From: a virus
Direction: 5' to 3' (one strand)
Virus record (IMG/VR): IMGVR_UViG_3300042874_000042
Location: 1-36,309 of that record
DNA: 36,309 bases
The notes beneath the pieces are model-generated. The model saw only the letters and a list, made by a program, of their open reading frames with translations, was not told where the DNA came from and searched no databases. Below are positions 1 through 36,309 of the stretch, piece by piece (position 1 is the first letter of the stretch; every line of letters starts with the position of its first letter). Made by a program: the position numbers and the translations under genes.

Positions 1-52
1 CGTTAGTATATATCTTAGCAATATTACTCGGTATGTTAGCTAACTTTTTCAA
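1..52 (-). CDS. possible start of the next leftward gene (large terminase by position), partial
   Basis: A TTG codon at 52-50 opens a minus-strand frame that stays open to the left edge and overlaps the end of the small-terminase-like gene. It reads MKKLANIPSNIAKIYTN. Only 17 codons are visible, so no domain can be recognised. The large terminase normally follows the small one, and an overlapping start would suit this tightly packed operon. The start codon and the name are inference from position only. Confidence 0.2.
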   Translation of the reverse strand, partial: MKKLANIPSNIAKIYTN

Positions 53-398
53 TATAAGCGTAATTTAAATCTTTTGGAATTTCAAATTTATCTAAATTGA
101 AAGTCGTGTTTTGTTCTACCTTTTCGTAATAACCTCTCGCCCGACCTTGTGTTTTCAGAAAAAAGATTATAGCAGTTTTATCACCTTCTTTGATTAACTG
201 GATTAACTTACTTTCTGCAAAGTCTAAAAGGCTTTCTCTTTGTTCTTTTAACACATCATTAAGTTCAGGGTGCCGCTTAATGTAGTTTCTTATAGTTACC
301 TGCTCGCAACCAAGATTAACAGCCGCTTGACTTATAAAGCCTCTTGCAGCCGTTAGAGACGCTTTAATTTGTTCTACTGAAAATTTTTCTGCTGGCAT
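36..398 (-). CDS. terminase small subunit-like DNA-binding protein
   Basis: 120 residues. The N-terminal part (about residues 8-45) reads like a helix-turn-helix that skips or recognises a repeated site (KASLTAARGFISQAAVNLGC, then VTIRNYIKRHPEL). A helical middle follows, with the stretch LIQLIKEGDKTAIIFFLKTQ and then GRARGY. That layout, an HTH followed by an oligomerising helix with 'GDKTAIIFFLKT', is typical of phage small terminase subunits, which bind the packaging site and recruit the large subunit. It is the last complete gene of the leftward operon, 24 bp after the ParB-like gene, which is also where small terminases sit in related phages. The family call is by eye; a generic phage HTH regulator is the alternative. 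Confidence 0.6.
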   Translation of the reverse strand: MPAEKFSVEQIKASLTAARGFISQAAVNLGCEQVTIRNYIKRHPELNDVLKEQRESLLDFAESKLIQLIKEGDKTAIIFFLKTQGRARGYYEKVEQNTTFNLDKFEIPKDLNYAYIEKVS

Positions 399-422
399 AA
401 TTGTTATAGTCTATTAAAAAGT

Positions 423-974
423 TCATATATTTAAAAGGTTATAGACAGCGTCTTCATAACTTGTGCCGTGTTCAAGAAGAGCGTCTTTAACTTTATTGTA
501 ATCAGTTTCATTATAATTTAATGTTATCTTAAATGTAGGTTCTTTTGTTTTTGCTTCTTCTAATTCTGCAAAATCGAGTGATACAATTTCCCAATTTGCT
601 CCAAAGTCAAAATCATACTCTTCGTTCAACTCTTCAATTACATCAAAATCAAAATCAATACCGACCTTAGCAGTTTGATTGTCTGCTAATGCAAGGTCAC
701 GTCCTTTCTTGCTATTTATTGTAATATCTTTCCTTCTAACAGCAATAATTTCATTACCATCGGTTTCAATAACTCTAATTTTATCTAATCCAATTTGTCC
801 AGCAACTTCAACCACCCCGTTACCCGCAATAATATTATTATCTTTGTCAATTAGGATTGAGCGACCAGCCCCGAGCGTCTGTAAAGACTTCTCCAAAAGT
901 TTTAAACCTTTTGGAGTGTGCTTATTTGCGTTCTTATTATCAAAATGTAATTCGTTAATATTCATATTTTTCAT
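423..974 (-). CDS. ParB/Srx-like domain protein
   Basis: 183 residues. The start resembles phage ParB-fold proteins: LHFDNKNANKHTPKGLKLLE, followed by SLQTLGAGRSILIDKDNNII and AGNGVVEVAGQIGLDKIRVI. The usual GHRR-type motif of the ParB nuclease/CTPase fold is replaced by AGNGV-EVA, as in many phage members. The later part is acidic (FDFDVIEELNEEYDFDFG). Such proteins often sit immediately before terminase genes, with proposed roles in DNA processing or packaging, but the function is not established. A second in-frame ATG at 965 is an alternative start. No strong ribosome binding site separates the two. This is one of two ParB-like genes here; the other is at 29990-30724. Confidence 0.6.
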   Translation of the reverse strand: MKNMNINELHFDNKNANKHTPKGLKLLEKSLQTLGAGRSILIDKDNNIIAGNGVVEVAGQIGLDKIRVIETDGNEIIAVRRKDITINSKKGRDLALADNQTAKVGIDFDFDVIEELNEEYDFDFGANWEIVSLDFAELEEAKTKEPTFKITLNYNETDYNKVKDALLEHGTSYEDAVYNLLNI

Positions 975-1001
975 ATTAGAACGGACTTACGTAGTCATCT
1001 A

Positions 1002-1778
1002 CTACTTTTGGTTTTGGCTTGTTAAGTTTTCTGTTTTTTGCTTTTGACTTGGTGGAGCCACCGCCACCACTTTCTGAACCGCTTGCCATACATTACCTTT
1101 TATTATTTGGTGATTAATTGTCTTGAACTTATTCAAGACTTGTGTAAATAAAATATCATTAAAATTATATAATTCTTTATTATTTTCTATCATTATTTGT
1201 TCTACATTTGCGGAGGAACGTAAGTTTGCAGACCCGTGAATTACGATATTGTGTATTCCAGTTTTAAATATTATTATTTTAGTATGAACCGCCGTTATAG
1301 CAACTTGCAACCTATTATCAATATCCAGTTTATCATATAGATACTCGATTAGTCCGTGCCTTTCGTGCCCATAAAAGTATATTGATAAAATTAAATTTAG
1401 TTTCTTGATATAACCACTTTCCATTAAGTTATATAAACTATCAATATTGTTAGCATTCAACGAAAGTGTTGAAATAGTCATTTCGTCCACGATTATTTGT
1501 TTTTCTACTAATAGAGCCTCAATAAAATCACCGAAGACAAAAGTCCCATTTACAATGGCATAAATCCTTTCATTTGGCATTAAACTTACAACTTTTGCTA
1601 AATCTTTTGCATATTCATAATTAACGTATTTTTCTTTTAATTCTTTTATTGCAATAGGTTTTAATATCCTTGTTTCGAATTGTCTAATATCATTATGCTC
1701 TAAATTCAAATCGTCCATTTCAAAAGAAAATAAGTCATCGTCTATCTTGAAGTCTGCAAATCCAGCGTTAATATTCAT
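1002..1778 (-). CDS. phospholipase D-like (HKD) domain protein
   Basis: 258 residues. The recognisable piece is near residues 160-195: AVHTKIIIFKTG, then IVIHGSANLRSSANVEQ. This matches one PLD motif, HxK followed by GSxN, as found in PLD-fold nucleases and phosphodiesterases. Only one such motif is visible; PLD nucleases of this type act as dimers. The canonical aspartate of HxKxxxxD is not obvious, so catalytic activity is uncertain. The N-terminal 150 residues have no motif I recognise. The C-terminus is basic and glutamine-rich. The gene overlaps the end of the NinG-like gene by 11 bp and is followed by the ParB-like gene, so it belongs to the leftward head/packaging operon. Confidence 0.55.
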   Translation of the reverse strand: MNINAGFADFKIDDDLFSFEMDDLNLEHNDIRQFETRILKPIAIKELKEKYVNYEYAKDLAKVVSLMPNERIYAIVNGTFVFGDFIEALLVEKQIIVDEMTISTLSLNANNIDSLYNLMESGYIKKLNLILSIYFYGHERHGLIEYLYDKLDIDNRLQVAITAVHTKIIIFKTGIHNIVIHGSANLRSSANVEQIMIENNKELYNFNDILFTQVLNKFKTINHQIIKGNVWQAVQKVVAVAPPSQKQKTENLTSQNQK

Positions 1779-2154
1779 ATTTAATTATTTTTTTATAATG
1801 TTTAATCTTTTCTGAAAGTTCTTTATAATCAATCTTATAAAATGATTTACTTATATTAGTTAAGTCATTAAAACTTTCCTCACCTAATTCAATAAATAAA
1901 TTCTTAGTATAAGTATTTAGATTGCCTTTCAACAACATATTGCATTTATAGCATTGTGGTCGGCAATTATCCTCGTTCCAGCGAGTAGAGTAAAACCTTC
2001 TACTATGATAGTGACCGCATTGTAAGTCGCTCCAATGTAGTAACGTATTGCAAGTATAACACTCCGCATATCCATAAATATCAGCGTATTTTTGTCTAAT
2101 ATAAACGGAGAAAACCCTATCTAATTCTTTGATTATCTTTGATGTTAATTTCAT
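1768..2154 (-). CDS. ninG: NinG/Rap-like recombination nuclease
   Basis: 128 residues. It has the cysteine/histidine pattern of lambda NinG (Rap): CYTC near residue 37, then LQCGHYHSRRFYSTRW, then DNCRPQCYKCN and LKGNLNTYTK. NinG proteins are zinc-containing, structure-specific endonucleases that act on branched DNA during phage recombination. The length is shorter than lambda NinG because an N-terminal extension is absent. The ATG at 2154 follows AAGGAT, a plausible ribosome binding site. It is the first gene of the leftward operon, about 33 bp downstream of a TAATTTTG promoter element at 2187-2194. Finding NinG at the head of a terminase operon, not in the early recombination set, is slightly unusual. 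Confidence 0.75.
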   Translation of the reverse strand: MKLTSKIIKELDRVFSVYIRQKYADIYGYAECYTCNTLLHWSDLQCGHYHSRRFYSTRWNEDNCRPQCYKCNMLLKGNLNTYTKNLFIELGEESFNDLTNISKSFYKIDYKELSEKIKHYKKIIKYEY

Positions 2155-2186
2155 TAATCCTTAAATAATAACGTTCTTAGTCAAAA

Positions 2187-2194
2187 CAAAATTA
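2187..2194 (-). promoter_or_regulatory. leftward promoter -7 element (TAATTTTG)
   Basis: Read on the minus strand this is TAATTTTG, a full match to the Bacteroidota -7 consensus TAnnTTTG. It lies about 33 bp upstream of the NinG start. A clear TTTG element about 19 bp further upstream is not seen, only CTTTT, so the promoter may need an activator. It drives the leftward head/packaging operon if real. Confidence 0.5.
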
Positions 2195-2218
2195 ACATAT
2201 AAACAATTAATAAAAGAC

Positions 2219-2239
2219 TATTTAAGACATTATTTAAGA
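2219..2239. repeat. 12-bp-spaced direct repeat TATTTAAGA, candidate activator site
   Basis: TATTTAAGA occurs at 2219-2227 and again at 2231-2239, and an imperfect third AAGA lies one step to the left (TAAAAGA at 2211-2217). The pair ends directly against the TTTG at 2240-2243 of the rightward promoter and also lies upstream of the leftward one. That position suits a dimeric activator serving both late operons. The Mor-like protein at 34940-35212 is the candidate binder; this is inference. Confidence 0.4.
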
Positions 2240-2273
2240 TTTGAAAAAATGTTGCTACATTGTATTAATTTTG
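2240..2273 (+). promoter_or_regulatory. rightward late promoter candidate
   Basis: TAATTTTG at 2266-2273 matches the Bacteroidota -7 consensus. TTTG at 2240-2243 could be the -33 element, but the spacer is 22 bp, longer than the usual 19-20. Transcription would start near 2280, just before the ATG at 2300. This argues that the in-frame ATG at 2249, inside the promoter, is not the true start of the first gene. Confidence 0.5.
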
Positions 2274-2299
2274 TATTTGAAATACTAAAAGAAAAAATT

Positions 2300-3196
2300 A
2301 TGGATATTTGGGTTGATGTTTTTAGAGGTGGAACGCATACCGACAGCGGTGGCGACACACACGAATGGACTTCGGACGATTTAGATACTATTGTTAATTT
2401 ATACAACAATCAGGTTGAAGGTAATAAACACACAGCCCCAGTTGTGTTAGGACACCCTGAAACCGACTCGCCATCATTTGGGTGGGTTGAAAGTTTAAAG
2501 AAAGAAGGTTTGATATTAAAAGCCAAGTTAGTAGAATTGTCAGAGGATTTAATTAACGGCATTAAGCAAGGTGCTTATAAATTTCAATCAATAGCATTAT
2601 ATCCTAATTTGTTATTAAGGCACTTAGGAATATTAGGAGCAGTGCCTCCAGCGGTTAAAGGTTTAAAGCCATTGTCTGATTATTTCAGTGAAGGTGATTA
2701 CAAGGTAATTGAATTTGGCGAAGAGCATTTAACCATTGAAATAGTCCAAAAGTGGATGAAAGAGCGTTACGGCGAAGAAGAAGTTCAAACAATGATAAAA
2801 GATTTATTATTAATTAAAAAAGAGGAAGTTGTGATGGAACAACCAACAAACGAGGTTAAATATTCTGAAAAGGAATTTAACGAATTACAGACGAAAATCA
2901 AAGAATTAGAGAATAAGAACCAAAACGTTGAATTTGATTTATTCTTTAATGAGTTGCTGCGGGACGGATTTGTTATCCCAGCACAAAAGGAAATAGTAAA
3001 GTCGTTAATTAATCCTAATTATGAATTTAGTGAGGACGGCAAAACTATTAACAAATATTCAGTTATGGAAAAATTCATTAAGAGTTTTCCAAAACAAATT
3101 GAGTTCAATGAAATAGCAACGAAAGAAGTAGAATTAAAGTCTGAAACAGACGAACAAACAAAGGCTTTATTACAAGCAATTAGAGGGGGCAAATAA
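2300..3196 (+). CDS. Mu protein I-like capsid protease/scaffold
   Basis: 298 residues from the ATG at 2300, chosen over the ATG at 2249 because the promoter lies between them. The N-terminal half resembles phage Mu protein I proteases: VDVFRGGTHTDSGGDTHEWT, APVVLGHPETDSPSFGWVESL, then KFQSIALYPNLLLRHLGILG and AVPPAVKGL. These proteases cleave the internal scaffold during procapsid maturation. The C-terminal half from about residue 170 is charged and coiled-coil-like (EFNELQTKIKELENKNQNVE), as expected of a scaffold fused to or nested with the protease. Mu makes a separate scaffold from an internal start; an internal start here is possible but not evident. It is followed with a TAATG overlap by the decoration protein. 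Confidence 0.75.
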   Translation: MDIWVDVFRGGTHTDSGGDTHEWTSDDLDTIVNLYNNQVEGNKHTAPVVLGHPETDSPSFGWVESLKKEGLILKAKLVELSEDLINGIKQGAYKFQSIALYPNLLLRHLGILGAVPPAVKGLKPLSDYFSEGDYKVIEFGEEHLTIEIVQKWMKERYGEEEVQTMIKDLLLIKKEEVVMEQPTNEVKYSEKEFNELQTKIKELENKNQNVEFDLFFNELLRDGFVIPAQKEIVKSLINPNYEFSEDGKTINKYSVMEKFIKSFPKQIEFNEIATKEVELKSETDEQTKALLQAIRGGK

Positions 3197-3798
3197 TGTC
3201 AAGTTATGGAATTACAAACACTGGCACGTTAGGTGCTAAGAGTATTGAAGCGAGTGGCGACGCTTTATATAAAGTAAAAGGAACTATTTTAAGCGGTGAA
3301 GGCGAACTAACAGCAGGAACCGTTCTATCTTATGCTTATGATGGCACTAAGTATGTTAAATTTGGAGCAGCAGCCGTAACAGGTATTGCAGTAACATTTA
3401 CAATTGCAACTGATTTAGTTGGAAAAACGGCTCACGGATATAGTGATGATATGAAGATATATTTTTCAAGTGTAACTACTACTACTGGCGTTGCAACAAA
3501 CGCAATCTACTATATTAAAAATGTAACAGCTGATACGTTTCAAATAGCATTAACACCTGGCGGAGTTCCAATTGATTTAGCAACTGGTAACGGAACGGGA
3601 GTAATGGTTATTCCTGCTGATACAGACACGGATAACATTAAAGCGATATTAGTTGAAGATATAGACGCAACAAGTGCTGATGTAGAGGCAAACATATACG
3701 TTCACGGAAAGTTTATTTTAGATAATTTAACAGCGACTACTACATTAGCAGTTGGAGCATATAGTAACGGAAACTTAATTTTTATAGATGAGGCATAA
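3196..3798 (+). CDS. head decoration protein with inserted accessory domain
   Basis: 200 residues. The two ends look like a lambda gpD-type decoration protein: GAKSIEASGDALYKVKGTIL and ELTAGTVLSYAYDGTKYVKF at the start, then NIKAILVEDIDATSADVEAN and IYVHGKFILDNLT at the end. Between them (about residues 62-137) sits a separate beta-rich unit containing TAHGYSDDMKIYFSSV, NAIYYIKNVTADTFQIAL and LATGNGTGV. That unit resembles the small 'HG.s.Gd.v.f......P..l....Yyv.n.tantFqls' domain often annotated in phages as FCCH-like. Such an insert would be displayed on the capsid outside. Position between protease and major capsid protein supports the role. The start overlaps the protease stop (TAATG). 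Confidence 0.65.
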   Translation: MSSYGITNTGTLGAKSIEASGDALYKVKGTILSGEGELTAGTVLSYAYDGTKYVKFGAAAVTGIAVTFTIATDLVGKTAHGYSDDMKIYFSSVTTTTGVATNAIYYIKNVTADTFQIALTPGGVPIDLATGNGTGVMVIPADTDTDNIKAILVEDIDATSADVEANIYVHGKFILDNLTATTTLAVGAYSNGNLIFIDEA

Positions 3799-3800
3799 TA

Positions 3801-4820
3801 ATGGCTATTGATTTTTTAACAAACTGGCGAAGTTTAACGCAAGGCATAAATGATTTTGGGCAACAACCTACATTTCTAACTAAGAACGTATTTAAAGCGG
3901 TGGAGCCTCACGCTTCTGATGTTATTGATTGGGAGGTTTGGAGTAGAGCAAGTAAATTGGCTTCTTTTGTAGGTGATTACGATGACCCTATTCCGTCTTC
4001 AAAAGGGACTGGCATTGTTTATACGGCTAAAATTCCTAAGACTTCAAACATTAAGCATTTTACAGCAAAAGAATTATCTACATTCAAGAAATTAGCAGAC
4101 GCTGGATATATTGGAGATGTTTCTCAAAAACTAACAGCACAGGCTAATTATGTTAAAGATGAATTATATTCTGAACAATTAGCAGTAATTAGAACCCGTG
4201 AGTATATGATGGCTAAATTACTGGTTGAAGGCACTTTAACAATTGGAACAAATTCAATCACAATGAATTATGAAAGTAACAAACAAACTTTCACGTTAGG
4301 TGCTGGTTCTAAATGGTCGGATACTGGAATTAATCCATTAACAACGATTGATACTTACAAGAAAACAATAATGAAAAGAGCAAATGCAGTGCCTAATATT
4401 TGTTTATTGGGTTCAAATGCAGCCGCTTCTTTTGTATCAAACGCTGATGTAATGAAGGCACTTGACAATAATCAATACAAAACTGGAGCGTTGGACTTAA
4501 CGCAAGGTATGACCGAAGGCTCAGTAATTTACTTGGGAACTATTAGAGGCATTTCATTCTATGAATATGCTGGAGTTTATGACGATTCGGGTTCTCAAAC
4601 TGATATAATGAACGCTAACAAGATTTGTTTGCTTGCTACTGACGACTCATTTAGGTTGCATAAAGCCCCTATTGAGAAAACTGATGGAGTATTTACAGAC
4701 GATATTTATGTAAGAACGACCATCGACCCTAATGGCAACTGGAAGGCTTGGACAATTGAACAAAAGTCATTGCCGATAGTCCATAACAAGAACTTAGTAA
4801 TCAGTTCAACCGTGTTATAA
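3801..4820 (+). CDS. major capsid protein, lambda gpE-like
   Basis: 339 residues, a normal length for the lambda gpE family (341 in lambda). Landmarks are QPTFLTKNVFKAVEPHASDV near the start, a middle with EYMMAKLLVEGTL and WSDTGINPLTTIDTYKKTIM, PNICLLGSNAAASFVSNADV, and the C-terminal YVRTTIDPNGNWKAWTIEQ followed by SLPIVHNKNLVISS. The C-terminal 'P..W...E...SLPI...' pattern is characteristic of the family. It forms the icosahedral shell with the HK97 fold. It lies 2 bp after the decoration gene and is followed with a TAATG overlap by the gp36-like neck protein. Confidence 0.85.
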   Translation: MAIDFLTNWRSLTQGINDFGQQPTFLTKNVFKAVEPHASDVIDWEVWSRASKLASFVGDYDDPIPSSKGTGIVYTAKIPKTSNIKHFTAKELSTFKKLADAGYIGDVSQKLTAQANYVKDELYSEQLAVIRTREYMMAKLLVEGTLTIGTNSITMNYESNKQTFTLGAGSKWSDTGINPLTTIDTYKKTIMKRANAVPNICLLGSNAAASFVSNADVMKALDNNQYKTGALDLTQGMTEGSVIYLGTIRGISFYEYAGVYDDSGSQTDIMNANKICLLATDDSFRLHKAPIEKTDGVFTDDIYVRTTIDPNGNWKAWTIEQKSLPIVHNKNLVISSTVL

Positions 4821-5209
4821 TGTATATTACAGAAATAAATATGATTAGTTTATTAGGTGAGTCGATTGCAAGTCAATTAACAGACGACCAATTAGGCACT
4901 TATGTTAATACTTCTTTCCTTACTGATATTATAACTAATCAAACTGCATTAATGGATAATTATTTAAGAGGGAGATACACGCTCCCTCTTAGTAATTCCC
5001 ATTACATACTAACAAATATTTGTTTTATACTTACTAAATATGAACTTTACAAAAGAAGGAACGCCGTAACTGATAGAATGCAAGCGGAGCATTTAGAAGC
5101 AATGAAACAATTAAACGATTTACGGAAAGGGTTAATCATATTAGATGAAACTAATGTAAGTTTATTTTCTGCAAGTGAATTAGATACGGTATTTACTAAT
5201 GAATTATAG
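4820..5209 (+). CDS. gp36-like head-tail connector (DUF1320 family)
   Basis: 129 residues. The sequence MISLLGESIASQLTDDQ, then IITNQTALMDNYLRGRYTLP and LTNICFILTKYELYKRR follows the Mu gp36/DUF1320 pattern: an N-terminal D-D helix, Y-L-RGRY-LPL, then a helical tail. These proteins sit at the neck between portal ring and tail. The TAATG overlap with the capsid gene and the gp37-like gene after it give the gene order seen in Mu-like head modules. Confidence 0.7.
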   Translation: MYITEINMISLLGESIASQLTDDQLGTYVNTSFLTDIITNQTALMDNYLRGRYTLPLSNSHYILTNICFILTKYELYKRRNAVTDRMQAEHLEAMKQLNDLRKGLIILDETNVSLFSASELDTVFTNEL

Positions 5210-5591
5210 TGAAATTGAAAATAAGTTAGTTGAAAGGTTGAAAGAGTATCATAATTATGATATTTCAGTATTTCCAGACGACCCATCAGAATATATTTTA
5301 ACGCACCCAAACGCTGGAATAGTTGTTAAATTTGCTGGTAGTAGTTGGAACGCTCCGCAAATTATCCAACAAGCCCTTTTAATCCAATATGAAATTTACA
5401 TCATATCACGTATGAAAAGGCAAAAAACGTTGGACTTAATGGAAGAGGTTAGACAAACTTTAACTTCGGATTTTTTTATAGACAATTCAAGGTTTTATGT
5501 AACGGGTGAGAGTGAGTCCGAATATACGGACGGCACTTGGTATTATAAACTAAATTTAACATTACCATTTATATCATTACAAGGATATTAA
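5199..5591 (+). CDS. gp37-like neck/tail completion protein
   Basis: 130 residues. The start EIENKLVERLKEYHNYDISV and the later GIVVKFAGSSWNAPQIIQQA, YEIYIISRMKRQKTLDLME and the ending YYKLNLTLPFISLQGY resemble the Gp37/DUF1834 family of Mu-like phages, alpha/beta proteins at the head-tail joint. It overlaps the gp36-like gene by 11 bp. Its place directly after gp36 supports the call. After it the cluster turns to lysis genes, not to tail genes as in Mu. Confidence 0.6.
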   Translation: MNYSEIENKLVERLKEYHNYDISVFPDDPSEYILTHPNAGIVVKFAGSSWNAPQIIQQALLIQYEIYIISRMKRQKTLDLMEEVRQTLTSDFFIDNSRFYVTGESESEYTDGTWYYKLNLTLPFISLQGY

Positions 5592-5593
5592 AA

Positions 5594-5887
5594 ATGAAAG
5601 ATTTTTTTAACAAAATAACATCGGGCTGGGTAAATATTGTATTTGCCTTGTTTGGTTTAGTAGCAATAATTATTTTAGGATTAAACATCGTTGAAAGTTT
5701 TGATTTAATTTTAATATTAAATAAGATTTACAAGGCTGGTTTATTATTAGGATTATTTACAATATACAAAATGTTTTTTGCAAGCAAGGAGTTTGATAAT
5801 GATACGAAAATTTCTGAAAATCCTATTGCTGTTGCTCTTGATAGTGGTTTGCTTATCCTTGCCCTTGCAATCGCAATCGCTGACTAA
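5594..5887 (+). CDS. small membrane protein, holin candidate
   Basis: 97 residues with three hydrophobic segments: about 14-33 (VNIVFALFGLVAIIILGLNI), 46-64 (KAGLLLGLFTIYKMFF) and 79-95 (AVALDSGLLILALAIAIA). A short protein with two or three membrane segments just before a cell-wall hydrolase is the usual appearance of a holin, which permeabilises the inner membrane. The last 89 bp overlap the endolysin gene in another frame, so the two are translationally linked. There is no sequence family I recognise, so the role rests on topology and neighbours. Confidence 0.5.
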   Translation: MKDFFNKITSGWVNIVFALFGLVAIIILGLNIVESFDLILILNKIYKAGLLLGLFTIYKMFFASKEFDNDTKISENPIAVALDSGLLILALAIAIAD

Positions 5888-6368
5888 TGCTCAAAAGTAT
5901 ATAGGTCATACGGAATTAGGATATAATAGAAGTCCTCTTATAGATAAATGGAACAAACAGGCTGGAGCGAAAGCGGGTTCAAGTTGGTGTATGAGTTTCG
6001 TTTATGGGATACATTTAGAAACCTATTCAAAACCTATTCTTTACAAAACTGCAAGTTGTTCAAGACAATTACAAGTAAGTAATAAGATAGGTTCAAAGGT
6101 AAGAGTAATAAAGACTACATTAATAGGGTCGTATAATATAAAAGAGGGCTCTATATTCATAATGAAGCAAGGCAAATTCAGTGAAAAGAACATCGGGACG
6201 ATTTGGAATGGTCATACTGGATATATTGATTTAGATTGTGGTGATATGTGTATCACAATTGAAGGCAATACAAACAAAAGACTAACAAGGGAAAGCAAGG
6301 GCAGGGACGGAGTCTGGAAACTTGCAAGAAATAAACGAACATTTATAGCAATATTGGAATTACAATGA
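5799..6368 (+). CDS. secreted CHAP-like endolysin
   Basis: 189 residues from the ATG at 5799, which has a very good ribosome binding site (AAGGAG at 5786-5791, 7-nt spacer); the longer TTG start at 5778 is less likely. The N-terminus MIRKFLKILLLLLLIVVCLS followed by LPLQSQS is a signal peptide or signal-anchor. The enzyme part has NAQKYIGHTELGYNRSPLID, then SSWCMSFVYGIH (likely catalytic cysteine), NGHTGYIDLDCG (histidine) and IEGNTN, which is the Cys-His-Asn pattern of CHAP/NlpC-like peptidases that cut peptidoglycan. A secretion signal means export may use the host Sec pathway. The first 89 bp lie inside the holin-candidate gene. Confidence 0.7.
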   Translation: MIRKFLKILLLLLLIVVCLSLPLQSQSLTNAQKYIGHTELGYNRSPLIDKWNKQAGAKAGSSWCMSFVYGIHLETYSKPILYKTASCSRQLQVSNKIGSKVRVIKTTLIGSYNIKEGSIFIMKQGKFSEKNIGTIWNGHTGYIDLDCGDMCITIEGNTNKRLTRESKGRDGVWKLARNKRTFIAILELQ

Positions 6369-6667
6369 TAGAAAACATTTTATTTTGGGCTGGAACGAGT
6401 TTAATATTAGTTACTTTTATAGTGTTAGGGTTCTTATTGAAGAGTGCATTTATTTCATTTAGGAACGAACTCCAAGAATTGAAGCAAGTAATGAGTGCTA
6501 TATTAAACTTTATTTCAGCACAAAAAGAGAAAAACGAAAACATAATCAAAGAAGTCGGCGACTTATGGAATAAAGTTGATGAAATCGAGACAAAGCAAGA
6601 CAAATTTAGTGAAATCCTAAATAAAATAAAAGTATTACATTTCAGAAATCATAACGAGCAAATATGA
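6365..6667 (+). CDS. single-pass membrane protein with coiled coil
   Basis: 100 residues. A hydrophobic segment covers about residues 5-27 (ILFWAGTSLILVTFIVLGFL), and the rest is a charged heptad-like coiled coil (FRNELQELKQVMSAILNFIS; EVGDLWNKVDEIETKQDKFS). The start overlaps the endolysin stop (ATGA). One membrane anchor and a coiled coil inside a lysis cassette would fit an inner-membrane spanin, but no outer-membrane lipoprotein partner with a clear lipobox is seen next to it. No named family is recognised. Confidence 0.5.
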   Translation: MIENILFWAGTSLILVTFIVLGFLLKSAFISFRNELQELKQVMSAILNFISAQKEKNENIIKEVGDLWNKVDEIETKQDKFSEILNKIKVLHFRNHNEQI

Positions 6668-6942
6668 AAATATTAGGAAAAGAATATAATATCATAATGG
6701 TAAGTGATTATAATTTATTAACTGATAAACTGGGTTTGATAGATTATGCTACAAATACAATCTACTTGAAAGATAATCCAAACGAAGAGATAATGAAAGA
6801 AACGCTTTTGCACGAAGTAATACACGGCATTGAATTTGCATTAGGTTTGAATTTAACGGAACAGCAAGTAACAGCGTTAAGTAGTGGTTTATATGCAGTG
6901 GTTAAAGAGAATGGTTCTGATATAACGTTTGATTTTAAATGA
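6664..6942 (+). CDS. small HExxH metallopeptidase-like protein
   Basis: 92 residues. The motif LLHEVIHGIEFALGLNLTEQ near residues 47-66 contains HEVIH, a zinc-metallopeptidase HExxH core, followed by QVTALSSGLYAV where a third ligand could lie. The upstream stretch GLIDYATNTIYLKDNPNEE resembles the beta-hairpin before the HExxH helix in ImmA/IrrE or SprT-type minimal domains. Similar small proteins are common in phage genomes, sometimes near lysis or replication genes; substrate unknown. Its start and stop both overlap neighbours by ATGA, placing it within the lysis cassette. Confidence 0.55.
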   Translation: MKILGKEYNIIMVSDYNLLTDKLGLIDYATNTIYLKDNPNEEIMKETLLHEVIHGIEFALGLNLTEQQVTALSSGLYAVVKENGSDITFDFK

Positions 6943-7397
6943 AAAGAAATAACATATTGCAGACTATTAACATTATAGCAATCATTTTAATAATGGTTGC
7001 TATTGGTAATTATTTCTACAATAAGAAGCCTGAAACTATTTATTTAACAAAATATACAACTAAGATTGATACTATTGTTAAATTTAATACTGATACATTA
7101 ACTATCAAAATACCTACTTTAAAGACGCTTTACACGCATAAAATTGATACGATAATAATTACAGAGGCTTTTGAGAAATCGTTTGATACAACAACAGCAA
7201 ACGCTAAATTAGATGTAACGTATTACTTTCCGTCTGATACATTCAAAGTAAAGTTGCAAACAAAGATAACCGAAATATTAAGGACTGACACGATTAAGTA
7301 TGAGGTAATAGTCCCAAAGAAAGACGAATATTATTACTGGCGATTAGGTGGTATGGCAGCAGCTGGTTTTATCTTAGGAGTAATAATAGCAAAATGA
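6939..7397 (+). CDS. membrane protein with hydrophobic segments at both ends
   Basis: 152 residues. Segment one is about residues 8-26 (TINIIAIILIMVAIGNYFY) and segment two is at the extreme C-terminus (about 133-151: WRLGGMAAAGFILGVIIA). The region between is threonine-rich and predicted beta (YLTKYTTKIDTIVKFNTDTL), likely periplasmic. Proteins with this arrangement follow endolysins in several Bacteroidota phages and could bridge membranes like a spanin, but that is inference. The start overlaps the HExxH gene stop by ATGA, and the stop overlaps the methyltransferase start. Confidence 0.45.
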   Translation: MKRNNILQTINIIAIILIMVAIGNYFYNKKPETIYLTKYTTKIDTIVKFNTDTLTIKIPTLKTLYTHKIDTIIITEAFEKSFDTTTANAKLDVTYYFPSDTFKVKLQTKITEILRTDTIKYEVIVPKKDEYYYWRLGGMAAAGFILGVIIAK

Positions 7398-8710
7398 AAA
7401 AGTTAGGTATTCCATATATGGGCTCGAAGCGAGGCATTGCAAATGATATTGTTTCATTTATAAAGATGAGGCATCCAAATGCTAAATATTTTTATGATTT
7501 ATTTGGTGGTGGTGGAGCGGTAAGTTTTGCAGCGTTGGACTATTTTGATAATGTAATTTACAACGAGTTAAATACTGGGGTCGTTGAACTATTAAAGAAA
7601 ATATTGACAGATGGAGTTACCGAAGAGTTCTATCAGTGGGTAGATAGAGAAACCTTTCATAAGCATAAGGACTATGATACTTGGTTTGGTGGGTTAATTA
7701 AAACTTGTTGGAGTTTTGGAAATAAACAAAACGCATATATGTATGGAAATGAAATTGAAGAGTATAAACATCACGGGCATAAATTCATATTATATGATAA
7801 TGACGAATCGAAAGAACATATAAAAGATGTATTGAAAGATAGTTATTACTGGCACTTGGATAATCTACCAAAGTTTGAAAAATGGCAAGACAAAAGATTA
7901 TATTTTGTTGATATAATTCTGAAATTAGAAGCAATTAGAGTAACGAGGTTATACAGCGACTTGGTTTATAACGAATATAAGGATTTAAGTATTGACGAGT
8001 TTAAGGCTTTACGACAAAAAGAAATTTGTAGGACTATTGATAAGTATATCCCCGATATTCCAAAGAAGAATGGCAGAGGAATAGAAAGCAATAAATTGAG
8101 TGAATTGAAATATCTTCAACATCTTGAACACATTCAACGTCTTCAACACCTTGAACGAATTGATAAATTTGAAAGTCTTCAACGACTTAAAAATCTTGAA
8201 CACCTTCAACGGATTGAAAAACTTGAACAATTTAAGCAGATACAGCATATTGAACATCTTGGACGGATTGAACATCTTGAACATTTTCAACATCTCCAAC
8301 AACTCCAACATCTTGGACAGATTGAACACCTTGAAAATCTTAGACAAACTAAACAATTTACGTTGCTCAATCATAGTTATAACGAAGTGAAAATTACAAC
8401 ACCAATTGATGAAACAATTATTTACTTAGACCCGCCGTATAAAGACACGGGAAAATATCAGCACGATATAAACCACGATGAATTAATGGCATATATCAAA
8501 AATAGTAAATATCCGATTTACACATCGGGTTATAAAATGAATTTACCATCGGTTTGGAATGTAGAAAAACGTGTTTTGTTAAACAAAGTTAAAGCAAAAG
8601 TATCTAATGAAAATCTTTACATAAACGAAGCGGGTATTAAAAGTGCTGGAAAACGAGAAACAAAGCGGGCAAAAATGCAACTACAATTTAATTTCGGGAG
8701 TGCAGTATGA
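7394..8710 (+). CDS. D12-class (Dam-type) DNA adenine methyltransferase with leucine-repeat insert
   Basis: 438 residues. Family motifs are clear: PYMGSKRGIA at 7-16, DLFGGGGAVSF at 35-45 (SAM-binding motif I) and IYLDPPYKDTGK near 343-354 (catalytic motif IV, DPPY at 346-349). The enzyme transfers a methyl group from SAM to adenine N6, protecting phage DNA or altering recognition. About residues 238-322, between the target-recognition region and motif IV, form a low-complexity insert in which Leu/Ile/Phe recurs every third residue (QHLEHIQRLQHLERIDKFES). This makes the protein much longer than ordinary Dam (about 270-280). It overlaps both neighbours by 4 bp and sits within the late operon, not with the other DNA-modification gene at 32931. 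Confidence 0.85.
   Translation: MKKLGIPYMGSKRGIANDIVSFIKMRHPNAKYFYDLFGGGGAVSFAALDYFDNVIYNELNTGVVELLKKILTDGVTEEFYQWVDRETFHKHKDYDTWFGGLIKTCWSFGNKQNAYMYGNEIEEYKHHGHKFILYDNDESKEHIKDVLKDSYYWHLDNLPKFEKWQDKRLYFVDIILKLEAIRVTRLYSDLVYNEYKDLSIDEFKALRQKEICRTIDKYIPDIPKKNGRGIESNKLSELKYLQHLEHIQRLQHLERIDKFESLQRLKNLEHLQRIEKLEQFKQIQHIEHLGRIEHLEHFQHLQQLQHLGQIEHLENLRQTKQFTLLNHSYNEVKITTPIDETIIYLDPPYKDTGKYQHDINHDELMAYIKNSKYPIYTSGYKMNLPSVWNVEKRVLLNKVKAKVSNENLYINEAGIKSAGKRETKRAKMQLQFNFGSAV
8109..8363 (+). repeat. 9-nt-period tandem repeat inside the methyltransferase gene
   Basis: About 28 degenerate units of the form NNN-NTT-NAA (for example CATCTTGAA, CACATTCAA, CGTCTTCAA) run in frame and encode x-Leu/Ile/Phe-Glu/Gln triplets. 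The lack of stop-prone codons leaves two other frames open (8009-8374 minus, 8124-8390 plus), which are shadows. Gain or loss of 9-nt units would keep the frame. Confidence 0.8.
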
Positions 8711-9633
8711 AAATTGAAATAGCAAAAAATTTTATTAAAGAAAATGCTGATTTATCTAATATTGAAATCGCTCGTAGGTTAGTAAATGAACATTATCCTA
8801 ATGAAAACGTTGACGTTCTCCGAAGGTTAGTCGCTTTTATTAAGAGCGAAGACAATTACAATGAATTTACCGAATTTGAAGCAGCAGAAATGCCTGATAG
8901 TTGGTATTCTGAACCGAACCGATATGAATTAGAAGGTAAGGTCGCAGTCTTAAACGATATACACGTCCCTTTTCACGATAAATACGCACTAAATACAGCA
9001 ATAAATTACATTGAGAAATATAATCCTGATTATTTGCTTTTAAATGGTGATATAGGTGATTTTTATGCTAATAGTAGATTTGTTAAAGACCCTAATTTGA
9101 GAGATACAGCGAAGGAATTGTCTATGATTAATCAATTATTAGATTGGTTGCAGTCAAAATTTTCAAGGATTATTTACAAAGAAGGAAATCACGAGGCTCG
9201 GTTATTCGATTATATAGCATCAAAAGCCCCAGAATTAGGTAATTTAGAAGGTATTAAGTTAGATAGGCTACTTAAACTACAAGAAAGAAACATTACTTTC
9301 GTTAGCAATAGAGAAAGGATTAAAATAGATAAATTATCAGTTATTCACGGGAACGAAATCCCAGCGGGTGGTATGATAAATGTAGCAAGGACTAAGATAT
9401 TACGGGCGATGGGCAATGTTTTATTTGGTCATCACCACGTAACGCAAGATTTTACACAAAGAACGATTGACGATAAGGTAATAGGTTCTTGGGCAGTTGG
9501 TTGCTTGTGTGGATTGAGTCCAGAATATGCAAAATTTAATTCGTGGAATCACGGGTTTGCATTAGTGGAAACCTTGCAAGGTGGTGGTTTTGAAGTGCAA
9601 AACAAACGGATTATAAATAATAAAGTAATGTAA
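8707..9633 (+). CDS. calcineurin-like metallophosphoesterase
   Basis: 308 residues. All metal-binding motifs of the family are present: DIH at 84-86, GDIGD at 114-118, GNHE at 160-163, the histidine of VIHGNEIP near 216 and GHHH at 241-244. These enzymes use two metal ions to hydrolyse phosphomono- or diesters. The N-terminal 60 residues (IAKNFIKENADLSNIEIARR) resemble a small helix-turn-helix, suggesting nucleic-acid association. Phage members may act as nucleases or remove 5' or cyclic phosphates; the substrate cannot be read from the sequence. It overlaps the methyltransferase gene by 4 bp and is the last gene before the first non-coding repeat cluster. Confidence 0.8.
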   Translation: MKIEIAKNFIKENADLSNIEIARRLVNEHYPNENVDVLRRLVAFIKSEDNYNEFTEFEAAEMPDSWYSEPNRYELEGKVAVLNDIHVPFHDKYALNTAINYIEKYNPDYLLLNGDIGDFYANSRFVKDPNLRDTAKELSMINQLLDWLQSKFSRIIYKEGNHEARLFDYIASKAPELGNLEGIKLDRLLKLQERNITFVSNRERIKIDKLSVIHGNEIPAGGMINVARTKILRAMGNVLFGHHHVTQDFTQRTIDDKVIGSWAVGCLCGLSPEYAKFNSWNHGFALVETLQGGGFEVQNKRIINNKVM

Positions 9634-9734
9634 TCCAGTGGAAAGTTGAAAGTTAAAAGTCTATAAAGTTGAAAGTAAATTAGTTAGAAGTGAAAAGTTT
9701 ATAAAGTTGAAAGTTTATAAAGTATAAGGTTGAA
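9634..9734 (+). repeat. non-coding AAAGTTGAAAGT-type repeat cluster, left copy
   Basis: The 101-bp gap is made of overlapping copies of AAAGTTGAAAGT, AAAGTTTATAAAGT and similar. It contains AAAGTAAATTAGTTAGAAGT, which recurs with one change in the gap at 14883-14959. The two clusters bracket the fiber block. No promoter match is seen in it. Confidence 0.75.
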
Positions 9735-10028
9735 ATGATTGCAGGAAAATATAACATAACAGCGTATTTAAATAGAGATTATTACCAAATATTTACATTT
9801 GATATTAATATAAGTGCTTATACTTTTATTGGAGCGGTGGATAATAATGGTTCTGATGTTTATTTCACGATTATAAATATAGACAATAATAATATCGGCG
9901 TTAGTATGGATATAACAACGCTTAACAATTTCACTGCTGGTAGTTATAACTATGATATTAAGATGAATGACGGATTAAATAAGCAAGTAATTGAAGGTAA
10001 GTTTGTTATTTATAACACGGTATCATAA
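9735..10028 (+). CDS. beta-rich fiber/baseplate adaptor-like protein
   Basis: 97 residues, no named family recognised with certainty. The sequence KYNITAYLNRDYYQIFTFDI, then TFIGAVDNNGSDVYFTIINI and the ending SYNYDIKMNDGLNKQVIEGK resembles the small Ig-like N-terminal domains of phage upper-baseplate or receptor-binding proteins, which start with a 'G..f...' strand pair and finish with 'G.y.Y.i....g....l..G.f.I'. It is the first gene of the block bracketed by the repeat clusters, and the next gene starts at its stop codon (TAATG). Structural role inferred from place and fold pattern. Confidence 0.45.
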   Translation: MIAGKYNITAYLNRDYYQIFTFDINISAYTFIGAVDNNGSDVYFTIINIDNNNIGVSMDITTLNNFTAGSYNYDIKMNDGLNKQVIEGKFVIYNTVS

Positions 10029-10477
10029 TGGACATAACAGCGGTTGAAAATAGAATAAAGGTAGAGCCAAACGAAGAGGTCGTAAATATTACTTTTGGTG
10101 ATGTTGTTAGTTTAACTACAAGTGAAATAAAGACTATTACCGAAAACTATCAATGTGGTGAGGATATTGGGAGCGGAAAAGCGGTTTATTTGTCAAATAT
10201 CGGTAAAATTTATATGGCTGACAATAGCAATACTGATATAATTAACGCAATCGTTGGAGTTACAAAACAAGCGGGTTCAAGTGGTGATATTGTAGAAGTT
10301 GTAATTCAGGGCGAGGTTGGATATGTATTTGCCGACCGACCTGGAACTTACTATGTTTATCAAAATGGTTTGATGGATAACGCTCCACCCGCAACTGATG
10401 TAATTATAAGCGTTGGTAGGTATATTAGAAACGGGTATTTATTAGTAAATATTGGTAATTATATAATTAGAAATTAA
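10028..10477 (+). CDS. tail fiber/virion surface protein with beta domain
   Basis: 149 residues. After a short N-terminal helix, the part from about residue 40 reads YQCGEDIGSGKAVYLSNIGK, IVGVTKQAGSSGDIVEVVIQ, GTYYVYQNGLMDNAPP and VGRYIRNGYLLVNIG. This 'G.aVyl..gk...a.......iiGv......G..v.v...G.v' pattern is a beta domain found repeatedly in phage fibers and capsid-cementing proteins (DUF2190-like). Related versions are in the gene at 10499 and at the C-terminus of the protein at 16203. It probably forms part of the fiber shaft or a decoration at the tail tip. Confidence 0.5.
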   Translation: MDITAVENRIKVEPNEEVVNITFGDVVSLTTSEIKTITENYQCGEDIGSGKAVYLSNIGKIYMADNSNTDIINAIVGVTKQAGSSGDIVEVVIQGEVGYVFADRPGTYYVYQNGLMDNAPPATDVIISVGRYIRNGYLLVNIGNYIIRN

Positions 10478-10498
10478 TTTTAAATAAAAGGTAAGACA

Positions 10499-11011
10499 AT
10501 GGCAGAAAAATATTTGAAACAAGGCTTAACAGCAATAGAAGAAGTTGAAGCCAAAGCGTCCAGTGCAGGTGCTGGAGACGCTGGTAAAATCGTAGCATTA
10601 GACGGCACTGGCAAATTAGATACGACTTTAATGCCTTCGGGTGTTGGAGCGGATACATTAAGCGTGGTCGCCTCAGAGGCTTTATCGGCTGGTAATTTAG
10701 TAAATATCTTTGATGACGCTGGAACAACTAAGGCAAGAAAAGCGGACGCTACTGGTGGAGTTGCTAAAAAAGCAGACGGATATGTGTTGGCTGCTGTTAC
10801 AAGCGGTGCAAGTGCAACGGTTTATTTTGATGGAACTATAACTGGATTGACAGGCTTAACTGCTGGCTCTAATTATTATTTAAGCACAACAGCGGGTGGG
10901 ACTACAACAACAATTCCAACAGCGGCGACTAATATAGCACAACTTATAGGTAAGGCATTAAGCACGACCTCAATAAGTTTTGAACCCGGTGGAACTATAA
11001 TAAGAGCATAA
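10499..11011 (+). CDS. tail fiber/virion surface protein with beta domain
   Basis: 170 residues, rich in Ala, Thr and Gly. An N-terminal attachment-like segment (MAEKYLKQGLTAIEEVEAKA) is followed by GKIVALDGTGKLDTTLMPSG, a motif seen where phage fibers begin. The remainder is the same type of beta domain as in the preceding gene: SEALSAGNLVNIFDDAGTTK, ADGYVLAAVTSGASATVYFD, SNYYLSTTAGGTTTTIP and IAQLIGKALSTTSISF. An RBS-like AAAGGTAAG lies just upstream of the ATG. Likely a fiber or shaft protein; the binding partner is unknown. Confidence 0.55.
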   Translation: MAEKYLKQGLTAIEEVEAKASSAGAGDAGKIVALDGTGKLDTTLMPSGVGADTLSVVASEALSAGNLVNIFDDAGTTKARKADATGGVAKKADGYVLAAVTSGASATVYFDGTITGLTGLTAGSNYYLSTTAGGTTTTIPTAATNIAQLIGKALSTTSISFEPGGTIIRA

Positions 11012-11013
11012 AA

Positions 11014-11439
11014 GTGGCAAAAGTATTAAAAATAGATACGACTGGAATAGTAGAAACTAACGTGCAAGATACTCTTGTTAGTGGAACTAATATCAAAACT
11101 ATTAATTCAAATAGTTTGTTAGGTAGTGGTGATATTAATGTTTCTACTGAAAGCACGACTACTGGAACGAGTTTAACTATTAGTGGAGCGACTTACAATT
11201 TCCATTATATAACAATTAGTGCAAACGATTCGTTCAGTTTAAGTAATATTACTACAAATCAAATATACTATTTTATGATAACAAACAGCGGTGCGAGTGA
11301 AATTACAATCACGTTGCCAAATACGGCTGATGTAAGTAGTGCTGATACATTCACAATCGGAGCAAGTAAAGTAAAAGAAGTAAGTATGATTTACAATGGG
11401 ACTAATAGGTATTGGCAAATCAGTGAGGAATTAGCGTGA
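11014..11439 (+). CDS. tail fiber protein (GTG start)
   Basis: 141 residues starting with GTG at 11014, 2 bp after the previous stop. The N-terminus VLKIDTTGIVETNVQDTLVS, then NSLLGSGDINVS is a common phage fiber motif ('inGnsLLGsGdi.v'). The rest is beta-rich: FHYITISANDSFSLSNITTN and VKEVSMIYNGTNRYWQISEE, which resembles short knob-like domains at fiber ends. The stop overlaps the GTG start of the next gene (GTGA), so the two are probably translated together and may assemble together. Confidence 0.55.
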   Translation: MAKVLKIDTTGIVETNVQDTLVSGTNIKTINSNSLLGSGDINVSTESTTTGTSLTISGATYNFHYITISANDSFSLSNITTNQIYYFMITNSGASEITITLPNTADVSSADTFTIGASKVKEVSMIYNGTNRYWQISEELA

Positions 11440-12920
11440 GGACTACTATCATAGGTAAGAGTAAAGGCACAACTGCAAATGGAAAGTTTATAATGCAAAT
11501 TGCAACTACGACAGCAAGTGAAGTTTTTACTCTCCCAAGTAGGTCAGGCTATACTTATAATTACACGGTATATTGGGGTGATGGAACTAATAATAGTTAT
11601 ACAACTTCTACTCAACCGACCCACACTTATGCAACAGCAGGCACGTATGATATAGAAATAGCAGGTCGCTTTGAGGCGATGTATTTTAATAATGGTGGTT
11701 CCAAATCATTAGTAAAGAAAATATTAAGTTGGGGTGGTAGTGAATTTGATGGCTTTAAATCATTAAGCAATGGATTTTATGGCTGCAATGATCTTAATGA
11801 ATTAGCAGAAGGTGGGATAAAACAGCAAAGCGGGACTCCGATAACAAGTTTCGAACTCACATTTTATAATTGCAATAAAATCACAAGCCTTCCAGCAGAT
11901 TTATTTAGATATAACACAAGTGTTACAACTTTCGGCGGCACATTTTATTATTGCAGTATCACAAGCCTTCCAACCGATTTATTCAGGTATAACACAAGTG
12001 TAACAAGTTTCCAAAGCACATTTGGTTCTTGCAATAAAATCACAAGCCTTCCAGCAGATTTATTTAGATATAACACAAGTGTTACAACTTTCTATCAAAC
12101 ATTTAATTATTGCAGTGGTATCACGAGCCTTCCAACCGATTTATTCAGGTATAACACAAGTGTAACAAGTTTCCAAAGCACATTTGGTGCTTGCTATAAA
12201 ATCGCAAGCCTGCCTGTAGATTTGTTCAGATATAATACAAGTGCGATGATTTTCGATAGTACGTTTTATAATTGCAGTGGTATCACAAGCATTCCAGTAG
12301 ATATATTTAGGTATAATACAAGTGCTACAAATTTTGGTGGTGTATTTTCTTTTTGCAGTAGTATCACAAGTCTACCATCTGATTTATTTAGATACAATAC
12401 AAGCGTTACAAGTTTCTATTACGCATTTGGTGGTTGCGGTAAAATCGCAAGCATTCCTACCGATTTATTCAGGTATAATACAAGTGCAACAAATCTCGGC
12501 GTTGTATTTTATTCTTGCAGTAGTATCACAAGTATTCCAGTAGATTTATTCAGGTATAATACAAGTGCTACAAGTTTCTATTACGCATTTAATGGTTGCG
12601 GTAATATCACAAGTATTCCAGTAGATTTATTCAGATACAATACAAGTGTAATAGATTTTCAATACACATTTTATGGTTGCAGTAAACTAACTTTACGAGC
12701 CGATATATTTGGAACGGATTATGCGAATCGCTTTTTAAACAAATCGATTAATTTCAGTAATTTTGCACGCATTGGTAGTTTCACTGGGACGCAAGGCACA
12801 GCCCCTGCATTATGGGACTTTGATTACGGCACTGGAACACCTACAAAAACAGACGCTTTTCAAGGGCATTCAGCATCGTCAGTAAGTAATTTTTCATCAA
12901 TACCAGCGGAGTGGTTATAA
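11436..12920 (+). CDS. PKD-like plus BspA-like leucine-rich repeat receptor-binding protein
   Basis: 494 residues from GTG at 11436. Residues about 25-80 resemble a PKD domain (YTYNYTVYWGDGTNNSYTT, PTHTYATAGTYDIEIAG). From about 100 the protein changes into BspA-like/DUF285 leucine-rich repeats, including ten consecutive 27-residue units of the form ITSLPxDLFRYNTSVTxFxx followed by xFxxCxx. BspA-type repeats are adhesive solenoids on bacterial and eukaryotic surfaces; at this place in a phage the protein is probably the host-receptor or glycan-binding tip. Conserved DLFRYNTS forms the scaffold while the residues around F-x-x-F-x-x-C vary. The C-terminus (after 430) is a short cap. This is the strongest candidate for host-range determinant in the window. 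Confidence 0.7.
   Translation: MRTTIIGKSKGTTANGKFIMQIATTTASEVFTLPSRSGYTYNYTVYWGDGTNNSYTTSTQPTHTYATAGTYDIEIAGRFEAMYFNNGGSKSLVKKILSWGGSEFDGFKSLSNGFYGCNDLNELAEGGIKQQSGTPITSFELTFYNCNKITSLPADLFRYNTSVTTFGGTFYYCSITSLPTDLFRYNTSVTSFQSTFGSCNKITSLPADLFRYNTSVTTFYQTFNYCSGITSLPTDLFRYNTSVTSFQSTFGACYKIASLPVDLFRYNTSAMIFDSTFYNCSGITSIPVDIFRYNTSATNFGGVFSFCSSITSLPSDLFRYNTSVTSFYYAFGGCGKIASIPTDLFRYNTSATNLGVVFYSCSSITSIPVDLFRYNTSATSFYYAFNGCGNITSIPVDLFRYNTSVIDFQYTFYGCSKLTLRADIFGTDYANRFLNKSINFSNFARIGSFTGTQGTAPALWDFDYGTGTPTKTDAFQGHSASSVSNFSSIPAEWL
11880..12689 (+). repeat. ten 81-nt (27-codon) repeats in the BspA-like fiber gene
   Basis: Units begin at 11880, 11958, 12039, 12120, 12201, 12282, 12363, 12444, 12525 and 12606. 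Unit 1 is one codon short (78 nt). Units 1-2 and 3-4 are close DNA copies, so a two-unit block was duplicated recently. Confidence 0.9.
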
Positions 12921-13345
12921 TGTTATACTATATAATAAACAATAGACTAATAGGATACGAACAGCAGTTAGATGGTGCTTTATACAATTATCCTAAATTA
13001 ACAGAAGAGCAAGCCACTTTTTACGAACTGCATAAATGTAGTTTGCAAGAGGCTATTGATATGATATTAGCAGTTCCTTATGAACCTGATTTAAGCGAGT
13101 TGAAGGCACAGCAAAAGCGAATGTATTCAGATATGGCTTTTGAAATTAGAAGTGAGTTAGTGCCAGACTACAAACTAATCAATGCGGGTTTAGGAATATA
13201 TTCTGAGGCTGATGTAATTAAATTTAGAAATTATGTTACAGCATTTAGAACAGAATTTTACAGGTTGTCTGTTTTAATAGATGGAGCAACTACAAAAGAA
13301 GAGTTAGATTTAATCAATGATAATTATAGAGAAATTGAATTATGA
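12920..13345 (+). CDS. fiber-associated protein, possible assembly factor
   Basis: 141 residues from the ATG at 12920, which overlaps the fiber stop (TAATG); three upstream codons from 12911 are unlikely. No named family recognised. The N-terminal part (LYYIINNRLIGYEQQLDGAL, YPKLTEEQATFYELHKC) and the helical middle (DLSELKAQQKRMYSDMAFEI) resemble the short chaperone-like or tail-fiber-assembly proteins coded directly after large fibers, which often have the phrase 'QAAFYEENPNAS..E'. A role in folding or attaching the repeat fiber is plausible but not shown. Confidence 0.45.
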   Translation: MLYYIINNRLIGYEQQLDGALYNYPKLTEEQATFYELHKCSLQEAIDMILAVPYEPDLSELKAQQKRMYSDMAFEIRSELVPDYKLINAGLGIYSEADVIKFRNYVTAFRTEFYRLSVLIDGATTKEELDLINDNYREIEL

Positions 13346-13560
13346 CAAACAAAGTATCAAATATGGAGATGGTGGATAAGGTATCGGATATAATTCAAAA
13401 GTCTATATTAATGCAAAATACTTTTATTAGGTCTGCTCTATACGAATTATTTATGCAATATGTAATCACTGATAAACATAAACTGGAAAAAAAACCAATA
13501 GAAATTGACGATTATATTACTAAGAAGTTAGACGATATTTACAACGAAGGACTTTTGTAA
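13342..13560 (+). CDS. small helical protein of unknown function
   Basis: 72 residues, starting by ATGA overlap with the previous gene. Mostly alpha-helical and charged (VSNMEMVDKVSDIIQKSILM; IDDYITKKLDDIYNEGLL). No signal peptide, membrane segment or family motif seen. Its tight coupling to the fiber-associated gene before it and the fiber gene 8 bp after suggests a tail or fiber accessory role, nothing more precise. Confidence 0.5.
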   Translation: MTNKVSNMEMVDKVSDIIQKSILMQNTFIRSALYELFMQYVITDKHKLEKKPIEIDDYITKKLDDIYNEGLL

Positions 13561-13568
13561 GGTAAAAT

Positions 13569-14882
13569 ATGTTAATTAAAAAACTTAAAACAACAAACGG
13601 AAGAGATTATTTAGAAGTTTTAAACGCTTCGGAGGTGGTCGTCGATGTTACGAACTTTGATAATAATTTAAGTTCAACTGATGTAGATTTGCAAACCGCA
13701 TTAGAAACGATTGATGAAATTTCTGCAAGTGGTGGTGAAACGGTAAATGTTGAAACACTTACAGCAAACAAAACCTTGACGGCTTCTGATGCTACGATAC
13801 AAATACTACAAACGGGCTCGGCAAATAGAATTGTAAATTTACCAGATGGATTAACTATCGGACAAAAATTCGTTATTTGGAACAATAATGAATATACAAG
13901 TAGTTATTATTTAGATGTTAAATATGTAATTACAAAAGATAAAATTTATTCTCAAAAGAAAACTGAATTTTATTGGGACGGAACGAATTGGTATTATAGT
14001 AACGAATCGAATGTAGCAATAGGTAATAGTGCAAATGTCAATATTGGTGGCGTAGCAATAGGCTATAATGCAAACGGAAATAATTCTGGAGCAGTATTGG
14101 GCTATAATGCGAATGGAGATACCGCTGGAGCAGTGGTAGGCTTTTATGCAGATGGAAATTATGAAGGTGCAGCGGTAGGTTATGGAGCAAATGGGAGTAG
14201 CAATGGAGCATCAGTAGGATATTATGCAAATAGTAATAATTATGGAGTTGCATTAGGCTATGGAGCAGATGGTTATAATCAAGGAGCGGTAGTCGGTAGT
14301 TATGCAAATGGGGTTGGTTATGGAGTTGCATTAGGTCACGAAGCAATCACTAACTACAAACAAAGTGGGACGGTTGCAATAGGAACTCATTCACAAGCGG
14401 AGCGTAATAGAGAAATCGTTTCAACTGCTTCAAGTTCAGCTTTGAATAAAGCACAGATGACTATCCAGAAATATAAAGAAACTGATATACCTAACAATAC
14501 AAGCACGTGGGTTGAATTATTCGTGGACGCTTCTTCAAGTAGGTTAGTATTACTAACCAATTCAGTTTATAATTTCTTCGGTGAGTTAAATTGTTATAGG
14601 ATAGCAACGAACGATAATATTTTATATCCTCTTGGAGCGGTTAAGGGTTGGCAATTTACTGGCTTGATTAAGAACGTGGCTGGAGTAGTTGCATTAGTTG
14701 GAACACCTACTATAACTTTATTAGGTTGCGACACTGATGGTGATATAGGTAATGTAGATATGCAAATAGAGGCTGACGATATAAATGATAGTTTGAAATT
14801 ATCGGTTTATATTCCGCTTGGAAGTGGTGGGCAAACTTATAGATTTAGTGGCAATATTTTTGCAAGTGAAACGAGGATGTAA
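13569..14882 (+). CDS. tail fiber with YadA-head-like 13-residue repeats
   Basis: 437 residues. N-terminal fiber-type region (TNFDNNLSSTDVDLQTALET; ETVNVETLTANKTLTASDAT), followed by a globular segment with TEFYWDGTNWYYSNE near 138. Residues about 149-275 contain a run of 13-residue units such as VAIGYNANGNNSG, AVLGYNANGDTAG and AVVGFYADGNYEG, resembling the left-handed beta-roll repeats of trimeric adhesin (YadA/Hia) heads. The C-terminal 160 residues (NTSTWVELFVDASSSRLVLL, GWQFTGLIKNVAGVV, YRFSGNIFASETRM) look like a terminal beta-sandwich knob. Probably a trimeric side fiber or second receptor-binding protein. Confidence 0.65.
   Translation: MLIKKLKTTNGRDYLEVLNASEVVVDVTNFDNNLSSTDVDLQTALETIDEISASGGETVNVETLTANKTLTASDATIQILQTGSANRIVNLPDGLTIGQKFVIWNNNEYTSSYYLDVKYVITKDKIYSQKKTEFYWDGTNWYYSNESNVAIGNSANVNIGGVAIGYNANGNNSGAVLGYNANGDTAGAVVGFYADGNYEGAAVGYGANGSSNGASVGYYANSNNYGVALGYGADGYNQGAVVGSYANGVGYGVALGHEAITNYKQSGTVAIGTHSQAERNREIVSTASSSALNKAQMTIQKYKETDIPNNTSTWVELFVDASSSRLVLLTNSVYNFFGELNCYRIATNDNILYPLGAVKGWQFTGLIKNVAGVVALVGTPTITLLGCDTDGDIGNVDMQIEADDINDSLKLSVYIPLGSGGQTYRFSGNIFASETRM
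14052..14324 (+). repeat. seven 39-nt (13-codon) repeats in the YadA-like fiber gene
   Basis: Units start at 14052, 14091, 14130, 14169, 14208, 14247 and 14286, with a partial eighth from 14325. Each encodes a variant of xVxGYxANGxxxG. The periodic glycine codons leave a minus-strand frame open (14038-14346), which is a shadow. Confidence 0.85.
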
Positions 14883-14959
14883 ATCAGTTGAAAGTTTGTA
14901 AAGTATAAAGTAAATTAGTTAAAAGTATAAAGTTGAAAGTTAAAAGTTGAAAGGTGGTT
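14883..14959 (+). repeat. non-coding AAAGTTGAAAGT-type repeat cluster, right copy
   Basis: The gap repeats AAAGTTGAAAGT, AAAGTATAAAGT and AAAAGTTGAAAG. It shares AAAGTAAATTAGTTAAAAGT with the left copy at 9634-9734 apart from one base. It ends in AAGGTGG, which serves as ribosome binding site for the next gene. Confidence 0.75.
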
Positions 14960-15250
14960 ATGGCACTAACTAAAAATAATAAGTATTTAAAAATTACATC
15001 AATCCAGTTTGATTTTTGGAGTGATAATTATCATATTGCTTATGCAATATTTGATAACGAACAACATAGATTAGACTATAAAAATGCAATATCAAAGGTC
15101 GAGCCTGAAAGAGGTTTATATAACGGCTTCGGTTCTATTGAAACTGAAATAACAAACGAAATTAATAAATTAACAGCAAAAGACTCGGTTTATTACTCAT
15201 CATATCAAACGCTTAAAAATGATATGTTTTCTGATTGGGTGGATTGTTAG
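14960..15250 (+). CDS. conserved-looking tail-region protein
   Basis: 96 residues from the ATG at 14960, chosen because AAGGTGG at 14951-14957 gives a close ribosome binding site and would overlap the GTG at 14954. The sequence LKITSIQFDFWSDNYHIAYA and DNEQHRLDYKNAISKVEPER is soluble alpha/beta with no family motif I know. Because it is the first gene after the fiber block and just before the tail tube candidate, a tail-associated role is likely, but its exact role is unknown. Confidence 0.5.
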   Translation: MALTKNNKYLKITSIQFDFWSDNYHIAYAIFDNEQHRLDYKNAISKVEPERGLYNGFGSIETEITNEINKLTAKDSVYYSSYQTLKNDMFSDWVDC

Positions 15251-15258
15251 GGGGCAAT

Positions 15259-15456
15259 ATGTATGAAATGGCTTTTAGTCCAGATTTTTTAATCGGTGAT
15301 ATTATTTACTTGAAAACTGACAAAGAATTTAAACGACCTTTCAAGGTGATTGGTTATTTGATTGATGAAACTACTAACTTCTACTATCATTGTAGAAACG
15401 AATATTTAGACGATTATTATTCACAAATTGAAATTTACAATAACAATTTAAATTAA
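15259..15456 (+). CDS. small protein of unknown function
   Basis: 65 residues from the ATG at 15259, preceded by GGGGG at 15250-15254. The upstream in-frame start at 15235 would overlap the previous gene and is less likely. The sequence SPDFLIGDIIYLKTDKEFKR and PFKVIGYLIDETTNFYYHCR suggests a small SH3-like beta barrel ('GD.Vylk.......f.V.gy..d......y.c'), a fold common in small phage accessory proteins. No catalytic residues are seen. Confidence 0.5.
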   Translation: MYEMAFSPDFLIGDIIYLKTDKEFKRPFKVIGYLIDETTNFYYHCRNEYLDDYYSQIEIYNNNLN

Positions 15457-15465
15457 GGAGGCATT

Positions 15466-16203
15466 ATGCCAACAATGGATAAAAAGGTTATCCTACAAGG
15501 GACACCATTAGTATGGGTTCACGAGATTACTGGTGCAAGTGAAGACGCAATCACTGCATTATGGAAATTTGACAATGCTCAAAGCGTGGAGGCAACTTTA
15601 AAGTTGGCTTCAAGTGCTACAAGCGACACCGAACAAATTGACTTAGGTAGAGCAGACGGGGCGACTATTAAATATGACAAAAATACTCTTGCTATTAGTG
15701 GAACAGACGAAACGGACGTTACACCCGCTGCAAGTTCAACAGACGCTACTGGTTTAGGAGTTGTTAAATTTACCTTGAACGAGGCAGATTACGACTCGAC
15801 TACTTGGACTGAATTTGTTGCAGAATTAAAAAGTAAAATGAATAACAAGTTCTTTATTACGATTGGAACTGGTCAATCACTTTACTCAATGAATAACACA
15901 AGTTACAAAAAACCCGATGGGTTTATTCATATGATAGGTAAAATAAACGCTGATGTAACTTTGAGTTGGGCTGGTAACACTCCAACAACAATAGCATTAG
16001 AATTTGTTTCATATAAAGCAACTGCATTAGTGGACGCTGATATTACTGCTTTATATGATGGTTCGACTTTAAATGGTATCGTATGGAAATTAGGTGGAAC
16101 TACTATAACAATTTACCCACCTGTAATAACTGCTGGTAATGCTACTTCATTGCATACAAGTGGCGATATTGTAGTTGTGCAGAATATCACTACTTGGGCA
16201 TAA
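15466..16203 (+). CDS. major tail (tube) protein candidate
   Basis: 245 residues with an excellent ribosome binding site (AAGGAGG 6 nt before the ATG). Beta-rich, with little Lys/Arg clustering: KKVILQGTPLVWVHEITGAS, DTEQIDLGRADGATIKYDKN, EFVAELKSKMNNKFFITIGT, GFIHMIGKINADVTLSWAGN. The repeated 'GxxV.L....' strands and the conspicuously strong ribosome binding site fit the tail tube subunit, which is made in many copies. It lies directly before the large tail protein and the chaperone/tape-measure group. No unmistakable family motif; a smaller virion component is the alternative. Confidence 0.55.
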   Translation: MPTMDKKVILQGTPLVWVHEITGASEDAITALWKFDNAQSVEATLKLASSATSDTEQIDLGRADGATIKYDKNTLAISGTDETDVTPAASSTDATGLGVVKFTLNEADYDSTTWTEFVAELKSKMNNKFFITIGTGQSLYSMNNTSYKKPDGFIHMIGKINADVTLSWAGNTPTTIALEFVSYKATALVDADITALYDGSTLNGIVWKLGGTTITIYPPVITAGNATSLHTSGDIVVVQNITTWA

Positions 16204-18491
16204 TGAAATTTAAGCAATCATATACTATTTATGAAAGTGATTTCGGAAGCCGTGAGGTAATCGTTGTAATTAGTGATAGTTACAGCGACTTATTCACGGC
16301 GACTGATGGTAATTTAGTTAGCAATATCCAGATTAAAAACGTAAAACAAGAGTTAAACATTGAGGAAAATAGTTTTGCCATTGATAGTTTTCAATTTACA
16401 ATTCGTGAAACCTCTTCAATAACTGAAAATGAAAAGAATTGTTTAAGTTTTGTTTTGCACGCTTCGGATTTAAAAAGGTTTCGTTTCATTGGAGTATTTT
16501 TTGATAGTGTAAGTGCTGACAATAAATTATTTGCTGGACAAATTTCAAGTAAAATTAGTGGCGATGATATTTATTACACTTCAAGTATTTGGAGTATTGA
16601 AGGAACACAGCGAGAATATAGTTTCACGGCATTAAGTTTTGATATTAGTATTTTAGAAAAGGTTTCATTTAATTCAAACATTGAGAAAGAAGACGGAACT
16701 TTTGTAAGTGGAGTTTATGAAAGAATAGACGCAGACGCAAATTTTATTGATTATTGTGGCTTTTCAAGTAAAGCGAGTTTTTTCTTGGCTAATAGAACTT
16801 ATTTTACATATCCAATCGCTCCGATTTACAATGTAATACGAGCATATTTGGCAAAGGCGGGCGATATATTAACGGAGTTGTTAGGTTATAGCGTCCCTCT
16901 TGTGTTAGAAGAAAGTGTTTTGGACTTCAAAGTTAATACGATGGCTTATGATTTTACGAGTAATATTAACTATCATACATATTGCACCGCTGAACAAATT
17001 GTTTCAACTACTAAATATAATGCAGAAATTAAGTTAGACGATGGCTTATGGATACATAGAGGCTTTATTCGTTCAAGTCTAACTGGTCATAAAAATGCGG
17101 ATTACGAAACCGATATGAGCTTCGAACAATTTGATAACATTGCAGAATTTTTGAGTTCCATTGCTAAAAGTTTGGGTTGTTTTGTAAGGATTACTGAAAC
17201 CGCTGGTTGTTATTACTTTAAATTTGTTAGTAGAGGTTCGATGGTTGAAAGCGATGAAACTTCATTAATAGGTTTCAAAGAGGGCTCTATTGATACAAGT
17301 TCGGTATTAGTTAAAGAAGGTAATGAATATTTCTCTAAATCTACTTACTGGACTGCTGACGGCGTCGACCTTTTAGATATAGATAGAGATAAACACGAAA
17401 CATCGGAAAAATTGGAAAAAATAGGTAATAAAATAGCTGAAGCTGAAAAGAAAAAAACTGAATTTGTTCGACTACTTTTCTCTACTGCTCCCGTATTAAG
17501 AGCAAAATGGTATTATGCAGGCGAGGTAATACTAATGATACCTATTAATGTTCTAAATGGACACGACACATTAATAGAGGCATACACGAATGCAAGTTAT
17601 GAACCTATCTTCTACAACACACTTGAAGTTGAAGAAGTTTTAACTACAACTTTATATATTAAAAACCAAGAAGTGCCGAAAGGGACTTGGACAAATGTTT
17701 ATAGACCTGCATACAATATTAGTGTAAATGTAAATAATACTGAATATGAATTTAACACAATTACGGATTATGTAAATTTTTTGATTGGTAGAGAAAAGCA
17801 ATATTATGAAACTGAAAGAAATTTAACTATTCCTTATTGGAACGGGTTCAGAAAAGACAGCGTTGATAGTTGGAAAAATCTCAAATTAGGTGCAAAATTT
17901 AACGAAACTATAAATGTAAGAGATTACACGGGCGGGGTTTGGAGCGAAAGCACTATTACAAAAACTTACATTATAACAAGTATTGAGTGGAGTTTGGAAA
18001 AGCCAGAGGTTAAGATTAAAGGGCAATTAAGTGAAAAATTTTCTTTTATAACACCTTCGGCAACAACAGCATTAGTTGAAAGTTTTTCAGCAGACCCAAA
18101 AACTGGAGCAGAATTATCGGACGATATTGTCAGCGGAGTAGCATATTCGGACATTACTAAATATCAAGCCGTTTCAATGCTATCAAATGGTCAGTTCGTT
18201 CCATCTACTCCAGCTTTATACGCAACGTTGGCTGGAATTGCTTTAAGCGATGCCTTAGCTGGTGAAAACTTCTATTATCAAATCAATGGTAATATAAACA
18301 ATGATTTCGGTTTCACTAATATAGGTTTCGAGTTAAGAGTAGATACTGGATTAGCAACAGACTGGAACTATATAGATGACTGGTCGGGTTTTGATAATAC
18401 CGATTACAAACTTTTAACGGTTGGCAGAGTGCTTACAGAATCGAGTTTCAAAATAACATTAAATGAATATATATTAAATGAACCAATATGA
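16203..18491 (+). CDS. large tail protein, possible baseplate hub
   Basis: 762 residues from the ATG at 16203 (TAATG with the tube gene); the in-frame TTG at 16194 is less likely. The N-terminal 400 residues contain alternating beta stretches (QELNIEENSFAIDSFQFTIR; GVFFDSVSADNKLFAGQISS; SLTGHKNADYETDMSFEQFD) as in hub or distal tail proteins. A charged helix near residues 395-415 (SEKLEKIGNKIAEAEKKKTE) follows. The last 130 residues (SDITKYQAVSMLSNGQFVPS, LAGIALSDALAGENFYYQIN, LLTVGRVLTESSFKITL) are the same beta-domain type found in the fibers at 10028 and 10499. It is probably part of the tail tip and may carry a fiber-like end. Position upstream of the tape measure gene is unusual for a hub. 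Confidence 0.5.
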   Translation: MKFKQSYTIYESDFGSREVIVVISDSYSDLFTATDGNLVSNIQIKNVKQELNIEENSFAIDSFQFTIRETSSITENEKNCLSFVLHASDLKRFRFIGVFFDSVSADNKLFAGQISSKISGDDIYYTSSIWSIEGTQREYSFTALSFDISILEKVSFNSNIEKEDGTFVSGVYERIDADANFIDYCGFSSKASFFLANRTYFTYPIAPIYNVIRAYLAKAGDILTELLGYSVPLVLEESVLDFKVNTMAYDFTSNINYHTYCTAEQIVSTTKYNAEIKLDDGLWIHRGFIRSSLTGHKNADYETDMSFEQFDNIAEFLSSIAKSLGCFVRITETAGCYYFKFVSRGSMVESDETSLIGFKEGSIDTSSVLVKEGNEYFSKSTYWTADGVDLLDIDRDKHETSEKLEKIGNKIAEAEKKKTEFVRLLFSTAPVLRAKWYYAGEVILMIPINVLNGHDTLIEAYTNASYEPIFYNTLEVEEVLTTTLYIKNQEVPKGTWTNVYRPAYNISVNVNNTEYEFNTITDYVNFLIGREKQYYETERNLTIPYWNGFRKDSVDSWKNLKLGAKFNETINVRDYTGGVWSESTITKTYIITSIEWSLEKPEVKIKGQLSEKFSFITPSATTALVESFSADPKTGAELSDDIVSGVAYSDITKYQAVSMLSNGQFVPSTPALYATLAGIALSDALAGENFYYQINGNINNDFGFTNIGFELRVDTGLATDWNYIDDWSGFDNTDYKLLTVGRVLTESSFKITLNEYILNEPI

Positions 18492-18901
18492 CAACAATTT
18501 TTAAAAATGTATTATTTAGATACGAAACGACACCTTTAACAAGTTTAGTTTATGACAGCACAGCAACAAACCAAAAAACTTTTAATTGTATAATGATAGA
18601 TTACAACCCTAATGTTGCAATTGATAAGGGTCGTTTAATGAATGGTAAGGGATTTGCACACTCATTGTATAATTTTTTAAGTTGGGATATTTCAATCGGA
18701 GCGGACGAAATTGACCAAACGAATTTAGACTTTTTATCGGACTTTTGGACTGCTGGTTATAAATACATTTTGCCATCGGTTTCTACTTCTTACTCAGGGA
18801 ATTATAAATTAGTTGGAACTGATGGCGGGAAATTACCCGTTGAAAGATTAGATGATTTAGTATTTTTGAAAGAAATTAAATTCAACTTTGAGGAATTATG
18901 A
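18488..18901 (+). CDS. tail protein of unknown role
   Basis: 137 residues, ATGA overlap with the large tail gene and with the next gene. Landmarks include FNCIMIDYNPNVAIDKGRLM, SLYNFLSWDISIGADEIDQT and NLDFLSDFWTAGYKYILPSV, with beta and short helix alternation. No named family recognised. The gene is locked between large tail protein and the next tail gene by 4-bp overlaps, which suggests coordinated expression and a tail completion or tail tip role. Confidence 0.5.
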   Translation: MTTIFKNVLFRYETTPLTSLVYDSTATNQKTFNCIMIDYNPNVAIDKGRLMNGKGFAHSLYNFLSWDISIGADEIDQTNLDFLSDFWTAGYKYILPSVSTSYSGNYKLVGTDGGKLPVERLDDLVFLKEIKFNFEEL

Positions 18902-19509
18902 TTAAGGCTTTTTATAGATTGCTATCATCTAATATGAATAATTATCACGATGGAATGGCAATAATGCCAATTCGTGCATTAAGTATCTATACAGACGCTG
19001 GAGACGGATATGAATACTTACAAATAGAAAAGGAAAGTAGTTATAACATTAAGCCTATAAGCGTTAAAAATCATTATGGTAAAAGTGTTGTTTATGCCTA
19101 TCAGGTTGATTTTACAATTTATGTATTTAGTAATAGGTTTGATACGGTAGAAGGTGGAACAGACCATTTCTTTTTTGACGATTTAGACGCTTTATTGGGA
19201 CAGGATTACAAGGTAAAAATCTTTTTAGGAAACGAAGAGCCCGGATTTAGTGGCTGGTGGTTAGATTACGACCCTAATTTAACGCTCCCGCTTAGTGATG
19301 ATATATTAACACAAATGACAAACGCAACAAGTGGTATGACGATGGATTTAAGAAAATCAGTATCAGTTACTTATGAAATTGAGAGCGTTGAATATCGTCC
19401 GAGATTAAAGTTCGTTGGTAGTGGTTATATAAGGTCGTTAGTAGATAATGCTAATTATGACGAAGACTCGACACTTATAATTAAATCATATTTAAGCGTC
19501 TTCAAATAG
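18898..19509 (+). CDS. tail protein of unknown role
   Basis: 203 residues, starting with ATGA overlap. The sequence AIMPIRALSIYTDAGDGYEY, VYAYQVDFTIYVFSNRFDTV, DHFFFDDLDALLGQDYKVKI and KVKIFLGNEEPGFSGWW is acidic and beta-rich. No known family motif. It ends 58 bp before the tail chaperone start, within the tail operon, so it is probably a tail component such as a terminator or minor tail protein. Confidence 0.5.
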   Translation: MIKAFYRLLSSNMNNYHDGMAIMPIRALSIYTDAGDGYEYLQIEKESSYNIKPISVKNHYGKSVVYAYQVDFTIYVFSNRFDTVEGGTDHFFFDDLDALLGQDYKVKIFLGNEEPGFSGWWLDYDPNLTLPLSDDILTQMTNATSGMTMDLRKSVSVTYEIESVEYRPRLKFVGSGYIRSLVDNANYDEDSTLIIKSYLSVFK

Positions 19510-19596
19510 ATGGATTACATTAAAAAACTTTATAAATATTTTGATAACAAATTAATAGGTGCAGTTTATGAGCGATTTATTAGAAATAATAGATAA
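19510..19596 (+). CDS. possible 28-residue ORF between tail genes
   Basis: ATG at 19510 directly follows the TAG stop of the previous gene and opens MDYIKKLYKYFDNKLIGAVY then ERFIRNNR. The last 29 bp overlap the tail chaperone start in another frame. The peptide is basic and amphipathic. Its chief effect may be to carry ribosomes to the chaperone start by translational coupling. Being so short, it may not encode a functional product. Confidence 0.3.
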   Translation: MDYIKKLYKYFDNKLIGAVYERFIRNNR

Positions 19597-20032
19597 TAAG
19601 AAAATTGAATTTGAGCATTCAGGGAAAAAATTCATTTATGATTTTAACGAATTAAGTCTTGAACAAGCGGAAATGTGTCGAGAGATTGGAACTTTCAAAC
19701 TCCAACAAGTTGAAAACGCTGTTGATGTGGACGTGCAAAAATTCATTAATAGCAAAGGTGCGGAGTGGCGACTAATGCTTTTAAGTTATTTAATCTTAGA
19801 AGTTAGAGGCGAAAAGGTTTTGCCTTTTGAAAGAAGTAAAATTCCAGATTACGAAAAGTTTATCAAAGGGATTAAAATGATAGACTACAAGAAAATGGAG
19901 GCAGCGATAGACGATTTTTTTACAAATATCGGTTTATCTCCGATTACATCAATATTACAGCAAAGCATAAAGAGGAAGCAAACAATAGAAACGTTATTAC
20001 CTTTGCTGATGAAAACTCAAATGACTTTATAA
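19568..20032 (+). CDS. tail assembly chaperone, short form (G-like)
   Basis: 154 residues from the ATG at 19568; the GTG at 19559 is an upstream alternative. Landmarks: MSDLLEIIDNKKIEFEHSGK, FIYDFNELSLEQAEMCREIG, EWRLMLLSYLILEVRGEKVL, DYKKMEAAIDDFFTNIGLSP. The name rests on position and on coding structure: it is just upstream of the tape measure gene and its end overlaps a second open frame at a perfect -1 slippery heptamer (19915-19921). This is the arrangement of lambda gpG/gpGT and its equivalents, which hold the tape measure protein during tail assembly. Residue-level similarity to lambda G is not evident, as is normal for this family. Confidence 0.7.
   Translation: MSDLLEIIDNKKIEFEHSGKKFIYDFNELSLEQAEMCREIGTFKLQQVENAVDVDVQKFINSKGAEWRLMLLSYLILEVRGEKVLPFERSKIPDYEKFIKGIKMIDYKKMEAAIDDFFTNIGLSPITSILQQSIKRKQTIETLLPLLMKTQMTL
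19915..19944 (+). promoter_or_regulatory. -1 ribosomal frameshift signal: T TTT TTT plus hairpin
   Basis: Seven T at 19915-19921 lie in the phase X XXY YYZ relative to the chaperone frame (GAT TTT TTT ACA). Six nt downstream is a small inverted repeat, ATCGG at 19928-19932 and CCGAT at 19940-19944 with a 7-nt loop, placed where a stimulatory hairpin would act. Slippage by -1 enters the frame that ends at 20217. Confidence 0.75.
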
Positions 20033-20217
20033 GAGAACTTGAAAAGAAACAAAGATTATATAATGATGATGAATTACAATTAAGATTATTAAGAAGAAGG
20101 TATGATATTTGGCAGACTTGGTTTTTAGACAAAGACGTTAAAAAACAGAAAGAAGTTTTAACATATCCTTTTGTTGAAATAACCTTGCAAGTTGAAAGAT
20201 TAATCAAAAGCCTTTAA
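19921..20217 (+). CDS. tail assembly chaperone, frameshift extension (GT-like)
   Basis: This is the -1 frame, open from 19876 to the TAA at 20215-20217. It has no usable start codon close to its beginning, so it is most likely read only after slippage at 19915-19921, giving about 118 residues of the short form followed by 98 new ones (about 216 in all). The extension starts YKYRFISDYINITAKHKEEA and continues with DENSNDFIRELEKKQRLYND, LQLRLLRRRYDIWQTWFLDK, and YPFVEITLQVERLIKSL. The charged helical T domain is where lambda gpGT meets the tape measure protein. It ends 27 bp before the tape measure start. Confidence 0.7.
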   Translation, partial: YKYRFISDYINITAKHKEEANNRNVITFADENSNDFIRELEKKQRLYNDDELQLRLLRRRYDIWQTWFLDKDVKKQKEVLTYPFVEITLQVERLIKSL

Positions 20218-20230
20218 CAAGGCTTTTTTT
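20206..20230 (+). terminator. Rho-independent terminator between chaperone and tape measure genes
   Basis: AAAAGCCTT at 20206-20214 and AAGGCTTTT at 20219-20227 form a perfect 9-bp stem around a TAAC loop, followed by more T (run ends 20230). The stop codon of the frameshift product lies in the loop. The structure fits an intrinsic terminator or attenuator before the tape measure gene. Confidence 0.7.
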
Positions 20231-20244
20231 ACATAGGTTGAAAT

Positions 20245-23200
20245 ATGAAATATGAAATGATATTGGATTTTCTGATAAATGCAAAAACAAACCCAGAAAG
20301 TCTTAGAAATGCACAAAAAACAATTGAACAAGCATTAAGTGCAGCCGCTCCGAAACTTAATTTAGACGATAAACAAATTAAGCAAGTAATGGGCGACTTT
20401 AACAAACTTCTTAATATGACCGAAGTCGAATTAGGTGATTTAAAAAAATCCTTAGCTGGAATGGAATTATCGGATAATTTACAAAAGGATTTTCAAAACT
20501 TAATTAAAGAGTTTGAGAATGTAGATAATATTAACTTTGACAGCCTCAATAAAGCCATTGACGACTTAAACTTTGATGAATTAGGTAAAATATTCACGGA
20601 CTTAGAAAAGGTTGCAGAAAGCACTAATTTTGAAGACCAAATCAAAGGAATGGCAAAAGCATACACAGAGGCAGAAACAAAAGTTAGACAGCAATTAGAT
20701 ACTCAAAAGAAAGCCCTGAAACAAATGGAACTAACAGGGCAAACTGGAACTGAAAGTTATAAAAGATTAAAAAATGAAATTGCTGGAGCGGAGAAAGAAC
20801 TTAAAAATTTAGGTGGCAGTGCTGGTGAAACTAAATCAGTAATGGATAAAATGGCGACTTTTGGACTTGCAGCACAAGGTATTCAACAAGTTGCTGATAG
20901 TTTAGGTATGTTCACCTCCGATTATATCGGTTTGGATACAGCAACCCAAAAAATTAAAACATTAGGTGGGACTGCGAAGGAACTTGCTCCTAATTTTAGA
21001 GAAATGGCGATTGAAATGTCCAAAAATTTACCTATTGCCTCAACAGAAATAGCAAACGCAACTTATGAAGCACTATCGGCTGGTATTAATGCAAGTGAGA
21101 AAGATATTTCTGCATTTATGGAAGCAAGTAGCAAGTTAGCAGTTGGTGGAGCGGAAAGCGTTGGTAATTCTGTAAATGTTTTGAGTAGTTTAATCAATGC
21201 TTATGGATTAAAGGCAACAGACGCAACTAAGGTATCAGATGAATTATTTACGACCATCAATTTAGGTAAAACAAATTTACCTGAATTGTCTGCAAGTTTA
21301 TCACAAGTCATTCCAACAGCAGCAGGGCTGGGGGTAGAGTTTAAAAATGTTGGAGCGTCTTTGGCATTAATGACCGCTAACGGCATTCCTACAGCCCAAG
21401 CAACAACTAAATTAAACGCTTTATTCGTAGAAATGCAAAAACCGGGTGCTGAACTTACAAAGACTTTGAGTGCCGCTGGTGTTAGTGTTGATAGTTTGAA
21501 AAAGCAAATAAGTAGTGGCGATTTTTATGGTGCATTGGATAGTATGAAAGGGGCTTTTGACAAAGCTGGAGTAAGTGCAACGCAGGCTTTTTCAAGCGTG
21601 GAATCGGGTGCAGCGTTCCAGACTTTAACGAAAGATATGGGCAAATTAAGAGGAACAATCGATTCGTTTGCAAATAGTGCTGGTGCTACTGAAAGTGCTT
21701 ACGGCGATATGAGCGACGGCATTGAAAATAAAATGCAAAGTTTAAAAAATGCAATATCAAATATTTTCATAGGTATTAATGATGTTTTCGGGTCAGGTTT
21801 TGCAACGACCGTTGGAGCAGCACAGCAATTAGCCCCGATTATGATAACCTTGCAAGGTTTGGGCTCTATTGTCCCAGCGGGCACTGGAAAGAAAATAACA
21901 GAAATGGCAACCGCAATTGTTAGCAAATTAGTGCCCGGCTTAATAATGCAAACAGCAGCAACAGAAGGGGCTGAAGCAGCACAAACAAGGTTAAATCTAA
22001 AAGTGTTAATGAACCCTTACGTCCTTGCAGTTGCGGGCATTGTAGCATTAGTGGCATCTTTACATTTCCTATCAGACGCTTTACACGAAACAGCAGCAGA
22101 AAGAGCGGAAGAGGTCAAGGGTGAGCAGGCGGCAGTCGATAGTCAAATCCAATTAGCAGAAAAACAAGCACAAATTACAAAATCAAAGGCTGGCTTAATT
22201 GATAGTTTTAAGAACGAAGGCGAGGCAGCTATGAATAACGCCGATTTACTTCTAAAACTTTCACAAGCATACCCGGGAGTAATTGACAAAACGAAATCAT
22301 ACTCGGAAAACTTGGAAAAGTTGAAAGGTGCTGGCGATACTACTCACAAAGAACTGGATAAATTAGGTAATGAATTAATTAAGTTAGACGCCCAAAAGTT
22401 GGAACTTGATTATAAAGTCGCAAAAGTTAATGTAGAAGTAGATAAGGAAGGTATTGAAGACAGCCTTACAGACGCTTTTGGGACTTGGGGACTAACAGAC
22501 GCAACCGAGTGGTTGTTTGGCACAAGTGGAGCAAGAGCAGACGCTGAGGCAATGATTAAGCCTTTCACGGACGCAATCTATAAGGCAAGCGATTCGGAAG
22601 AACTTAACAAAGCTGCATTAGATATGCAAATGGCAATTTGGAACAATCCAGAATTTGCAGAATTAGATGACAAACAAAAACAAATTGCAGTTGAGAAAGT
22701 CCAAAAAATGGCAGATAGTCAGTCAAAAGTTATTCAAGCGAATAATGAAAAAATGGCAAAACAATCTACATTATTATCGTCCCAAGTTAAGCAAGGTTTA
22801 ATATCAGAAAGTCAAGCGGTTGAACATCTTAAAAAACAATACGGGCTCTCCGATACTGAGGCTAAAAAACTTTTGAACACCCAAGAAGATAACACGGCAG
22901 AAGCACATAAATTATTAAAGAATGTAGAAGATATTACTGGTAGTTTTGAAAAGGCAAAAACAGCGGCGACAGGTATAGTTGCGGGAGCGACTTCAAAAGC
23001 CACTGATTATGCTTTACAAATTAAAAATATTCAAAAAATGATTAGCGACCCATCGTATCGACCCGAAGGAGTTAGTCAAAGCGAATTAGAAAAACAATTA
23101 CAAGATTATAAGAAGTTATATGACGCTGAAATTAAACAAGGTAAATTAGAGCAACAAAACGTTAAAACATTAGAAAAAATCGAGGCTCAGGTTAAAAATG

Positions 23201-25089
23201 CAATCGACCCGCAAGTAAAGGAAAAGCAAGAGAAAGATTATTTGGCGGAACTACAAAAGCAAGTTTCAGAAAAAGAAAAGGCAGCAGCACAGGATAAAAT
23301 CCTTTTCGATATCGCTCAAAAACAAACAATCTTAGGAGAAAAAAGAAGCCGTAATGAATATGATGATTTTTTATTAAATCAAAAAAATTTAGAACTACTT
23401 AACACACAGAATAAAGAATTTTTAGAAATCTTAGAACAGCAAGGAATTGAAGTTGAAAAAATTGACGGCAAAACCGAATTGAAGTTCAATAAAAAAATGA
23501 GTTCCACGCAAAAGGAAAACGTTAGTAATTATGTTAAAGACTACTTACTCAATATACAAAACGAAATGCAAACAACAGAAATTGCTGGTAAGGAAATTAC
23601 TCTTAATGCACAATTTGAGTTACAAGAAGAACAAGCAAAATTAGACGAACAAATAAGAAAAACAGAATTTGAAAAAATTAAAATACAAATTGAGTTGGGA
23701 ACTGCAAATATTGAAGATGTAGAGCCTATTGTAAAATATTATGCAGATTTAAGAGAACAAGCAAAAATTGAAGCCGACAAACTTAATAAAGAACTGGAAG
23801 ATTTAGACGCTGAAACTAAGTCTAAAATTGCTTTTGCAAATGGCAACGAAGTATTAATTGCAACTATTACGACCGCTTATGCACATCAAAAAACGGCTTT
23901 ATTAAAAAACATATCCGAGCAAACTACTATTATTGAAAACAATCAAAATGAAATTGATAGTATTTACAAAGATAGTTTTGCAGTCCGCAATAAGATGATA
24001 GATGAATGGTATGCAAAAGAAAATGAGGCACTTGATAATGAAATCGGAATTATGAAAACTAATAGAGATTTAGTTAAATCATTTAATACTGATGGAGCAG
24101 ACCAAAAAACTTATGATGACAAAATTGCTAATTTAGATAATTTGAAAGATAAAGAACTTAGTAATATTGTCTATTTAGATAAAATGAAAATCCTTTCAAC
24201 GAAAGATATAGAACAAAGAAAATTGGATATTGAGGAAGAGTTCCAAGCTAAAAGATTAGAAGCAGAGAAAGAATTTCAAGGACGTAAAAGGATAATTGAA
24301 TTAATTGGTAATGGTCAAGATTTAGAAATTGAAAGAAAGTCGGGCGAGGCAAAAGCCCGATTAGATGTAGAAAATACAGAGCAACAAATACAGGTTTTAA
24401 AAGATATGCGGGCTAAGTTAGGTGACGCCTTTTCTATTGAAGACACTAAGCAACTTGCAGAGTTGGAAAAAACACTAATCAAAAATCAAACAATATTAGA
24501 AGAGAAAGGCGGTTATTTAAATTTAGCAGCGGAGGAACTTGGCAAATCTATAAACGAGTCTTTAACTAATATGTTTGCAGGTGATAGTGAAGCAGCAGGC
24601 AATTCACTTAAAAAGTTCTTTTTAGTTATTAGTGGAGTAATGGTTCAAGGTTTAACGGACTATCTAAATAAAGTTATATTAGAGTGGTTTTTAAAAGCAA
24701 TAGCATTCTCTCCAGCTGACCCTTTAACAAAGTTATTAATCGCCCCCGTCCTATACGGGTTAATTTCAGCGTCTGTGAAAGCAATAGCAATGCCATTACT
24801 GAAACCGCTATCATTTTCGTCTGGTGGTGTTATTGATAGTAATTCGCTTATTCAAGTTGGAGACGCTTCAATTTTAGGTGGTGAGAATAAAGAATGGATA
24901 TTTAGAAACGACCAATTAAAAACGTTGGTTGCTTCAATAGTCCAAGCCTCAAATTATAGTTTGTCAAGCAAGTTAGATAATTTGACAAATATCTTAGCAA
25001 CACAAAACTTAGAAACAAGAATTAAGGGAGAGGATATTTATTTAAGTATGAAACGAACACAATATAATAATAAGTTAAGAAGTTATTAA
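20245..25089 (+). CDS. tail tape measure protein, TP901 type
   Basis: 1614 residues. The TP901-type core lies around residues 200-420: LGMFTSDYIGLDTATQKIKT, EMAIEMSKNLPIASTEIANA, TYEALSAGINASEKDISAFM, INLGKTNLPELSASLSQVIP, IPTAQATTKLNALFVEMQKP. A hydrophobic stretch near 585-605 (NPYVLAVAGIVALVASLHFL) and a second near 1500-1545 (WFLKAIAFSPADPLTKLLIA) are the usual membrane-interacting parts. The long middle is charged coiled coil (about 1000-1450). The protein fixes tail length and enters the host envelope during DNA injection. At the usual 1.5 angstrom per residue, 1614 residues predict a tail near 240 nm, so a long-tailed siphovirus. It is the last gene of the late operon. Confidence 0.9.
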   Translation: MKYEMILDFLINAKTNPESLRNAQKTIEQALSAAAPKLNLDDKQIKQVMGDFNKLLNMTEVELGDLKKSLAGMELSDNLQKDFQNLIKEFENVDNINFDSLNKAIDDLNFDELGKIFTDLEKVAESTNFEDQIKGMAKAYTEAETKVRQQLDTQKKALKQMELTGQTGTESYKRLKNEIAGAEKELKNLGGSAGETKSVMDKMATFGLAAQGIQQVADSLGMFTSDYIGLDTATQKIKTLGGTAKELAPNFREMAIEMSKNLPIASTEIANATYEALSAGINASEKDISAFMEASSKLAVGGAESVGNSVNVLSSLINAYGLKATDATKVSDELFTTINLGKTNLPELSASLSQVIPTAAGLGVEFKNVGASLALMTANGIPTAQATTKLNALFVEMQKPGAELTKTLSAAGVSVDSLKKQISSGDFYGALDSMKGAFDKAGVSATQAFSSVESGAAFQTLTKDMGKLRGTIDSFANSAGATESAYGDMSDGIENKMQSLKNAISNIFIGINDVFGSGFATTVGAAQQLAPIMITLQGLGSIVPAGTGKKITEMATAIVSKLVPGLIMQTAATEGAEAAQTRLNLKVLMNPYVLAVAGIVALVASLHFLSDALHETAAERAEEVKGEQAAVDSQIQLAEKQAQITKSKAGLIDSFKNEGEAAMNNADLLLKLSQAYPGVIDKTKSYSENLEKLKGAGDTTHKELDKLGNELIKLDAQKLELDYKVAKVNVEVDKEGIEDSLTDAFGTWGLTDATEWLFGTSGARADAEAMIKPFTDAIYKASDSEELNKAALDMQMAIWNNPEFAELDDKQKQIAVEKVQKMADSQSKVIQANNEKMAKQSTLLSSQVKQGLISESQAVEHLKKQYGLSDTEAKKLLNTQEDNTAEAHKLLKNVEDITGSFEKAKTAATGIVAGATSKATDYALQIKNIQKMISDPSYRPEGVSQSELEKQLQDYKKLYDAEIKQGKLEQQNVKTLEKIEAQVKNAIDPQVKEKQEKDYLAELQKQVSEKEKAAAQDKILFDIAQKQTILGEKRSRNEYDDFLLNQKNLELLNTQNKEFLEILEQQGIEVEKIDGKTELKFNKKMSSTQKENVSNYVKDYLLNIQNEMQTTEIAGKEITLNAQFELQEEQAKLDEQIRKTEFEKIKIQIELGTANIEDVEPIVKYYADLREQAKIEADKLNKELEDLDAETKSKIAFANGNEVLIATITTAYAHQKTALLKNISEQTTIIENNQNEIDSIYKDSFAVRNKMIDEWYAKENEALDNEIGIMKTNRDLVKSFNTDGADQKTYDDKIANLDNLKDKELSNIVYLDKMKILSTKDIEQRKLDIEEEFQAKRLEAEKEFQGRKRIIELIGNGQDLEIERKSGEAKARLDVENTEQQIQVLKDMRAKLGDAFSIEDTKQLAELEKTLIKNQTILEEKGGYLNLAAEELGKSINESLTNMFAGDSEAAGNSLKKFFLVISGVMVQGLTDYLNKVILEWFLKAIAFSPADPLTKLLIAPVLYGLISASVKAIAMPLLKPLSFSSGGVIDSNSLIQVGDASILGGENKEWIFRNDQLKTLVASIVQASNYSLSSKLDNLTNILATQNLETRIKGEDIYLSMKRTQYNNKLRSY

Positions 25090-25095
25090 AAAAAA

Positions 25096-25115
25096 TCCCG
25101 AGTATCAGCTCGGGA
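25096..25115. terminator. strong hairpin after the tape measure gene
   Basis: TCCCGAG at 25096-25102 and CTCGGGA at 25109-25115 form a 7-bp stem around TATCAG. On the plus strand the hairpin is preceded by eight A (25088-25095) but lacks a T tract after it, whereas read on the minus strand it is followed by eight T. It therefore looks like a leftward intrinsic terminator, and its effect on the rightward late transcript is uncertain. Confidence 0.55.
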
Positions 25116-25256
25116 CTCAAAAGGAGTATTTTTGAAAATAAAGCAATGCTCTACAATACAAATTTACTTATAGTTTATTAATTATAATCATTTAGTTATA
25201 AACAAACACGCATAAAATCCAATATAAATCCAGTTTTGCACAAAATTAGTTAAAAT

Positions 25257-25297
25257 AGTGTGTAATTTCTTACACATAATTTAAAAAAGTGTGTAAT
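25257..25297. promoter_or_regulatory. operator-like TGTGTAA sites
   Basis: TGTGTAA at 25259-25265 and TTACACA at 25270-25276 form a palindrome with a TTTC centre. AGTGTGTAAT at 25257-25266 recurs exactly at 25288-25297, 31 bp away or about three helical turns. It lies about 55-95 bp upstream of the early promoter. This is how a repressor or activator site is often arranged. No candidate DNA-binding partner is assigned. Confidence 0.5.
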
Positions 25298-25352
25298 CCT
25301 AACAAAAAATATTAAAAAACTAAGAAAAATTTCATTTATTTTGTCAAAAAAT

Positions 25353-25383
25353 ATTGTTTATTTGATTTATTTTCGTAATTTTG
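25353..25383 (+). promoter_or_regulatory. early promoter, Bacteroidota type
   Basis: ATTG at 25353-25356 (-33) and TAATTTTG at 25376-25383 (-7, full match to TAnnTTTG) are 19 bp apart, the standard spacing for the Bacteroidota primary sigma factor. Transcription would begin near 25390, giving a leader of about 60 nt before the ATG at 25450. This is the best promoter match in the window. Confidence 0.7.
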
Positions 25384-25449
25384 TATTGTAAGATTTGCAC
25401 AACACAACAAAACTTACATTTTTAAAAGAAATAAAGGAGATTTGAAACG

Positions 25450-25830
25450 ATGGAAAATTTAGTAAAAACAATGGACGTGCACGGGACTATTAAATATAAA
25501 CTAAACGGAGAGTTTCACAGAACCGATGGTCCCGCCGTTGAATACAAAAGCGGACACAAAGAATGGTATAAAAACGGAAAATTTCACAGAACAGATGGTC
25601 CCGCTGTTGAGTATGCTAACGGAAATAAACATTGGTTTAAAAATGGAAAAGAACATCGTAAAGACGGTCCCGCTGTTGAATATGCTGACGGGAGTAAAGC
25701 GTGGTTGTTGAATGGCAAAAGACACAGAATAAATGGTCCCGCTGTTGAAAATACCGATGGATACAAATCGTGGTGGCTGAACGGTATTCAATACACCGAA
25801 GAAGAATTTAAAAATAAAATAAAGGATTAA
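25450..25830 (+). CDS. 23-residue-repeat protein (HR.DGPAVE repeats), long copy
   Basis: 126 residues with AAAGGAG upstream of the ATG. Four consecutive 23-residue units follow: NGEFHRTDGPAVEYKSGHKE, NGKFHRTDGPAVEYANGNKH, NGKEHRKDGPAVEYADGSKA and NGKRHRINGPAVENTDGYKS, each with W before the next NG. The protein ends with IQYTEEEFKNKIKD. MORN-like/YwqK-like beta-hairpin repeats of this kind occur in phage and bacterial proteins of unknown role. It is the first gene of the early operon, so it is likely made very early, perhaps for host takeover. A short paralogue with one unit and the same ending lies at 31535-31717. Several overlapping reading frames stay open because of the repeats and are shadows. 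Confidence 0.7.
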   Translation: MENLVKTMDVHGTIKYKLNGEFHRTDGPAVEYKSGHKEWYKNGKFHRTDGPAVEYANGNKHWFKNGKEHRKDGPAVEYADGSKAWLLNGKRHRINGPAVENTDGYKSWWLNGIQYTEEEFKNKIKD

Positions 25831-25835
25831 ATAAA

Positions 25836-25949
25836 ATGGAAACGAAAATGAAAAAATCAGATTACGCATTAGGGATTTTCCTGTTTATATTAATTATAAG
25901 CGGGGAAGGCATAACAACTTTTTTAACAAATTTAATATTAGGAGTATAA
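25836..25949 (+). CDS. 37-residue membrane peptide
   Basis: METKMKKSDYALGIFLFILI, then ISGEGITTFLTNLILGV. Two short hydrophobic stretches (about 11-22 and 28-37) follow a basic start, giving a small membrane peptide. It fits exactly between its neighbours, 5 bp after one gene and 1 bp before the next, which supports reality, although the ribosome binding site is weak. Function unknown; small membrane peptides early in phage operons often act in host takeover or superinfection exclusion, but that is only a possibility. Confidence 0.5.
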   Translation: METKMKKSDYALGIFLFILIISGEGITTFLTNLILGV

Positions 25950-25950
25950 A

Positions 25951-26154
25951 ATGGACGAAAGCAATGTTAGAGAACGTAGGAATGATTATAATTATTCTAT
26001 TACACTAAATGCTATTATTGACCTAAACGGGATAATTCTCGATTTAATTGAAACTGGGAATGAAAGTAAAGATTTACTATTTATAGAAAATCAATTAAAT
26101 GTAATACGCAAATTAAATCTAATTTGCACTAATCTACTGGGAGCAAAATTATGA
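25951..26154 (+). CDS. small early protein of unknown function
   Basis: 67 residues with AGGAG 8 nt before the ATG. Helical and acidic at the start (MDESNVRERRNDYNYSITLN), then leucine/isoleucine-rich (LNGIILDLIETGNESKDLLF; IENQLNVIRKLNLICTN). No family recognised. The stop overlaps the next start by ATGA, and it precedes the recombination/replication genes, so it is part of the early operon. Confidence 0.5.
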   Translation: MDESNVRERRNDYNYSITLNAIIDLNGIILDLIETGNESKDLLFIENQLNVIRKLNLICTNLLGAKL

Positions 26155-26423
26155 ACGACTTTGAATTTACTTACAAAAATTTAGATATTGTTATAACTGA
26201 TATAGAAATTGAAGGTGATAGAGAAAACTATTATCCAATTTTTGGGAGTGCTTCAATATTTACACACAATCCAAATTCAAAAAAATATCAAGAGTCCGAT
26301 TTATTATTTATTGATTTAGATGTAGATAATTTAGCAACGGATATATACGAAGAATTTGATAAACGATACAGAAACGAATTTACTACTGATGAATTATTTG
26401 AAAACATTAACGAGGGCATATAA
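26151..26423 (+). CDS. small acidic early protein of unknown function
   Basis: 90 residues, strongly acidic: LDIVITDIEIEGDRENYYPI, then ESDLLFIDLDVDNLATDIYE. The sequence alternates beta strands with a C-terminal helix, and the beginning resembles a small fold with no catalytic motif. Its start overlaps the previous gene by ATGA and its stop overlaps the ATPase start by TAATG. The coupling suggests an accessory to the Sak4-like ATPase, for example a small DNA-mimic or loading partner, but there is no direct evidence. Confidence 0.5.
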   Translation: MNDFEFTYKNLDIVITDIEIEGDRENYYPIFGSASIFTHNPNSKKYQESDLLFIDLDVDNLATDIYEEFDKRYRNEFTTDELFENINEGI

Positions 26424-27307
26424 TGAAATTAATTAAAGAAAGTGAAAGTTTATTGATTAATCAAACCAATATATTAATTTATGGAGAGGCTGGAGTCGGT
26501 AAGACGTCTATTGCTTCAACTTCTAAAAATCCAATCTTACTGGACTTTGATGAGGGAGCATATAGGAGCGGATACAGAAAAGATATTTTAAAGATTAGTG
26601 ATTTTTCAGAAATTAAAGACGATTTCAAAAACTTTATTAATATTATAAGCGAGTATGATACTATTATTATTGATACAATCGGCTCGCTGCAAGATATGAT
26701 TAAAAGTTATTTGATTATCAAAGACCCAAGTCTAACTAATAAACGAAAGTCTTTTGAACTTTGGGGTAATATGCTAAGTGAAACGATGGACTTTTTTAAA
26801 ATTGTTAAAAGTTTGAAAAAATCTACAATTTCAGTTGCACATATACAAGAAAAAATGAGAGGCGATGACATCATTAAGAGACCCGTTATTGCTGGACAAA
26901 GTAAAGATCAATTATATAGATTGATGGATTTTATCGGATATATGTATTTCAGAAACGGATTAAGAGAAATTACATTTAGTCCAAAAGATGACGGCGTTGA
27001 AGGTAAGAACACTGGTGGTTATTCTGATATGAAAGTCCCTAACGTAATGGACGATAATTATTTTGAAATAGAAATGATTAATATGCTTGGAGCGGTTAAT
27101 AATCAAAATAAATCCAACGAAGAAGCAATTAAAGAAATTAAATTCTATAAAGAAAAAATTGCAGACTTTACAAGTGCCGAACATTTCAACAATCTTTTGA
27201 AGTCAATAACAGACGTTAAACAGAAAAACATAATTTGGGAGATGTTGCTCGATTTTGCAAGAAAATTAGATTTAAATTATGATAAAACCAAGAAGGAATT
27301 TAAATGA
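26423..27307 (+). CDS. Sak4-like RecA-fold ATPase (AAA_24 type)
   Basis: 294 residues. Walker A is GEAGVGKTS at residues 21-29, followed by the strand NPILLDFDEGAYRSGY. A Walker B-like IIIDTIGSLQDMI lies near 78-90, then KSTISVAHIQEKMRGD and IIKRPVIAGQSKDQLYRLMD, matching the phage ATP-binding (AAA_24) proteins related to Sak4. Sak4 proteins are minimal RecA-like recombinases that promote single-strand annealing with the help of an SSB. An exonuclease-like gene follows with a 4-bp overlap and an SSB-tailed protein lies at 29554, which supports a recombination role. The start overlaps the previous stop (TAATG). Confidence 0.75.
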   Translation: MKLIKESESLLINQTNILIYGEAGVGKTSIASTSKNPILLDFDEGAYRSGYRKDILKISDFSEIKDDFKNFINIISEYDTIIIDTIGSLQDMIKSYLIIKDPSLTNKRKSFELWGNMLSETMDFFKIVKSLKKSTISVAHIQEKMRGDDIIKRPVIAGQSKDQLYRLMDFIGYMYFRNGLREITFSPKDDGVEGKNTGGYSDMKVPNVMDDNYFEIEMINMLGAVNNQNKSNEEAIKEIKFYKEKIADFTSAEHFNNLLKSITDVKQKNIIWEMLLDFARKLDLNYDKTKKEFK

Positions 27308-27903
27308 GACTTTCAGTAACAACGCTTGAACAATTTAATCGGTTTATGAATGGAGAAATAAACAAAAATGAATTGATTGAGAGATTAACAACAAAATTTG
27401 AAGGCAACGCATTCACGGAGCGTGGGACGAGGTTTCACACTATAATTGAGAATTACGATGAAATAAACTACTCACACAGCGATTATTCTTTTTACGAAGA
27501 CCAGATTAATAGTTTCGTTTCGGATATTAAAGACTATAAACAAAACGGCATTCCAGAGGTGAAAGGGACTAAGGTTTATAACTTCGGTGAAGAGAGTGTT
27601 ACATTAGTTGGAAAGGCTGATTACTATAAAGGTAATTCAATTTTAGAGTTGAAAACTACTTCTTACTATAATGCAGAAAGTTACGATAATTCAATCCAGT
27701 GGCGTGCTTATATGGTCATATTTGGAGCAAACGAGGTCGTTTATAAGATAGCAACACTTAAAGAAAGTAATTCAATGATTTCAATTGAAAAGGTCGACAC
27801 ACTTGTTAAAACATACTACGAGGAAATACCTGACGAATTACAAACACTAATAAAAATGTTTTTAAATTTTGTAAAGATGAATGATATATGCTTGGCAAAT
27901 TAA
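27304..27903 (+). CDS. PD-(D/E)XK exonuclease, RecB/Cas4-like
   Basis: 199 residues. The nuclease motifs appear in order: FTERGTRFHTIIENYDEIN near residues 38-56 (conserved histidine and glutamate), GKADYYKGNSILELKTTSYY near 101-120 (the D...ExK core), then SIQWRAYMVIFGANEVVYKI (Q...Y motif). This is the layout of phage RecB-like nucleases. It would degrade one strand from a DNA end to provide substrate for the ATPase encoded just upstream (ATGA overlap). No iron-sulfur cysteine cluster of Cas4 type is seen. The stop overlaps the next gene start by 16 bp. Confidence 0.75.
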   Translation: MRLSVTTLEQFNRFMNGEINKNELIERLTTKFEGNAFTERGTRFHTIIENYDEINYSHSDYSFYEDQINSFVSDIKDYKQNGIPEVKGTKVYNFGEESVTLVGKADYYKGNSILELKTTSYYNAESYDNSIQWRAYMVIFGANEVVYKIATLKESNSMISIEKVDTLVKTYYEEIPDELQTLIKMFLNFVKMNDICLAN

Positions 27904-28316
27904 AAGAAATAATATTAGATGTTTATGGAATAGATGATTTTAATACAAAATCAAATGAAAGAATTTATGCCGATTCACGAATACAATTCATTTATCGCTC
28001 TCGTAGATTAGGTAATAAATTAAGTTCTATTGGTTCTTATTTACATAAGCATCATTCAACAATATACAATGCTTATAATCAATATATTAATTTTACTCAA
28101 ACTAACAACCAAGAATTTATAAACAAAAGTTCTTTAATTGATGAAGCAATTGAAAAGCATTACCATAATCTTATTAAACAGGGCTTGTTTGGTGATGATG
28201 TTAGGAAAGAATTAAACATACTCTATAACAATGCGGTTATATTTGTGAATAAGGCAAATGCTCCTAAAAATGTTTTGTCTAAGAGTATGATGAATACTAA
28301 AATTAAATTTTTGTGA
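27888..28316 (+). CDS. DnaA domain IV-like DNA-binding protein
   Basis: 142 residues. Residues about 28-70 read DSRIQFIYRSRRLGNKLSSI, GSYLHKHHSTIYNAYNQYIN, which matches the DnaA C-terminal DNA-binding domain pattern 'r..vmyL.r.lt..Sl..IG..fgr.HsTV..a'. The typical D-HSTV signature appears here as HHSTI. Domain IV binds DnaA boxes in replication origins; without the ATPase domain this protein could still mark or compete for an origin. The rest is helical. It sits between the nuclease and the replication initiator, supporting a role in phage DNA replication or host-origin interference. Confidence 0.65.
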   Translation: MLGKLKEIILDVYGIDDFNTKSNERIYADSRIQFIYRSRRLGNKLSSIGSYLHKHHSTIYNAYNQYINFTQTNNQEFINKSSLIDEAIEKHYHNLIKQGLFGDDVRKELNILYNNAVIFVNKANAPKNVLSKSMMNTKIKFL

Positions 28317-28324
28317 GGGATTAG

Positions 28325-29065
28325 ATGGAGTATAGTTTTGATATTGACCTTGCAACTAAATTAGGAGCAGACGAAGCGATTATGTTACGAAATCTAATTT
28401 ACTGGATTTTTAAAAACAAGGTAAATGATACTAACTATTACGATGGTAAGTATTGGACTTATAACAGCAGTAAAGCATTTAGTAAATTATTCCCATTTTG
28501 GAGTGAAAGACAAATAAGAAGGATATTATTAAGCCTAATGAATAAGAATGTAATCATTACTGGTAACTACAATTCCAACCTCTATAATCGGACGCTTTGG
28601 TATGCTTTAACAGACGAATATGAATACCTATTATTTTGTAAAGATGACAAATATGCGTTACCAAGTGAGAACTTCCATTTGACCGAATGGAAAAATGGAA
28701 ATTTAAAAAAGGTAAAATCATTTAATACAAATAATAAACCAAATAGTAAACCAAATATATGTATTAATAATGGGGAAAATTTTTCTAAATTTTCTAATAT
28801 TATAAATGATTGGTTTGAGTATAAGCAGAGTAGAAATGAAACTTACAAGTCAGAAAAGTCGAAGCAACTGCTGTTGAAGAAGCTCATTGAGTTGAGCGGC
28901 GATTCTGTTGAAGCCGCCGAGCAAATAGTAGAGCAATCAATTGCTAATAATTGGAGCGGTTTATTTGAGTTGAAGAATAAAAACAATACTAAAAGAACGG
29001 TCGGGATTGAGCCTGAAAAAGCCGCCGATTATTCATTGGGGTGGCAAGGTGAAAAATTACATTAA
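28325..29065 (+). CDS. phage replication initiator, winged-helix/DnaD-like
   Basis: 246 residues. The N-terminal 110 residues match the phage replication-organiser winged helix: SFDIDLATKLGADEAIMLRN, LIYWIFKNKVNDTNYYDGKY, SKAFSKLFPFWSERQIRRIL, SLMNKNVIITGNYNSNLYNR, TLWYALTDEY. Such proteins bind the phage origin. A linker of low complexity (about 130-160) is followed by a C-terminal helical part, SGDSVEAAEQIVEQSIANNW, GLFEL, which resembles the DnaD/DnaB_2-like domain that contacts ssDNA and the helicase loader. The loader gene follows with a 17-bp overlap. A likely origin would be near or within this gene or in the non-coding area at 31177. Confidence 0.75.
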   Translation: MEYSFDIDLATKLGADEAIMLRNLIYWIFKNKVNDTNYYDGKYWTYNSSKAFSKLFPFWSERQIRRILLSLMNKNVIITGNYNSNLYNRTLWYALTDEYEYLLFCKDDKYALPSENFHLTEWKNGNLKKVKSFNTNNKPNSKPNICINNGENFSKFSNIINDWFEYKQSRNETYKSEKSKQLLLKKLIELSGDSVEAAEQIVEQSIANNWSGLFELKNKNNTKRTVGIEPEKAADYSLGWQGEKLH

Positions 29066-29552
29066 AAGCATAAATGCTGATTATCAGTTTTTTGACAAAG
29101 AGTTATTTGAAAATTTAGAACTTTATATGAATGATAAACCTAACAAATATGACAATAACAAAGGCTTGTTATTCATAGGTGGAGTTGGAAGCGGTAAAAC
29201 TGCACTAATGAATATGTTGCGAGGTTATGGTTCAAAAGTAGGATTGATAATGAATGTTTTAGATTTTGAACTTGAACAAGATTTAAATTACTTTACTATT
29301 GATTTAAACTTATGTATTGACGATATAGGTTCGGAAAATCCAATAAATCAAAATTATGGTAATAAATACAATATCGTAGAGTCGGTAATACAGAGGTTTT
29401 ATCAGAGGGCTTTCCAAAATGGATACTACTTCTGTGGAACTTCAAATTTAACAACAGCACAATTAAACAAAACCTATTCAGAAAGAGTAGTAGATAGAAT
29501 GAAAGAAATGGTAAATATTATACCAATTAACAATAAAAGTTTTAGGAAATAA
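29049..29552 (+). CDS. DnaC-like helicase loader ATPase
   Basis: 167 residues from the GTG at 29049, preceded by GGCAAG; the ORF is open further upstream to 29007, so the start is not certain. Walker A is GGVGSGKTA at residues 44-52 (LLFIGGVGSGKTALMNML), Walker B is LNLCIDDIGSENPIN near 92-106, and the final part FCGTSNLTTAQLNKTYSERV, VDRMKEM has sensor I and the arginine-finger helix. This is the compact DnaC/IstB-like loader form. It would load the host DnaB-type helicase at the origin bound by the initiator encoded just before it. No phage helicase is seen in the window. Confidence 0.75.
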   Translation: MKNYIKSINADYQFFDKELFENLELYMNDKPNKYDNNKGLLFIGGVGSGKTALMNMLRGYGSKVGLIMNVLDFELEQDLNYFTIDLNLCIDDIGSENPINQNYGNKYNIVESVIQRFYQRAFQNGYYFCGTSNLTTAQLNKTYSERVVDRMKEMVNIIPINNKSFRK

Positions 29553-29553
29553 A

Positions 29554-29844
29554 ATGGAATTTAACAAAGCAGAATATTTAAAAAAGCAATCTGAAAAGAT
29601 GAAAAACGGCACTGGAAGTTTAAACACTCCAAAAACGCAAGGTGAGAAAATACCAGCGTTCAATATGCTAATCAAAAGCGAAGGAGAAATTTACGACATA
29701 GGAATTTGGAAAGGTAAATTTGAAGGTGGTTATTACTTCTACTTACCTGACGATGTAATTTTAACTAAGAAATCTAAATTAAATTTACAAAAACAAGTTG
29801 AAGGAGAAATAGAATTTGAACAAAAAGACGATATTCCTTTCTAA
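29554..29844 (+). CDS. small protein with SSB-type C-terminal tail
   Basis: 96 residues. A basic N-terminal segment (MEFNKAEYLKKQSEKMKNG) is followed by a beta-rich middle (FNMLIKSEGEIYDIGIWKGK, GGYYFYLPDDVILTKKSKLN) and an acidic end, EFEQKDDIPF. The last residues DDIPF are the tip sequence of bacterial and phage single-stranded DNA-binding proteins, through which they recruit partners such as RecO, RecQ or exonuclease I. The protein could be a divergent phage SSB or a small protein that mimics the SSB tip. It follows the helicase loader by 1 bp and shares the operon with the Sak4-like ATPase, which normally works with SSB. Confidence 0.6.
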   Translation: MEFNKAEYLKKQSEKMKNGTGSLNTPKTQGEKIPAFNMLIKSEGEIYDIGIWKGKFEGGYYFYLPDDVILTKKSKLNLQKQVEGEIEFEQKDDIPF

Positions 29845-29952
29845 TTCAATACACAAATCGCCCACGTGAGCAGTTAATTGAAAAAAGGTAAAAATATACG
29901 TTGTATTTTAAAAGACGCTTAAAACGCATTTAAAGCATTAAATTTAATCAAA

Positions 29953-29970
29953 GGGGTTGGCAACAGCCCC
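29953..29970 (+). promoter_or_regulatory. GNRA-tetraloop hairpin before the ParB-like gene
   Basis: GGGGTTG (29953-29959), loop GCAA, CAGCCCC (29964-29970) gives a 7-bp stem with one G-T pair and a GNRA tetraloop. It lies 10 nt before the AAAGGAG ribosome binding site of the gene at 29990. No T tract follows, so it is not a standard terminator; control of the following gene is possible. Confidence 0.45.
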
Positions 29971-29989
29971 GAAAACAAAAGGAGTAATT

Positions 29990-30724
29990 ATGGAAATAAT
30001 TAATAACAAATCAGAAAATAACGTAATCTATGAAACGATTGATTATGGAATGTTCAAATTTAGCGGGTTGCAAAGGTCAATCGGAAAATCGCACGTTAAT
30101 AAAATAATCAAATCAATAATGATGTTTGATACAAAAGAGCCGATAACGGTCGACCAGCACTTTATAGTGCTTGATGGTCATCATCGGATACAAGCAAGAA
30201 AAGAATTGAAAAGCCCAGTTTATTACAGAGTAGTAACATTAACCGAAGAGCAAAAACAATTATATATTTCAGCAACTAACTTAACAAGAAATAGGTGGAC
30301 AAATACGGACGTTTTGAATGCTATTTCAAATAAAGCCTTAACAGAAAACAAGATATTACTTTTAGAGTATGTATCTCAATTAATGATTTTGCCGTCATCA
30401 TTGATAATCTTATTTCTTTATGATAATAAAACAAATATTAATTCACAAGAGTTGTTAAATGATTTATTTTATGAAAATTACCGATTTTTCAATACATTGC
30501 AAACGCTTAAAATGTATGTAAAATGGACGCAGTTAATACCTATGATAAGAAGTAATACCTTTTGGAATATTGTTATAAAATATCCAGCACTAATGGAAAG
30601 TAAAGATATGATAGATAGACTGGGAGACAAGACTAATAAGACGCTCCGCAAAGCACTAACAGGCAACAGCAATGAAATGAATATGCTCCACTTTTTAGAA
30701 ATTCAAGGGTGGCTGAAAAGATGA
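29990..30724 (+). CDS. ParB/Srx-like domain protein, second copy type
   Basis: 244 residues from the ATG at 29990, chosen for the AAAGGAG ribosome binding site; the longer frame from 29957 includes the hairpin. The N-terminal domain has FKFSGLQRSIGKSHVNKIIK, then FDTKEPITVDQHFIVLDGHH and RIQARKELKSPVYYRVV, the ParB-fold pattern with a DGHHR motif (nuclease/CTPase fold). The rest is helical (TNTDVLNAISNKALTENKIL, YYFHTLQ-like repeats, MYVKWTQLIPMIRSNTFWNI) and may bind DNA or a partner. Phage members act as ParB-like nucleases or regulators. It differs clearly from the ParB-like gene at 423-974. Confidence 0.65.
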   Translation: MEIINNKSENNVIYETIDYGMFKFSGLQRSIGKSHVNKIIKSIMMFDTKEPITVDQHFIVLDGHHRIQARKELKSPVYYRVVTLTEEQKQLYISATNLTRNRWTNTDVLNAISNKALTENKILLLEYVSQLMILPSSLIILFLYDNKTNINSQELLNDLFYENYRFFNTLQTLKMYVKWTQLIPMIRSNTFWNIVIKYPALMESKDMIDRLGDKTNKTLRKALTGNSNEMNMLHFLEIQGWLKR

Positions 30725-31176
30725 AAACTATTCAAGAACAGATAGATAATCCTCCGCAATATAAAAATGTAAATCGTAATAAGGCATTGTCAAAGAACTT
30801 AAAACATTTAGATAGTATATTAACAAGTATAGAAAAAGAGACATTGATAAATACACGCACACTTATAAGAAAAAATATAACAATTTGCACTAATTTTAAC
30901 GATGTAATGAATTTTAATAAAAAAGTTGCGGAACATAGAAAAAATTATGATGGAACAATAAGAAGGACAAGAAACTGGAATAAATTATTATCAAAGACAA
31001 ACGAAAAAACAAAATACATAACAGATGTTTATGATGATTTTATTAAAAAGATTGCAGATTTACGACCGAGCCTTATTACAAGCGACCCTGAAATTGCTAA
31101 TATCATAAAGGATACAATAACATACTGCTTGCAGCGAAGCACAAGTATAAAGAATATTGGCGGACGAACTCTTTAA
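30721..31176 (+). CDS. basic helical protein of unknown function
   Basis: 151 residues from the ATG at 30721 (ATGA overlap with the previous stop). Strongly basic and helical: NPPQYKNVNRNKALSKNLKH, FNKKVAEHRKNYDGTIRRTR, NWNKLLSKTNEKTKYITDVY. No family recognised. The composition would suit nucleic-acid binding. It is the last gene before the 358-bp non-coding region, so it may function with the ParB-like protein whose stop overlaps its start. Confidence 0.5.
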   Translation: MKTIQEQIDNPPQYKNVNRNKALSKNLKHLDSILTSIEKETLINTRTLIRKNITICTNFNDVMNFNKKVAEHRKNYDGTIRRTRNWNKLLSKTNEKTKYITDVYDDFIKKIADLRPSLITSDPEIANIIKDTITYCLQRSTSIKNIGGRTL

Positions 31177-31534
31177 ACTCCATCTCTTTGATTTACTTAC
31201 TACGATGTTCTCAATAACTAACAGCAAGCCCGTCCAGTAACAATGCTGAGCGGGTAATGCTCGGAGATTTACTTACGAGTAGTGCATATAAATATTTTTT
31301 TTATGAAATTATTGGACATTTATTTTTTTTGTTTATTATAAATGGTATGCACTGCTAAAAAAAATGTAGATAATTATCAACCCCGCTCTTATTAATTTTT
31401 TTTTTGCAATTGAGGCGGGGAAGATAATAATGAAATCCTATAAAGTGCAAACTTGCAAGAAAACGCATCATAATTTTATAGAAATTTTATAGAACCATAT
31501 CGTTGAAGCCAACAAAATAGAAGGAAAGTAGAAA
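31177..31534 (+). other. 358-bp structured non-coding region, candidate origin or RNA
   Basis: No gene seen. It contains an 11-bp direct repeat GATTTACTTAC (31190-31200 and 31266-31276); an inverted repeat AGTAGTGCATA / TATGCACTGCT (31278-31288 and 31346-31356, one mismatch) enclosing 57 bp of almost pure A/T; a run of ten T (31396-31405) inside a GC stem CCCCGC / GCGGGG (31381-31386 and 31415-31420); and a GC-rich small structure near 31233-31264 with GAGC...GCTC. Long A/T tracts, direct repeats and inverted repeats downstream of the initiator and loader genes suit a replication origin; a structured RNA is an alternative. Confidence 0.4.
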
Positions 31535-31717
31535 ATGAATGAAAATCTAGTAAAAAATATGGACGAATTCGGATACGTTACATATAGATTAAATGGCAAA
31601 TTACACAGAGAAGACGGTCCCGCTATTGAGGAATCTGATGGTGAAAAACGTTGGTATTTAGAAGGTATCCAATACACCGAAGAAGAATTTAATAATAAAA
31701 TGCAAATTAAAATATAA
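31535..31717 (+). CDS. 23-residue-repeat protein, short paralogue
   Basis: 60 residues with AAGGAAAG before the ATG. It has the start MNENLVKNMDEFGYVTYRLN, one unit GKLHREDGPAIEESDGEKRW and the end IQYTEEEFNNKMQIKI. The start resembles MENLVKTMDVHG of the protein at 25450, and the shared end IQYTEEEF-NK shows common descent. Compared with four units in the long copy, only one is left, so units were lost or gained. Function unknown. It is the first gene after the non-coding region, in the same relative position as its paralogue at the start of the early operon. Confidence 0.65.
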   Translation: MNENLVKNMDEFGYVTYRLNGKLHREDGPAIEESDGEKRWYLEGIQYTEEEFNNKMQIKI

Positions 31718-31726
31718 TTTAAACAA

Positions 31727-31840
31727 ATGGTAAGAGAAGAAATAGAGTTGAATAACAGATTAAAAAAGGCGTTGAATATAGTAGATATTAGTGGTATGCT
31801 ATCTTGCTTAAAAGAACTTGCTGACATTAAAGAGGATTGA
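31727..31840 (+). CDS. small 37-residue protein
   Basis: MVREEIELNNRLKKALNIVD then ISGMLSCLKELADIKED. Short and amphipathic, probably helical. It starts 9 bp after the previous stop, with no clear ribosome binding site, and its end overlaps a second tiny frame at 31837. Codon use resembles real genes here. No function can be read. Confidence 0.4.
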   Translation: MVREEIELNNRLKKALNIVDISGMLSCLKELADIKED

Positions 31841-31947
31841 ATAAAACTTGCGGTTTTGAAGATAGTAGAGACCTGTCAATTAACATAGACGATGTAAGTT
31901 CTTTAAGACGAACTGCCGATTTTATTAAATGGTTAGCTAATTATTAA
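31837..31947 (+). CDS. possible 36-residue protein (TTG start)
   Basis: From a TTG at 31837 the frame reads MNKTCGFEDSRDLSINIDDV then SSLRRTADFIKWLANY. The second half looks like genuine helical coding sequence. The only available start is the TTG overlapping the previous TGA, and AGAGGA is too close for an ideal ribosome binding site. It could be expressed by coupling, or be a relic of a longer gene. Confidence 0.35.
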   Translation: MNKTCGFEDSRDLSINIDDVSSLRRTADFIKWLANY

Positions 31948-32023
31948 TTCAGTAAAGTTATATACAAACCCGAGCAAGTAAGAAAACTGCTCAATAATTT
32001 TTAAATAAAATAAAGGAGTATAA

Positions 32024-32224
32024 ATGACTATACACACAATAAAATTTATTAATGATATTGAAGAAGACCAATATCGTTCTGATTTGCAGATTTGCAAACT
32101 CGCATTTTCCAATTATTTTGATGAGTTGGAAGAACAAAGAATTGACGAAACGACTAAAAAGTATTTGAAAAATTCGGCTCTATTCGGAGCAGGGTTATTA
32201 TTAGCAATATTATATTTTATATAG
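32024..32224 (+). CDS. small protein with C-terminal hydrophobic anchor
   Basis: 66 residues with AAAGGAG 6 nt before the ATG. The first 45 residues are charged (MTIHTIKFINDIEEDQYRSD; FDELEEQRIDETTKKYLKNS) and the last 18 are hydrophobic (ALFGAGLLLAILYFI). A tail-anchored membrane protein is likely. No family recognised. An upstream gap of about 76 bp without a gene separates it from the previous small ORF. Confidence 0.5.
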   Translation: MTIHTIKFINDIEEDQYRSDLQICKLAFSNYFDELEEQRIDETTKKYLKNSALFGAGLLLAILYFI

Positions 32225-32232
32225 GTAAGACA

Positions 32233-32547
32233 ATGAATAACACAAATTTCACAATACTTGTAAGCAATTCAAATGAGAGAGAATTTAATCTGCTCAATGC
32301 AAAGGCGAAGGAATACTCTACAAATGACGATAGATTGATTAACTTCAAAGAAACCGCAGAAATGATGAAAACCACACCTGAATGGGCTTGCTGGAACTTA
32401 GCAACAAAACACTTACAAAGTGTTAGAAAAATGTTATGTGAAGCGGACTTAACAAAAGAATATATTGACGAAAAGACAGGCGACATTAGAAATTATATGC
32501 TGCTACTAAAAGCAATCTTATTTGAAAAACATAATATTGAGGTTTAA
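32233..32547 (+). CDS. conserved phage helical protein (weak DUF1599/Nmad-like resemblance)
   Basis: 104 residues, all-helical. The order NDDRLINFKETAEMMKTTPE, WACWNLATKHLQSVRKML, and finally YIDEKTGDIRNYMLLLKAIL resembles small phage proteins that have 'DR..NF...A......P....w....KH..si..........yi.EK.gD..nY..LL'. That arrangement recalls the all-alpha DUF1599 (nucleotide modification-associated) group and MazG-type folds, but the similarity is only by eye. It starts 8 bp after the membrane-anchored gene, with GGTAAG as ribosome binding site. Confidence 0.5.
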   Translation: MNNTNFTILVSNSNEREFNLLNAKAKEYSTNDDRLINFKETAEMMKTTPEWACWNLATKHLQSVRKMLCEADLTKEYIDEKTGDIRNYMLLLKAILFEKHNIEV

Positions 32548-32548
32548 A

Positions 32549-32737
32549 ATGAAATGTGAAAATTGCCACTTTTGGGAGGTAGTAATGTCCCCATCCATTG
32601 GGATATGTAACAACAAGCAAGGGATTAATTTTAAGAAGACAATGCTAAGTAATGATAGTTGCAATTCCTTTTCTGAAAAAATAAAGTATGATATGCCTGA
32701 AGGTTTTCAAGAAATATTCGGAGGATTTAAGAAATGA
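32549..32737 (+). CDS. small cysteine-rich (zinc-binding) protein
   Basis: 62 residues from the ATG at 32549, with GAGG upstream; the earlier start at 32522 would overlap the previous gene by 26 bp. Cysteines are spaced as CENCHFWE at 3-10, GICNNKQG near 20-27 and NDSCNSF near 40-46, the C-x2-C...C...C pattern of small phage zinc-ribbon-like proteins. Partner and role are unknown. Its stop overlaps the start of the following small gene by ATGA. Confidence 0.55.
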   Translation: MKCENCHFWEVVMSPSIGICNNKQGINFKKTMLSNDSCNSFSEKIKYDMPEGFQEIFGGFKK

Positions 32738-32892
32738 TACGTCACGAAAAAAACACAAACAACAAAATCGGGCTTGCAGACAATAAAATTGAGAAAAAAC
32801 CCCGTTATTCAAGGTTTGATTATTTTTCAGCAAGGGAGTATTTTAGACAATTATTTAAAGAGCAAGATGAATTAGAAACCTTACATAAATAG
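32734..32892 (+). CDS. 52-residue basic protein
   Basis: ATGA overlap with the zinc-ribbon-like gene. The sequence MIRHEKNTNNKIGLADNKIE, KKPRYSRFDYFSAREYFRQL, FKEQDELETLHK is highly charged with an aromatic centre and no membrane segment. The overlap start and codon use support a real gene. No family recognised. Confidence 0.5.
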   Translation: MIRHEKNTNNKIGLADNKIEKKPRYSRFDYFSAREYFRQLFKEQDELETLHK

Positions 32893-32930
32893 CAGAATCC
32901 AGCAGTAGATTAATCACTAAAATAAATAAG

Positions 32931-33743
32931 ATGGAAATTAATAAAATATACAATGAAAACAACTTGGAAACGATGGCAAGAATGCCTGATAATTTCGTAG
33001 ATTTAACACTAACAAGCCCGCCGTATGATAATTTGAGAAATTACAACGGATATTCGTTTGATTTTGAAAATGTGGCAAAGGAACTATTTAGGATAACAAA
33101 AGAAGGCGGGTTAGTCGTTTGGGTGGTTGCAGACGCATAAATAGACGGCTCGGAGACAGGCACAAGTTTTAAACAAGCCTTGTATTTTAAAGAAATTGGC
33201 TTTAAATTACACGACACTATGATTTACCAAAGCGATAGACCGCCACTAAATCATAATAGGTATGAGCAAAAATTTGAATATATGTTTGTTTTTAGTAAAG
33301 GGAGACCAAAAACTTTTAATCCATTGAAAATGAAAACAATTAACGCAGGTAAGAAGCAAAATATGCAGAGAAATACTACAAAAGTTGAAACAGAAAATAA
33401 AGCAATGAAACGACGAAATCAAATTAACTATACTAAAGAAACTAAGATCATTGGCAATGTTTGGTTTTACAACACTGGTTTATATGGAACGTCAAAAGAT
33501 GGTTTTGCTTTTGAACACCCAGCAATATTTCCTGAAAAGTTGGCAACCGACCATATTCTAAGTTGGAGCAACGAAAACGATTTAATTTACGACCCATTTA
33601 TGGGGAGTGGAACAACAGCCAAGCAATGTATTTTGACAAACCGAAGTTTTATCGGTAGTGAAATATCAAAAGAATATTGCAAAATAGCAGAAAAAAGAAT
33701 TGAAATTTACAAAAACAATCTATTTTACAAGAAACAGAGTTAA
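32931..33743 (+). pseudogene. DNA methyltransferase (beta-class N4/N6 type) interrupted by one in-frame stop
   Basis: A 271-codon frame in which codon 70 is TAA (33138-33140). Upstream are NENNLETMARMPDNFVDLTL and TSPPYDN at 28-34 (motif IV, catalytic SPPY). Downstream, in the same frame, are IDGSETGTSFKQALYFKEIG, IYQSDRPPLNHNRYEQKFEY, and DPFMGSGTTAKQ near 221-232 (motif I, SAM binding), the order of beta-class methyltransferases. In relatives the stretch reads like 'DATinGSETGTSFkQAL', so the stop replaces about one threonine codon. A TTG at 33180 could restart translation, but it has no ribosome binding site and would lose motif IV. Unless the stop is a sequencing error or is read through, the enzyme is inactive. 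Confidence 0.8.
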
Positions 33744-33947
33744 ATGAAAACATTTATTATATTATTAACAATAAACATTATTCTGTATTTCTATATTGTT
33801 CGGAGATTTTTAGCATTTTTGAAAGGTTTAAATGTAAGTAAAGAAAATATAACAACGTTATTATATTTAAACTCAGTAAAGAAAAATAAAGAACTTGGAG
33901 AGGCAATAAATTATTTAATTTTTAACAAAAACGAGGTAAAAAAATGA
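33744..33947 (+). CDS. small membrane protein
   Basis: 67 residues, starting directly after the methyltransferase stop. The first 25 residues are hydrophobic (MKTFIILLTINIILYFYIVR), followed by a short charged helical tail (LAFLKGLNVSKENITTLLYL; LGEAINYLIFNKNEVKK). Inner-membrane anchored with a cytoplasmic tail is likely. No family recognised. The stop overlaps the next start by ATGA. Confidence 0.45.
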   Translation: MKTFIILLTINIILYFYIVRRFLAFLKGLNVSKENITTLLYLNSVKKNKELGEAINYLIFNKNEVKK

Positions 33948-34207
33948 AAAACTTAAAATTCCACACACTTAGACCACGTGCCTTTGTGGTGGCAAATGAC
34001 AAAGATGAAAGATTATTGATTTATGACGGGATTAAAATCCTTTACATAAACAAAGAAAAAATATATTTAGATTTTCAATATTGGAATTACAGAAAAGCAG
34101 TTCCAGCAAGGAATGAATTTTTAAAATGCAAAAGTAAAGATGTAACTAACAGAATATTAAAAAATATATATTTATTCGATTCGTTGAACGGGGTAAATAA
34201 TGATTAA
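33944..34207 (+). CDS. small basic protein of unknown function
   Basis: 87 residues. Start MKNLKFHTLRPRAFVVANDK, then ERLLIYDGIKILYINKEKIY and QYWNYRKAVPARNEFLKCKS. Basic beta then helical, with no catalytic motif. Starts by ATGA overlap and ends 8 bp inside the MazG-like gene, so it belongs to this small-gene run. No function can be assigned. Confidence 0.45.
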   Translation: MKNLKFHTLRPRAFVVANDKDERLLIYDGIKILYINKEKIYLDFQYWNYRKAVPARNEFLKCKSKDVTNRILKNIYLFDSLNGVNND

Positions 34208-34493
34208 TCTACAACCCAGAATTTTAATTTGGGCAAATGATAGAGGCTTATTAAGCAAGAACAATGCCAAAAATCAGTATATTAAAACAACCGAAGAAGT
34301 TGGAGAGTTAGGAAAGGCAATCTTAGAGAACGATATTCCTGAAATTTATGACGCTATTGGAGATATTGCGGTTACCTTAATAATCTTGGCTAATCAATAC
34401 GGGACTGATTTCAGTTCTTGCATTGAATTGGCTTATAATGCTATCAAAGACCGCAAAGGGAAAACAATAGATGGAACATTTATCAAAGATTAA
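34200..34493 (+). CDS. MazG-like nucleotide pyrophosphohydrolase
   Basis: 97 residues. The stretch YIKTTEEVGELGKAILENDI, PEIYDAIGDIAVTLIILANQ contains the EExxE...ExxD metal-binding pattern of MazG/all-alpha NTP pyrophosphatases. These hydrolyse NTPs (or modified dNTPs, and in some phages (p)ppGpp), cleaning nucleotide pools or moderating the stringent response. The length is typical for a single-domain phage MazG. It overlaps the previous and the next gene. Confidence 0.75.
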   Translation: MINLQPRILIWANDRGLLSKNNAKNQYIKTTEEVGELGKAILENDIPEIYDAIGDIAVTLIILANQYGTDFSSCIELAYNAIKDRKGKTIDGTFIKD

Positions 34494-34641
34494 AGCACAA
34501 TGGTTGAAAGATACGGATTATTTTAGAATAACAATCAATGATAAAACAATAGTAATAGCGTCCCAAGAGATATATAAATTAATTGAGGAAATAGAATGGC
34601 AGCAAAAAGATTATTATGCTTGGAAAGAGTGCCAAAAATAA
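34471..34641 (+). CDS. 56-residue protein between MazG-like and nuclease genes
   Basis: From the ATG at 34471 the frame reads MEHLSKIKAQWLKDTDYFRI, TINDKTIVIASQEIYKLIEE, IEWQQKDYYAWKECQK. It overlaps the MazG-like gene by 23 bp and the nuclease gene by 46 bp. The peptide looks coding (amphipathic beta then helix) and fills a gap that otherwise would hold no gene. No family recognised. Confidence 0.5.
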   Translation: MEHLSKIKAQWLKDTDYFRITINDKTIVIASQEIYKLIEEIEWQQKDYYAWKECQK

Positions 34642-34943
34642 GTTATCCAATTTTATATAATTATTTGAAAGAAAATTACGAAGTAGAAATTGAGTATAAG
34701 TTTTGTCCAACAAGAAGGTGGCGATTTGATTTTGCTATTCCGAGCGTCAAATTAGCAATTGAGATAGAGGGCGGGACTTGGATTTACGGGAGGCACAACA
34801 GGGCTTCAAGCATTCATTTAGATTTTGAAAAATACAACAATGCAGCACGTTTGGGTTGGAGGCTTTTGAGATTTATTCCAGCACAATTAAAAGAGAAAAA
34901 AACTTACGATTTAATTGATAAAACAATAAAGGCAAATTTATGA
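34596..34943 (+). CDS. small PD-(D/E)XK-type nuclease (VSR/DUF559-like)
   Basis: 115 residues with GAGG upstream of the ATG. The core is FCPTRRWRFDFAIPSVKLAI, EIEGGTWIYGRH, then LDFEKYNNAARLGWRLLRFI, with D, E and E-I-E in the order expected for the PD-(D/E)XK fold: DFA...LAIEIEGG. The 'N.A...GWr.lRf' ending is shared with VSR-like and phage DUF559-type nucleases, some of which cut Holliday junctions. It could be the resolvase of this phage. The stop overlaps the next start by ATGA. Confidence 0.65.
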   Translation: MAAKRLLCLERVPKISYPILYNYLKENYEVEIEYKFCPTRRWRFDFAIPSVKLAIEIEGGTWIYGRHNRASSIHLDFEKYNNAARLGWRLLRFIPAQLKEKKTYDLIDKTIKANL

Positions 34944-35212
34944 GATTATTAGAAGAATTACAACAAAAAGACTTAACGGACGATTTACAAATATTAGCAG
35001 ACTACTTAGGTATAGAGCAAGTAAAATTGTTAATCAAACATTTAGGGGGAATAACTTTTTATATTCCAAAATATAACGCACTTTACAAGACTGCAAAACG
35101 CTTTATAAGAAACAATCCTAACTATACGACAAAGCAATATGCTTTAATGCTAACATTATCAGAAAGCACTATATTTAGGATATTGAAGGATTTAAGAGAC
35201 GAAAAACTTTGA
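34940..35212 (+). CDS. Mor-like transcription activator
   Basis: 90 residues. The sequence LQILADYLGIEQVKLLIKHL, GGITFYIPKYNALYKTAKRF, IRNNPNYTTKQYALMLTLSE, STIFRILKDLRDEKL follows the Mor/C family pattern: an N-terminal dimerisation helix, the 'GGt.lYIPk' turn, then a helix-turn-helix with 'la..y.lS...v.ri'. In Mu, Mor and C activate middle and late promoters that lack good -35 boxes. It is the last gene of the early plus-strand run, which suits an activator of the divergent late promoters at 2187-2273. The stop overlaps the stop of the convergent minus-strand gene by 21 bp. Confidence 0.65.
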   Translation: MRLLEELQQKDLTDDLQILADYLGIEQVKLLIKHLGGITFYIPKYNALYKTAKRFIRNNPNYTTKQYALMLTLSESTIFRILKDLRDEKL

Positions 35213-35758
35213 AAAGTAATTAACAATCTCTTGTAAATCGTCTTTATTTAGAGTAAAGAAGGGGCGGGGTGGCATTATGATTTCGTGTGGTTGAGTATAT
35301 TTCACTTTACGTCCCTTTTCTATTAGTTCAGCGGCTTTTTTATTGGATATAAAGAAGATATTTCCAGCAAAAGCGATATAAGGCGAACCACCCGGATGTT
35401 TAATCTTTCCACCTAATTGATGGATTGAAGCATATTTAGAATTTGCACTCAAAACAATGGATTTACCTCGTGGTGATACTTCTATTGAGTTGAATAATCG
35501 TCCAGTTCTATAAAGAGTGGGTTCTAATAAATAACCTTTTCTTGTATAGTTCTTTTTAGAACTTGGAGCGAGTGGATGCCATTTAGAAGAGCCACCTGAA
35601 AAAAGTCCAGTGCCTTGTCCGTCCCAGCGACCACCAGCGTCGAAATTTTGTTGGACAAAGGCAAATATTAACGCAGATATTACTTCTAATGCAGGAGTAA
35701 AATTTTTACTATTAAAATCCTTTACAATTAAGGAAAATTTATTTACAATATCATTCAT
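35192..35758 (-). CDS. phage virion morphogenesis protein (Mu gpG-like)
   Basis: 188 residues. Landmarks: IFAFVQQNFDAGGRWDGQGT, WHPLAPSSKKNYTRKGYLLE, PTLYRTGRLFNSIEVSPRGK, YASIHQLGGKIKHPGGSPYI, IIMPPRPFFTLNKDDLQEIV. These are the hallmarks of the phage virion morphogenesis family (Mu gpG, P2 tail completion gpS): 'W.pL.p.T...r', 'L..tG.L..Si', 'YA.iHQ.G' and 'mPaRPfl'. The role is in connecting head and tail. It is transcribed leftward from the ART-domain gene and ends facing the Mor-like gene. Confidence 0.8.
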   Translation of the reverse strand: MNDIVNKFSLIVKDFNSKNFTPALEVISALIFAFVQQNFDAGGRWDGQGTGLFSGGSSKWHPLAPSSKKNYTRKGYLLEPTLYRTGRLFNSIEVSPRGKSIVLSANSKYASIHQLGGKIKHPGGSPYIAFAGNIFFISNKKAAELIEKGRKVKYTQPHEIIMPPRPFFTLNKDDLQEIVNYFSKFFVS

Positions 35759-35776
35759 AATAATTAAGGTTTAAAA

Positions 35777-35950
35777 ATGGAATTAACAGAAAAACAAAAG
35801 CAAGAAATAAACGATTTATTCAAAAATTATCGTATTCATAATGACGAGGAAAAACTATTAAAAGAACTTGAAAAATATAAATTTGAAGACGGCAGTTATT
35901 CTTTATTTATTAGATGGAAATTAGACTATATTTCAACGTCCAACACATAA
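35777..35950 (+). CDS. possible 57-residue plus-strand gene inside the leftward head operon
   Basis: ATG at 35777 opens MELTEKQKQEINDLFKNYRI, HNDEEKLLKELEKYKFEDGS, YSLFIRWKLDYISTSNT. It fills the 167-bp gap between the two minus-strand genes and overlaps the ART-gene end by 25 bp. The peptide is charged, helical and looks coding, and the minus strand of the gap is full of stops. No family recognised. An independently expressed 'moron'-type gene is possible. Confidence 0.4.
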   Translation: MELTEKQKQEINDLFKNYRIHNDEEKLLKELEKYKFEDGSYSLFIRWKLDYISTSNT

Positions 35951-36309
35951 ACAAACGACTCTCTGCCATCTTTTTTGTACTTAGTAGTATTCGTTAATTT
36001 ATAGTTAGTATTTTTGTCAAATATAAACTCGGTTTCACCTGTTGAGCCGAGCATTGTATTAACATCATTTACTAATTTTACTCTAATAAACACGCTATTG
36101 TCTGCGTCTGCAAAGCCAGCAAACGACCCTGCTGTTCTTGGATTTAATGAAAACGAAGTTAATTGAGAAAACTTTCCAGATTGATATGATTGCAAGATAG
36201 TATTGATTTCACCTTTTGTAGCACTAATCCCACGAAATAGAACGCTATTAGGTTCTAATTTATGCGTAAAGCCTTCTTTCTTTAAGTCGTTATAATCACT
36301 ATTATCTTT
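35926..36309 (-). CDS. ADP-ribosyltransferase domain, C-terminal part of a minus-strand gene (Mu F-like head protein likely), partial
   Basis: The frame stays open to the right edge, so only about 127 C-terminal residues are visible; the TTG at 36195 is not the start. The three signature regions of arginine-type (R-S-E) mono-ADP-ribosyltransferases are present in order: NSVLFRGISATKGE (R), FSQLTSFSLNPRTAGSFAGF (STS-like), and STGETEFIFDKNTNYKL (ExE, here E-T-E). The end is SFVYVLDVEI. Such domains transfer ADP-ribose from NAD+ to a target protein. Because the next gene is gpG-like, the missing N-terminal part is probably a Mu gpF-like minor head protein, as head protein/ART fusions are known in phages. 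Confidence 0.65.
   Translation of the reverse strand, partial: KDNSDYNDLKKEGFTHKLEPNSVLFRGISATKGEINTILQSYQSGKFSQLTSFSLNPRTAGSFAGFADADNSVFIRVKLVNDVNTMLGSTGETEFIFDKNTNYKLTNTTKYKKDGRESFVYVLDVEI

Follow-up and report, generated by a model that had tools for sequence, protein, structure and literature searches.

Gene order and reading frames ahead of the tape measure gene

The window analysed here is the whole of the virus record IMGVR_UViG_3300042874_000042, a metagenome-derived single contig of 36,309 bases with a G+C content of 30-37% across its length. The locus of interest lies between a possible tail protein gene and a large tape measure gene, all on the plus strand:

18898-19509, plus strand: possible major tail protein, assigned by position only, the gene order being as in lambda and SPP1
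19568-20032, plus strand: gpG-like tail assembly chaperone of 154 aa (open reading frame, codon usage, location immediately ahead of the tape measure gene)
19568-20217, plus strand: predicted gpGT-like frameshift product of 216 aa (118 + 98) with the junction DDFF-YKYR
19876-20217, plus strand: open -1 frame without stop, without ATG or GTG, with gene-like codon usage
19897-19901, plus strand: Shine-Dalgarno-like GGAGG, separated from the heptamer by 13 nt, noticed after the fact
19915-19921, plus strand: slippery heptamer T TTT TTT (sequence GAT TTT TTT ACA, rarity, and a T7 run at the matching residue of locus L035, see below)
19928-19944, plus strand: 5-bp hairpin 3' of the heptamer, probably due to chance (shuffle comparison, z = -0.59)
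20245-25089, plus strand: tail tape measure protein of 1614 aa (phrog_991, 2.7e-54; PF10145, 7.8e-32)

The first gene of the pair, here called G, starts with ATG at 19568 and stops at 20030-20032; an alternative start at GTG 19559 is possible. The -1 frame is free of stops over 113 codons (19876-20217), and the part that would be read after a slip, here called T, comprises 98 codons (19921-20214) followed by a stop at 20215-20217. Neither ATG nor GTG was found in the -1 frame from 19876 to 20217, and its sole TTG leaves 10 codons, which confirms the first-pass annotation in its statement that this frame is open and lacks a usable start. The product lengths it had given, about 216 against 154 residues, likewise follow from the coordinates, and across the predicted junction the fusion reads D115 D116 F117 F118 Y119 K120 Y121 R122. 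The stretch that belongs to T only (20033-20214) has a codon-usage score of 0.056 per codon in the -1 frame; for reference, the genes of the window score 0.114 +/- 0.087 per codon and their wrong frames -0.15 +/- 0.08. The -1-frame stop lies 27 nt upstream of the tape measure gene. A -1 shift would explain the 185-nt unannotated gap and would supply the correct second product.

G and T have no significant match in Pfam, PHROGs, PDB or phage records, and against the Pfam Phage_TAC_* and PHROG tail assembly chaperone profiles both remain below the cut-off. Because no profile matched, G/GT is not filed under any chaperone sequence family. The product of 18898-19509 gave no family or structure match, and the single-sequence structure model of G (mean pLDDT 42) was too poor for a fold search. 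No confirmed relative came from IMG/VR scans with single proteins (G, the tape measure in full, the tape measure core, and the gene 16194-18491), and phage records searched by tblastn with G and T yielded none either. Relatives reached via the major capsid protein (L002-L009) are 72-73% identical in that protein. The contigs with a related capsid or Sak4-like protein fail to reach or to match the tail genes of the window, and a capsid scan of genomes returned nothing; no close relative of these tail genes was found in the IMG/VR scans or among the relatives via capsid and Sak4-like proteins.

The heptamer

In the frame of G the T run at 19915-19921 is read as GAT TTT TTT ACA, i.e., its phase is X XXY YYZ, as a -1 shift requires, and the claim that it is correctly phased for slippage is borne out by the reading frames. 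Among the other genes of the window (10,872 codons) an in-phase T TTT TTT occurs twice and any in-phase X XXY YYZ heptamer 91 times. By our own arithmetic the chance of encountering one within the 52-codon overlap of the two frames is about 1.4% for T7 and about 40% for any heptamer; given 91 in-phase heptamers per 10,872 codons, the presence of some heptamer in the overlap is unremarkable. A slip at 19915-19921 leads into 98 codons of -1 frame before a stop is met, against 10 and 0 codons at the other two T7 sites, and the -1 reading extends 185 nt beyond the zero-frame stop of G. Frameshifting at the in-phase T7 sites 5471 and 5602 was considered and rejected; there a stop ends the -1 frame almost immediately.

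Loci that share the tape measure

The comparison was based on the tape measure because the recovered capsid-related contigs stop short of the tail genes. The tape-measure core was aligned with nine named phage records, leading to 80 IMG/VR loci, to which loci from bacterial genomes were later added. The layout test comprised 69 loci after crude dereplication and scored the combination of a -1 extension with an A6/T6-type in-phase heptamer. This combination is present in 34 of 67 last genes before the tape measure versus 10 of 512 other genes from the same loci. By our own arithmetic about 96% of these cases would be real, provided that the window gene comes from that population. Together with the T7 run at the matching residue of L035, these counts support the original proposal of a G/GT-type pair ahead of the tape measure gene.

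Several comparators match known chaperone families, i.e., phrog_4888 (L071 type), Phage_TAC_5 (L014) and Phage_TAC_19 (L013), and the T parts of such recognised chaperones form separate families without function. When the heptamers of all distinct comparator fusions are tallied, AAAAAAC, AAAAAAG and AAAAAAA dominate. T-type heptamers are T6C in L121 and L019, T7 in L092, and T6G in L124 and L125. The window adds a U7 Phe-Phe heptamer at a site which is dominated by A6-type heptamers among the fetched loci. Between L124 and L125, mismatches concentrate at third codon positions, those of the G frame ahead of the heptamer and those of the -1 frame beyond it, a switch that is expected if both parts are translated; among 199 genomes the kin of L124 and L125 are just those two. 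By hhalign and blastp the window fusion scores at chance level against the comparator fusions, save for a marginal result with L035.

L035 (IMGVR_UViG_3300022885_000076, an uncultured phage) was chosen for inspection by its score over the full-length tape measure, which is the highest of all; the match runs in stretches over residues 199-1571. Its G gene occupies positions 4-546, and a -1 frame is open from 306 to 692 without an early start. The heptamer at 354-360 lies in GAT TTT TTT TAT after residue 119, compared with 118 in the window, and encodes Asp-Phe-Phe. An unforced alignment of the two fusions places DFF on DFF, with a local z of 3.4 (4 of 500 shuffles as good) and a semi-global z of 3.7 (5 of 1000 shuffles as good). 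Comparator L012 reaches a z similar to that of L035, and G or T alone give z of 0.7-1.7. This marginal similarity therefore suggests homology between the window and L035 fusions but does not prove it. L035 resembles the window in having the closest full-length tape measure and GAT TTT TTT at the matching residue, yet differs from it by a T run of eight, by the marginal similarity of G/GT and by an additional gene.

The additional gene of L035 (689-1126) encodes 145 aa and separates the T frame from the tape measure gene; the window yielded no counterpart.

Lambda, SPP1 and a proposed mechanism

Lambda, SPP1 and many other long-tailed phages are well known for this arrangement, and the window is a divergent uncultured case. 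As with lambda gpG/gpGT a chaperone gene is followed by the tape measure gene, and a -1 shift late in G would give access to the T frame. Lambda slips at G GGA AAG, which differs from the T7 of the window. The earlier statement that the layout matches lambda G/GT without evident sequence similarity stands: order and layout agree, and there is no family match. Membership of the window locus in the lambda G/GT-type class is supported by gene order, layout and analogy. The fusion is the minority product in lambda, with gpG:gpGT at about 30:1, and is predicted in the window; in lambda, the binding partner of G is the tape measure and that of T the tail-tube protein (PMC5009743). When gpG or the slippery sequence is mutated in TP901-1, proper tails are not made (PMC4493119).

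SPP1 17.5/17.5* is linked by a putative -1 shift at UUUUUUC (PMC6316719). The likeness consists of a Phe-Phe heptamer, of a shared part of 112 residues compared with 118 in the window, and of a longer product whose end lies a short way upstream of the tape measure gene, gene 18 in SPP1 (PMC6316719). The two products measure 173 and 297 aa in SPP1, where the heptamer is UUUUUUC, against 154 and 216 aa predicted for the window with its UUUUUUU, and no sequence similarity between SPP1 17.5/17.5* and the window pair is shown.

Taken as a whole, the T7 locus very probably represents a G/GT-type tail chaperone pair of a long-tailed phage, generated by a programmed -1 shift. The layout, the phase, the lack of a start, the gene-like codon usage and the recurrence of the layout in relatives are shown here; slippage at T7, its efficiency and the chaperone roles of G and GT are inferred. 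Most ribosomes would finish the 154-aa G-like protein at 20032. A minority would slip back on T TTT TTT by one base, a move that allows the two Phe tRNAs of the P- and A-sites to re-pair perfectly one base upstream; the next codon in the -1 frame would be UAC, and reading would continue to 20217 to give the 216-aa G-T fusion. On the lambda model, the G part would coat the tape measure protein, the T part would recruit tail-tube subunits, and a fixed ratio of G to GT would be required. Points that speak against this reading include the weakness of U_UUU_UUU in E. coli, the lack of a significant downstream structure, and the failure of G and T to match any family model or solved structure. In E. 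coli the shiftiness of U_UUU_UUU is much weaker than that of A_AAA_AAG (PMC5009743). A weak site would suit a minority GT product. The locus belongs to a divergent uncultured phage group without a chaperone family model; the general picture of tail assembly is unchanged.

Alternative explanations

Instead of the ribosome, RNA polymerase might slip on T7 and add one U, such that part of the transcripts carries U8. The protein would be identical (D F F Y K), and because an extra U gives the same protein a junction peptide alone cannot separate the mechanisms. T7 is a homopolymer and L035 even has eight T, but seven T are short for efficient polymerase slippage. For other split genes, among them those of IS elements, spa13 and Thermus dnaX, polymerase slippage is accepted as an alternative, whereas the lambda G/GT shift is translational (PMC5009743); further, most counterparts carry AAAAAAC/AAAAAAG-like heptamers and SPP1 carries UUUUUUC, and we consider transcriptional slippage as the source of the fusion very unlikely. 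It is similarly improbable that transcriptional slippage on T7 determines the ratio of G to GT, either alone or jointly with ribosomal slippage, with L035 as a second case.

An assembly error or a true indel would mean that the genuine sequence has eight T and a single continuous 216-aa gene, or that the gene was broken by mutation. The window is one metagenome-derived contig and the site is a homopolymer. If an Illumina-type platform was used, T7 is short for an error of that kind. Where the tape measure is shared, loci commonly show a clean -1 heptamer together with a two-frame overlap at this site, which speaks against an error or indel; we consider this reading very unlikely. A separate T gene started within the -1 frame, for which ATT, ATA and ATC codons are present, or a non-coding 185-nt gap is hardly credible, considering that there is no ATG or GTG, that the lone TTG leaves 10 codons and that the gap agrees with the -1 frame in its codon usage.

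Candidate stimulatory elements

For the preferred reading, a programmed ribosomal -1 shift, possible stimulatory elements were considered on both sides of the heptamer. The 5-bp hairpin noted in the first-pass annotation exists and begins 6 nt after T7, yet it is not significant: at -4.8 kcal/mol (z -0.59) it is matched by 54 of 200 shuffles. As a stimulator it was rejected, being insignificant against shuffled sequence, and the shuffle test revealed no significant 3' RNA structure for a frameshift cassette at T7. Upstream, GGAGG at 19897-19901, which is absent from the first-pass annotation, is a candidate stimulator that we noticed after the fact; GGAGG occurs 11 times on the plus strand of the window, and about half of the listed gene starts carry a GGAGG-like element.

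A perfect 9-bp inverted repeat, AAAAGCCTT-TAAC-AAGGCTTTT, followed by TTT, is located at 20206-20227 (-9.1 kcal/mol). It overlaps the stop of T just 5' of the tape measure start and is terminator-like on the minus strand; it could serve as an attenuator of transcription into the tape measure gene.

Other features of the window

Locus L099 carries three minus-strand genes at 6977-11163, between parts which match the right and the left end of the window. They encode the terminase large subunit, the portal and a minor head/DNA pilot-like protein. None of the three was seen in the window, which is therefore probably a permuted genome and incomplete, lacking roughly 4 kb. The segment 31177-32023 is a long stretch without a convincing gene; it contains T8, T8, T10 and A8 runs, and neither an Rfam family nor a tRNA was found in it. 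Finally, two adjacent genes of locus L004 (8942-11606) match the window gene 13569-14882 (38% and 36%), with a 14954-like gene between them. They represent a duplicated, variable module, possibly for receptor binding or a fibre, with a weak match to a depolymerase C-terminus.
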